Below, piece after piece: positions 1 through 64,000 of a DNA stretch of 64,000 nt. Location: NCBI GenBank assembly GCA_951802195.1, contig OX637627.1, positions 62,001 through 126,000 on the forward strand. Reading direction: 5' to 3'. The notes beneath the pieces are model-generated. The model did not search any database and was not told the origin of the DNA. It saw only the letters and a program-made list of their open reading frames with translations. Within the stretch, counting starts at the first letter, position 1. The number at the start of each line of letters is the position of its first letter. This DNA is from Tausonia pullulans (taxonomy: Eukaryota; Basidiomycota; Tremellomycetes; Cystofilobasidiales; Mrakiaceae). The translations under genes were made by a program, and so were the position numbers.

Positions 1-3000
1 CCGAGGCACAGATGTGGAAAAGCCGTGAGAGGACGAGACCGAGCCAGTTGGGTGATCCGTGGAGATTGGAAGGCTGGAGAAATACGCCCAAGCCAGGTCG
101 TCGTTCATCTTCGAAGCAGCCTGGTTGCCCACCGTCGCAAAATCGGCGCCGTTGGCGGTCGAGTGTTTGTGAACTGTCATTTGGTTGGCTTCCATCGCCG
201 ATCGGTGGTCCTTGATCTTCTCGGCCGAGTGTTCCGAATCATCGGCGGTCGTGAATGGCGTGAGGTAGTGGTGATGGTGGTCGTCGTCCTCCCGAGAGGC
301 CTCACCAATCTGGACGCGGAGAATTGTCGCGGTCACGCCGGGCGACGACTGACAAAGCTGGACAGCAAGCGATAGAGCGAGGCGGTCATCCGGGCCACCG
401 AAGAACGTCACAAGCAGGTGCTGGCCGGGAGCCCCGAAAAAGTCGGCCGTGCCGAGTCCACGATGGACGAAGAGACCGACCTGGGGGAAAGCAGCAACGA
501 CTCAGCAAGAAAACTAGAGAAAGAGTGCAGAGAAGCAAGCGACTTACATCCTGGTCGCAATCGGAGAAGAGACGTCTGAGGAAGTGTGAATACAACGGGG
601 TTCCCGTCGCGGCGTGCGAGTCAAAGAGCGACTCGAACGGGCTGTTCGGGGGCAAGGCAAACGAGGCATGCGAGGCGGCAGCATCCTCGATGGTCATCGG
701 CTCGATGGCCGGGACTTCCCAAGGGACGATGACCATCTGCGAGTCCGCAGCGTGCGAGATGACGAGTGAAGCGAAGCTGTCCTGAGGAACGACGGCGAGA
801 TAGGACGAAACGGGGATCTGATTGAGGTGACCGAACTGAAAAGCAAAAAGAGAGGTCAGAAAGGGATCGAGACGCAGAGAAAGACGAAGAAACCGCCAAC
901 ACACAGTCTTGAAGACCTGCATGACCGTGTCACGACGGAGAATGTCCTCCTGCTCGGCCGATTGCATGACGGCGGACATGCGCCCCGTGAGCTCAACGAG
1001 CCGGAGAGCGTCGACCTCAACCGATTTCTCCTCGGGCGCCTTTCCTTCCTTACGTGTGGTAGGCGCCGGCGACTTGAGGAGTTGAAGAACCGTCATGACC
1101 GCAGGGAGGTGTTCCATCCGGTTGAGGACAACGAGGATCTTGGACGTGAAGATGCGGACGCCCGCCGTCGTAAGATCGGATCTGCCGGCATGCGTCGAAC
1201 CGTCCGAGCCCTTGCGAGTCGCGCGAGTGGCGGCGATCGAGTCTCGATACCGACTCGGGTAGACGAAGAGCGTGAGAGGCGTAGTCTGTATGCAGAGCGA
1301 GTCAGTGTGTTGCACGAGAAGAAGACCGACCAAGAGATGGCAGACTAACGATGATGGTGAGGATAATGGCCTAGAGTGTGAGAAACCTTTGTCAGTCCGG
1401 TAGATAGAGGGCAGATAGCTGGGTCGTTGCGGTCTCACCATGAAGACAAACATGGAGAAGACGCGCGGGTCAAGAATGCCAGCGGCAAGACCGACATTGA
1501 GGACGATGAGCTCGACGAGACTGTGTACACGCCGCCGTCAGCTCAGGTGAAGGGCAGTAGTCAGAAGGGAAATAGATCGCTGACGCACCCCTTGCAGGAC
1601 ATGAGCGTGCCGATAGCAATCGATTCGCGAACGTTGAACTTGTTGAGGCGAGCGGCGGAGGCACAGCCAAAGAACTTGCCGACGAATGCAACGACGCAGA
1701 GGAGAATCGTGTAGCCCCAAGTGGTTCCATCGTCGAGGAGACCGAGGTTGGTCTTGAGTCCCGAGAGGGTGAAGTACTGTGGCAAGAGCATAGCACGTCA
1801 GGCTGAGCTCGCGAAGAGGAGGAGAGCGCAAGAGGAGAACGCACGAGAGGGAGGAAGAGAATGGTGATGAGATCCTCGAGCTTATCGACAAGCGCGATGG
1901 CGAACCCTCCCTCGTGTGGGACAGCGAACGCAGCAACGAAGCCACCAAAGATCGCGTGGACGCCAATGATGTCCGTAACGAAGGCCGAGGCGAAGACCAT
2001 GAAGAGAGTGAGGGTCATCATAAACGGCGTCGGCCGGCCGTTTTCAATCGATCCGCTCCGGACGGCAAGCCAGTAAAAGGCTTTGCGCATTGGCCAGCAG
2101 ACGATTATTGTCCACCCAACGGCACATAGGAGGATGTAGACTGCGGTGACGCCGGAGCCAGCGCCACCGGCCGAGGCGTTGACGAGCGCAACGGTGAGGG
2201 CGAGGAGGATCCAGCCAACGACATCGTTGCCAACTCCTGCGGCGAGGACGACGGTGCCGACGGTCGTGTCGAGAAGCTTGCACTCGGTGAGGATGCGGCA
2301 GAGGACGGGGAACGCGGTGATGGACATGGCGGTTCCGACGAAGAGGAGGAAGTGGCCAAAATTCACTGTTGCCGTGTCGATGAACGTGTGGTAGATCGGG
2401 ATGGCAATCTGGAGGGAGAACGTCGGTCAGATGGGCCACCACATCCAGAAGGAACGCCTTCCACGCACGACGCATCCGAGTCCAAAAGGGAGGATCATGC
2501 CCGCGAGCGAGATGGAAACGGCCGCGCGGTAGTTGCGTTTGATGACGGAAACATCGACCTCGAGACCGACGAGGAAGAGAAAGAGGATGAGACCAATCGT
2601 GCTGACGAGGTTGAGGTAGCTAAGACTCTGTTGGGGGAAGCTGGGGCAGGATGGAGAAGGAAGTCAGCCCCAAGGGATGCAGGCAGGACACGTCCGCCAT
2701 TCGGAGCGAAATCGCGGCGCTCCCTCACTCACATGTGGGCGGTGAAGCCAGGGATCCGTCCAAAGACAGTCGGACCGAGGATGATACCGCCAAGGACCTC
2801 GGCAATGACACGCGGCTGCCTCAGCCTCGTAAGCACAACCGCCAGGAGCTGGGTGAAGGCGAGGATGAGGGAGAGCTGCGGAGTGGGACGAAGTGAGACG
2901 GAACGGCAGCGGCGTCAGCTCCCTAGCTCCTCCTCTCCATCCTCTCCAAGAGGTGGCAGTGCAAATCCCTCACTTGAATGATGAAGAGCGTGATCGGCTG

Positions 3001-3413
3001 TAGGGCGAATGAGAGAGACAGAAAGAAAGAGCGAATATCGCCGGAGCGGTCAGGGGTCAGCGAGACACGAACGAGATAGGAGGGGTGGGTCAGTGACCGC
3101 AAGTCGGTCGACGAAGCGAGGTCTTACGTTTGCCGCATTGAACTTGGTCGGATCGCTGCCGCCGAGGACTCCAGCCTATGGTGGAGGTAGAGACAGGCGG
3201 TCAGCATAAGGGTAAGAACCAGTGCGATGAGGAAAGAGAAAGGGGGAGGAGACGGGAAGGACGCGGGAACGCGGCGCGTTGGCTGGAACAGAGGGGGGGG
3301 GGGGGGGGGGGGAGCGAGCGAGGGGGGGGAGGCGGAGAACATACTTGGTCGGCGGAGACCTTGGCACGAGCGACAAGATGCGAGGCGCGCGCGGCGAGCG
3401 TCGAGAAGGGCAT
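1..3413 (-). CDS. KHA1: K+/H+ antiporter, CPA2 family (Kha1-like), C-terminus cut by window edge
   Basis: Predicted monovalent cation/proton antiporter of an internal membrane (Golgi or endosome by analogy with yeast Kha1). The start chosen is the ATG at 3413 (MPFSTLAARASHLV), whose short exon ends at a GTATGT donor and joins the exon AGVLGGSDPTKFNAANV at about 3176. The next exons give the typical first helices and the motif RQPRVIAEVLGGIILGP, then GLILFLFLVGLEVD, TAMSITAFPVLCRIL and AGVGNDVVGWILLA, which are hallmarks of the Kef/Kha antiporter core. About a dozen membrane segments are expected. After them (below about 1450) comes a soluble tail with stretches such as DALRLVELTGRMSAVM and SQMVIVPWEVP, as in the Kha1 cytosolic domain. 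The reading frame is still open at base 1, so the C-terminus lies outside. Family call is secure; the ion specificity is inferred. Confidence 0.9.
3293..3312. repeat. 20-nt G homopolymer inside a KHA1 intron
   Basis: Twenty G in a row on the plus strand, followed closely by another G run. It lies in the first intron of the antiporter gene, so the pre-mRNA carries a poly-C stretch in its pyrimidine-rich part. Length at such runs is prone to sequencing error. Confidence 0.9.
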
Positions 3414-4050
3414 GCTGCTGACGAGCGTCGAGGAGGTCGTTGAGAGAGATAAGCAGAGAGGTACGGCGAGAGGGATCGGCGGCGTGGAGCCCTAGCGGGG
3501 AGAGGGTGGAGGAGGGGAGGGCCGGAGGCTGTTGGACTGTCGTACCGAGGGCAGACTCGTTGCTCCTGCGCCTGGGTTAGGCCTGGCTGGCTCGAAGGGA
3601 ACGGTCCTGGTGGAAGTGCGGCCTGTCGAGGAAGCGAAGGAGCGGACGACGGGCGAGGGAAGAGCGAGGAGGTGGGGGTGAGAGTCAGCGTGGGCAGGCG
3701 TCTCTGGGCGGGCTTGGCCCAGCGATTTCTGCGAGCCCGCGGGAGGCGGCGGGCTGGGCCCTTCGAGAAAGGGAAGCACGTTGCATCTCTTCTGCGACAG
3801 TGCAGGCCTCGCTTGTGTGAGACATCATCAAGCGAGATACCCTTGCGCTCACTCCTTCACATCCAGGCAGCCGGGTCACGAGCAGACAAATGGGCGTTCA
3901 TAAAGGGGCGTTCAGGGGGCGTGAGTGTAAGAAAGGTCCAGACGGAGAATACGGAGGAAATGCCAAGCAATAAAGACAACGGAGCCAGGAGGGGGAGAAA
4001 TGCATGTAGTGAGAGTCCCGATGAGGAGTGTAGAACGAGAAGACAAGAGA
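3414..4050. other. Intergenic region, KHA1 promoter and MET16 3' end
   Basis: 637 bp between two minus-strand genes. It should hold the 5' UTR and promoter of the antiporter gene and the terminator of PAPS reductase. The KHA1-sense strand is C-rich and CT-rich near the start codon, as in other promoters here. I see no convincing gene or named site. Confidence 0.5.
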
Positions 4051-5343
4051 TCAAGCCCCCAAGGCCGCAGTTGGCTCAACGATGACCGTACCCTCGCCCT
4101 CGACCGCCACAACGGGAAGCACGTCGCCACCCTTGGCCTCGTCCTTGGCCTTGAGCTCCTTCCTAGAAAGCGGGAAAAGAAAGCCAGTCAGCAGGGGTTT
4201 TCTGTGTATCACAACGGAATGCAGCGACTCACTCTCGGCGGCGCTTCTCAAACAGCTTGCGCTGCGAGTGGAAGTCGGTGTGGAGACCGCATTCTGTCTT
4301 GGCCTTGCCAGCCCAACGACCCGCTCGCTCGCCAGCATCGCCAAGACCATCGGCAGCTCCAGCAGCAGACGGCTTGGCCGTCGAGTGCCAGTCACCGATG
4401 GACTTGTATCCCACGTCGAGAAGCGCGTTGTAAGGGACATCCCTGGGAGAAGCAGTCAAGATCTCGGTCAGCCAAGCAACCAAATGAGATAAGCGCAGGT
4501 GCGAACACGTACTCCTTGTCAATGTACTCCTTGACCTGCTTAAACGACCAGTCGATGAGCGGGTTGATCTTGATCATGCCCGTCGAGTCAAGCTCGACAA
4601 CAGGAAGCGACGACCGGTCCGCGCCCTGGGACCGCCGACGGCCAGTAAGGACGGCACGGACGTCAAGGGTATCGTAGGCACGCTGCTGGGGCTCAGACTG
4701 GAAGGTGAAGGGGGGGGAGGGTGGGGGGGGGGGTCCGTTAGTCAGTCAGGCACAGCGCAGTCAAACACAGACAGAAGTACCCGCAGGCACCACCACGCAC
4801 CTTGACGAGGTAGTCGTACGACTCCTCCTCGACCTCCCAGAGCTTCTCTCCGTAGGCAGTCTCGAATTCCTTGGCGTCAGCGAGCTCCTCGCCGTCCGGT
4901 CCGGCGGGCTTGAAGGTGTGGAGCGGGGCGAGGTACCGCTGAGCGGCCTGCTCGGCGAGGTCGAGCGTCGAAGGGAAATGGTGAAGAGTGTCGAGGAAGA
5001 TGAGGGGGACGAGGTGGGTCTCGTCGCGCGAGAGCGAGATCTCAGAGATCATGGCGAGCGAGGCGAGGCCGGTGCTGAGAACAGAGAGAAGACGAAAGAC
5101 GTGGGGTTGGTCAGCGAGTGCGCAGGGAGGACGAGAACAGCGGGCGTCCGCGGCTCACAGTCCGAACGCCGTCGTCTGCCAAAGGCCGCCCTCGGGAATA
5201 TTGTCGATGGCCCAGGTAAGAATCTCCTGGGGTGTCTTGCCCGTGAGGCTCGCGTTGATGTCCGCAAGCTGCTTGGGTGTGAACAGCGGCTCACGCGAGC
5301 CAGCGGGGGAGGAAGAAGAAACCTCGAAGGGAGCGGCGGTCAT
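4051..5343 (-). CDS. MET16: Phosphoadenosine phosphosulfate (PAPS) reductase
   Basis: Reduces PAPS to sulfite with thioredoxin in the cytosolic assimilatory sulfate pathway that feeds cysteine and methionine. Five exons are visible. The first starts [15 protein letters not shown] and runs through [18 protein letters not shown]. The second gives [20 protein letters not shown] and the HTFKP region. The third holds [20 protein letters not shown] and [18 protein letters not shown], the substrate-binding part. The fourth ends with [10 protein letters not shown], which contains the family's catalytic cysteine (ECGxH). A short last exon ends PTAALGA before a TGA at 4051. I see no extra Cys pairs of the iron-sulfur APS reductases, as expected for a fungal PAPS enzyme. 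One intron contains a long G-rich tract. Call is firm. Confidence 0.93.
4711..4733. repeat. G-rich homopolymer tract in a MET16 intron
   Basis: G-runs broken by one A and one T in the intron between the second and third coding exons of PAPS reductase. On the transcribed strand it is a C-run, the same arrangement as in the KHA1 intron. Confidence 0.85.
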
Positions 5344-6599
5344 GATTTTTGAGGCGGCGAAGAAACGGGACTGGAGGATGGCGTGCGTGCGTGCGAATAC
5401 GGAGAACGGCGCGTCCGGAAGGGAGCGAATGAAGCCTCTAAATGAGCGGCTGAGAATGTAGAAGGGAGAGTTGGTTGGTGGGATGAGTGGGATGAACCAT
5501 TCGGAAAAGAATCAATCAAGACCGCCCGGGGGCAAGTTGCGTGCGCGCTGATGGGCTTGGGGACCCCTGGCGAGCACGCCATGCAGCGGCAGCAGCCTCG
5601 GTCGGCCTCGGAGGGCTGGCGGCGGCTGGACGAGGCCTGCCCTCCACTCACCGCGGCACCGATGGGGGTGCCGGCTTATTCGATGACGAAATTTCTCTCC
5701 TGCCGCCCTCCAGGATGACTGATCGCCAGTTCTCCCATCAGTAATGCGTAGGATGCCTCAGCAGCAAGCGAATGGGGGGAGAATATCCATCAAGGCAGGA
5801 TGACGAAGCAGGGCAAAAACACATCCGATCCGGAGCCGTTGGAAAAGTGACGACAATCTCCCTCTTGTGTGCGCGCGCGCGAGAGAGACAAGGAGATGCG
5901 TTCCGTCGTTGGCTGCTTCCTCATCTCCCGCTTCTGTCGCCTTAGTCCAGGGTCTCTTTGATGAAAGGAGAGAACAGACTGACAGATGCGCCATCCGTCG
6001 TCTGGTGAGATCAGCGTCGGTCCGCGCTTCTGCCGTTGGATAAGAGCTTCTTTCTGATGCTTCGCTCCCGTTCGACGCAGCAAAGGCAGTCTTATGCACT
6101 ACCTCAAGCCAACCCGGCGCTGGCTATCGCATCAGCTGCTGGAGGATCTTGGAAATCTTGGAGCGACCACGGATCAGGCCGAAAGCCGCCGCGGTGGGGC
6201 GGACTGAGTCTGTGAGCACTGGGAACACTGAGAGCACTGAGAGCAATCACATCCCCCCCTCCTCATATCGTCTTCGTGTCAGAAAGGTACTTGGTTCATT
6301 TACAGGAATGGGCAGGGTTATCTAGTCATGTTATGGAGCAAGCGGTGGTATGCGGATCATGTCTCCGCCTGGACCTCGCTCGATACACAGGCCACCTCTT
6401 TCTTGAAGCCTTCTCATTCAGCCTCGCAGCTTTCGGACCCAGTCTGCTCCCATCCTTTCGCCACCGAGATTGCTTCAGAGGCCTAATCGGGGGCCCATAC
6501 AGATCACAACAGAAGAAAGAAGAGGGGAGCCCAGAGGAAAGACAAGAAGGGGAGGAGTGGGAGCGGGAACAAAATGCAAAGTGGAAAGGGAAGAGACGT
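5344..6599. other. Intergenic region, MET16 promoter and PUT2 3' end
   Basis: About 1.26 kb between two minus-strand genes. It holds the PAPS reductase promoter on its left side. Short open frames on both strands show no recognisable domain. A small imperfect direct repeat sits near 6211-6245. No tRNA or other RNA gene was seen. Confidence 0.5.
6211..6245. repeat. Imperfect direct repeat, GAGCACTG/GAACACTG units
   Basis: Three to four tandem units of about 10 bp built on GAGCACTGAG with one base variants. It lies in the MET16-PUT2 intergenic region, about 0.9 kb upstream of the MET16 start. No function is evident. Confidence 0.6.
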
Positions 6600-8972
6600 C
6601 TAAGCGCTGTTCGACGGATAGAGGTACGTCGTGGGTCCGACGAACGTCTCCTTGATGGAGCGAGCGGAAACGAAGCGGGAGAAGATCGACGGACTGCAGG
6701 GGCGTCAGAAGAGAGGTCAGTTTGGAAGAGGAAGAAATGAGGAAGAAGGTATCAAAAAAGATAACGAACGATCCACTCTTGTCATTCGTTCCGCTACCAC
6801 GAGCTCCTCCGAAAGGCTGCTGTCCGACGACGGCTCCAGTGCACTGATAGACGAGGCGAACAAGGGGGTCAGCGGCTGAACGCGCGCGAATTGTGGCTAT
6901 TGCCGCGCCACGACACATACCTTGTCGTTGATGTAGAAGTTTCCGGCCGAGTTGCGAAGGAGCTGCTGGCCCTTGTGGATGGCGGCGCGGTCCGAGGCAA
7001 AAATGGATCCGGTGAGGGCGTACTCGGTCGTGTTGTCGATGAGCTCGCACGTCGCCTCGAACTCCTCATCCGGGTAAACGTAGACGGTGATGACAGGGCC
7101 GAAGATCTCAGAGACCATTGTAACGGACTTAGGGTCCTTGGTGACAATGACGGTCGGGTTGACAAAGTAGCCCTTGGACTTGTCGGCCGTGCCGCCGACG
7201 AGGATCTCGCCTCCAGCCTCCTTAGCCTTGGCAATGAGGCCGGTGATCTTGTCGAACGAGGCCTCGTTGCTGTAGGGGAGCCGTTCAGCGGAAGAAAAGC
7301 GACAGATGGAAGAGGGAAGACAGAACGCACATGACAGGTCCAAGGAAGTTGGTGAAGTCCTCAAACGAGCCGACCTTAATCTTCTCAACCTCCTCCTTCA
7401 TGACCTTGCCCCATCCGGCGTCCCAGAGCGACTGGGGCACGTAGACGCGGCCGAGAGCAGAGCACTTCTGGCCCGAGTACTCGAAGCCGGACCGGATCGA
7501 CTGAATGACCGTCTCGCGGATGTCGGCCGACTTGTGGATGAGGTGGAAGTTTTTGCCTCCAGTCTCGCCGACGATGCGAGGGTATGACCGGTAGAGGTCA
7601 ACGTTGTTGGCAATCTGCTTCCAGAGGCCCTTGAAGACGGCGGTCGAGCCGGTGAAATGGAGGCCAGCGAACCGCTTGTCATCGGTGCACTGCTTGACGA
7701 TCTCCGGGGCCGGGCCGGGGATGAACTGGATTACAGAGCCAGGGACACCAGCCTCGAGGAGAAGCTTGTGGGTGAGGTAGTTGGCGTAGGTCGCCATAGG
7801 GGAGGGCTTCCACAGGCAGACGTTGCCGACGATAACCGGGGCGCCGACGAGGTTACCACCAATGGCGGTCTAGAGGAAGAAGACACTCAGCAACCGGCTG
7901 AACAAGACAAGATCAGAGTGGACACGCACGAAGTTGAAGGGCGAGACGGCGAGAACGAAGCCCTCAAGAGGACGGTACTCGGTCCGGCTGATTAACAACG
8001 CTCGTTAGCACTTACACGCACGCGCGGTCTTCGTTAACTCGCGGTGACTCACTTCCAGGTGCCAGGTGAGTTCTCAGGGGGCTGCTGAGCGTACAGCTGC
8101 TCAACGTACTTGACCGAGAAACGGAAGAAGTCGGCCATCTAACGAGAGAAGGAGCAGGCGACAGCGTTAGCGCATGCGAATGCGGGCGAGCGATATGTCA
8201 AAGAGCCTCACCTCGGCGGCAGCGTCAATCTCGGCCTGCCAGGCGTTCTTGCCCTGTCCAAGCATAGTGGCAGCCATGAGCTTGTACCTGAGAGTACGAA
8301 GGACGGAAGAAAGCAAGGCGTCAGAGAGTGGAATCAGAGCTAGAGACGACGACCGCTGCCCAACAACTGCCCACGGCTCACCTGTACTTGCCGGCAACGA
8401 GATCGGCGGCCTTAAGGAAGATGGCCGCCCTGTCGTTCCAGGGAAGCTCCTCCCAGGCCTGCTGGGCCTTGGTGGACGACTCAATAGCCTTGGCGACGAG
8501 CTCGGGCGTGGCAGCGTGGTACTTGCAGAGCGGGGTGCCCTTGTGGTCGTGAGGGAGGGCCTGCTCGAGGACGTTGCCGGTTTTGACCTAAATAAGAGGG
8601 CGAGCGGGGGGAGGGGGGAGGGTGGGGAACGAAGGAAAGATGTGGGAAGCGTCAACATGCGGCGAGATAGCAGGTCGGTCCAGGTTGGCGGCAGCACGAG
8701 GTGCCAACAAGACGAGATGAACGCACCTCAACGCCATCGACAACGCAGGGAACCTCAAACGGGAGCTGAGACTTCATCTCCTTGATAGCGGCCTCGAGCC
8801 CGGCACGCTCGGGCGAGCCAGGGGCGTAGTTGCCCTGGAAGGACGACCGGTATCAAGGGAGGGAGGGTCAGCGTCGGGTCTGGCCGGCCAGCAGTAGTCA
8901 TGCGGGGCGAGGCGGACGCACCATGGGCTCGTTGGTGATCTTGGGGATGGAGAAAGAAGCGAGAGTGGCCAT
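6600..8972 (-). CDS. PUT2: Delta-1-pyrroline-5-carboxylate dehydrogenase
   Basis: Oxidises pyrroline-5-carboxylate to glutamate with NAD+, the second step of proline catabolism, normally in mitochondria. The start at 8972 gives MATLASFSIPKITNEPM, matching the conserved N-terminal end of the family. Roughly nine exons follow. Key blocks are VCLWKPSPMATYANYL, FTGSTAVFKGLW, the catalytic glutamate in VGETGGKNFHLIHKS, the catalytic cysteine in SGQKCSALGRVYVP, SEIFGPVITVYVYPDEEF and QQPFGGARGSGTNDK. The last exon encodes RFVSARSIKETFVGPTTY and stops with TAG at 6600, so the C-terminal PUT2/ALDH4 signature is complete. An N-terminal targeting peptide is not obvious in this start, so an upstream exon or weak presequence is possible. 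Call is firm. Confidence 0.94.
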
Positions 8973-9999
8973 GATGAGAAGAAGAGAAAGTAGGACGGCC
9001 TAAGAGGGAAGGATTGGGGGGATGATGGGTGTTGAAGAAAGCCGAGCGAGAAAGGGCGGGGCGGCGAGTCTTTTGACGCGCGCGCCCATGACGGCACACT
9101 CAACCGCGCGCCTCCCACAACCCAGCACGCGGCTCTAAGGAAGAGCCGCCCAAGATGCCGCCGCCGCCGCCAACAGCCAGAGAGCCGGTTGGGAACGCAG
9201 CAGGAGCGGCCAGCCGTCTGGAAAATCATTGGCACTCCGCCTTGCGGCTTCTGGAAGAATCTTGCTGACAGCCCAGTTTATGTTGAGGGCCTTGGGCCGC
9301 AGCAGGGGTGGCAGCCTTCCGGAGGTTGTTCAACTGCCGCCACTGACCTGCAAGCTTGGTGTGGAGTCAGACGTGCAAGATCGGAGCTTACGTACGAATC
9401 CTCTTCAGTGTCATGTACCTTGCTCAGTCTATGTGTGCGAGCGGGTCCTGTGTGACGTGTATATTGTGATCTATGGTAAATTGCAGATCAACATTGCGAT
9501 TGAATGAAGGAATAGGGAATATTTACATCCCAGCCTCAACGAGAAGATGATTTATCAGTGCCTCAGAGAGTGGCAAACATCCGAGAAGGGAAAAAATGAT
9601 CCAGTAGGACGAAGCATGCACTTCACTGGACAGGCGCCGTGACACGGCTCGCCTCTGCGCCGCCCTCAAAGCGCCCGCGCGATCGGCGGGCGCCTAGAGA
9701 TGCCACCCGCCGACTTGCGCCGGCCCAACTTCTGCCGCTGCTTGCCTATCTTCGCTTGTGTTAGTGAGTCACGGTCAATTACAGAGTATATCTCGTTGAA
9801 GCAGAGATAGGCTGTAGCGCTGTAGAGCCGAGACAATGAAGAGTTTTTGTGTGGTAGGCACCAATATAGGATGAAGACTCGTGCACAGGGTGAGCACCTC
9901 TCGACTTCAGCAAGGCTCGTTAAAATCCATCCCATGCATCGCGGCAGACAAACAAGAGAGCAACATGGGTCTAGAAAGAAAGAGGGAGCAAGAAACCAC
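8973..9999. other. Intergenic region, PUT2 promoter and NUG1 3' end
   Basis: About 1.03 kb between two minus-strand genes. The PUT2 side is CT-rich on the sense strand. The stretch 9400-9650 is more AT-rich and looks like ordinary untranslated or spacer DNA. No gene or RNA feature was recognised. Confidence 0.5.
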
Positions 10000-12900
10000 C
10001 TAGAAGAAGTGCTGGTCGAACGAGTACGGAACCTCGCCCTTGTCAGCCTTGGCCCGGTCGGCGGCCTTGGAAGTCGTGGGCTTTTTGGGAGCCGCAGTAA
10101 CAGCAGCAACGGGCTTCGCAGCCTTCTTCTCCTTGACGGGAGAGGTAGTGACAGTGGCAGTAGCCTCCTTCTTGCCCTTCTTGATGGCCTTCTTCGACTC
10201 AACGACAGGCTCGACGGCGACGGCGGTTTGTACTTTCTTCTTGGACTTGAGGATCGAGACGGGGCCCTTGCCATTAACCTCGTCGACAAGGCCGTTACCC
10301 TTGGGCGTCTTGCCCTTGGGCTGAGCGGCGAAGACGACCTTCTTCGAGTCAACGACAGAGACGGCGGCCTTCTTGGACGGCCGGGCAGCGGCGGCGGGGG
10401 CGGCACGCTTCTTGCCCTTGCTACCTTTGGCGGCGGCCTTCGCGGCGTTGATGAGGTCGAGCATTGAGGGAGCCTCGTCATCAGAGGGCTCCTCGTCTGA
10501 GGCGTCTCCGTCCTCCTGAGGGAAGCAGAGGCGGGCATCAGTACAGGAGAAAGAGAAGGGAATGCGAGCATCCACCCACCTGGAGATCCGACATGTCGTC
10601 GACGGGCTCCTCGCCCTCTTGACCCTCCGGGTACACCTCCTCGCCCTCACCGTCCCACTCCATCTCGTCATCCTCATCATCCTCCCAACCCTCGCCGTCG
10701 TCGCTAACAGAGCCCTCGCTGTCCTGGCGAAGCTCATCGTCGAGGACGACCTCCCTCAGGTCCCCACCATCTGACTTGAATGTCTCATCGACGTTCATCC
10801 TCACAACACCCCGACCGCCCTTCTCGCCAATGAGCTCCCTCCTCGTCCGGCACCTCGCGAGCGTCTCTTCCTCGCGCGTCTTGAAAAGTGTGAGCGAGTC
10901 GAGCTCAGCAGGGACGAGCGGGTCGAGGGTCGCGCCCTTGGGTCCCGGAGGCGTCGTGTAGTGAGGGAACTGCTCAAGCGCCCAGTCGCGGAGGAGGACG
11001 CGGGCGGCCGAGTCGAGATCAGCGACACCCTTGCGCTTGAGGCGGCCTTGGACGCGAGCGAGCGACGTGAGGAACGACTGGGGCTCCGAGGAGAGGAAGG
11101 CTGGGGTCGAGTAGAGAAGCATAAGGTCGTTGGGGTTGCAGTGCGCGATGATGTACTCGGCTAGGGAAGGCGGTGAAGCAAGGTGGTCAGCCAACGACCC
11201 GCATGAGTAGTCTGAATAGTACGACTTACCGAGAGGCAGCGGCTCCTTGATGCGGTCGATGCGACCAATGTTGCGCCGGAGAAGGTCCTTGACCCGGTTG
11301 ACCTCGATCGTCTCCCACATCTCGGCCTCCTCCTCCGTCTCGGACTTGAGCTCGTCGTCGTCGTCCTGCTCACTCTCCTCTTCATCAGCGTCGTCTCCGG
11401 GGAAGACGTCCGCAAAGATCCATCCGGGCGTGTCAACGAAGCGGATCTTGGTCGACGACGTCGGCGATGTGTAAATCGTCGCGCAGGGTGTCGTGGTGGT
11501 GACTTTGGACTGGGCCGACGTCGGCGGGTAAACCGCGGTCGGGAAGTGATTGGTCGTGAGGAGGGTGTTAAGAAGAGACGACTTGCCGACCTGTAGATAT
11601 GGGCAGAAATCACTTCAGTACAAAGAAGACTCGACAGATTGAGCGGGTGACAACGAACGTTCGGGAGTCCGGCGACGATGACGGTAAAGTCACCCTTGGG
11701 AGCCTTCCTCTCGCCTGCCCACTTCTCAAGCTGCAAGAGAAGCTCCTCCCGACCGAGAACCTCCTCGGGCGCGAGCCTTGACCGCCGCTCGTCCTCAGCA
11801 GCCTTGGCGGCGCCGGTGAGCGGGATAGGGTGCATGGGCGCGTTCTTGATCTGCTTCTGGGTCGGACCCGGAGGAGCACGGTTCGAGGGAAGCTTCGACT
11901 TGAAAAGGATCGTCGGGAATCGCGGACGAAGGTAAAGGAGCCACTGCTGGAGGGCCTCTCGGGGGACGAGGTCTGTAAGAGAGGAAGTGGGCGAGATCAG
12001 TCAAGGGTAAAGCTCGCCGGTCCGTATGTACACGCGCGAGACACAGACACACCAATCTTCGTGAGAACCACGACAAGCTTGCCCTTCTTTCCCTCGTCAT
12101 CCTCCTGAACAAAGAGCTCCTCGAGCCAGGGGCTCCGGAACCCAAGTGGGTCGCGGGCATCGACAACCTCGAGGAGGACGTCGGCCTGCTCGAGCGCCGC
12201 CTGGAGCGTCGGCAGGTCAGCGTCGAAGAGGATCGGAGCGGCCTCGCCGTCATCGGCCTCTTCGGAGTCGTCCATCATCTCGTCGTCGTCCTCAACGTCG
12301 TCGTCCTCGTTGTCGGCGAGCTTAGAGGCCTTGCCGGACATGACGCGCGTGCCCCGGAGGGTGTTGACACCAAGGGGGTCGTCCTCGTCGTCGTCGGACT
12401 CGGGCTGAGCTACGGCGGGGGCCTTGCCGGCCTTCCTCTCGTCCCGGAGACGCTGCTTCTCCTCCTCGTTCTAAAAGACACCGGTGGAGCATCAGATCAG
12501 TAAATGGCGCCTTGCTGAAGACGCGACCTGAGCCATGAAGATTTCGGGCAGGCGCGAGAAGGGCCATGCGTGAATGAAGTGACGAGACGAGGGACGTACC
12601 AGGCGGCGCTGCTCAGCGACCTCGGCGAGGATCTGGTCCTTATAGGGGAACGAGGCGGGGATTCCAGGGTCCTTGGTCTTGTCTGTGAAAGCATGAGGCG
12701 AAGAGGCACGAGCATCAGTCCAAGTTCGTCTCGGGGATCCATGCTCCCACGTCCTCATCCTCCTTCCCGCGTCCATCCCACCTCGCTCTTTTCTCCCGGT
12801 ACGAGGACTCACTCGACTTCCACGTGATATCCTTCTTGGCGGCCCGCTTGTTCTTTTTGCGCGTCTCGGAGGCCTTCTGCTTGATCTTGGACCGTTGGTG

Positions 12901-13030
12901 CGTCGTCCCGCGGTTCGAGGTCTCTAAAGGAGGGCGAAGAAGAAGCGTTGCCCGTCAGTCCGCCTGCTGCAACCTTGAGGCGACAACGTCCGTAATAGGG
13001 AGTGAGCGCACTCTTTCTGATGCGAGGCAT
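10000..13030 (-). CDS. NUG1: Nucleolar circularly permuted GTPase (nucleostemin/Nug1 family)
   Basis: Ribosome-biogenesis GTPase for the large subunit, in nucleolus and nucleoplasm. It starts MPRIRK at 13030, splices to TSNRGTTHQRSKIKQKASET, and has a basic N-terminal region typical of the family (RKKNKRAAKKDITWKS). GTPase motifs occur in permuted order: VVDARDPLGFRSPWLEEL and the G4 motif VVVLTKIDLVP first, then the G1 P-loop GLPNVGKSSLLNTLL split by an intron, then G3 VDTPGW. This order is the mark of the YlqF/Nug1 class. The C-terminal part has long acidic stretches (DDEDDEMEWDGEGEE) and a Lys/Ala-rich tail ending PYSFDQHFF. Whether it matches yeast Nug1 or S. pombe Grn1/GNL3L more closely needs a tree. 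Family call is secure. Confidence 0.92.
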
Positions 13031-13800
13031 GGTGGAAAGGAGAGGTAAGGGAGAGGGAAGGGTGGAGGTTGAGGGAAGCCGGTCGGTCAGGTCGAAACGA
13101 AATTCGCAGGCGGCAAGCCGCGTGGGCAAGCGCGCTCCTCGACCCAGGCTCGACTCGTTCCTTCAGACGGGCAGGTGAAGGGTGATTCTCCTCCTGCGGT
13201 TGGACAAGTCACACATTATCATCTCCTGTATCTGGTTCAACTGTTGAAGTGTTATCTTGCGCCACACCGTGACGGAGCCGTCTGTGGACGCAAGTCATCA
13301 GCCTGCCTCAGCGTGCTGCCCCTTCGCACGGTTCCCTCTCGCGCCAGTCGCTTCATGAGATCTATAGACAGATGCCATGGTCCAGCTCCGACTCACCCCG
13401 TAATGGTCTCGGGAGACGCAAACGCACCCTGGAAGTTTAATGAGGGGGGAGAACGTGGAAGAGAAATGTCAATCTGCGCTTCATCTCCCGCAGGATGTGG
13501 CGCGCGCAGCCCGGCCATTCTGGTCCATCTCTCGTGATGCTCTCTTGACACAGAAATCACCCCGTCTGCAGAAGCCAGCACCTCGGTCAGGGAGACGGGA
13601 CCCAGAGACAACACATCGCCTTAGAGCCCACTAGCAAGGGTCCAGACGACGTGCCTTGCTCTACTCGGGCCGGTCTTGCGAGGAGGGGCGGCGGCTGCTG
13701 CAACGGGCTCGTCCTCCTTCGTTCGCTCTCAACCTCCAACCATCCTCCGCCCCGTCGCCCTTCCGCCCTTTCGCACTTCCCCTTCTCCTTCTCGCCGCCC
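13031..13800. promoter_or_regulatory. Divergent promoter region between NUG1 and NDUFA8
   Basis: 770 bp separating two genes read away from each other, a ribosome-biogenesis GTPase and a complex I subunit. The 150 bp just before each start codon is pyrimidine-rich on its own sense strand. No TATA box or named site was convincing, and no gene is visible. Confidence 0.6.
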
Positions 13801-15047
13801 ATGGACAAGCTCACCGCTTTGTTCACGCCGGCCCCGCACGAGGCTCCCGCGGTGAGCCGAGCTAGCCCTCGTAGATCAGGTCTCAGCGGCTCACACCCCT
13901 GCTCTCTCCTCAGGTCGGACCCAAGAACGTCAAGCACCGGGACGAGAACGACGTCGCTCCCGTCGTGTACGTTGTCGTCCCTTCCTTCTTCTCCATCCTC
14001 TGCTGACCAAGGGCGGACCCTCTCCCCTCGCCCCAGCGAGATCCAGGAGCCAGCAGCCTTCCCCTCCTCGGTCCCGCACGTCGACGAGCTCGGGGTGACC
14101 TCTGCGCCGCTCAAGAGCGCGGCGTTCTTCCTCTCGACGTTCTGCAAGGACTACTCAGACGACTTTATGCTCTGCAAGGAGGACAACCAGGACCCGACGG
14201 CTTGTCTCAAGGAGGGCAGGCGCGTCACCCGTTGCGCCCAGGACTTGTCAGTCTGAATCCCGTCGCCCGGCATTCCGAGGACGACCGGTCCGATCTCGCG
14301 GGCGGTTGCTCGCAGAGGGGAGGGGGGGCGGAAGGCGAAGCAGCAACATCGGGCAACCCTTGGCTGTTGCTTTTGCTTCTCTCCTCCTCTCCTTTGTTGC
14401 CCTGCGAGAGTATATGACGCATTCTGCAGCACAGAGACACTGACTCTCCCTTCGCCGGCCACCTCCCCATCCATATCCCCTCGTCCTCGCGCGTCGTCGC
14501 TCTACCCTCGACCTCATTCGCTCCCTCCCCCCCTCACCCTTGCTCGGCCACCCATTGCTCTTTCAGCTTCACCAAGATGCGGGAGAACTGCGCCGAGACT
14601 TTTGAGGCGCACTGGCAGTGTCTCGAGCGTCAGAACCACGTACGTCGCTGTCGTCTTCTCCCTTCCCAGCCCCCGCTCCGGCCCATCGCCCCGAGCTACC
14701 GCGTGTGCGGGACTGAGAGACCGCCGGGGTCGCTGTCGTCCATGGGCTGACCGCTTCCTTTCGGGCTCGACAGCGGTACAACAAGTGTCGTCCGGTCGAA
14801 TGGAGGCTTAATGACTGCGTCTTTGACAAGATGGTGCGTCGTCAACTTTCTCCTGTGTCTCCCGCGCGCGGGCGCGTGCGCCTCAATCAGTCCCAGCGCC
14901 TCGCCGTCCATTCGCTAATCTTCTCCTCCCTTGCGACTTCTCCCACCCATACAGGGGCTCAAGAAGGAGCTCACTGGTCCGGCTGCCAAGGATGGCTACC
15001 AGGTCCACCTCGAAAAGAACCCGTGGTACAAGGCTCAGGAAGGTTGA
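13801..15047 (+). CDS. NDUFA8: NADH:ubiquinone oxidoreductase (complex I) subunit NDUFA8 / PGIV
   Basis: Accessory subunit of mitochondrial complex I, on the intermembrane-space side, from the twin CX9C protein family imported by the Mia40 pathway. Exons read MDKLTALFTPAPHEAPA, VGPKNVKHRDENDVAPV, then the exon from about 14038 with SAPLKSAAFFLSTFCKDY and the Cys-rich run FMLCKEDNQDPTACLKEG and RRVTRCAQDL. Later exons are MRENCAETFEAHWQCLER, RYNKCRPVEWRLNDCVFDKM and GLKKELTGPAAKDGYQVH, with TGA at 15045-15047. The spaced cysteines (C-x9-C pairs) and the WRLNDCVFDK block identify the subunit. Total length is about 170-180 residues, normal for the family. The call implies that this fungus keeps a proton-pumping complex I. 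Confidence 0.93.
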
Positions 15048-15787
15048 TTGGGTTCGCATTTAGATGAGGGATGAAGGAGGGCAGGGGCGGAGAGAGGAAA
15101 GAAGGAGGGAGGGGAGGGGCATGTTCTCGAGTTGTTTGATTTAAAGTTTCTTTCTTTGGCTCTCCTTGCTTCGTAGAATGTAGAGGCGTTGTGATGGCGA
15201 GGTGGGAGATGCAGGGTTGTGACGCCAGCAGCTGGGCGGCGTTCCTCTGCTTCGCCCATTCACGACCCTGCTCCTTCTCGCCGTTCCTCTGCTGTCGATT
15301 CTTCACACTCCACATCGACGCACTGCTCGTCAACAACTGGGGGCGTCCCTACTTTCTCGCTCTGCTCCTTCAGAGCAGCTTGCACTAGGAGGGAGAGACC
15401 GGAGATGCAACTCCAGCTAGCGGCATTCGGAAGCACACTGCGGGCCTCGATGAGCTCTTTCTAGGCGGGCATCTTCTTGCAGGGAAAAGACGTTTCAGAT
15501 GGCCCGAATATCGAGCGAGGGAGAACAGGCGCTTTCAAAACAGTGTAGAGCGTGGAAATGCCGAGACAGCGTAGGTGCAGGTCAGAAAATGAAGTTCAAA
15601 TGCGGGGCGATGGCTAAGACAAAGGCTACACCTCAAGAGATATGGGAGAGGAAGGGCAAGAAAGTACTGATAGAGCAGGAAGAGATGCAAAGTGGGCAGA
15701 GAAAATGACTATAAGAGATCGATGTGGCCAAGATGATACAGCAAGGTACGTGAGTGAGAGAAGAAACCCCCAAGGATAAGACAGTCT
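15048..15787. other. Convergent 3' intergenic region, NDUFA8 and carotenoid oxygenase
   Basis: 740 bp between the stop codons of two converging genes. It should contain both 3' UTRs and polyadenylation signals. Short open frames here show no recognisable domain. Confidence 0.5.
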
Positions 15788-18383
15788 CTAACTCGCTCCG
15801 TCCTCCTCTTTCGAGGCGATGAATGACTTGAGGAACCACTGCCAGACGACTGCAACCCACATCAACCCGAACGAAACCCAGACACCCTTCTCAAAGTACA
15901 GCTCGCAAGTGAGCCGATGGCTCGAAGCGTCGAGCTTGAGAACCGTGTCCTCGATCTCGAGCGGTGACAAGAGATCAGGGGTATTGTCGGTTGATGGGCT
16001 GCTGAGCGAATATGCGGTGCCTGAGATGGGGGCGGGGATGGCGGTGGAGGTGCTGGCGATGCGAGGGTGGGGAGGAGCGACGATGACAGGAATGTCGGGC
16101 CGCTGGGAAGAAATCTGCTCTGCCGTGAAAAACTGGCCATGAAGGCCGTATGGGACTATGGGGGAGGAGCACGTCAAGATACATAGCCGAAAGGAATAGT
16201 AAAATGACGACAAACCTCGTGAGGGGAGGTGAACTCGGGCGATGAGGGAGGAAGGGAATTCGGTGGAGGATGATGGAACGCCATCGCAGCCGATGAGGGA
16301 AGCATCAATGACCCAGACTTGCCCGTAAAAACCCGTGTCAACATGGTGATGTAGCGTGGTAGCATCATGCAAAAACTCACGCTCCGAGTGCGCCCCTTCT
16401 TTAACATCTCCCGTCTTTTCGTTAAGCCATGACCCTTCGTCGAACGCATAGCACACAAGCCAACCGTCGTCCTCCCTCCCGGGGAGGACCTCCCTGGCGA
16501 CTCGCTCCTCATCCGGGTTTACGAGCTCCCGACGCCACCCTTCTTTGGGGACGAAGGCAGGCTCCTGGCCATACCACCCGCGAGGGAAGCGAAAGACGCG
16601 GACAGCAAAGACTTGCTCTCTACCCTCTTCCTGATCAGCCAGAATCTTCGCCATGTTCCGCCCATCGACAACCTCGCCACGCCAATCGCCCGTAGCACCA
16701 CGGGCCGCGCCCTCCTGCACGAGAGCACGGACATCAACCTTGACGAGGCAGTCAATCTTAGCGCCTCCGCCAAGTCGGGCATCGAACCCTCCGTGGACCA
16801 TCGAGCAGCCGTACAGCCAGCGGGCGTCGTGCATCCCAAGACTTGGTGGCATAACGGGAAACTCGAAGGGGATCGCGAGAAGGGGGAAGCGGTGAGAGAT
16901 GATGTTGTGAGCCGGAGCGTTCGAGGGGAGATTGAAGCGGTAGAAGGTTAAAAGGCAGGAGTCCGTGGGGTTGGCTTCCTCTGGGAGAGGGGTGAGACCA
17001 CCAACGAGCGAGACGACGGAGGCCGTGCGAAAACGGCAGGCGAGGAGGTTGAATGCCGGCGGCGCGTCTGGCGTTGCCGGCGAGTCCCATGAGTTAGCGG
17101 TATCTGAAAGAGGGAATCTTTAGCGTAGGAGGCGAGAAAGGAAAGGTCTTTTCAAGCAAGTACTCACGGAAGATGCAGCAAGCCTCTGGGTCCTCGAACC
17201 ATCTGACGGCGCCAGACTCGGGCAAGCCGTCGTAGAGCCGTGGAAAGATGCCGAAACGAGAAGGCTGGTCGCGCTCAAAACGGATGACCGGCTGCATGCG
17301 GAGAAGATTGAGCGGAGAAAGTGAGAGCGGAAGATCGAGGATGCAGGTGTGAGTGAGGGAGGCGGAAAAGTCGTGCATCTGCGGGTGGCGCACGGAAGAG
17401 TTAGGCACGACTCCGGCTAGTGTTCGAAGGGAGCAAAGGGAGAGAGACACCATCTTGGGACCGTTCACACCGGGAATCGGCACCTGAAGGCATTTGGACT
17501 TCCCCTCGGGAGAAATGACGGAGTAATTAACGTAGGGAGGGTAGAAGGTCGATCCAAAGAGGACGAGGTCGCCCGTGAGTGGATCCGTCCTTGGGTGGGC
17601 GGTCGTCCACTCGTGGAAGAGCCGGCCCAGCATTGAGCTCTTCGATCCAATCCCCCTCGAACGCTTCCCTCTATCCTCGACAGCGCCTTCGAATGCCCAC
17701 CAGCCAACGGACTCGAGCCCGGGGAGGCGGACTTCCCAGGCTTTGCCGGACTCGCAGAGCGCCAACGCCCGGCCGTCGTGGAAGACAACGTTGGTATTGG
17801 CCACCGAGAGCCGAGCAACGCCAGAGAGGACGCAGAGGAAGATCGATCGAAATATGGCAAAGAGAGAGCTGAATATGGAACGAGCGAGGAGGAGGTCGGA
17901 GATTGATGGCACGATGGGCGAGTCGAGCCTGCGAGCACTCGGAGGGATCAGCTGCAGGTCCTTTCCTGACACGCGCTACCGCTTGCAATAGAACCGAGAC
18001 TCACGCTCTCCCAGAGAGATGAACGTCTGTGAGCATGAATTTGCTGACAAACTTGGGGACAACCTCGCCGGTGGGCATCTGATCGAAGAGAACGCCAGCG
18101 AGCTTGCCGTCGCCATCGAACCAGTGGTACGGCCCATTCTTGGCATTCTTCTCGCCTTTATCGTTGAAGTGGTGCTGTTGCTGGGGATTACTTCCGTTAC
18201 GGATGTACTGACCGCCGAGAAGCTCGGCTGGGATGTGGCCGGTGAAGGTGCAGGCGGTGAGATCGTGCTCTTCGGCGACGGGACGCTAAGTCACCCCGTC
18301 AGGGACAGATCGGTGGTCTCTCTAGCCGAAGAGCGAGGACGTACAAAGTTGCCCGCAAGGTAGGGATGGCTCCCAGCCGCCAT
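15788..18383 (-). CDS. Carotenoid cleavage oxygenase (RPE65/CCD family) with C-terminal membrane segment
   Basis: Non-heme iron enzyme expected to cleave a carotenoid or apocarotenoid double bond. The start at 18383 gives MAAGSHPYLAGNF, then a second exon with LLGGQYIRNGSNP and GPYHWFDGDGKLAGVLF, the classic N-terminal block. All four iron-ligand histidines can be placed: TAHPRTDPLTGDL, MHDFSASLTH, CCIFHTANSWDS (across an intron) and RVPYGLHGQFF (across an intron). The C-terminal 110 residues are extra to the usual fold and end with a hydrophobic segment, WVSFGLMWVAVVWQWFL, followed by KSFIASKEEDGAS. That suggests tail anchoring in a membrane. It is divergent from crtYB over 497 bp, so its substrate is probably a product of that pathway (beta-carotene, torulene or an apocarotenal). 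Family call is firm; substrate is inferred. Confidence 0.9.
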
Positions 18384-18880
18384 GGCTAGAGGCGAGAGAG
18401 TGAGAGAGCTGAGAGATGAGATATGAGGGCTCGAGCAGGCGCAGAATCACGTTATCGATGAGGAAGGAAAGGGTCCGACCCAAAGATCTTCTCCAGGAGT
18501 GGCGAAGAGCGTGGGAGGCAAGCACGTCTCCAAGTACTGAAAAAGAAAGAAAATGTAGAGGTTGGACCTTTGTCGGAAGAGGAAGAGCAACGATCCAAAG
18601 TTGGATGGCCAACGAAGAGGGATGATGATGTTGAGAATGACGTATACGTTGGTCTGCAACGTTGTTTCGGGGGCGGCATGCACGCGGCGACAACCGATCT
18701 TCCTTCGATCTGCTGATCCCCCTTCCCTCGGAACTAGCCGAAAGACGACTGGTTACGAATTGAGGCGGCGAAGACAGAGTCTGTCGAGGATGCACACCTG
18801 CTGCCAACGACCATCATCCAAGCTCATCCTTTTCTCTCTCTTCTCTTTGACCGCACCCTCGCCGGGGAAGAGAGCCGGCC
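18384..18880. promoter_or_regulatory. Divergent promoter between carotenoid oxygenase and crtYB
   Basis: 497 bp shared upstream region. It contains five GATC tetramers (18485, 18592, 18696, 18707, 18715), the last three within 23 bp. GATC-core elements are known from light-responsive fungal promoters bound by White Collar factors, but a tetramer alone is weak evidence. No TATA box is clear. Confidence 0.55.
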
Positions 18881-21200
18881 ATGCTCAACTACCTTCAAGT
18901 GTAGGTCGACGCGTTCTCTGGCCCTCATGCCGACATCGTTGCTCCAAAGATGAGGACGCGTCTGTCAAATGTCCGTCGTTGATCTGTCGCTCGCTACAAT
19001 CCCCCAGCCACCTTTTCTACACTCTCCCGCCAACACTCCTTCTCCTCCTGCTCCACTGGCCCCTTCGTACGCGCTGGGATACATACAAGACAGCCGTCCT
19101 CGTCGCTATCGCTGTTCTCGTGACGACGCCTTGGGACGCGTGGATCATCGCCCAGGGTGCATGGGACTACCCGGCTGGCTCTGTCCTTGGGACGACCTTT
19201 GGCATTCCCTGGGAGGAGTTTGCGTTCTTTATCATCCGTGAGTCTTTTGTGGCAAACTAGCAAGCGGTTTTGCCGTCGCTGACATACATGCGCTCCATCT
19301 TCCTCCCGCAGAGACAACGTTCACTTCGACACTTCATTCCCTTCTGTCCAGGCCGCTTCTCCCGTCTCTTTCACTTCCCTCGGGCGCGACATCGTCCCTG
19401 GCCTCGGGTGTTGTCCTCCTCCTTGTCTCGGCCGTTTGCCTCGTCCCGACGGACAACCGACAAACGCTTTACCTCCGCGCGCTTCTCTACTGGGTTACGC
19501 CCTTTCTCCTGCTCCTCATCTACACCTCGGGCAGCTTCGCGCTCGCTTCCGACCGATGGCGAACCACTGTCACATCTATCTCGCTGGCGACGGCGTACCT
19601 CGCCTGGGTCGACTGGGTCGCGATGGGCGAGGGCGCGTGGTGGGTCGAGAGCGATGTACTGATCGGGTACCAACCTTGGAAGGGGATGCCAGCTGAGTGA
19701 GTACGGCACTAGCGAATCAACCTGCCGTTACTGAATTATGGATGCGCTCAGGGAGCTCCTGTTTTTTGCTGCCACCAACACCCTAATTGTCTTTGGCATC
19801 AGCGCATGGTGAGCATGCTTTGCGCATCTCGATTAGCCCCGAGACTGATCACTTCCTCGCAGCGATCACCTTCAAGCATTATTTACGCTCTATCCAAACC
19901 TCGTCTGTCCTTCGTCGGGGCCGTCTCCTCCTAGGTCTATGCCGCTGGCACCTCCACCGCTCATGGCGCTCTACCGGGCTCCTACAAGCTGGCCTGAACA
20001 GAAACAGCGCGACCTCAAGGACGCCGTGCGAATTCTAGAGTGCAAGAGCCGGAGCTTCTGGGTCGCGAGTGCCGCGTTCCCAGCACCTGTGAGACAGGAC
20101 CTTATCATTCTGTGAGTCAGAAGACGAGAATCCCTTCCGCGCGATGGACGCTGAAGCCCCCTTTCGACAGATATGCCTTCTGCCGCGTCACGGACGATCT
20201 CATCGACAAGCCGCCCAGTGATGCAAATAGCTCACCGCCACAGACGGGCGCTCAGACGATTGCAAAGATAGAGGGCTACCTGGACCTGCTCTATGGGCCC
20301 GATTCAAGACCCAAGGAGGCCAGAGAGTCGACATCATCAGACGGCCCTTCGACAAGCACTACCGTCGTGCCACCACCCTGCGCCCAAGCCGGCGATTTTC
20401 CTCTCCGTTCTCCACCTTGTCCATCTCAAGCCGAGATCGACACCTACCTCTCCACGAACATCTCTCCCCAAGCGCATGCGGCATTCCGGCTCCTCGCCGG
20501 AATCACGCACCGAGTCCCGCGATACCCCTTTTCCGATCTCCTCCAAGGCTACTCAACCGATCTTCGCTTTTCTTCAAACAAAGACTCATCCATCATTGAC
20601 ACACTCGACGACCTCCTCCTCTATGGCCTCCACGTCGCCGGTTCCGTCGCAGAGCTTATCGTCCATGCCTCGTGGTCCGCCTACCCTTGCTCGGTGCCCC
20701 CCTCCCGTTCGTCTAGACGCGAAATTCTCTCCAGTGCCCGAGAGATGGGTGTCGCCCTCCAGCTCGTCAACATTGCCCGGGATCTTGCAGAGGACGCCCG
20801 CCAAGGTCGGTGCTACATCCCTCAAGCGTGGTTCAAGGACGATCAACTGCCGACGTATCAGGGGACAACGGTCCGACCCTCCCTGGAGCATCGAAAGAGG
20901 CTTAGAGCCTTCAACTCTTCTGAGGGGACGAAGAAGCCGAGCAACAAAGACTTTCCCTGGTCAACCTACTCACTCCCGCTGCTCGCTCTCGCTGGCACAC
21001 TCGCTGCACGTGCCCGCCCGGGGATAGCCCTTCTTCCGGGGGAGGTGAGGCCGGGAGCAAGGGCGGCGAGCGAGGCATACCTACTAATCGGGGAAGAGCT
21101 CTGGGATGTCTGGAAGGGCGATGTGAGCGTGAGAAGAAGCGTCAGTGGCGGGAAGAGACTAGCGAGGGTCGCGAGAGAGATCTGGGGGCGATGGGGCTAA
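18881..21200 (+). CDS. crtYB: Bifunctional lycopene beta-cyclase / phytoene synthase
   Basis: Makes phytoene from two geranylgeranyl diphosphates and cyclises lycopene-type ends, both in membranes. The first coding exon is only 20 bp (18881-18900, MLNYLQ plus two bases). It joins at 19008 to give V-HLFYTLPPTLLLLLLHW, matching the N-terminus of fungal CrtYB. The N-terminal half is the membrane-bound CarR-type cyclase with two repeats: TPWDAWIIAQGAWDYP and FGIPWEEFAFF, then AYLAWVDWVAMGEGAWWV and GMPAEELLFFAATN. The C-terminal half is phytoene synthase with the two diphosphate-binding signatures RVTDDLIDKP and NIARDLAEDARQGRCYIP. It ends IWGRWG at 21200. The fused arrangement is restricted to fungi. 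Pairing with the carotenoid oxygenase indicates a small carotenoid cluster; the desaturase crtI is not in this window. Confidence 0.95.
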
Positions 21201-22743
21201 TTCGCAAGGTCTTTCAAGAGAAGAGGAGGATTCATTATGCATGTTGAAAATCGCTATTATTTCCTTCATTCTCGCTCGTGAGCCCTCTAGCTTTGGATTA
21301 TATTTCTGAAAGAGATCATTCCGGGGATGTGCGAGGAAGCCTAGGCTTGGTTGAAATCTTCGTTGAGTCGCGGATCCGGTTGAGCCGAGAGGTCGAGGTC
21401 TTTTTGGCTGGCCGGCGAGGGATTGATCCCATGGCAATGATGGTCGGTGATGTCAGCCAGGAAATAGAAAACTTCGTGGACGTGGGAGGAGGATGATGCC
21501 GCCTGACTTGATGCACAGAAACGTCGATGAGAGGTGAAATCTCCCTTTGCTGTCTTGCGGGTCGTTGCACATGTCGATATCTGCCAGGCGCAGACCTGCT
21601 GCGCTCTCAACCCTATGCGCTCACCAGTTACCTCCACCAGGGGAATCTCATGGCCTTGGACTGCCATCGCCATCATGGTATCCACGATTATCCTTGTTAC
21701 CGGTGAGTTGAGGTATGTATGACCCCACGGTGGCCCGCAAAAGCTGACTGGGCAGTCCCGACCTTCCTCTCGACAGCTTGGAGCTCTATGCTTCCTCAAA
21801 GGCAGCGCCTCTACCATCAGTTTGCAGCTGATATAAAAAACCACAGCCAGTACCGCATACATGGCTCTGGTCTACAACCTAGGATCTGCGCCTGATGTGG
21901 TTGAGTTATCTGGATGTAATTTAGCAAAAAAAAACGGCGTTCCCACGAGATCCTAACTTCTACTGTGCGCCGTGCCTCCCATGCCACCTTTTTTACTTGA
22001 ACTGTGCTGATGGATCTACTTGATCTTACCCGTAACAAACCGCTATATTGGCAGGGTCGCTATCACCCCGATGCTCCTCCTTAAGTTCTGTTTTACCACC
22101 GGACTTTCTCCCTCCGACGTCACGTTCTGCGTCTTCAAGAGTCTCGTCGAGATCATCACCGGCCTCGTCGGAGCCCTCACCTTGAGCTAGTACAGACTCC
22201 TCTGCGTGAGGGGGTGCCCAAGAGATACAAATGGGATCGAGATCAGACACTTGTTCCCTTACGTAGTACTGCTTTGACGTTTTGTTCGTTTGCCTACGCC
22301 CTTGTTGCACTTTCTCTTCCCTCCGCCTGAGAAAGCTCCACAGTGGCGTCTTATTCTCGGCCCAGGCCCCTGTCGACCAAGCGCGCCTCATCCAGCGAGC
22401 TCGAAAGCGGTCACTCCCGCCCTCTCGACCGGGGCTTTCGGGTGACTTCTTGGCCGACGCAACGAAGGGCGGTCAAGACGGGTATATGAGCTGAGAAGTC
22501 GGGATCGATGTCGGTCTCCCTGACAACTTTGGCGCCTAGCCGGGAGGAGGACGACTGAATTGTCATTTATCAAACACCAAGAGAAGGAGCTCACTCAGGC
22601 GAGCAATCAGAAGAGGACGCACAAAGTCCGGAAATGAAGGAGGTACAGGAGGAAAGAAAGTACAACAATCGGAGGAATCGAGCGAGATAACAGAATGAAA
22701 GTGTGGAAAACTCCGAAGGAGAGATCCTCACTCTCTCTTTAAT
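21201..22743. other. Convergent intergenic region, crtYB and inositol oxygenase
   Basis: About 1.54 kb, the longest gap between single-copy genes here, and more AT-rich than its neighbours, with short A/T runs near 21835 and 21930. Minus-strand open frames at 21341-21862 and 22026-22391 and a plus frame at 21534-21722 show no domain I recognise and no convincing splicing with neighbours. It may hold only 3' UTRs and spacer, or a degraded or unfamiliar gene. Confidence 0.4.
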
Positions 22744-24159
22744 CTACCACTCAACCTCAGCGGGGAAGTACTTCGCGATCAGGCCCTGGTAGTATTCTTT
22801 AAGCTCGGCGACCTTGGGAGGCTCTGTGTCGAGAAATGGACACGTCAGAACATCGTCCTCTCACCAAAGGAAAGAGGGAACAATCTCTCACCGTCAGCCT
22901 TGGAGTAGAGGTCGTAAGGGTTGAACAACTTGACGGCCGCGAGGTCCTTCTCGTCGTCGGCGTTCATGAGCTCGTGGTAGGCGCCCTCGCGGTGCCAGGG
23001 GTAGAACGAGTGGTAGCGAAGCATAGCGAGAGCCTCACGGGGGAGGGTCGACTGGCGCTTGCACTATAGAAGAGAGGGAGGTCTCAGTCGACGGCCCTAT
23101 CAATCAAACGAGGGACAAAACGTACAATGTGATACATGTACTCGTCGTGACCCCACGAGATCATGACTTTATCGAGACCACAGCCGGCCTCGTAGATACC
23201 GAACTTGGATTGATACGTGGGGTTCTGAGCGTCCGGGTTGTTGGCGAACGTCTCCGGGTAGATGATGGAATCGTTGAAGGCGCAGCCGACGACGAAAGTG
23301 TCGCCGACGACATCCCACTGGCCCTCAGCGCCAAAGAAGTAAAGCAGCTTGCCAAGATCGTGGATGAGGCCCGTGAGCTGCATCCAGTCTGAGGCAGGAG
23401 GGAAAGAAAGGGAGTGAGTAACAGATCATCGATGCCACTTGAACCACTAAACGCCTGCTCACCAGGGTGTCCATCGCGTCGGATGGCCTCAGCGGTTTGG
23501 AGAAGGTGCTCGATCTGCCCAACGTCCCTATCAACTCAAAACCCGCACACCAGTCAGCCCTCGGTCACCCAAAGAACGAATCATAACCACAGCGGGCAAG
23601 AGGGGACTCCCGTGTCAGGGTCCGAGTCATCGACCAGGGTCTCAAGCATCTCGACGGCGTTCCAAACAGACATCTTGGCGGACGACTTGCAAAGGAACTT
23701 CTCACGAGCCTGAGGTAGAGAGGGGAAGAGACGGGCCATCAATACTGATTGCCCCTTTCGGAACTCGCGCCAGGCTAGAGGCGGGATTGAGGAGAGCACC
23801 AGCTCACCTTGATGTTGAACTCCACCGTCTGCTTCTCGTGCTGCTCTCGATAAAAGTTCTTGACACGGTCGCAAGCCTCGGTGTACTGTGAGAGGGTGGA
23901 GGAAGACAGGATCAGTGGACGCAGTGGGGGAAGGGAGTTGAGGGAGACGAGTCCATGAGCAAGACGCACGTTGCGGAATTCCTCCTCCTTCTTGGCATTC
24001 GCACCGTTGCCCTTGAGCTTGTTAACTAGGAGAAAAGAACCGTAAGGAAAGGCGAGACCAGGGCGAAGATGGGAGGAACCCACCCTCATCGACGGCGTCG
24101 GAGGTCTTGTCAAAGGCACCGCCGTCGTGGCGGACGAAGGCATCGGGAGCGTGAACCAT
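22744..24159 (-). CDS. MIOX: myo-Inositol oxygenase
   Basis: Converts myo-inositol and O2 to D-glucuronate, the entry step of inositol catabolism, with a mixed-valent di-iron centre in the cytosol. The start at 24159 gives [20 protein letters not shown]. Later exons read [50 protein letters not shown] with the HD metal motif, [28 protein letters not shown] and [15 protein letters not shown], which together hold the His/Asp iron ligands. It ends [13 protein letters not shown] with TAG at 22744. Length is close to 320 residues, slightly above the roughly 285 of animal enzymes because of an N-terminal extension. Every expected block is present, so the enzyme should be active. Confidence 0.95.
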
Positions 24160-25277
24160 GGTTGCTGAGAGAGAAGGAGAAGTGTGCGAGGGGAGGTTGA
24201 CTAGGAGAGTGGACGAGAAGACGAGAGAGAGCGATGGTGGATGGAGGGAGCGAGTCAGGAAAGCAGCTTTTGAATCCAGGCAGCAGACAGGCGCCTCCAT
24301 TTCTTACACGGTTCAGTTCGCCGGTCAGACATCGGCGTATTGCAGCGAGCGCGGACTGAGAACCGCGCCGAACGCCGAGAGGTGTGAGACGTCGAACGGA
24401 TCAGATCCCGGTTGTTCCGGTTGAACCCTGATTGGCTGGATTGATTGAATAGGGGTGCGCCACTTTTCCCCTTCGCTGACGGCTGAACAGATGGGATAGG
24501 TCAGTCTCTGAGCTAAGAAGACTGGTGGCGCAGATGGATAGGCAGGAATTATGTAGCCGCGGCTCGGACAGAGTGACGTTCCTTTCGTTTCTCCTCGGTT
24601 GGAGCCCGGGCCGACGAAGGGAAGAGCTGGTTCTTTACACTATACTGAGAGCATTGGGTGTCCATTTTGTTTTATCTGAATCCTGGATCAAGCGTAGAGG
24701 GCGGCATGCTTCTATGAGAAATGGCATGAGGGACAAAATGAGGCATATGATGGTCGAGAGGAAGGGGGAAGAGACAAGAAGACGAGGATCAGACGCCAAC
24801 CCACCCGAACGACGACCGCCAACCCTCCCCGACGCTCTCAACCCTCAGCCCTCCGCCATCGCCGCAAACGCCACCGACACCACTATTGTCGGATCGCAGC
24901 GGCTAGAGACGACATTGGGTGGCGCGCCCGAATGCATTGCCAGATTGGGGGGCCGCTTGATATCTAGCAGAGAAGGACTGGGAGCTCATCGAGGTTGAGA
25001 AATGCAAGCAAACATGTTATGGCGCTCGAGGGTTCAGGTCCCATTGCCAGCCTTTCCCAGCTGAGGATAGCGAGCTGGTAAATGATGACGGCAAAGCTTC
25101 CCTTTGCCACGAAAAGAACTCGACCGAGGCTCCTCTCGTCCGCCAGCGCTCTTTCAGTCCTGAGAAGAAACAAGAGGAAAACAACCCAAGCATCTATTGT
25201 CCATAGCTCCAATATAAGACGCAGCAGGCAGAGCCGTCTATCGCTGCTAGCGCGATATGCGGGAGAGTGCGCGAACC
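24160..25277. other. Intergenic region, inositol oxygenase promoter and HUT1 3' end
   Basis: About 1.12 kb between two minus-strand genes. A CCAAT box lies about 270 bp upstream of the inositol oxygenase start. A tRNA-like A-box near 24524 has no matching B-box. No gene was recognised. Confidence 0.5.
24429..24435 (-). promoter_or_regulatory. CCAATCA box upstream of inositol oxygenase
   Basis: The minus strand reads CCAATCA here, the preferred core of the HAP/NF-Y complex, 270 bp before the inositol oxygenase ATG and on its sense strand. A HAP3-type subunit gene is in this same window at 34.4 kb. A single 7-mer can occur by chance. Confidence 0.35.
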
Positions 25278-27129
25278 TCACGGGCTCTTCTCCTTCGCAA
25301 TCCCATTGCCGTTTCCACTGCGAGTGATGGAGGCGGCCTGGCCATTCGAACGCCCATTGGCGAAATCAGCCGAGAGCTTCGGGGCCTTCTTCGCCCGGTC
25401 CTCTGCGATAGGTGTCAGCCTCTAGTCAACGAATGGAACATGCGATTGTGGAGAGAACGCACCGGATATCTTGGCCCAGGCTTCGACGCCGATGCCTGAG
25501 AAGACGACGGCGGCGCCGAGCCACTGGCCGGTAGTGAGTTGGTGGTCAAAGAGGACGACGCTGAGCTGTAGGAGGTTCGGCATCTCATCAGTACGTGCGT
25601 ATTGAGGCACGAAGAGGGATGGTCCGGACAATCATCGTGAACAGCTTCCTCGTGACAGTGATCATGACGAGTGTGAGGCTGCCAAAGGCCTCGAGTGTCT
25701 CAAAGATGAAGAGCTGGCCAAGGGCGCCGGTGAGCGCGTACATGATGAGCGGGCGGAGGAGTGAAGGGTGCGTCGAAAGGAAGGCGAGCGTCGTTTGGAC
25801 CTCAGCAGTCGCGGAGGGGGAGGGGTGGAGGACAGGAATGCTGGTGGAGAGAGCAAGAGGGCCGCGTGAGTCTGGAAGTCAGAGCGCAGGGGAGCGAGTG
25901 AGGGGCGCACCGAGGGAGCGGAAAGAGAATGAGCGGGAGCGAGATAAGAAGCGTGAGAGACGACATGAAGAACATCATCTGCTGGCCTTCGAGGCAAACA
26001 GGGGCCTGGCAGTCAGCATCCGCATGTGCTCAAGCACGAGCCAGATATGTCTACCCACCGGTGACCCTGTATTTTCGGAAGATCTCGTCCTGGCCCGAGT
26101 TGGTTGCCCCATCGATGAGGAGGTTGACCACGAGGAGTCCGAGGCCGATGAGGCTCTCGCCGGCCTTCTGCTCCTGAACAGCAGCCTGCTTACCGGTGTG
26201 CTTCGCTGGCGGGCCCTCGGAGCCGAGAAGCATAAACAGCGAGATACCGAGAGTGACGAGCGAGACGACTAGGTACTTGTGCGGCGGAAAGCGGCGGCGG
26301 TAGAGGAGGACCTGAGTGATGGAAGGTGCCAGCGCATGTCAGGACAACGCTCCACAACAGGGCGAGAGGACCGTTGACGCACGTTCATAAAGAGAACCGG
26401 GACGAGCTTGCAGCTTTTGCCAAGGACCATAGTTGGATAGCTGATGTGCCTCAGGCTGGCGAATCCGAACGGTCCTGCGCTCGTGTTGAGAAGAGCGACC
26501 TTGGCGTAACTTGAAAGGAGACCGCGGGCGCTAGTCTGAACAACTGCGCCGGCAATCTCCTTAGTCGAGGAGGACGACGAGGAGCTGGAAAGTCCCAGCG
26601 TCTGACGGAGACTCGTGTGAGATGCCGGTCGGCGAACGAGAAGATAGAGGAAGGCGAAGAGCGCCGAGAAAAGCGCCTGGACGGTCTGGAGGGTGAGGAT
26701 CGACTTGAAGCGCGCGGGAGGGTGGCCGGGAATGGAGGAAGGGAAGGGAACGGAGACTGAGATTGGAAGTAGAGTTGACGATGAGAGCAGAGGGACATGG
26801 TGTAAATATGCACATTAAAGAGGTCAATAAAGTGTCAGATGTGAACGTGTCCGAAACGAGGTGAAAGCGGCGCGTCAACGCACGTCGTTCCTGAGCGATA
26901 GCCCAAAGCTGTCATGGAGGGCAAAATTCATTAACCCGTCTACAGGCCAATATACCAAGAGGAACACACCAGGAACATGGAGTAGACTCCTCCACAGCAG
27001 ACACCGAGCCTGTGGGATGCGAACAGCGTTCATTCGGACGGCGGGACGTGAGCTGGCCGGCCGAAGAATGACGCGTCGCAGGAAGCGAGTGGTGTCCTGC
27101 GCATTCGAGACGGACCTAAGGAACGACAT
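25278..27129 (-). CDS. HUT1: UDP-galactose transporter homologue, nucleotide-sugar transporter (HUT1/SLC35B1 family)
   Basis: ER or Golgi membrane carrier of the drug/metabolite transporter superfamily with about ten membrane helices. Conserved blocks are GVYSMF joined by splicing to [10 protein letters not shown], then [40 protein letters not shown], the family signature [74 protein letters not shown] and [19 protein letters not shown]. The C-terminal exon ends [11 protein letters not shown] with TGA at 25278. The middle is well supported. The 5' end is not: the exon carrying [12 protein letters not shown] must follow an intron, and the ATG at 27129 (MSFL) is my best guess. HUT1-type carriers in yeasts also import ATP or UDP-glucose into the ER, so the substrate is open. 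Confidence 0.85.
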
Positions 27130-27346
27130 GACTTCTGGCGGGTAAAAGGGAATAAAAAGAGTTTCGAGGCGGCCAAGAGTGCAGCCTGGGTGATGGTCAG
27201 GGATCCTGTCGACTTGACACGTCAGAAGACAAGTCACCGAGGGGAAGCGAGCGAGACACCGGGCCGTGCGCTAAGCACGCGCGGGCCTTCATTCTCTCTC
27301 CCATCCTCGGCCACTCCCTCCTCTCGATCACACCAACCCCCATTGC

Positions 27347-30109
27347 ATGTTCGACCCTCTCCAGCCCCCGTCGATGGCAGCCCGCTCGGCCGCACACAAC
27401 CAGCCCGGGCATGCCTGGCCGTCGTCGCCGCATCGGCCGTCCGACCTCCCCGACCATCCCTCCCACGCGAGGTCCTCCTCGGCCTCGCCCGCACCCCGCC
27501 AGCAGCCTTACCCGGGGTCGCCCTCCCAGCATGGGAACGGCACTGGACCGAGTCACGAGTGGGCCAAAGATGCAGTCGTGAGTGTCCCCTGTTGGTACCG
27601 ATGGACGCCCCTCCGCGGTCGCTCGCTCGCATTATCGCCGATGCGCCGGCCACGCCGGCAGACCGGTGCTTTTCCGCCTCGTACGACACGTACTGCTTGA
27701 AGCGATAAACCCTCTGCATCTCAGAGTTGCATAGGACACGGCCGGATGAGCGGCAGGCGGAGAGAGGGCCTGCTTTAGCGGGGTCGCGTGCTTTGCTACT
27801 CCCATCGCCCGTGTCTGACGACGCTTTATCCTCGGTTCTCTCCCACTCCTAGGTCTATAATGCGCCCGCTCCATCGCTCATATCGCCTGAGGCTATGTCT
27901 GCCGCTCAGAAGTCGTCAGGCCAGCCTACGAGGCTTGGTCCCTTTCTGCGCGTCAAGATCACCGGCATGGAGCGCAACCGCAAGGACCTCCTCATCCGCT
28001 TTGATGCGTCGGTATGTCCCGACTTGCGCTCAAGTATGTAGGAGACAGCTCTGACCGAGGAGAACTCACAGACAAATCTTCCGAACTTCCGGACGAGCAT
28101 GTACAAGAACATGCAGCGGAGCTACGTTGAGTTCCGCCTGTTTGCCGATCAGCTCAGCATCGGCAACCCGCAGAGTGAGTGAGCCACCTCTGCTTTATCC
28201 CTAACTGGTCTGGCACTCAGACTTACTCGCACTGCTTGCGGGGAAACAGCTATCGTCGCGGCCCTTCCTCTGCCTTCCAGCTCGGCCACAACAGACGAGG
28301 AGGGTCAGTCCCGGCTCTCGCCGTCGCCGCGCGTCTCGATCTTTCTCTGACCTCTCGTGCTTCTCCATCCCTAGACGACCGCCTTGTCCGGATAGCACTC
28401 CAGAGGTGGTTTTCGCGCGTATGCCTAGACCCAGTGCTGCTTGCGGATGAGGAGTTCCGTTCGTTTGTTGAGTCGGACTTTGGTGTGAGTTGACGACGCG
28501 TCTGCGGGAGCCTTCACTCTGGAGTTCCCCCAATTGAAGCCTCATGACCAACAGTACAACCCCGTCCCACGCGTTCGTCGCAAGGCTCCGACCTCGTCGT
28601 TCGCCTCTCTCCCGATCCCTCTCCTCCGCAAGGGCGCCCACGACGACGACGATGCGCTCGCCTCGGCCCGGTACGAGCTCGAACGGCTGGACGGCCGATT
28701 CGCCGAGGCCGCGCGGGCAGTGGACAAGATGAGTAAAGCGAGGAAGACGCTTGCAGCTGCGGAGGGCGATCTAGGTGGCAAGCTTGTGCTCGTCGCGACG
28801 ACCGAGGTTGTCCCCACGCTGGGGGTGGCCATGCGGAAACTCGGTCGGGCGATGGATGCTGCATCAGGGATTCAGACCTCTCAAGTGAGTCAAGAGTTTT
28901 GTATGTCTGGAGTGTTAACGAGGAGAGACGATCTGACATGCCTGTCTCTGTCGCTGCTCTCTCCTAAAGTCCGTCAGCGAGTGCGTCGTCGTCGGCGATA
29001 CGTTGGGATACCAGAGCCTCAACGCGCGTGCAGCCAAGGAGACCCTTCTTCAGCGGATCCAGATTGTCGAGGAGCATCAAGCTGCCGCCAAGGTCACCAT
29101 AACCAAGCGACGCGTTGTCGAGCGCATGAAGGGCTCGACATCCATAGTCCCCTCCAAGGTTGACGACGCGATTGACGAGCTCCAGCAGGCCAACGACGCC
29201 GAGTTGGTCCTCGCCCACCGGCTCACGTCAATCTCGAACAACCTCCACCGGAGCCTTAACGTTCACTCCCGGCAGACGCACGAGGACCTCGCCGTAGCCC
29301 TCCTCGAGCATGCCAGGATGAACGTCATGTACGAGCGCGCGGTCTTCCGTGAACTTGAGGCGCTCAAAGGCGACGTTCGTGCTATCGGGACAGCTGGCTT
29401 ACCTGGATCGACCTTGCCCCCGCCGGTGGTCCCTGTAGACCGGACGGGAATGCCCCCAACAAGGACGTGGGTTGAGCAACCCAAGCCTCAGCGACCGCCC
29501 TTGCTTCCGACGGCGTCGTCTTCGGCCACGGCGTCCCAGCCGGCCTCACCGGCGCCTGTCCGCCAGCAACAGCAGATCTCTCAGCCCCATCAACAAACTC
29601 AGCAGCCGGCGCCGCTTTCCCCTCCGCCTCGTCAGTCGCATCAGCCCTCGACGGCCTACTTTCGGCCGCCTCCGCCTCCGTCCTCGTCATCCATTTCTGG
29701 GGCACCTTCCTCGTCACAGCAGTCCCCCCTTGGCCCTGGACCCCTTTACAACTCCTCCGGCGGTGGTGGCGGGCTCACGCAATCGCTTTATGCCCCATCG
29801 GCATCCGCATCACATGCTAGTCCTCAGCAGGGCTCGCGCTCGTCGTTCGTCCCACCCTCTGCGGTGCGCCAGCCATTTGGTGGCGAAAGCAGCAGCGGCA
29901 CGTTCGACCCTCTCGGCGGAGGAGGCTACTCGAGTCGCGGTACGGGCTCTGGGTCCGTTGGAGGAGAGGGAGAACGGATGACGCAGAGCATGTATCTCCC
30001 CGGTGGGCAGCCAGTCGTCCAGCAGCAGGAGCGGGCTGCACCGGCGCCGCCTGCCAGGCGTAGGCTGGATCCAAAGCTGGCCGCTAGCATGCTGGGGAAA
30101 GGCTTTTGA
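27347..30109 (+). CDS. VPS17: Retromer sorting nexin Vps17 (PX-BAR protein)
   Basis: Partner of Vps5 in the membrane-bending half of the retromer, which recycles receptors from endosomes to the Golgi. After a Pro/Ser-rich N-terminal region (from MFDPLQPPSMAARS), the PX domain reads LRVKITGMERNRKDLLIRFD, TNLPNFRTSMYKNMQRSYVE and RWFSRVCLDPVLLADEEF, with VESDFGYNPVPRVRRKAP closing it. This spacing and the RNRKDLL block are typical of Vps17 rather than Vps5. A BAR-type helical region follows (ASARYELERLDGRFAEAARA onward to about residue 450). The last 230 residues are Pro/Gln/Ser-rich and probably disordered, ending DPKLAASMLGKGF. About seven exons are used. It is divergent from HUT1 over 217 bp. 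Call is firm; ATG at 27374 is an alternative start. Confidence 0.88.
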
Positions 30110-30254
30110 TCTATATTTTGAATGTGGGTCTGCATGGATGAATGATTGACACTGAGAGCGTGCGGTGTAGCAAAACGGCCCGTGCTCCTCTCATCCGAGG
30201 GGAGTGGAGAGCCACGTCGGCTGTACCCTAACCGTCACTTCTCGACTTGAGCAC

Positions 30255-32274
30255 ATGTCCGACCGACCGCTCCTTCTCTTGATCTACCTCCACGGCTTCA
30301 AGGGAGACGATTCGACGTTTCTCAAGTTTCCCGTGCCTGCTGTCCTCTCTTCGATCTTGCTTCATACGGACGGACAGCGGACTGAGGCGTTTGTTTCCCT
30401 TCCCCCCGCTCAATCTGTCGTAGGAACGCCTTAATCACATCTGCCAGGAGACTCTTCCGGACGTCCAGGTCGAGAGCGTTGTCTTCCCCGCTTATGAGGT
30501 CAGTCTTTGCTTCAAGGTCACTTCGGTGGAGACCGCGGGCGCGTCAGGCAGTGTGTGGATCGGTCGAAGCGAGATATCCACATTACCATGCACGTTATGG
30601 ACGGCCTGGAATTGTATTCTACACACCAAGACGGTGTAACTGACTCATTAACCGGCGGCATCGTTCAACAGACCAAAGGCGACTTGGTAAGTTGGCTGCT
30701 TCTCTCCCTCTACCCTGCGTCGCGCGACACATGTATGTGCGTGATGTGGTCGCTGATTCTATGCCGTCCTTCGCAGAAAGCCGCTACAGACCGCTTCGTC
30801 GAGTGGCTCACGACCCTCGTCGTAGAGCGGGAGTCTGCCGATGCCCGAGCGGGCCCAGGTCGGAAGGCTCGAGTGGTCCTCTGCGGTCACTCGTACGTGA
30901 CACCCTTCCCTCGATGGTCAGTGCGACAAGCCAGCTGACTTGAGTGTTGTTCATCGATGGACCAGGATGGGTGGCCTCCTCGCCGCCGACGCTATCCTCA
31001 ACATCGCCGACGTCGGGAAGGGCAAGGATGGAAGCGAGTCGAAGCCGCTTTGGCCTCGAGTCATCGGTCTCCTGGCGTTCGACACACCGGTCCGACGCTC
31101 AATCTGCGAACCATGCTTTTCGCCGCTGAACTTACACTCTGCCCTATCCACAGTATCTCGGCCTCCATCCTAATGTCTTCAAGAACACCCTCACGAAGGC
31201 AACGACGCACGCTCAGCAAGCCCGCGATGTCGTTGCCGCCGTCTCCGTCATGGCACCCGCGGTACTCTCGGCCTTCTCCTGGGGGGCAGCGAAGAAGGCC
31301 ACTACACCTCCACCGACCGCTGCTACACCCGAAGCCGCTGCTTTGGCCACGGACGACTCACCAACCTCATCGAGAACGAGATCGAAGACAGCGCCCCCGT
31401 CGTCATCCTCGTCGTCCCATACCAGTTTGAGCTTCTCGACCCCGCAAGAGAGCGCCCGCGCAGCTGCCAAGCCTGATCTCACGTCCACCCCCGCTCCATC
31501 ATTATCAGCAGCGGCAGGAACTTCGAGCTCAGGATGGGGCCGCTTCTCCGTGCCAGCGATGTATGGCCTCGGCGCCGCAGCCGTAGCAGCCGCCGGAGCG
31601 GGAGCGTACATGAAACGCAACGATTTGGGGCAGAGTCTCGGGCTCGGAATGGGATGGGCGCAGGATCATCTCAAGTACGTTGGAAATCTCTGGGATGGGG
31701 AGGCGCTCAAGGCGAGGTTGGAGGCGCTCGACGCGCTTGTAAGGGAGCGAAAGCTAGTGTTTCGGAAGTGAGTCGTTGAGTGCCGTAGCTCCCGGTCGTT
31801 CATGCACACTGGGATGTTGATATCAGTTGATATCCGCCCCCAGCTTCTACACTCTCCTTCCGCAAACCCAGGGCCAGATCCTCCCGCGGACGTTTTGCAT
31901 CCTCCCCCAGCCAGGCGGGACCACGCGCGGGGCATGGCTCTCGGCGAGAAACGGACTCGCTCGGGACGAGGTGCAAGCCCACACCGAGATGTGTAAGCGG
32001 ATTCCTTCTTTTCGGCAACTGAACAGGACATTGACAAGGCGTTGATTCTTTTTTGTTCTCAGTTGCACCGAAGTCCAATGACAACTACTACGTGAGGAGG
32101 CCCTTTTTCTTACTCTTATTTCTTTGCCCTGTGACTGATAACGGCTATAAATTTCAGGATCTGGGCCTCCGAGCCTCCGAGGCCGCCGCCTACTCGTACG
32201 CCGAATCACTACGGCTCGACGTCGATGAAAGGGACGACGACAAGATGGAGACGCCGATCGACTTGTTGGATTGA
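30255..32274 (+). CDS. DUF676-like alpha/beta hydrolase, function unknown
   Basis: Predicted serine hydrolase or lipase of the kind conserved across fungi but not characterised. It starts MSDRPLLLLIYLHGFKGDDS (oxyanion HG motif), then ERLNHICQETLPDVQVESVV and FPAYE, then a 15-bp exon TKGDL at 30672-30686, then KAATDRFVEWLTTLVVER and the nucleophile elbow CGHS-MGGLLAADAI, in which the serine sits at an exon junction. AFDTP-YLGLHPNVFKNT follows. A Ser/Thr-rich stretch with an AAAVAAAGAGAYM segment comes next, then FYTLLPQTQGQILPRTFC near the C-terminus and a final exon from about 32159 ending METPIDLLD. It reads in the same direction as VPS17, 145 bp downstream. The catalytic Ser and the fold are well supported; the His and Asp were not placed with certainty. 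Confidence 0.8.
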
Positions 32275-32425
32275 GGCGTAGTTGCTTTTTTGCTTTGCCT
32301 CTTGGTGCCTTGATCCGATGGCGATGTGCTGTTGTGGCATTGCACGACAGAAACACACAAGGAGATGTACAACGTTGCAGATGACTCGAGGCACGCTCAA
32401 TCGTCCCCGCTCGTTCGTCCCTCAC

Positions 32426-34169
32426 TCAGAGCTCTCCAACCTTTTTGATCCCCCTCAGGTCAAGGGGGACATTCCTCCGCCAGAACTCGATGAGCAACTC
32501 GGCTAGCCGCTCAGGAACGTCCTGCTGAATATGATGACCGCAGTTGGGCAGAACGACGTGCTGGAATTTGCCTAGGGCGCCGGAGGGTTCCATCCGTCAG
32601 TCCCCCTTGCCCTCCTCCACGGAAAGACACACAGGAAAGCGTAAGGACGGACCCTGCATCTGACCGATTATCAGCTCCTTGTCAATCCGGTCCGTTCCTG
32701 CGAGGACGAGCATTTTCGGGGCTCGGACGGCCATGAACTTGGAGGAAAGACCCTGGTACCAGCCTTCCCAGAAGGGAGCAGTGGCTTGGAGCGGGGTTCG
32801 CCAGACGACGCGATCAGAGGAAGAAGTGGACGTGGATGGAGGGGCGGAAGTGACGATGGCGGGGACGGTGAGCTGGGCGGAGAGAGGAAGGCGGACGGAT
32901 TGGGAGGAGAGGCTGGAAGAGGAAGAAGATAGGAGTGGTCAGAACTAGATAGAGATAGAGGGAAAGAGATCGAGGACGAACTGCCAGTCAATGGCTGCCT
33001 GCACTGATTCGAACGAGGTCGGTCGAGACGCGATGATGGACGGCATCAACGGAAGCGACTCAATCGCCGCTCCTGGAGAGCGAGTTCATGAGTCAGCATC
33101 GACGACGAGTCGAAGCGTAGATAAGTAGAACACACACGCACCTTCAACAACGTCTAACACAACAACACCGTTAATCTTGTAGCCGAGCTCCTGCAGCCGC
33201 GGCGACGCCTCAAGCACGGGCGCAGCGCCCATCGAGTGACCGACGAGCTGTTGGCAGCGAAGTCATCTTCAAACTGCTGTCCCTTACCCTTATGATGCAG
33301 GAGGACTGACCAGAAGGCCCGGAGTCGCCTTTGGATCCGGGTACATCGTCGTAAGGACGGCGATAAAGTCAGTCGTGAGCGTCTCTAGACTGAGATCAAC
33401 CGGATGGTCGCCCTCGACGTCTCGAGTCTCGCCTGTGCCGAGGGGAAAAGTGTTGAGTTTAGCATGGGGGATAAGCTATAAAGCCTTTCTGGACTAAGGC
33501 ACCCACCGTGCCCTCGTGCATCGAACGCAAACACGCCCAGCTCGCGCCCCGACTGCTCTCTCACTTCCTTCGCGAGTACCGCAAATGCCGCCGCCGCCTC
33601 GCCTCCTCCATGGTGCAGAACAAGGAGCGAGCCTGCACTTGGAGCTTCATCCCGTGGCGGCTCGGGCGCAGTGTAGTAGGCCTGGAAGGCAGGTATGTTG
33701 GGTGCGGTCGGCTGGAGGGTAAAGGTTGAGGCGAAATAGGTCGGCGTGGTGGCCAGAGGCGGATAGCGGGCTTGCATTACTCGGCGGCCGCCTCGCCCCC
33801 GATTAGATGAGGTCGATGGTCTGCAGAAGAGTAGGCAGGAGGTGTCAGCTTGCTAATTGGGAGCAGGCGCCGGGCAAGGGGCCAGAAGATTGGGTCGCGT
33901 GCGGGCTGAACATCGTGGCGAGTCTTGTCTCCCCTCATCGCGCGCTCGAGCAAAGCCTCGGAGAAGTATCACGTTGGCTTAAGATAAAGACGAGCTCACT
34001 GGCCAAGGTCAGGGAGGACGTCGCCCTCCCCTTCCTCATCTTGGTCCTCCTCCTTCTGGTCCTCACCGCGCGTCGATGGCTGGACGGCCTCGAACGGAAG
34101 GCCGTCGGGTCCGAGTCTCGGGAGGGGTGGAAGCTTTCCGAGCTTGGCCTTGAGAAAGTCTCTCTGCAT
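32426..34169 (-). CDS. PPE1: Protein phosphatase 2A methylesterase 1
   Basis: Removes the C-terminal methyl ester of the PP2A catalytic subunit and so tunes phosphatase assembly. The first exon begins MQRDFLKAKLGKLPPLPRLG at 34169, matching the conserved N-terminal start of PME-1 proteins, and has an acidic stretch (KEEDQDEEGEGD). The next exon gives FTLQPTAPNIPAFQAYYTAP, VLHHGGGEAAAAFAVLAKEV and GVFAFDARGHG. Then come the catalytic serine in LVGHSMGAAPVLEA, VVVLDVVEGAAIESL, MLVLAGTDRIDKELIIGQMQ (the Asp region) and the catalytic histidine in VVLPNCGHHIQQDVPERL. It stops with TGA at 32426. It shares a 244-bp divergent promoter with the HAP3 gene. Call is firm. Confidence 0.9.
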
Positions 34170-34413
34170 GTTGGCCGCAAGTACGTCCGGCGGTCGTGCT
34201 GGCGAGGGTGGCCGTTGGATGATGACCGGCCGAGGCCAACCCTCGGGCGAAGCCGTCCGATCTTGTGCCTCGTCCGAGGCCCCAACCAGACAGACCAACC
34301 TCACTCGCAACAACCACCACCTTTAAATCGGCCATCCATCCCTCCATCCATCCAGCCGGCCTTTTTCCTCCTCCCTTACCTTCGCTCCTGTGTTCCCTCC
34401 CCCATCCCGAGGA
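34170..34413. promoter_or_regulatory. Short divergent promoter between PPE1 and HAP3
   Basis: 244 bp separating two opposite start codons. A TTTAAAT element at about 34322, followed by a run of CCATCCATC repeats, lies some 90 bp before the HAP3 ATG. There is no exact CCAAT box in the stretch. Any regulatory change here is likely to touch both genes. Confidence 0.6.
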
Positions 34414-35546
34414 ATGAGTGCCTCCTTTGGTGGCGACGCGTCGTCCTCGTCGCGCGTCCCTCTGGCCGCCTACGCCGCCGCCGACGCCGATGCAGACGCG
34501 GCCGCCCACTCCTTCACCGAGACGCAGATGGACGAGTATCGCGAGCAGGACCGCTATCTTCCAGTGAGTGTCTCGTCTCGGGTCCAGCTTGACAAGAGTG
34601 GCTGGTTAGCTGGCGGCACGCTGTCGTCGAGCGCGCAAACGCACGGATTCCGCCGTGCTCGCTGCTTTCTTCAGAAACACCATCGAGCCGTTCAAGTGCT
34701 GAACTCCCTTGCTCTCGACAAATTAGATAGCAAATGTCTCCCGGATAATGAAGGACTGCCTGCCATCGAGCGCAAAAATCGCCAAGGAGTCGAAGGAGTG
34801 CCTACAGGAGTGTGTCTCGGAGTTCATCTCGTTCATCGTGAGTTTTCTTTCCTTGTTTTTGCGTCTCTAAAACACGGCGCACCGCCGCCCTCCAGAGAAT
34901 CTGTTCGATTTGCATCCTTGCCCATCTGAGACGCACAATGGCTTAGCGTGGATGGGCACTACCTTGAACAGGCAGGCAGCTGACCAGCACCTTCCCTTTC
35001 ACCCCACAGACCTCAGAAGCCTCAGAACGATGCCTAAACGAGAAACGCAAGACGATGAATGGCGAGGTGAGTTCTTGACTTCTCTCTCGCGCGCATGCGG
35101 GGCGATGCTCGAGTCTGAGGCCAGCGATCCTTTGCAGGACATCCTCGACGCGATGACCTCGCTCGGGTTCGACAACTACGTCGAATCGCTCAAGCCGTAC
35201 CTGGCAAAATACCGGATGGTAAGCCCTCTCTCATGGAGGTTGTGGGCCCAAGCTGATCTTTTTTTTACCCCAGTCCCAGAGCGAGAAACCCCGACGCTCC
35301 TCCAAGAGCGGCAAATCGCAGAACGGAGGTGGCACCAAGGGGTCGGCAGCAGGGGGCGTCGGAGCAGGCGGGAGCAAGAAGGTTGGCGGCGGTGGGCCAG
35401 GCCTGGGCGGCGAGGTCGACGAGGACGACGAGGGGGAGGAAGGCCTTTATGATGATGAGGACGAGGAGGAGGACGAGGACGAGGAAGACGAGGCAGAAGC
35501 GGAGGATGGGAGTGAGCGATGGGAGAAGCGGGCGAGGGTCGGATGA
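34414..35546 (+). CDS. HAP3: CCAAT-binding factor subunit HAP3 / NF-YB
   Basis: Histone-fold subunit of the heterotrimeric HAP2/3/5 (NF-Y) transcription factor that binds CCAAT boxes. The first exon ([14 protein letters not shown] onward) ends [12 protein letters not shown] at a GTGAGT donor. It joins [20 protein letters not shown], then [17 protein letters not shown], then [19 protein letters not shown], then [20 protein letters not shown]. Together these make the complete NF-YB histone fold of about 90 residues, including the [15 protein letters not shown]-contact region. The last exon is a Gly/Ser/Lys-rich linker and a strongly acidic run ([18 protein letters not shown]) ending KRARVG. Known roles in fungi include respiratory and iron-regulated genes; targets in this species are not shown. 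Confidence 0.95.
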
Positions 35547-35711
35547 AGGAGTCATTGAGAAAGGTCGTAAAACATATGATGTACATCTAGTGTGAAAGGG
35601 CAAGACACGGAGCAAAGAGGATAGCACAGGAAGTGAGCGAGCGAGAGGAAAGATAGCGAGACCGTACGAGAAGGGAAACAATGAACAATGGCAAGGGCTA
35701 CCCTCCTCTAC

Positions 35712-38700
35712 TCAACTGACCAGCCGGACAGCCCAGATATCCTCCTCGCATGCGTAACGGCCGCCTCCACGAGCCTTGTCCTTGGGGATCACTGCGAAAG
35801 CCTCGGCGCCGCGCTCAAAAGGGACGACGTGGTTCACGCCGATAGGCCGGTAAGGGTGGGTCGCGGCGATCCACTCGAGGATCTAGAGGGAGAAATGAGT
35901 CAGCATCGGCAACTGCGCTTCAGGGAGAGACAGGACGCACATCGCGAATGTCCTCGCCCATCGAGTCGACGATTGGCCCGGCGCCAGAGGGCGAGACGTA
36001 GGCGTACGAGATCTTTTTCGAGTCCCTCTTGGAGAAGGCTCGACGGAAGGAGGAGAACCCGCCCTTGGTCGCGGGTGAGGGAGGGCCGCTGGAGGGAGAC
36101 GAGACCGAGGACGTGGACGATGTGCCGGAGAACGACGCGGTCGGAGTGGTGGAGGTCGAGGTTGGTCCATCGCCTCGGAGCGTGACGAAGCTGAGGAAAA
36201 CGGGATCAACTCAGATGCCGTTCCTAACTGGATAGAAAGACAAGAGAACCACTCACCATCCGCCCTGGACCAGGACTCTCCTCGCCTCGGTGTAGATCCT
36301 TGCCCCACCCTCACAGTCGAGGATATACTCGTAGCTAGTCTCATACTCAGCCTGCAGAACGGCCAACGGCTCACCGAGCTTGACCCCGTTGGTCATGAGC
36401 TTTCCCACCGTCGCGTGTGCCCATTCAGCTCTCCAGTCCTCAGGTACCTGGACGACAACAATGACCCCGCGAGCGATGAGCTCTTGCGCCGCGCAAACGC
36501 CGACGGCCCAGTCCGAGGCGGTGCCCGTCCCGCCGTGGCCGTTGCCGCCGATGAGGACGAGGGCCCGTGAGCCGCGGGTGACTCCTCCAACGGCTCGATG
36601 AGCCGGAATGCCCAGCAGCGGGAGGCTCGCGACATCCTCGAGTGTGAGCCGACCCCGAGGGTCATCGAGGGCGCGAAGTGGCGGAGCCAAGGCAAGCCAG
36701 CGGCGCTCAACGACGACGAACTCGCTGAGCGCACCGGACTTCCGAACGGAGAGCAGACCAAAGACAAGGTCGCCCTTGGAGAAGCCCTTGACGGCGTCCC
36801 CCCACTCGAGGACTTTGCCGACGAAGGACCGACCAGGAATGAAGCCCTTGCCGGCCTCTTTCGCCGTGTCTGCGTCGTATTGGTCTAGCGCGACAGCCCA
36901 GATACGAATGAGGAGCGTGCTCGACGAGAGTCGGCGTGGCGGAGGGGTGTGCGAGGAGAAGGCGAGCGAGATAGACGGCGTCATCCGGAGGTGCATCGGC
37001 GTTGGCGTCGCTGAGGGTCGGCGGAGGATCGAAGTCGCTGTCGCAGACGAGTAATTGGAGAGCGCCGCGGACTCGATGGCGAGCGTGCTCATCGAGGTTG
37101 ACGGCATGCCGACCACTTCAGCTTTGAGCTTACCCGTGTACCGCGCGGGCGACTTGGATGGCCGGTACGCGCCTGAGGGAAGTGTGAGTGTACTGGGATG
37201 GGAAGGCGTCGAGGAATCAATGTCAGGAGCAACGATGGGAAGAAGTAAGAGGATAGTAACGCACGAGTAAGCCGAACCGCCACTGATCGACGTCCCACCT
37301 TCCCCACGAGCAGCTCCATCAAGAACTTGCGGTAGCGTGTACTTGGAGACCGTCTCAATACCACCGACTTCAGATGGAAGCGGCCTATGCTGACCAGTCG
37401 TGTCGAACGATCGAACACTGCGCAGATCGCCCGCGAAGGAGCCGCTTTCGTAGACCGAGTGGCGTTTGCTGCCCCCGCCTCGAGCGCTGTTGGAATGCTC
37501 CTCCTCCCACTGCCGAAAGACGCTACCATCCCCACCCAACACCGACTTTCGGAACTCGCGCTTCCCCGAGTCCGAGACATTCGACTGGGTTCTCCGTCTC
37601 CAGGCATCCGGGCTCTCCTCACCATAGTCTTCGTAGGAAGATCCACTCCCGCCACGACTATTACTGTCACCGCCAGCAATTGACGTCGGAGCAGAGGGAA
37701 ACATCGCCGAGTAGGCGTAGGAGTCGAGCAGCGCCGAGCTAGGCCGGGGTAGGAAAGGTGTTTGAGCGGGCGGGACGGTAAAACCACGATCGTACGGTGT
37801 GTGGATCGAGCCAGGGCGAGAGGAAGGTGCTGAGAGCGCCTGCGAGTGGCCGCGGTGTGAGCGCGAACTTGCATGTGAGGCGGTCCCTCCAACGGCGGAC
37901 ATGATAGAAGGGGCTGGGGAGGCGAGGATGGCGGGTGGTGAGGCGTCAAGCTCAGAGCGGAAGGAAGCCTGCGAGTAGCGAGAAGCCGTCGAGTCGGACG
38001 ACCGCACCGAATCTGGACGGCTGACACGCCTGAGAACGGCTGGCGAGAACGGGGTAGCGGAGTTGGCGGAATGTCCTATCCCTCTTTGAGAGGAGGAAGA
38101 CGTGGAAAAATGAGAGGACGACCCGAGCGTAGAGTCCCGAGAGTTCGCCGATCGAGGAGGCTCACCGTGCCAGCTCACACGGCTGTCGTCCTCAAGGCCG
38201 TTTTGGCCGCTTTCCTTGTAATCTTCCTCATGGAACACTCCGTCAGCGCGCTGGAACAGCGGCGTCTCGAAAGATAGTGGTGATGAAGCAAACGTCTTGG
38301 GACTAGTCTGTAGCGCAGGAGCGCGCTGGACTTGCTGACGTCTGCCAGGATTGAGCGAGTGTTCCGAGAAGAGGTCTTGCTCGAGCCCTGCGACCGAGGA
38401 AGGCGAGTCCACCGTCGGGGAGGAGGAGTTTGAGTTCGGGAGGGGGACACTGGCAGGGATGGGGAAAGCCTCTGGTGTTGGAGGCTGCACAGCCAAGCTG
38501 GGTGTCGTGGGGCCTAATTTTCTGACAGACGGAAGGGAAGATGAGATGGAAAAGGAGCTGGTGGGGAGATGAGAGTTACTTGACGACATGGACTCCGTCG
38601 CGTCGGTACCACCGGTGGAAGGAGGCTTGGCTGGGGTTGGCGGCTGGATGGTGAGCGTCGGCGTCCTCGACCTCGGTGGCACAGTAACTGAAGAAATTTG

Positions 38701-39906
38701 CTGCTGAAAGAAGACCGAGTCCAAATTGTCTTCGAGCGAAGTACTGGGTGTGTAGAATGCCGCACTGCTGCTGTCGTCATCATCTGATGCCTCCTCCCTT
38801 CCTCTTCCAGCTGACACCGATTTATCCGTCGACATTGCCGGGGCTGCTTCTGGCCCCACCTTCGCCCCTATGGTCGCATGCTCCAGCTGCTCGCGCAACA
38901 GCCTTGCCTCCGTCTCGGCTCGAGCAAGCTGCTCCTTCAAAAGGCGCGTCTTGGCGAAGACGAGTTGCTCCTTGAGCAGACGAACGTCGTCCGACGCCTT
39001 CGCCGGTGTTATACCAGAGGGTATGATTCCGCCGATACCACCGAAGCTGATCGTCGAGTCTAAAGGGGTCATGGTCTCGAAGGCGCCAGAGGAGGATCGC
39101 TGGGTCGTAGGCGAAGATGTTGAGCTGACGGTGACCTGTGAACCGAGCTTGATCGGATGATTCTCGCTTCCGTATCTTCGAGAGGACGATGAAGATGAGG
39201 AGACCATTGAGCCAGAGCCACCCCTCCGACCACCGGTCACGGTCCTGGACGATTCCGACATGAAGCTGGACGCAGACTCGTTGACGTCGGCCGATGCCAA
39301 GGTCGAGGCGGCTGCGATCTTGTGGCGTTGTTCTGCCCAGCGTTCACGGACAGACTCTCCTTCAGAATTGTGCTGTTTGTGGTGGTGGTCGAGAGAGGCG
39401 TGGCCCTCGTCCTCGTCCGACAATCCTCTACCTCGAGCGACCCGCTGACGCGTCTCGGACGAGTGCGGCTGACAGCTTCTGTCTTTCAACGCTGCCGCTG
39501 CTCGATGTTGGCTCCTACTTCGATTTACAGCAGGCTCTTCGGCGACTGAGGCATCCGGCGAGCGTCCCAAAGACTTGCGAAGCGACGGGTGGGCCTGCTG
39601 CTGGGAGGACGATGGCGAGGCGCGTCGTTGTACTCCTTCTCTGGACGTATTGACGCCATCCCCTTTCCTCCCTCCGTGATGATCAACCTCATCGTGCCTT
39701 GACCGACCCGTGCGGGTAGACTTCGTACGGGAAGCAGAAGACGTCGCCGAGGAGGATGAGTCACCGGTTGGCGTCGATGCTTGATGGTCCACGATGGTCG
39801 GCGACGGCGGCGGCCAGACCGGCGGAGGGACGTGGGCGTAGCTCTGGGAGGGCTTGCCGGAAACCTGCTGCCAAAAGGAGGGCTTGGACTTTTTGGAGGA
39901 GACCAT
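35712..39906 (-). CDS. Large Ser-rich protein with C-terminal quinone-oxidoreductase/ADH-like (MDR) domain
   Basis: About 1,260 residues. I chose the ATG at 39906 (MVSSKKSKPSFWQQVSGKPS), because the open frame upstream is CT-rich low complexity. The first 870 residues are mostly Ser/Thr/Pro/Arg-rich and likely disordered. At about residues 315-360 (near 38880-38990) a short heptad-like coiled coil repeats RLLKEQL, RLLKEQL and RLLREQL. The C-terminal 390 residues resemble zinc-independent medium-chain dehydrogenases: IRIWAVALDQYDADTA, FIPGRSFVGKVLEWG, LTLEDVASLPLLGIPAHRAV, the glycine-rich VLIGGNGHGGTG, and YILDCEGGARIYTEARRVL. After an intron the domain ends with IGVNHVVPFERGAEAFAVIP and TGA at 35712. 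The nucleotide-binding glycine motif is unusual and may not bind NADPH. AST1-like membrane-traffic proteins have a related domain. Function is unknown. Confidence 0.75.
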
Positions 39907-41327
39907 CCCGGGGACCTTCTCTGGTCTGGTCAAGCGAGGAAGAAGGGAAGGGATAAGTGATAATGGAGGGAAGCCGAGCGGCGGCCGAGGGCGAGAGACA
40001 GGTAAGCGGTCAGCGAGAGGTTGTCGCGTGCACAATCTCTGGGCGAGAAAAACGTACAAACTCGCCGAGAGGGAGAGGAGCAGGATGATAGAGAGGAAAG
40101 AAAAAGGAGGGAAGAGACCGGATTTGATGGAAGTTGAGGGGGAGGGAAGGGATGATGAGCCGAGGGAAGCGCGGGGATGGGTGAGGGTGAGACAGACCTT
40201 GAGGAGACAAGGGGGGGCAGACGTCGGCGTCGGTAATGTTTGCCTGTCATCGCACCCCCCACAGCCGGGATCTTTCTTCAATTCCTCAGTGGGAATGTTC
40301 GATCGCACATCAGACGGGGTATGACGACAAAGAGAGGGCGACACAACAGCCAGAGCATAGAAGGGCCATCGGCGTGTGAACGCGCCTGACAAGCGATGGC
40401 ATTGTTCCTCAACTGCGCGCGCGCGCAGTGCCTAGGCAGGCGGGACAAAGACATTGAAGAAGAGACACAGCCGGGCACAAAGGGGGCTGCTAGGCAAGAA
40501 AAAAAAAGGAACGGGAGGCGAAAGCGAGGAGAATCAGACGAGAAACTAGGGAGCGAGGGCGAGACAAGGAGACACCGGGCACAAGAGATTGAAAAATGAC
40601 TAGGCGAGTGGAGAGGGGGAGGAGCAACCAAAATGGGTTAGGTTCGCGAGAAGCAAACTCACCGTCAATCTAGAGGGCGAGCGACAGGACAGGCAGAGAA
40701 GGAGGAGGCAATGTGAGCGGGCGAGTAGACAGGCACGCGCCTGTGCTTCTGGCTCCTCCACTCCAACCATCTGCACACACAACTCCGCATCACCGTCGCT
40801 CGAGCCGGCCCGTCGGAATAGTTGGATAGGAAAAACAGAAGATGGGTAAGGAGGACGAGAGCGAGAGTAGCAAGGACAGAGAGAAAGAGAGAGAAGCATA
40901 TAAAGAAGGGTGGACGCGAGGAACGTTGCAGTTTGCGGCGGTCTCCACAACCCCTGACCTATCACTCCTTCTTCTCTTCCGACGGAAGAGAGGAAAAAAA
41001 TGAGGCGGTCGGTAGATGAGAGAGACCGAAGCGAGCGAGCTAGCGAAGGAGAAGGAGGGCAAAATGAAAAGAGACGAAACAAAAGAGCATGGGAAAGGAC
41101 AGAACGGTAGGGCGAATGCTAGGGTGTTTGTGGGAAAAGGGTAAGTGAGACAAAAGGAGAACCTGAGAACCCGGAGAAAGACGACAGAGAAAAATAGTAA
41201 GAGAAACAGTGATTGTGTATTTGTATGCATGATGCAATGATGGCGACGCTGGAGGGAACACACGACAGCCGGTCAGTCTAACAACTCTCGACAAACCTCA
41301 TGCCGAGCCAAGTGTTCACTCACTTCC
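39907..41327. other. Intergenic region with a strong CT/GA strand bias
   Basis: About 1.42 kb upstream of the large Ser-rich gene. The minus strand is highly pyrimidine-rich for most of its length, as in other promoters and 5' UTRs of this window but far longer. Low-complexity open frames here (for example minus 40600-41082) are products of that bias. An untranslated 5' exon of the downstream gene could lie here; nothing else was recognised. Confidence 0.5.
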
Positions 41328-44300
41328 TCAAATAGCCGTGTTCTCGTCGAACCGGCCGATGCCCTCGCCAGACCCGGTCGCTCCTCCACCGCGACCACCT
41401 GCGCCATACCTTGAGCCAGCCAGTTGCTGGGTCCTCAGTCCCGTGCCAGCAAAACTTCCGTACCCAAAGCTCCTCCCGCTGCCAGCCGGCCTCTGTCTAC
41501 CGGGCGCACCACCACCACCCGAGACATCGAGAATCTCCATCTCCGCTGCGAGGTCGCGTCCAGCTACGGCTGCGCCGCCGGACGAATGTACACTCGCGCT
41601 CGCGGCGCGGGCGCGGCTACCGGGGGAATTCTGCTGCTGCTGTTGGAGGTAATCCTGCTGGGCGGCGGCCATGCCGCCGGGGGCAGTCGCGGGGGGCGAG
41701 AAGGCCCCGAAGTAGCGGGAGGAGGACAACGTTTCGGATGAGTAGGAACCCGTCGACTGAAGAGGAGGAGGAATGTTGCCGCTGGGTCCACCTCCTACAT
41801 TGCCACCGCCGTTGGCGCGGTAATCAGGGTCAAACACTGAGGAGACATTTGAACCGGGCGAGGTAACAGCTGTGCGAAGCGACGACGGCGGGCCGGAGAA
41901 GGAGCCTGGGATGCGCGTCGTCGTCGACGTCGGCGAGAGGAGAGGTCCACCGGTCGATTGCCGCTGGTACATCGAGGCCATGAACGAGTCGCGCTCGGCC
42001 GAGGAGTTCGCGAGATTCTGCTGAAACCCTTCGTACTCGTCCTCACCGCTGCCTCCGCCACCGGCGCCAGGAGGGCCGCGGAATCGGCCAGCGGGTGCGT
42101 ATTCACTGTGTCGGCGATCATCACCTTGGTGGTTCTGAGGGAGCTTTGGGGTGTTCGTAATGGGCGACTGGGCCGGCGAGAATGGCGCAAAGTTGCTTTG
42201 CTGCTGCTGCTGCTGGCCGCCACCCTGCTGGAAGCCAAGGTTGCCGTCCGGAGCGTTGTTGCCATCCTGCTGCTGCTGTAGCTGATCGTCGTGCGGGCTG
42301 AAGCCAGCGAGACCACCCTGGGCAGCGAGGCGAGCAAGAAGGGCCGGGTTGAGTCCTCCGCCGGCACCTGCACCTGAGTTTGTTCCTCCCAGCCCACTAC
42401 CGCTGAGACTGAGGAGGGTCTGGAGGGTCTGAGGGCTCAGCCCGGCGAGAGCAGGGATGGCGTTCCCGAGCCCTGCGAGCCCAGCGACACCGCCGAAACT
42501 GCCAGGGCTCACACCCCCTCCCCCACCCGGGAGGCCACCGAAACCGCCTCCAATGCCATTGTGCCCCGGGAGGCCTCCCGTACTACTACCTGCGGCGGGG
42601 CCAGGTCGGCCGTTGGGGAGGAACTGATTTGGCACTCCGACACCGCTAGGGCTGCCCTGTCCGCCAACAGCGAGCTGGTGAAGCAAGTTGGTGTTGCCGC
42701 CCCCAAGGCCCCCAAGCCCTTGGAGTGCCAGCCCCAACTGAGCCGCCTGCGCCGGCGTCAGCCCATTGAGGCCCGTCAGCGCGCCGAGCCCCAGCCCGAG
42801 CTGAGCGGCCTGAGCTGCGGCCTGGGTGGCCTTGTACTGGCTTCGACCCCAACTGAGGCGAATGCGACCGCCGCCGATCGGAAAGCCTTGCATGCGCTCG
42901 ATAGCACGCTCGGCGTCGAGCTTGCGGACGAACTGGACGAAGCCGCAGCCTTTGCCGGGGGGGATCTTGACCTGGAGGGGGGAAAGGAGAGAAAATTGTC
43001 AGCAGCCATGCAAGTCTACATCAGAACGAGCCCAACGCACATAGGTGATCTCGCCAAAGGGTGCAAAAAATGTCTTGAGCGTTTCCTCCGAGATGAGACT
43101 GCTCAGTCCGCCGACAAAGACGGTGGTGTTGTTCGGGTCCGTCGAATTGACGGTCCCGCCTCCCCCTCCTCCGGCTCCAGTAACAGGCGTCGATCCCGGA
43201 ACTGGCGAAGGGACTTGGCCAGCGACCGCTCCATTGTTATTGCCCGTGTCGTACATGGGGGGGAGTGGGGCCGTCGCTGAGGGCGAAAGCGGGGATATGG
43301 CTGCCGAGTCGTTGCGAGATAGCGGTGGCTGCTGAGGCTGCTGCTGGGCGCCACCAAGGTTGAGCGTCCCCGGGAAGAGTGAGGCGCCAGGCGAAGTCGG
43401 GAACGAGGCGCTCCCAGGCGAAACGGGCAGGGAGGAAGAATTGAAGGACTGGCCAAGGAGCTGCTGTTGCTGCTGCTGCTGTTGCTGATGCTGCTGATGC
43501 TGTTGCTGTTGCTGGGCTGGAACAATCGTTGACCCCTGCTGTCCATCCGAGGGGGTGGAAGGTCCGTCGATCGCCGTCGGGGATGCCGTTGCGAGGCCAC
43601 CCTGGCCCGATTGCTGAGGAGGGAAGGAGAGGCCCGTCGCTGGTCCAAAGGGAAGCCTGCCGCCATTGGCGGCCATGTATTGCGTGAGGTACTCAATCAT
43701 ATTGGGCGAAAGACGCCGCTCAGGCGGAGGGAGCGGAACCGAATCAGACAAAGTTGACGTCGTTGGCGCGGACGGGGGAGGGAGTGGAGGCGCTTGCTGG
43801 CCCTGCTGAGGCTGAGGATGAGCGATATTGTTGGTATACGCGCCAGGGGTCGATGCCTGGATGTTGTTGAACGACTGCTGGTGAAGAGGGGACGATGCAG
43901 CAGCGGCACCGTATTCACCCTGAAGCTGAAGGAAGCCTCCCTGAGACGTAGCCGAGAGTGGTGGAGGTGGCAAAGGGGAAGCGCCCCTCGAGGTTCCTCC
44001 GATGGTGATGCCCTGAGTGCCCGTGCTCGTCACGCTGAGGCCAGACTTGTTCTTAGCTGTTGCGTGCGAGAGACGCATCGGCCGGGATAGGCAGTAAACG
44101 CCCTGCATCTCGGAGAGCGCGCGGAGCTGGTCGGCCTCCTCGCCGAAACTGTATGGAAACGCGCCAGTCAGTGAAACGATCCCCAGACTCTATCGAGAGC
44201 AAGATGGGCCGACTCACCGAACAAAGCCGTAGCCTCGGCTGCCTCCGCCCGTCGGGTCGAGCATGATCTTGGCACTCCTCGTAGTCGTGTAGGAATGGCG

Positions 44301-45792
44301 AGCCTGGCCGTTTTCCCTCATCGGCGGGTTGAGGAACAGTCTAACCAAGTCGCCCTCGCCAACCTCTGGAGCAAGATCACCGACGAAAATGGAGAACTCC
44401 TTCTCTGGCGGTATGTCGGTCATCTGCGCCGGGTTCACCGCCGCTGGATTGGTCGAAGACGTCGAAGAGGACGCCCAATTGGCTTTGAAGGGTCGCGTTG
44501 AGTTAGGCATTATGACGGGTGGGTTCGCTGTTGTCGGCGTGAGTGTGTGAAGGACACGAGTTGCGAGGTGGGCGGTCTGAGGAGACAAATGCATTCGTCA
44601 GTGGGTGCACGCCAAGATGGGGATCGCTCGAAGGTGGGCAACTCACGGGGAAGGTCAGAAAGCAGTAACCGTTGCTCGTCGGTGGGGCTGTCAGCCCAAG
44701 CGGCGTCGTCGTTGGCAGAGGCCGAATGAGCTGGAGATGGAGGATCGTCCGTCAGCACACATGCGAGCTAGCGGACATAAATCTCCTACAACAGCTGGCA
44801 TGCTGCGCCCTCCCTTAGCCGGCGGGGCTGCTTAGTGAGGGCTGCCTTGCCAGGTAAAATCTTAGGACCGAGCGAGCGCGTGGGCAAAACGTCCCAACAG
44901 CAGCAAGGCAAGCCCATCATGCTCTCTCCTCGCGTTGCAAGAGAGCACACAATAGAGAGAGACAGATTGAGAGATAGAGAGAAAGCGAGAGGAAGAGTTC
45001 CCCGGTTCTCACCTTGATTGCGACGATGTCCCAGCCCATCAGGCTACACATCTGCCTCAGGTACCCCTCGTCCATCCATGTCTCGAGATCTCCCAACCAA
45101 AGCGTTCGCCTCTCTCCCGGTTCACGTCCAGTGCCGCCGATGGGCAGACTTCCAGGAGCACCACCGGGTGTCGACGACGCTCCTCCGGCGCGAGAGCCGT
45201 CGCCCATGGAGTAGCTGCCAGAGGTGGGAACGGCCGAGAAACCTGGCATGGGCGTGTAGACGGGCTCGCCTGCCGGGGAACGCTGTTGCTGCTGCTGTTG
45301 GGACGAGGGAGCGTGCTGAGACTGGTATGAGCCCGTGGGCCGTCGAGCAGGAGGAGGAGGAGTGCCCGCGGTCGCCGCCGTCGTAGCATTGATGAGGTCC
45401 TGGTGGGAGCGTTGATGGTGGTGGAAGAGCTGTTCGCTGTAAGTCGATGACTGCTGCTCTTGCGATGATGCGGGTGAAGAGTGCGATGGCTGCTCGATGC
45501 CGTTGTCACTAGTCGCCGCGTCTACCGGGGGAGGACGAGCGGCGAGATGGCCGGCGTTAATCACGGTCGACGGAGCTAGAGTCGGCGTCGGGGAGCCAGC
45601 CTTGGGCGTACTGTCATCGTCGGCCGTGTTTGCAGCAGCGGTGGGAGGATAAATGGCAGTAGCCTCAGACGAGGCCGGTTGGGCTAGGTCGTTCTGGTTT
45701 GTCGAGGCGGTCGACGAGGAGGACTCGGTCGTCGAGAGCATCGATCGTGCGCCGGTTGCGGAATTCACGGCGGGCTCACTGCTGCTCGACAT
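41328..45792 (-). CDS. Three-RRM RNA-binding protein (Nam8/Ngr1/Csx1 type)
   Basis: Likely mRNA-stability or splicing factor of the TIA-1/Nam8 group, about 1,200-1,300 residues. It starts MSSSSEPAVNSATGARSM at 45792 and has a long Ser/Gln-rich lead. RRM1 begins RRTLWLGDLETWMDEGYLRQ and is split by introns before LIRPLPTTTPLGLTAP and SNGYCFLTF. RRM2 reads EFSIFVGDLAPEVGEGDLVR, TTTRSAKIMLDP, GGSRGYGFVRF and ALSEMQGVYCLSRPMRLS. RRM3 comes after a Pro/Gln-rich spacer: TTVFVGGLSSLISEETLKTF, FAPFGEITYV, KGCGFVQFVRKLDAERAIER and GGRIRLSWGRSQYKATQ. The three-RRM order with a GDL motif in RRM1 and RRM2 and GGL in RRM3 is the Nam8/Csx1 pattern. The C-terminal 480 residues are Gly/Ala/Gln-rich and low complexity. 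Which yeast paralogue it matches best was not resolved. Confidence 0.88.
43460..43517 (-). repeat. Poly-glutamine (CAG/CAA) coding repeat
   Basis: Imperfect CAG/CAA/CAT repeat in the spacer between RRM2 and RRM3 of the RNA-binding gene. It encodes mostly Gln with a few His, about 17-18 residues. Such tracts in Csx1/TIA-type proteins often promote granule formation, though nothing here proves it. Confidence 0.85.
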
Positions 45793-46569
45793 GGGATTCG
45801 AGAGTGAGATGGAAGAGGCCGGCGGGGCGTCGGTCGGTTGGTTTTTTCCTTGGGGGCGTTAGCTTGCGAAAGAGAGAAGGAGAGTTGCTGAAGGTTGAGC
45901 GAGGGGGAGCTCAAGGGGGAGCTCAAGTGGAAGGAGGAAGAGGTGGAGGTGGTGGGATCGGGATTGAGTTTGCTGGGAGCGAGAAACGATGCGAACCGAG
46001 CTGGGAGCGAAGGACGGGAGAGAGTGAGCAGAAGCGAGAGGATGGAGGGCGGGTGATGAGCAGATGGCCGTCGAGGGTAGGAAGGAGGGATGAGACGGCG
46101 ACCCGTGTCGGTCAAACGAGCAGGCGCGGCGAGCGCTAGTCAGCGCAAGTATTGGCCGAGGGAGGGAGGCTACTTCGCACACTTCACTTTCCCCGCATTC
46201 CTCAGCCCATGATTTCATTGAAAGGGCCGCCACGGACCCGGACGTAAATGGGGGGCGACAGCGATGACCACGGGAGATGGGAGCGTGCCGATATCGGTGG
46301 GAATTAGTGCTTAGTGCCAGTGGTGCGCGGCTGCTTGACGACACGACGTGGAAACGGTGATAGAGATACACGACTCCTGGCATACAAGAAGAACAACGAG
46401 ACGAAACGATGACGGTGACGTAAAGAGTTGGGGGATATATGGGTAGAGAAGTGAGGAAGCCAAGAAGGCGCAAGGAATGAAGGAAAGGAGGCAGAGGACC
46501 AAGCATAAGGATACACGGAGAGGAGACAGGGAAGGAGTGAAGTGTGACGAAAATGTATGGGAAAGGAAT
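45793..46569. other. Intergenic region, RRM-gene promoter and TSC2 3' end
   Basis: 777 bp between two minus-strand genes. The half next to the RRM gene is CT-rich on the sense strand. No other gene or RNA feature was recognised. Confidence 0.5.
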
Positions 46570-49500
46570 CTAAAGACCTCGAGTGAAGTCTCGTTTGGCA
46601 AGAAGAGCCTCGGCCGGGTTATCGCCGGCAGAAGGAAGATCGCGGGAAATGGCCCTGAAAGATCACAAGAGAAAAAGAGTCAGTGAAACCCTACGACGAT
46701 GGAAGGAGAGTCAGAACCCACCTCTCGCGGATCATGCCGATGAAGCGAAGCCGCTGCTTCCAGCTGGACATGTCATTGCCTCCCTGCGCAAATTGGGCGT
46801 AGACGCCCGACATAAGCACGCCCAAGAACGCCAGCTGCCGGACGAACGTCGGGAGCGAGGCCGCCGAGACAATTTTGAAGGCGCCGACGGGCCCAAAGTC
46901 CGGGACGCCGGGCGAGCGGTGGAGAACGACCTTGAAGTAGTTATGCTCGTCGGGGTCGTCATGCGTACGCGAGCTGCCGGCCGTGTGCGGGGAGATGACC
47001 TGTGAGGGGAAGAGTCAGCATGCGAAGCCCAGCCACCAACTTCCGCGCCTGCTTACAATGACTGAATGATGGAACGCCGTCTTGCACGTCTCCGGATCGT
47101 ACTTGTCTCCAGAGTCATTGAAGACGATGCAGGCAAACGAATTGCCGATTCCCTTGCGCTTATTGAGGTTTTGCTGGCCTGACTCGTCAACTCGGTTCGG
47201 CTGCAGTGTTGCGACGTGAAACGCAAGGATCGTCATATCGTCCCAAGCGGCATACGTGTATTCGCCGTTCTCGGCCGAGGGCGACGTGTCGAGGCCTGTC
47301 CGGATGTCGGTCTGGCCAAGGAGCTTGACGACGCGGCCAAGACCGTGGATGAAGCGCGTGTAATTTTGCGAGCCGTCCCTATTGTTGTAGATTTCCTCCT
47401 GGGTCGTCTGGCCAGGGCCAACGTAGAGAACGCCTATTGTGAAGAGGTCGACCGGAGGGTAGTTTGGGTCGAGGTTCTCCACGACCTTGAGGGACCACGC
47501 GTCCGTCACGAGCCGCGGAGGGTCGTCGGACCGCGACGGGTAGGGGAAGAACTGCTGGGCGACAAAGCTCGAGTCGATGAGGACCTCCTTTCGGCGCTGG
47601 GAGGGCGCCGTGCCAGACCACACAAGGTTGTGCGATGGGTCCGACTTGGCCGGTTCGTCGGGGACAGATCGGATCATGTCAGCGAGCTCCTTTTTAGAGA
47701 ACTGAAACAAGGTTTCAGCATCAGCGCCTCTTTGCAATAGGCATGCCAAATGGATCAGTCTCACCTCCTCTTCGTGTGGCCTCTCGCCTGCAAGAACAGC
47801 CGGTAGGGTGATGAGGTCCGGCTTCTCGTTGCCGAGCGCAATCAGCGGGATGTTTTCCAGTTTCACCATCATAGCGACCGTTCCCGAAGGCCGGAATGTA
47901 GAGACCCGACCCCATCCCGTCCGGCGGTTCATCCTTACGCGCACGACTGCGTCGCCCTGGACCCAATACTTGCGCTCAATGTCGCCAGACTCTTCGGCTC
48001 CCGGCCCCACTTCGGGCGGGAGGACGAGCTCGCCCAGGAAGGACCTCGCGGGCTTGGAGTCGGCGTTCGAATAGGCGTACCGGTGGAGGAAATCCATACA
48101 GACGTCCATCCGTGGGTCCTCCTCCTCGAGGTCCGGTTTAGCCGAAATCAGCTGCCTAAGGATGAAAGGCACGAGTTGGACGCGCTGGGTGAGGTCGAGA
48201 GCGAGGAACCACGGGTACATTACGAAGTACGCGAGCTGAAGCATGTGCTGTGAAAGGACGTGATCTGAGAGGTCCTTGTCCGGGCTCGTGTCGTTCGCCG
48301 AGTCGTGATGAATGCGGATGATGTGGAGCGCGACCGCAAAAACCGTCTCGAACTGCTCTGTTGTGAAGTTGGCGTACAGTTGCCGATTCTGGCTGACGGC
48401 GTAAATGAACTCAAGGATGTGGACTGAGAGTGAAACGTCCGAGGTGAGCGTCGAGAGCGTCTCCATAATGGCCGTGAGGTCCTTCGTAACGGCGAGCCGG
48501 AGGTGCTCAAGTGGGGCATTGGGTGAGCCCGTCCCGCCAACGGCCATTGTAACCATCGTCGTAAGCGCCTGGACGCACGCCCGGCCGGTCGTCGTGTCAT
48601 TAGAGGGCACGCCCACGTGGAAGGCGCGGACGAGCGCCGAGTGCTGCTGTTGGGAGAACTGGCGGTGGTAGCTGATGAGGACGTCCAGCGTCTGATAGGT
48701 CACCGCCTGAACCGCGGCCTTCTTCACGCCCGTCGGAAGCCGCGTGATGTACGGGAGCCGTCCGTTGGGGCCGAGCCACGCGCAGAGGCTGTCGACGAAC
48801 CGATGAAGGGACTGCTTGGACCGAGGGCCACAGAAAAAGTGCTGATTGACGAGCTGGAGCGGGAAGTAACACAGCACAAACGAGACGAGCTCCCAGTCGG
48901 TCTCCTCGGCAAGGACTTCGCCGATGACCTGGACATACTCCGAAACCGGGAGCCAGACACCCTGGGGCAGGATCGACTCGTCTCGAACGACAACGAATCG
49001 CCTCTGCGGGTCGAACGTGTTCATTGACGAGCTCGGCGCCGTCGACGTTGGGAGCTCAAACGCGACGGGATCCCCGTCATACCAGAGCGGCGTCTCGAGG
49101 ACAGACCGCGAGCCTCCAAGCTCGATCATTCGCGACCGACTCCGACTCGCATCACGCCGACCCGGCGCGCGGGACGAGTTGCGGCCGCGACCCTCGGTCT
49201 CATTGCCCTCGTTCCCCTGCTGCTGAGAGCCGCGCCCAGGTCGGCCCCGGCGCATCTCGGGGGCCTCAACCCCGCCACCGCCGTTGCCACCGCCGCTCGA
49301 ATGGGAAGCGGCAGCAGCAGCAGTCTCGCGGTGAGCAACAGATCGGCCAAGAAGCCCAGCGCCCGCGGAGACCTCGAGCTCGCGGGAGACAAGGGCGCGA
49401 TGCTGGGTGTCGGCACGGAGGTGGAGTAGCCAGCGAAGGAGATGAAGTCGAGCCCGCGGGCATGTCGCGTGAAGTCTCGGATGGTGCAGCTGGTCATTCG

Positions 49501-52500
49501 ACTTGCGAAGCGGTGAGCCGTCCCGGGCGCGACGCTCGGGCGGGTGAGGTCGGACGAGGTCGAGAATGTCGCGGAAGATGAGTATGGACCGTGAAGACGA
49601 CGCCGCAGCGCCTTGTTGAGTGCCTGTAGTAGTCGGAACGAAAGCGAGCCGGGTAAAGATGGAGATGAAGGCGAGCGCCGCACGAGGAGATCGGCAGGCG
49701 GAGTGCGCCATTAAAGCATGCAGGTGAGGAGGCGAGGGAGCCGCTGAGCGGTCGACGGGGCTTGCGGGCACGACAGTAGGCACTGCGCTGGCCGAAGTAC
49801 TGATGAACGCCGAGAGCGAGAGCTGCGGGAGATCGCGAAGGGACGAGTCTGGAGATTGAATTGATGACAGCGGGCTCATTGTCGGGCTCATCGTAGGCGA
49901 AAGGTCGGCAGTCGCCGGAGCACTGTTTCTGAGGCAGGGGCGAAAGACCGACTGTCAGCGGGAACTCTCTTCTACCTAGGTTAGACCAACGGCGGAAACT
50001 ACCCACGACCGCGGAAGCGTGCAGGTTGTCTCGGAGGCAATCTTGCGGAACAGATTTCGGATCCGATCAAACTCGCCGTAAGGGTCGTATGAGGCTTCGC
50101 CTGTGATCTCCTGCTCTTCCGAGAGGACGCTTATGCCCTCGTCGTCCATCTGGCGCGTTTCGAGGATCGCCGCATCAACGAGGACCGCGAGGGCAGCCTT
50201 CTCTATATCGGGCTCACGCTCCTTGTCGAGCGACTGCTCAAGCACGGGGAGGATGATGAGCCGGAGGACATCGGTGCGATCCTCATTGACATTCTTCGTC
50301 CGAGGCCAGACCTCATTGAAGAGAAGGTCGGCCATTCGCTTGCGCACACTCGGCGGGTGCGTGCCGAGGCCATTCGGAGCCGGGTGGTAAAAGGCCTTGA
50401 CGAGGCGCGAGAGGTTGTTGAGCCACTCAGGGTGGAAGGGCAAGCACGTGTTCTCATCCCGGTAGTGATCAATCACGAAGAGCGAGACGAGCTCGGACGA
50501 ATTGGCTGCAAGATCGAGAACGAGCGAGGCCTGGCGCCGGGGGAGTCGAAGGGGAGCCTCGCCCGCATCTCCGCTATTGTTCTGTTGGACGTATGTCCAC
50601 AACCGGCGGGGGAGCGTACGGTTGATGTGACCGTAGAGCTCCTGGAGCGAGAGCTCGGACGTATCGGTCGCCGACGGATTGGAGGAAAGCTCCCTGGCGC
50701 GCTTGAGCAGGAATGGCTTGCCGTCGCTTTGCCTATGGGGTAGAAGGGCAGAGAGGGATCTGTCAGCAAAGGAAGTAGAGGCAAAAATCGGCTCCTCGAC
50801 GCACCTCGCTCCGTCAATCCACGCCTTGGCGTCCTCAAGCACAGTGACGATGGTCTCGCCCTCACCGAGGACGTTGTCCATGCCCTCCTTCTTAGCGTCC
50901 TCGAGAATGGTCTCAAGCACGCGGAGGACCTCAAGGTCGACGGGCATCCAACGCTGGCGGATCTCCTCCGAACAGCCCGTGCACCGATTGCAAGCCATCG
51001 CCGATCGGAGCTGGCCGCCATAGCTATCAAGCTGGAACTCCTTGAGCGGCAACTCCCGCTGCTGAGACGCCGCCGCCGCCGCCGCCTTCTGTACGCCCCC
51101 AAGGGACGCAACCGAGCTCGTCAGATCGACCGTAGCGGCCTGCTGGGCCTCAGCGGCAATCTTCCGTCGCTCGGCGTAGGCGTACGCGAGTATGAGCCGG
51201 ATCGCACAGACGCCACCTCGGACGACACCGATCTCCCACCGGGAGCTTTCCCCCCATTCCTCGCTGCGGGCCTTGATCTCAAAACCAGAGCCGGCGAGGG
51301 TGGCTTTGAGGGCGAGCTTGAACTTGTCGCTGAGATCCTTGCGGAAAAGATCCATGACGATCGGCCAGGCGCATCGCTCTGTTTCACCGCCGAGGCTGAG
51401 CATGCCGAAGAGGAGTCGGGCCGAGGGGCCAACAGTGCCGGGGGGAACGGACCAAGCCTTGGCGAGGACACCGAAAAAGCGGACGAAGCTGGAGCACAAA
51501 GGGTGGACGGGAATCGCCGAGGCCGTGTGGGGCGCGAGAGGAGCCGTGAATGAGTAAGTCGTAAAAGAAGCTGACCTGGTGGAGGACGCCGGCGAGAACG
51601 GCTGAGGTTGTTGGCCACCTCCAGCTCGATCCGCCGCTGGTGTCAAGGACGACGCGATGGTAGATGGAGGGTTGCTGACACTGCCACCAGAAGCCGCTCC
51701 AGCAGCAGCAGCCTTGGACGAGGAATTCGTGGAATGCGCCGAGACCGTCGTCCCAGACCGGGACAGCGTGACAGGGCTGCTGTACGAAGTAGACGTCGTC
51801 GGTAGAGCCTTGCGCGAGACTGAGGGCGACCGCGAGACGTTCACAACGGAGGAGGCCGTCGAAGGGGCACTCGGACCAAAGAGGTTGCTCACTCGGCCAC
51901 GAGAGGCCTGCTGATGGGCTTCGCGGAGCGTTTCAAACGTGCCGTGGACGTCACTATATGTGCCCCCTCCCCCTCGGCCAGCAGAGGTGTCCGAGTCGCG
52001 GCGAGCATCCCCGACGTATGAAGACGAACAGTCGTCCTCGGGCCCACCGGTGACGGAGAAGGCGGCGGCGGAGGCGAGCGAGGTGTCGAGACCGTGCCAG
52101 GCGAGGCGGGCAAAGAGCGCCAGGATCTGAGCCAGGTCTGAGGATGTGAAGTGCGAGCTTCGGGTGCGGACAAGAAGCTCAAAGAGGGAGAGCGAGGCGA
52201 GGAGCGGCGGAAGACTCGCCTCGGTAGGCTGCTGATGGTGTGGGAGCTAGGGGTGAAAGATCAGGGTAATGATCAGTTTCTTGCAACATTGATACGACAT
52301 CAAAGCCGGTCTCACCGTCTCGATGGCCGCTCCGGCCGACTCGATAAGCCAGGCGCGCTCGAGCTCCTGCTGCCAAAGCCTGAGCTCGCCGACAATCTCG
52401 CTCCATTCAGCCCATCCATCCCAGGCACTCGACTCGCCGAAAAGTCCTCCGGGAAGATCGTCCTCCTTCTCTTTGTTCTCGTCGTCCCGCTCCCGCATCT

Positions 52501-54119
52501 CGCCCGCGACGAGCGCGCGGAGACCAGCAATCCGTGCCTCGAGGTCTTCAATACCTGCACCAGGCAGACGGTTGACGAGCACGCGGAGGAACGAGCTTAG
52601 GTCGGAGGCTACCAGGTCTGTCGAGAGGAGGTTGCCGCTCGCCGTCAGGAAGGCAGCGAGCAGGCGAAATCCGGCAATCCGGACAGGAGTCGGCGCCGAT
52701 GGGTGGCCGAGCGACGTCGAGATCTTGAGAATGACAGCAGGGAGGTTCCCGGGCGTTGTCGCTGGGTAGATCGAGCTCATTGGGATAGGCCGACTTAGCG
52801 GACCCTGCGATGACACCGCTGCCAACGTCGACGGAGGGTCAGCGCCCGAGAAGAGCGGGGCGGTATGGACTTCTGGGCTCGTCGGGGCCGTGGCCACGAA
52901 GAGCTCCTCGTACGAGCTCGCACGGGTGATCCGGCCGTGGAGGGCGGTCGCGTATAGCTCAATGCTCTTGGCTTCGCGCCATCGGTGGGAAGGGTCGCTG
53001 TTCGCAGCGTCAGCGAGGACGTCGAGGATTCCCCAGACGAGGTTCTGAGTTGGGATCCGATCGAAGAGGCTCCCTTGCTCGGCCTCGGACTCTTCCGCGG
53101 GGGTGAGGAGCGTCGGTGGCTGGGAAGATGCTCTGGCGTGGCGTGTCGTCCCGGAGGATCCCGGCTGAGACGACGAGGCGCGTGTCGACCCTGCCAACGA
53201 CGCCGACGACGATTGGTCGAGGTTGCTCCGGGGTTTAGTCGTCGAGACCGAGGGTGTCTTGCGGCCACCAAGGAGGTTGGAAAAGAACGAGCCTGTCAAG
53301 CAAAAGGTGGGAAACACATGTCAGAATTGACGGGTTCTGATTAAATGACAAGCGACGGATGACGAAGGCCTGAAGCGGGTCGCATCGAGTCTCCTTGGAC
53401 CAGGAAGGGCGCGAGAGAAGGCCAGCATGGGAAAACAGCGGGTAAAACTCTCCATGTATGCCTCTTCGTCACTCTCTCTAGGCCGAAACCCCAGTACTCC
53501 TTGCCCTCCCGTCTCCTGCACATCCCCCTCGCCTCGGCGGCGGCCGCCCTTCGTTTCAGCCTCTCCCTCCGCCTTTCCCCTCCGCCCTTCCCCTCCGCTC
53601 TGCTCATCCCGATCCCCGACAGGGTGAGCCTGCATGCTCGTGTGCATCCTCAAGCTCCGCCTAAGAAGATGGCGGCGCTCTTGGACTTCGAGCAAGCAAG
53701 CGGGGGACGCGTGCTCTGACGCAACGCTTGTTGTCTCTCTTGGTCTTTCTCCCTCGCTCTCTGTCTCTTAACTCTGTTCCTCCTCCCTCGAGACGCACGT
53801 TGAACGCGCCACCCATCCGGCCTGCCCGCGCTCCTCTTCCCTCTCTACTCGCCTCTCCTTCCCCAGATCAAGCAAGCCATCCAGCCAGCTAGCCAGCTGA
53901 CCGACTGTCAAGAGGAAGGCCCTTCCATCCCAGCCCAAATCCTAACGCAACGGAGCAAGAGCTGAACTCACCTCGCGTGTGGCCTTCGGCCGTCACGACC
54001 GGTTCCACTTTTGGGATGCTGACAGCAGTCGTGGTGGAAGATCCAGCGGCACCTAACGGCGACGAACCAGATGACGGTTCGCGGTCGCGATCACGCGCGC
54101 TGGAAGGGGACACGGACAT
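46570..54119 (-). CDS. TSC2: Tuberin (TSC2) homologue with Rap/Rheb-GAP domain
   Basis: GTPase-activating subunit of the TSC complex that switches off Rheb and so restrains TORC1. The largest gene here, about 2,100-2,200 residues. Exon 1 starts MSVSPSSARDRDREPSSG at 54119, ends GHTR, and joins across a 679-bp intron (53293-53971) to GSFFSNLLGGRKTPS. The helical-repeat N-terminal region includes RIPTQNLVWGILDVLADAAN and continues through exons to about 50 kb (VRGGVCAIRLILAYAYAERR, VDLEVLRVLETILEDAKKEG). The tuberin middle domain lies at about 48-49 kb (LEFIYAVSQNRQLYANFTTE). The GAP domain is at 47.0-47.5 kb: SQNYTRFIHGLGRVVKLLG, YTYAAWDDMTILAFHVAT and KGIGNSFACIVFNDSGDKYD. The last carries the asparagine thumb of the family (GN-F). 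A final exon ends AKRDFTRGL at 46570. Its usual partner TSC1 is not in this window. Confidence 0.9.
53293..53971 (-). other. Unusually long first intron of TSC2 (679 bp)
   Basis: Donor GTGAGT at 53971 and acceptor ACAG at 53293, joining G and GC into a glycine codon so the frame is kept. Most introns in this window are about 50-110 bp. It may hide a regulatory element or a small alternative exon; I recognised neither. Confidence 0.7.
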
Positions 54120-54980
54120 GGAAGGCGGGGGTGGAATCCTGGGCGTGTCTTCGTTCGTGCGGATCAAAGAAAGGGAGATGTGGGGGGGATTGAGCGAAGG
54201 AGACGACGCCAATGAATGATGGTTGAGCAGACGCGCGGAAGTCGAGGTCGAGGTTGTTAGGGAGAGAGGAAGGGAAGCGGAGGAGCAAGGGTGAACGGAA
54301 GGGAAGGACGGCCCGCTGTGCGGGGTGGAGGTCAGCCCCGGTCGGTGATTCGATTCGAAGTGGAGGCATTAGAGAATGGAAGCTGCAAGCCGGCAGTCCA
54401 GGCGGGCATGCGCTTGTGGCAGCTCATCGGCTCTTTATCTTTCTCTCCAATGATAGAGGTCTCTATCCGAGCTTGGACTCTCTCTTGCGTGGAATAGGGA
54501 TTCGTGGCGGAGATGCGGGGTTTCTACTCACGGCGGGCCTGCTTCCTTGCCTCGATCGCTCGCTCATTTGCTAGCCCATGTTGGGTAGGACCTTGCTTCT
54601 GACGCTGCTGGCTCTTCGCAGAGACTAGTGAATGAACATGTAAGATGAAGACGAATGTGTGAGTTTGGGCGGATCAACGGCGCAACGTACAGCGCGCAAC
54701 ATCCATGACCCGACCTAAGGACGAACTCAAAACTTCTGCCGAAGGAGCCATGAGAAGCATGAAGGATGGACGCAACCAGGCATCGACATATTGGGAAAGA
54801 CGTTGGCAAGGATAAGAGAGGATCGATGAAGAGTGGCGTAGACCCTCGCGTCGAGCGAGAATGGGAGATCTACAAACTTGGGAAGTAACGACGAAACGGA
54901 AAAAGGAATAAAGATCTTCCGTTGGAGTGTGAGGGGATGAATAGCTAGGCGGGTTGGGAGGGAGGGAGCTACGAGGCTGC
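54120..54980. other. Intergenic region, TSC2 promoter and cellulase A 3' end
   Basis: 861 bp between two minus-strand genes. The 250 bp next to the TSC2 start is open in two frames but lacks an in-frame ATG continuous with it. The remainder, from about 54500, looks like ordinary spacer. No gene was recognised. Confidence 0.5.
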
Positions 54981-57687
54981 TTAGTTGCCGAGGAGGACCT
55001 TTTGGAAGGTGGCCTTGCACTCTGAACAGAAGAGGAGGCGCGCCGATCAGCGAAATTGATGCCTGTGTCTCAAAATGCTGAACACAAGACGATAGGAACT
55101 AACCGTTGTTCTGACGGTCGCAGTCTCCGACAGTCCACTCGCGGTTGCCGTTGCGGTTGGCAGCGTCGGCGCAGAGCTGCATGAGGACGTGGATCAGTAC
55201 GGTTGCTTCAAGACATGAGTCTTCGATGGACACACGTTGTGCTGCTTGTCGCAGGACTTGTCAAGAGCACCCCAGAGGTCCAGGGTGGTCTCATCGCCGA
55301 CGATGTAGCCGCGGCCTCCCTCTGGAAACACGTGGGGCAATAGCAGATTCAGATGAGTGTGACAAAGAACAAATGGGGTCTTGGAGTTGGCCATGCTCTA
55401 ACACATGCTAGGCGCTGGGGGAGAATTACTACTGGGAGTGGGTAATCATCGACTCACCAGTGACAGAGATAGCGTAGATTCCTCCGAGGTTACCCGTGAA
55501 CGGCTGGAAGCCGAGGTCAGAAGCTGATCCAGTGGACTCTGGGGCAGCGGACGAGACGGTCGACGAAGGCTTCTCGAGAGTTTGCGAGGTTGTAAGCTCC
55601 TGAGAAACCTCGGAAGAGGAAGGGGCGGGCTCAGTGGTGATGGGAGCCTCAGTGGTGATGGGAGCCTCGGTGGTCGTCGGGGCGGTGGTGACGGGATCGG
55701 AAGTGATAGGAGCGTCGGTCGTAGTCGGCGCTGGCTCATCTGAGCTCGAAGGAGTTCCAGTGGTCACAGGCTCCTCGGGGATTTCAGTAGAAGAGACCGG
55801 CTTCTCGGAAGTGGTAGGCTCAGGAACGACGTCCGAGGTAGTGGGCTCCAGAACAATAAAGGTGGTCGAAGACGCGGGCTCCTCAGTGGAAGGAGTCGAG
55901 ATGGTAGGTTCAGGAACGACATCGGACGTAGTAGGGGCAGGCTTCACTGCGGTAGTCGTAGGAGCGGGGATGCTGGACGACGCCGGGGTGGAAGAAGAAG
56001 TCACGGCAGACGACACGGGCGCGGGGCTGCATCCGAAGTCGTCGCCATGTCAGTAAGCAAGTTCAGAGCATGCCCCAACTACGGTGACTCACCCAGAAGT
56101 GCCCGGGAAGTTGGGAATGACGGCTTTGATGGCCATCTCGTTGTCGGTTTCTCCGTTGGGGACAATGTTGAGGACGTAGCTGTTGTCAAACGCGCCGGCC
56201 TGGAGAAAAGAAGGTCAGTCTCTCACAACATAGCGTTCCAACTCACTTCTCACAAAATACTCACCGACCACACGGTGTATCCAGCGATGGTCTCAGGGAC
56301 AGACTTGATGTAGGCGAGCTGCTCTCCAAGCTTGGTGATGCAGTCGGCATTGTTGAAGGCCGCTCCGGTCTCAGAGACGATGGCCTGACGGCCCTTGGAC
56401 TTGAGGTAGGAGCTGAGCTGCTGGAACTGCGGTGGTGGGTCAGCTTTGCTGTTCTTTTAGATCACGTGCTCGACCAAGGTAGGAGACTAACGAGAGCGAC
56501 GTTGTTGGTCGTGCAAGATCCCTGGGTTCCCGACCCGTCAGAGTCGAGGTACTGGTGGATGTCGAGGAGGAGCTTGGACTGGTCGGCACCGGTGTCCTTG
56601 ACTCCATCAATGAGAATCTGGCCGTTCTTGTTCATCATCTCGGTGGCATGGGTCCAGTCGTTTCCAGGGAGGAGGATGAACTGGCTGGTGGCGCCGGCGG
56701 AGCGGATAGCAGTGACAGCGGCCTGGAGAGCCTTGACGAAGGCTCCGTAGTCGGTCATGTCGTCTGTACCATAGCAATGAAGGGGCTCTCAGCAACCTCC
56801 GAAATGCAAACACGGGAGGTGAAAGACGTACGAGGCTCGTTCATGAGACCAAAGATAATGCGCGCCTCGCCAGCATACTTCTTAGCAAGCTGAGACCAGA
56901 GGTTGGCAAAGTCGGCAGCAGGGACCTCAGTTCCGACCTGCTTGCTCTCGAAGCGAGCGTAGTTGTGGAGATCGAGGATAACATAGGTGCCGGACGAAGC
57001 CTTGAGGGCGGTCTGAACTTGGTTGTCGAGCTTGGCGCTGGAGGCACGGAGACGCTCGTCAGACGGGCAAGAGAGCACGAAAGCAATGCCAGACGCACAA
57101 AAAGTCAGCCTTGATGGCCCCTCCAGGGGTGCCAGTGAGGTACTGCCAGCCGAAGGGAATGCGGAAGAGGTTGGCACCCTTCGAGCTGAACAGCGGGGGA
57201 ATATGATCAGTCTTGACCCCAGAGGACTAAAGCAGAGCGTAAAACAAGACCTACGCGAAGTGAGTGACTGATAACAGCAGAGCGATTCTATCAGCAGCTG
57301 AAAAGCTCGTTCGAGTATGAGGAGATGGCAGAGCGGACGTACTCTGAGCCGACGGGGGCTCGACGAAGGCGCCCTCGGACCAGCCCCTGAGAAAGCGGAG
57401 TTTGCGTGATCAGTATCAGGGACTCGTTTGATCTCTCGAGAGCGGCCGCTCTCCTTGCGCTTTCGTTGACTTACCAAACAGACATGCCGAAGTCGAGGCC
57501 GGCGACTGAGAAAGAGAGGGAAGGATGTTCGTCAATGCGAGAATTCTGGCAAAGACACAGTGGAAAACTGACTGTTGACACCTCCGAGTTGAGGGAGAGT
57601 CGCACGTTTCGACTGTCGAACGGGGACCGGTCGGGCGGACGCAAGGAGCGACGTAGCCGCAAGGAGAGAGAGGAAGGGGACGAGCAT
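54981..57687 (-). CDS. Secreted GH5 endoglucanase A with long linker and Cys-rich C-terminal domain
   Basis: Predicted beta-1,4-endoglucanase. Exon 1 (start 57687) is a signal peptide, MLVPFLSLLAATSLLASA, followed by a Kex2-like KR site (VRQSKRATLPQ). The catalytic domain reads GGVNIAGLDFGMSVWGWS, ANLFRIPFGWQYL, GTYVILDLHNYARF, the acid/base glutamate in IFGLMNEPR, LLPGNDWTHA, LLDIHQYLDSDGSGTQ, the nucleophile glutamate in QAIVSETGAAF and ETIAGYTVWS. This fits GH5, probably the subfamily 5 cellulases of fungi. It is followed by a Ser/Thr/Pro linker of about 150 residues, then a domain with GGIYAISVTG, EGGRGYIVGDETTLDLWGAL, DKSCDKQHNLCADAANRNG and VGDCDRQNNECKATF. The paired CDxQHNxCAD and CDxQNxxC motifs occur at the ends of other secreted fungal proteins, role unknown. 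The core is identical to copy B. Confidence 0.9.
55631..55666 (-). repeat. 18-bp tandem repeat in the cellulase A linker
   Basis: Two perfect 18-bp copies (55631-55648, 55649-55666) encoding Thr-Glu-Ala-Pro-Ile-Thr units. The linker also repeats the unit TTSDVVPEPT twice, so it seems to have grown by local duplication. Confidence 0.85.
56131..57514 (-). repeat. 1,384-bp tract identical to 60053-61436 (copy A)
   Basis: Direct comparison with copy B at a constant offset of 3,922 bp found no mismatch in the lines compared and no net indel. The tract covers coding exons and introns of the cellulase catalytic domain. It begins within the codons after EMA near the end of the catalytic exon and stops 9 bp inside intron 1. 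Confidence 0.92.
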
Positions 57688-59455
57688 GGTGCGTTGAGAG
57701 GGAAGAAGAAAGAAGGGAGGTTGGGGGGAGTGTGCAATAGAGCTGAGTTGACGAAACAAGGGAGTGTGAGAGCCGGATAGGCAGACGGGGGGACAAAACT
57801 GGAGAAGGAGAAGAGAGTGAGGGAGGGGAAGGAAAGGGAAAGAGTAGATGGAGGATGAAAGATGGAAGAAAGAGAAGAATCGGGCCAAGATAAAGGATCA
57901 GCATAGCTCGCTACCCCTTTTTGCGCCACCTATTCACAAGGGCCACGTTGTGAGACCCACGTGTAAAACGCACGCGTCAGGGGTCGGAACCGGCGTGAAG
58001 AGGGAGGAACAGGAAGGAGCAGAGGGCATTCAAGTAGGGGATCGGCGGCAATTATAAACACACAGGAGGCCTTCCCCTTGCTATCAGGGACGTACGAGGG
58101 GTGGCTTCGTGACCTCTTTCCTGATCATACGTGATGGTTGACTGTGAAAAGGACCAGAGCGGAGAGAGGAGGTTTCGAGTTGGCTCCCGGGGCTCTGGAC
58201 TACGAAGTCAGGGTGAAAGCGCGCGCACATCGTGATCTGAGCCTCATTCTCTCTTATCTGTCTGGGCTCTGTCGGGAAAAGTTATGCGTTAGCGGAAAAC
58301 TATGGCAGTAAGTTGACAGTGGGCTTGTCGGGGTGTTCTGTGCTTAGCCTCAGGGAAGTGCCCAGGATTAGCCAAGGCGGAAAGAAGCTCGAGCGAAAAC
58401 ATGAGCAGAGTTGTAGCCGTTACACCCACAAACACCGCCCGGTTCCTTGCCCATCATCTCCTCGAGTCCCTTCCAGGGACAAGAAGTGCCTGAATCGATG
58501 AACACCCAGAGATCAATAAAAAGTGAGCGAAGTGGCGAAGGAGAGTTGTCTGAACGAGCGTGAGCAGAAAGGCTGAACCACTAGCAGAAGTCTCAGAAGC
58601 AATGATACTATCGATTGAGGGAGATATTTAAAGGCTATAACGTCATTTCTCTGGCAACTTCAAGCGGGGTTACATCCGAAACATACGAAACGATGAGCCC
58701 GAGGGGGCTGGCTACAGCTGAAAGTACCGACTGCGTGCCGGCAAGGGACGATGCTCTAGTCTTCATCGAATCCAACGTCATCAAGCAAAATCGGGTCAAT
58801 AGATGAAGAAGCTGCACCCAATCTACGCACGTCTGCCAACGACTTCAAGCTGCGCGGTGGGTGACTATGAACATGCCGGAGCCGTGTCTGCAAGGCCGCA
58901 CTAGAGCCGAGAACTCGCCACTTCGCCGGGACTTGATCTATGTAGAGTTCCTTCCCCAAAACACCTCGTGACCAGACAATCGAGATACCATGATGCTGGA
59001 CAGCAAGTTCCTGTACGTAAGTGCCGAAAACACGAAGTTTGAGACGCATGTTGGGCTTGCATCAGTCGCGAGCCGGGCCGCGTGCAGTGGCCGGGCCGGC
59101 CATTACTGCATGTTCGCTCTACGGTTCTTGCGCGACGAGGGCCAGCAGAGATTTACTTGTCAGATGAAAGTGATGAGAGACGCGACCGGGCATCGATTTG
59201 AACAGAAAAGGACGAACGCAGATCCCTCGCGTCAAGCAAGGGGAAACTGCGAGCTTGGACGGATACGGAAAACTACGGACGGGGCCGAAGCAAAGAAATG
59301 TCTGCCATCACTGGGATGGGGGGTTGGGGGTTGGGGGGGGGGGGGGGGGGGGGGGGCAAGGATGATGAGGGAATGGAGGGGGAGGAAGCCCCAGAGGAGA
59401 GAGAGAGGGGGGCAAAGGGAAGAACCGCGACGACAAGGTGAAGGTCAACGCAAAT
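57688..59455. other. Intergenic region, cellulase A promoter and cellulase B 3' end
   Basis: About 1.77 kb. The sequence just before the cellulase A start has patches matching the same part of cellulase B, for example GTGTGAGAGCCGGATAGGCA at 57764 and 61712, and ATCGGCGGCAAT near 58041 and 61937. A possible TATA element (TTTATAAT on the minus strand) lies near 58055. A minus open frame at 58756-59049 was not recognised. A G-rich block is at 59313-59356. Confidence 0.5.
59333..59356. repeat. 24-nt G homopolymer
   Basis: A run of 24 G preceded by shorter G runs (from 59313), about 100 bp beyond the cellulase B stop codon, in its 3' flank. The pattern could fold as a G-quadruplex and is also a place where assemblies often err. 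Confidence 0.9.
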
Positions 59456-61608
59456 CTACTGGAGGCACTGCGAGTACCAGTCATTGCTCTTGACGCAGCG
59501 CCAGCCAGAGGCGCAGTTCTGCAAAGGATGAAATAAAATGAGACGTGAGTTCAGGCTTTCGGCTTTAGATGAGCAAGAATCTTCTCTGGGCACTTACGGT
59601 GGGTCCGGTGAAGCCGGCTCCTCCGCACTGGGCCCAGGGACCAGCAGTCGCACCTCCAGAAGAGGCCTTGGTCTGGGAGTAAAAGGACCCAGAAGAAAGA
59701 ATTAGCAGACAATTAAGATGAGTGAAGGATATGACTAGAGACTGAGACTGACGGTCGAGGCGGCAGCGGCGGACGTGGTGATCTGGGTAGCGACGACGGG
59801 CTTCGAAGTCGTGGTAGCGGCAGCCTTGATCGAGGTGGTCGAGGTCTTGGGAGTGACGACGGACACGGCAGCCTTCGAGGTAGAGGTGACAGCGGCCGCC
59901 GTGGAAGAGGTGGAGGTGACCTGCTTGGACGTGACAACAGGGGAAGATCTGAGCAGTAGCGGGGTCCGTCAGCAACGGCCGCCCAATCCTGCTCGCCAAG
60001 CAGATATAACCTACCCAGACTTGGCAGGGAAGTTGGGAATGACGGCCTGGGCGGCCATCTCGTTGTCGGTTTCTCCGTTGGGGACAATGTTGAGGACGTA
60101 GCTGTTGTCAAACGCGCCGGCCTGGAGAAAAGAAGGTCAGTCTCTCACAACATAGCGTTCCAACTCACTTCTCACAAAATACTCACCGACCACACGGTGT
60201 ATCCAGCGATGGTCTCAGGGACAGACTTGATGTAGGCGAGCTGCTCTCCAAGCTTGGTGATGCAGTCGGCATTGTTGAAGGCCGCTCCGGTCTCAGAGAC
60301 GATGGCCTGACGGCCCTTGGACTTGAGGTAGGAGCTGAGCTGCTGGAACTGCGGTGGTGGGTCAGCTTTGCTGTTCTTTTAGATCACGTGCTCGACCAAG
60401 GTAGGAGACTAACGAGAGCGACGTTGTTGGTCGTGCAAGATCCCTGGGTTCCCGACCCGTCAGAGTCGAGGTACTGGTGGATGTCGAGGAGGAGCTTGGA
60501 CTGGTCGGCACCGGTGTCCTTGACTCCATCAATGAGAATCTGGCCGTTCTTGTTCATCATCTCGGTGGCATGGGTCCAGTCGTTTCCAGGGAGGAGGATG
60601 AACTGGCTGGTGGCGCCGGCGGAGCGGATAGCAGTGACAGCGGCCTGGAGAGCCTTGACGAAGGCTCCGTAGTCGGTCATGTCGTCTGTACCATAGCAAT
60701 GAAGGGGCTCTCAGCAACCTCCGAAATGCAAACACGGGAGGTGAAAGACGTACGAGGCTCGTTCATGAGACCAAAGATAATGCGCGCCTCGCCAGCATAC
60801 TTCTTAGCAAGCTGAGACCAGAGGTTGGCAAAGTCGGCAGCAGGGACCTCAGTTCCGACCTGCTTGCTCTCGAAGCGAGCGTAGTTGTGGAGATCGAGGA
60901 TAACATAGGTGCCGGACGAAGCCTTGAGGGCGGTCTGAACTTGGTTGTCGAGCTTGGCGCTGGAGGCACGGAGACGCTCGTCAGACGGGCAAGAGAGCAC
61001 GAAAGCAATGCCAGACGCACAAAAAGTCAGCCTTGATGGCCCCTCCAGGGGTGCCAGTGAGGTACTGCCAGCCGAAGGGAATGCGGAAGAGGTTGGCACC
61101 CTTCGAGCTGAACAGCGGGGGAATATGATCAGTCTTGACCCCAGAGGACTAAAGCAGAGCGTAAAACAAGACCTACGCGAAGTGAGTGACTGATAACAGC
61201 AGAGCGATTCTATCAGCAGCTGAAAAGCTCGTTCGAGTATGAGGAGATGGCAGAGCGGACGTACTCTGAGCCGACGGGGGCTCGACGAAGGCGCCCTCGG
61301 ACCAGCCCCTGAGAAAGCGGAGTTTGCGTGATCAGTATCAGGGACTCGTTTGATCTCTCGAGAGCGGCCGCTCTCCTTGCGCTTTCGTTGACTTACCAAA
61401 CAGACATGCCGAAGTCGAGGCCGGCGACTGAGAAAGGGAGGGAAGGACGACCATCACTCTCCGATTCTGGGACGGAAAAGGGTGTTCTTTGGACTCACTG
61501 TTGACCCCTCCGAGCTGGGGAAGTGTGGAACGCTTGGTGGGAACAGGACGAGCCGAGGCGAGGAGGGAGGTGGCCGCAAGGACCAGGGTGAAGAATGGGG
61601 CAAGCATT
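59456..61608 (-). CDS. Secreted GH5 endoglucanase B with C-terminal cellulose-binding module (CBM1)
   Basis: Predicted secreted beta-1,4-endoglucanase. Exon 1 from 61608 is a signal peptide, MLAPFFTLVLAATSLLASA, followed by a KR processing site (VPTKRSTLPQ); it differs in detail from copy A. The catalytic domain (residues about 35-345) is the same as in A, with the acid/base Glu in LMNEPR and the nucleophile in VSETGAAF. A short Ser/Thr/Ala/Val linker (about 70 residues) follows, then a fungal CBM1: GPWAQCGGAGFTGPT, NCASGWRCVKSNDWYSQCLQ, with its four cysteines and the aromatic residues that stack on cellulose. It stops with TAG at 59456. Total is about 430-450 residues. It reads in the same direction as A, 1.77 kb upstream of A's start. 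Very likely an active cellulase that grips crystalline cellulose. Confidence 0.93.
60053..61436 (-). repeat. 1,384-bp tract identical to 56131-57514 (copy B)
   Basis: Partner of the tract in cellulase A. Directly outside it the two genes differ at once: the codons after EMA encode IKA in A and AQA in B, and intron 1 differs from its tenth base onward. Confidence 0.92.
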
Positions 61609-63009
61609 TTGCTAGAAGGGGGTGTTGGACTGGTGAGAGGTTGGGGGGGAGGAAGAGTAGGAGGGAAAGGGCTGCGAAGTGAAGTGCAAGACTTGACGTA
61701 ACGACGAGAGAGTGTGAGAGCCGGATAGGCAGTGAGAGGGATGCAAGGACAGGAACGAGAACGAGAGACGAGCGGGAGAAAAGGGATGAAGATGGTGGTT
61801 GGAGTCAGGACATCATCCGAGAGTTCGCCTCTTTTTATCCGCCTGTCGGAACAGAACTCACACGTGTGAATCATCATGACAGGGAACAGGATCGCGTGAA
61901 GAAGAGAGGGGGAGGGAGGGACCTGCCAGGGGAGATATCGGCGGCAATGGAAAGGAGGGCTAGGAAGGGGCAATTCGGAGGGAATCGGTGATGGCCAGAG
62001 CCTTGCCTTAGGGGCTCATTCCCCTGTCTGTCTCGGGTAGAAGAGGAGCAAGAGGAGGGAAAGAAGGAAGGGCGATCCGGAGGTCGCTGACCCTTTCACT
62101 ACTGTGAGTAAGGGTGATGGCCGTCGCGTTTGAAGGATGGATGGCCAACGATGACGAGGGACAGCTCCTGTCAAGGGGCCAGGAAGAAGATCAGGCATGG
62201 GCCAGGCTCAATCTTGCCCCTGGGGTTCCACGTGAATCTGAAGAAGGGATTAAGTTTTTTTTTTATATTCCCTGAACTCCGTCCTGGGCCCATAGGAAGA
62301 AGGGCCCGACGCCAGTCACGATGGGCTCCTGTTTCTAGCTCGAAACGCGACTACGTCCAGCCAGAAACCCCTTCAAGCTTTCATAGGTGGCCTCCGTGGC
62401 CTCCAAATGGAGAAAAGAGGAGAAAGCTCGACTAGTATGCTCCCTTTCCTCACTCTCTTTCCAAAATAGTCCTTCTCACTCCTCGTCAAAGTCAGCTGAC
62501 GGATCCAAGCAAAGAGAAGAAGGAAAGAAGTCGCGAAAATCTCTTTCCCTGCCAGATCAAAACCGCCAATCTCTCCCTTCCCTGCACCTGACGTGCTTTC
62601 CAGTTCTCAGTTAGGATCTGATTCCACTCATGTCTGAAGAATACGGCTCCCGGACTTTGAGGATGAGGGCTGTACTCGTCCGCCCTCGCTCCCCCAGGAA
62701 ATTGGAAAAGACGTGGGTCGCCATGTTGTCTGCAGATTGGCGTAGATCGGTGGTGGGATCAGCTCGGTCGTGCAGCGTGCTTCATGACGGCTGTGGGCGA
62801 TACTCACTTTCCGAGTTCGCTTTCGGGAGAATATTGCTTACTCAATTGACGTCGAAGGGCTGGGCCTGAGAAACGCAAAAGAGATACGCATCAGTCGTCA
62901 ATCATCAAGGTCTGGCGAACGTAGAAGCAGCTCATTGAATGGCCTGAACTCGCCGACTCAACCGCAAAGCCAACGAGCATGGTCGGCAGCATCGTAAATT
63001 AAAAAAAGC
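61609..63009. other. Intergenic region, cellulase B promoter
   Basis: About 1.4 kb. The first 350 bp shares scattered patches with the cellulase A promoter. The rest, including a T-run at about 62255, shows no gene I recognise. Open frames at 62130-62435 and 62630-62869 have no known domain and no codon bias like the neighbours. Confidence 0.5.
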
Positions 63010-63690
63010 TATTGGCCAAGCTTAGCGATGTAGTCGTCGTTTTGGGAGCCGCTCCGGTCTCTAAGACGATGACCTGACGACCATTCGGACGAGGTAGGTG
63101 TTGAGCTTCTTCAAATGAAGGCGCATCTCAGCATAATCCGTCTTGTTCAAGACCTACGATACTGCGCTTATATTAGGATATCAACGAACAATATCGACGT
63201 TGTGGTTAAAGCAATAACACTGGTTCCTGAACCGTCAGAGTCGAGATGCTAGTGGATTTCAAGGAGAAGCTTGCACTGATCCGACTTGGTGCCCTGGACG
63301 CCACTTCAGAGCAAGCTTCATTCGCGTTCTGTAGCACGAAGAAAAAAAATCAGGACGGGAGCCTAATCGAGGCGAAATAACTGCAACTGAAGTCGTTCAC
63401 AATCATCTGCTCTTCTGGATCCAGCCTTTCCAGGAAGGAAGATGGACTGGCTGGTGGCACCGAGGGTCCATATCTCGGTGACGTTGACGTGAAGGGTCTG
63501 GACAAGGCCTTTATAGTTGGGATATCGTCTTAGATGTGACGGACAGGGCCCACGACTCTGAAGGATCCGCTCAAGGATGACTTTGTGTTTTACGACGTAC
63601 GAGGCTCATTCATGAGCAGATACGACGCGATCTGAAAGGCCCTACTTTTTGGCTACTTGAAACCAAAGTTTGGCAAACTGGAAAAGAACA
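63010..63690 (-). pseudogene. Decayed third GH5 cellulase copy
   Basis: Matches the catalytic part of cellulases A and B in the same order and strand but is clearly diverged. Recognisable blocks are those for the nucleophile strand (reads IVLETGA instead of IVSETGA, near 63060), DSDGSGT (near 63235), the PGND region (near 63420-63470), and LMNEPR (near 63600-63620). In the block equal to DIHQYLDSDG, the Gln codon has become a TAG stop at 63249-63251, and the spacing between blocks is disturbed by insertions near 63310-63400. The match fades out near 63690. No signal-peptide exon or C-terminal module was found, and it may continue past the right edge. It is older than the A/B tract, since it differs in most codons. 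Confidence 0.8.
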
Positions 63691-64000
63691 GACGTATCAG
63701 CTGTAATGTCAACCTTCTATCGAAATGATAGAAGAGGTGTCTCGAGTTCTGACTGGAAATGTCACCGCTTCCGCTAAATTCGACTTGATTTCTGTTGAAA
63801 CGGGCTGGAGGCAACAAAATAGATATAGTGGGAGAGACTGGATCTCTCGAGCCCAAAATGGGCATCGATCAAGGAAGGAGGCGGGATCGCTAGTCATAAG
63901 AGGGCGCAGGCCGAGCTGGGCTGTCAACTCAGCGTTGACACTGGAAGATGCGGGTCGACAGGTGATCCGGCGTTCTGGCTCCTGATAGCACCTCAAAAAA
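63691..64000. other. Unassigned right edge
   Basis: 310 bp beyond the decayed GH5 copy. Open on both strands in places (plus 63725-63985, minus 63709-63996) but with no domain I recognise and no clear match to the N-terminal part of the cellulases. Confidence 0.4.

Follow-up and report, generated by a model that had tools for sequence, protein, structure and literature searches.

Gene conversion between neighbouring paralogues, introns included, has been reported for Aspergillus flavus and Aspergillus oryzae (PMC12844118), and the pair described below resembles that case, in that neighbouring fungal paralogues are nearly identical down to their introns. Another example is the gene pair GOT1p1/GOT1p2 of the copepod Tigriopus, in which, likewise, highly similar and highly diverged parts occur in one pair, a pattern ascribed to conversion (PMC3728101). 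As to the enzymes themselves, the likeness is to the fungal GH5 endoglucanases of the EG-II type, with PDB 5d8w and 3qr3 being the best solved relatives of the catalytic core by sequence (E 7.9e-70 and 2.2e-67, respectively, with residues 1-340 of gene B as a query), and to GH5 proteins labelled PF27672, from Filobasidium, Kwoniella, Cryptococcus depauperatus, Cryptotrichosporon, Cutaneotrichosporon, and two further sources, which present the same order as gene A, of a GH5 domain, a linker, and a homologous tail.

The locus considered here is part of a 64-kb window (the whole stretch of DNA analysed) and holds two intact, spliced GH5 endoglucanases of the fungal type, with gene models set by hand:
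54981..57687, minus strand: gene A, 13 exons, 601 aa; GH5 domain, long Ser/Thr/Pro linker, C-terminal PF27672-like module
59456..61607, minus strand: gene B, 12 exons, 454 aa; GH5 domain, linker, C-terminal CBM1
The GH5 domain (PF00150) scores well above the curated cut-off of 23.5 bits in both (gene A, residues 45-313, 161.5 bits, E 3.8e-47; gene B, 162.5 bits, E 1.8e-47). No Rfam families reach gathering scores within positions 53500-64000. A protein search with a tuberin-like exon, made to place the host, gave 14 matches, one at 99% identity and the rest at no more than 53%; the host would be a basidiomycete, probably close to the Tremellomycetes.

The initial annotation proposed that these genes share an identical 1,384-bp core, introns included, and base-by-base comparison at an offset of 3922 bears this out, with 1384 of 1384 positions identical between the following segments:
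56131..57514, minus strand: putatively converted tract, gene A copy, spanning the final 9 bp of intron 1 through the EMA codons in exon 9
60053..61436, minus strand: putatively converted tract, gene B copy
By the hand-set models, the tract consists of 884 exonic and 500 intronic bases, the latter all alike, and encloses seven complete introns. Its ends are as sharp as had been claimed, the 3' limit falling in exon 9, after the codons for EMA, and the 5' limit inside intron 1, 9 bp before exon 2 (57506-57514 in gene A), with a mismatch bounding each, and not one further base being gained at either end. A comparison of identity along the two genes had also been proposed, and it gives 100% within the tract and 0.12-0.42 in 50-bp windows wholly outside it, at the same offset. 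The tract pair is the sole exact same-strand repeat of at least 30 bp in the 64 kb, and a whole-genome DNA search, in which the best candidates were scored, found 100% identity at these two places only, with four other matches of 70-88% over 47-288 bp.

An error of assembly or polishing, by which a single consensus would have been placed in both copies while the true cores differ, has to be considered, as the tract exceeds short-read length, and differences between near-identical repeats can be lost in polishing. However, such an error seems unlikely: no N is present in the window, nor in 135,528 partly overlapping bases of the loci, the contig carrying the window is 1.35 Mb long, the four flanks are mutually different, and there is no third place of 100% identity in the genome. 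Moreover, polishing would hide few differences, and only in copies already near-identical, and those would still need conversion.

Within the tract, none of the 153 four-fold degenerate sites differ between genes A and B, versus 18 of 29 outside (Fisher p 1.1e-17), and the identity in both introns and silent sites argues that the likeness does not result from selection on the protein. The upper 95% bound on divergence over the tract is 0.22%. Taking the mutation rate determined for a different fungus (PMC8497519), ~3e-10 per site per division, a hand calculation over two lineages would put the tract at less than about 3.6 million divisions of age. The GC content gives no signal of GC-biased conversion: it is 0.566 in the tract and 0.591 in the whole window, and four 1-kb flanks range over 0.546-0.592.

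Exon 1, intron 1, and the flanks had been described initially as diverged. This stands as far as silent sites, which are strongly diverged, and introns, which have drifted, but the flanks are still homologous for a short way (75 of 102 nt identical in exon 1; 30 of 38 nt in exon 9):
57573..57687, minus strand: gene A exon 1, signal-peptide-like start, homologous to gene B exon 1
61499..61607, minus strand: gene B exon 1, counterpart of gene A exon 1
56093..56130, minus strand: what is left of gene A exon 9 beyond the tract; homologue of 60015-60052, from which it differs at 8 of 38 nt (hand count on the alignment)
60015..60052, minus strand: gene B exon 9 remainder outside the tract, homologous to 56093-56130
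57762..57784, minus strand: 23-bp island in the gene A 5' leader, identical in the gene B leader
61710..61732, minus strand: 23-bp island in the gene B 5' leader, identical in the gene A leader
The same genome encodes two further paralogues, both spliced by hand: D, a GH5 gene with CBM1 on contig 3, and E, on contig 15. Of these, D can be compared in exon 1. Here, 17 of 25 four-fold sites differ between A and B, while A differs from D at 9 of 21 and B at 8 of 17, and silent sites outside the tract look saturated. The proteins encoded by exon 1 are identical at 29 of 34 residues between A and B, versus 24 of 32 and 20 of 32, respectively, with D. As the silent sites do not place the A-B pair closer than either is to D, they do not pin down the age of the A/B split. 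In the 27-nt coding part of the exon 9 remainder, 22 nt are identical. Introns 1 and 9 are maintained in position in both genes. Intron 9 shows no similarity between them above the shuffled background (240 of 500 shuffles reach its score), while intron 1, taken nearly whole, stands above it (0 of 500, and 2 of 1000 when the final 9 bp are dropped) and falls to background once the last 22 bp are removed (162 of 1000). A 19-base part of the leader island is found exactly at the A and B leaders only, genome-wide.

An identical tract between paralogues, with diverged but homologous flanks on both sides, is the signature of gene conversion, and the explanation is, judging from the sequence, very probably a recent ectopic conversion by which two tandem paralogues of old origin came to share one core. 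The scenario favoured from the start, of an old duplication followed by a recent conversion limited to the core, is the one we also favour, with silent sites apparently saturated outside the tract and unchanged inside it. Genes A and B would descend from an old tandem duplication of a fungal GH5 endoglucanase gene; one of them would have suffered damage in its core, and repair with the other as template (ectopic, interlocus) would have overwritten 1,384 bp, between the end of intron 1 and exon 9. The block copied may represent nearly all of the stretch over which A and B could still pair; beyond it lie the drifted intron 1 on the 5' side and, on the 3' side, only 38 nt of exon, followed by a drifted intron and different linkers. 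The two enzymes now share an identical catalytic domain but carry different tails. Unequal crossing-over, while possible for tandem paralogues on the same strand such as A and B, is hardly credible, as a single crossover swaps one whole side and alters copy number, not producing different flanks on two sides, and a double exchange is equivalent to conversion.

Conversions may, on the other hand, have been repeated ever since the duplication, keeping the cores alike, with the ends escaping, a variant of the preferred explanation that shares some of its probability and that we consider possible, though not the likelier form. An identical core with diverged flanks fits repeated events as well as a single one, and, in addition, 11 of the 13 bp directly outside the 5' edge agree (hand count on the alignment), and six bases with four mismatches outside the 3' edge are followed by 20 identical bp, both pieces being more alike than what lies beyond. 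Such slightly feathered ends possibly point to more than one conversion event. However, both pieces are short, part of their sequence is under constraint (splice acceptor region, coding sequence), and one recent event is enough.

The C-terminal modules, initially taken as diverged, do differ, but they belong to different families (CBM1 in B, PF27672-like in A) rather than being diverged copies:
54981..55551, minus strand: gene A C-terminal module, residues about 505-601, four exons in part, by exon placement
59474..59639, minus strand: gene B CBM1 (PF00734), split over two exons, two half matches
In gene B, PF00734 is recognized at residues 421-449 (E 3.9e-14, 52.7 bits versus a curated cut-off of 20.6). 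The gene A tail, compared pairwise, with filters off, to the tails of nine PF27672-labelled proteins from the best 120 of 465 matches, is 35.8-44.4% identical to them (E 9.5e-18 to 9.1e-12). A Pfam profile search reported PF27672 neither for this tail nor for three proteins labelled PF27672, and the model seems to be absent from the Pfam copy used. The tail has no match in the protein database at E 0.001 (29 candidates) nor among PDB chains up to E 1. The same mosaic of core and ends would be expected if a recent full-length tandem duplication had been followed by replacement of both ends of one copy from an older paralogue. This is very improbable, as two independent replacements would be required, 5' and 3', and a genome search with the gene A tail (6 candidates scored) finds, outside of gene A, nothing but a stretch of contig 7 that seems to adjoin a DPBB domain.

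A third tandem GH5 copy, absent from the initial annotation, lies upstream of the A/B pair:
63016..63677, minus strand: gene C, decayed, without an open frame
It is represented by three blastn pieces, 70-85% identical, and tblastn shows stops and frame breaks. In a core tree built by a quick method from 42 proteins, chosen from the best 120 of 465 matches, and three cores from this genome, the A/B core groups with D (SH-aLRT 99), then with E (97), and this clade joins the PF27672-tailed enzymes (91). As a donor test, the tree does not tell apart which gene originally owned the core. Third-position GC (0.782 in the core, 0.766 in the B tail, 0.68 in the A tail) and the presence of CBM1 in D, both weak indications, slightly favour transfer from B to A.

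While the mechanism, gene conversion, is textbook, the A/B pair is an unusually clean case, and what makes it noteworthy is that the catalytic domain and the homogenised block coincide, with the tails staying different. It is common practice to base cellulase trees on the catalytic domain and to date from them the gain and loss of binding modules. Here, such a tree would mislead, as the cores look freshly duplicated and the gene ends old. These two enzymes, in which nature has joined one and the same GH5 domain to unlike tails, should also be useful for testing the role of each tail. A more speculative, and rather doubtful, proposal is that conversion is recurrent and in effect modular, the two genes keeping one common catalytic engine because only the catalytic block still pairs, with tails and promoters free to evolve. 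If true, core-limited conversion could decouple the catalytic-domain tree from the binding-module tree, and it could explain why CBM1 seems to have been gained and lost repeatedly among fungal GH5 enzymes.

Among the matches listed, the closest GH5 homologues are at most 52% identical. No fungal cellulase pair of this kind is described in the titles and abstract openings listed from the open-licence literature. The PF27672-labelled proteins differ in being only 42-50% identical to gene B in the matched part, and none of the named PF27672 species shows both tail types among the best 120 of 465 matches. PDB 5d8w and 3qr3 are chains of single enzymes, appearing in the search output without a tandem identical partner. 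The GOT1p1/GOT1p2 pair is an animal gene with population data, and its abstract does not present an exchange of binding modules (PMC3728101). The Aspergillus case, as reported, rests on a comparison of two species, and it concerns whole genes and gene splitting (PMC12844118), whereas the A/B case comes from one genome, and both limits of the block lie within the gene, around the catalytic core.

As to the two neighbouring tandem GH5 endoglucanase genes, A and B, models hand-set from splice sites contain no stop in either reading, and the GH5 domain scores far above the Pfam cut-off in both, with a CBM1 domain present in B besides. Upstream of B lies a third copy, C, and the order of the array along transcription is C-B-A:

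57687 to 54981, minus strand: gene A, 13 exons, 601 aa
61607 to 59456, minus strand: gene B, 12 exons, 454 aa
63016-63677, minus strand: gene C, decayed third tandem GH5 copy (blastn pieces)

The pieces of C, which does not figure in the finding of the initial annotation, are 70-85% identical, with frame breaks and stops. Elsewhere in the window, a Tuberin/Rap-GAP (TSC2-like) exon (47018-49954, minus strand) is 99% identical over 92% to one database protein, and an open frame of the RPE65 family (carotenoid-oxygenase-like; 15791-17119, minus strand) matches PF03055 (E 2.5e-18).

The identity originally claimed for the catalytic cores of A (56131-57514) and B (60053-61436) is exact, with 1384/1384 positions matching and a mismatch bounding the block on each side. 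The limits of this tract are also as described: it starts inside intron 1, 9 bp upstream of exon 2, and ends in exon 9 past the EMA codons, thus including 884 bases of exon and 500 of intron; seven introns lie complete within it. It is the only exact same-strand repeat of at least 30 bp in the 64-kb window, and in a search of the entire genome (21 contigs, 23.86 Mb in total, of which the window is 62001-126000 of contig 8; best candidates scored) these two places are the only ones matching at 100%, the four remaining matches being 70-88% identical over 47-288 bp. An assembly or polishing error, through which one core was written over the other or a few differences were hidden, would also produce identical cores, but it is unlikely, given zero Ns, a contig of 1.35 Mb, differing flanks of the two copies, and no third place at 100% in the genome.

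The flanks are diverged, as proposed, but they are nevertheless homologous: A and B share exon 1 and the end of exon 9, introns 1 and 9 sit at the same positions in both, and thus the paralogy spans more than the tract. Between the two genes, 75/102 nt of exon 1 are identical, with 17/25 four-fold (silent) sites changed, and so are 22/27 nt of the exon 9 coding stub past the tract (27 nt), with one of four such sites changed. Pooled, 18/29 four-fold sites differ outside the tract versus 0/153 inside (Fisher p 1.1e-17). Intron 9 aligns at the shuffled level (240/500 shuffles as good). Intron 1, nearly whole, aligns better than shuffled (0/500 as good), and still does without its last 9 bp (2/1000), but this signal is lost on trimming 22 bp (162/1000; 105/1000 without the last 25 bp), so the likeness sits in approximately 13 bp of the splice-acceptor region that border the tract on its outer side. 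By the same method, 72 pairs of non-homologous introns have a mean identity of 54% and a maximum of 64%. The 5' leaders are otherwise diverged, except for one island:

57762-57784 (A) and 61710-61732 (B), minus strand: 23 bp, identical

A 19-base part of this island is exact only at the A and B places in the genome, with three more places carrying two mismatches, and the island may represent a leader or promoter element under constraint, or else what is left of an older exchange.

Protein-level selection cannot account for the identity, because the identity extends to introns and silent sites. Divergence of the flanks on both sides argues against a recent simple duplication as well as against one unequal crossover. 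Judging from the sequences, gene conversion between A and B is the simple explanation left, and the identical introns and silent sites, together with the two-sided diverged flanks, favour the earlier proposal that it was recent and limited to the core. Conversion would have been confined to the block where A and B were still able to pair, either as one event or as the last of many. The absence of any difference over 1384 bp puts tract divergence at no more than 0.22% (95% upper limit); the rate of ~3e-10 substitutions per site per division given for Zymoseptoria tritici (PMC8497519), which may not be that of the host, translates by hand calculation into an age of less than ~3.6 million cell divisions. 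Directly outside the 5' end of the tract 11/13 bp are alike, and at the 3' end six poorly matching bases are followed by 20 bp alike, which hints weakly at previous exchanges of slightly greater length.

Related sequences are encoded elsewhere in this genome:

L011 4133-6362, contig 3: unlinked paralogue D, GH5 and CBM1 (the tail type of B), hand-made model
L010, contig 15: unlinked paralogue E, GH5 and another tail, acidic with a basic stretch at its end, hand-made model
L031 1156-3162, contig 7 near 975 kb: domain like the C-terminal module (tail) of A, Ser/Thr/Pro-rich stretch, DPBB domain

The core of D, as modelled by hand, has more introns than the core of A/B. In a tree built from 45 core sequences (42 of them database proteins hand-picked from the best 120 of 465 matches), A/B, D (99) and E (97) form a separate lineage, adjoining the enzymes of the PF27672-tailed kind (91). 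The tail of A finds no match in a Pfam search, and no solved structure matches it by sequence. In pairwise comparisons it is 36-44% identical to the tails of all nine proteins labelled PF27672 in the database among the best 120 of 465 matches, and the sources of such tails include, among the matches listed, Filobasidium, Kwoniella (three), Cryptococcus depauperatus, Cryptotrichosporon, and Cutaneotrichosporon. Its nearest relative in its own genome is the contig 7 sequence (56% across 73 aligned positions of a hand-joined piece), whose frames run on, in a predicted continuation, through the Ser/Thr/Pro-rich stretch and into a DPBB domain (PF03330, E 7.6e-10) of the kind that expansin-like proteins have. 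As this type of tail occurs beside a cellulase and apparently also beside an expansin-like domain, it is plausibly a carbohydrate-binding module.

By title or abstract start, no fungal cellulase pair like A and B was found described among the papers listed. Related cases are on record: conversion between nearby fungal paralogues, introns included, is reported for Aspergillus (PMC12844118), and mosaic paralogues are reported for a copepod (PMC3728101).
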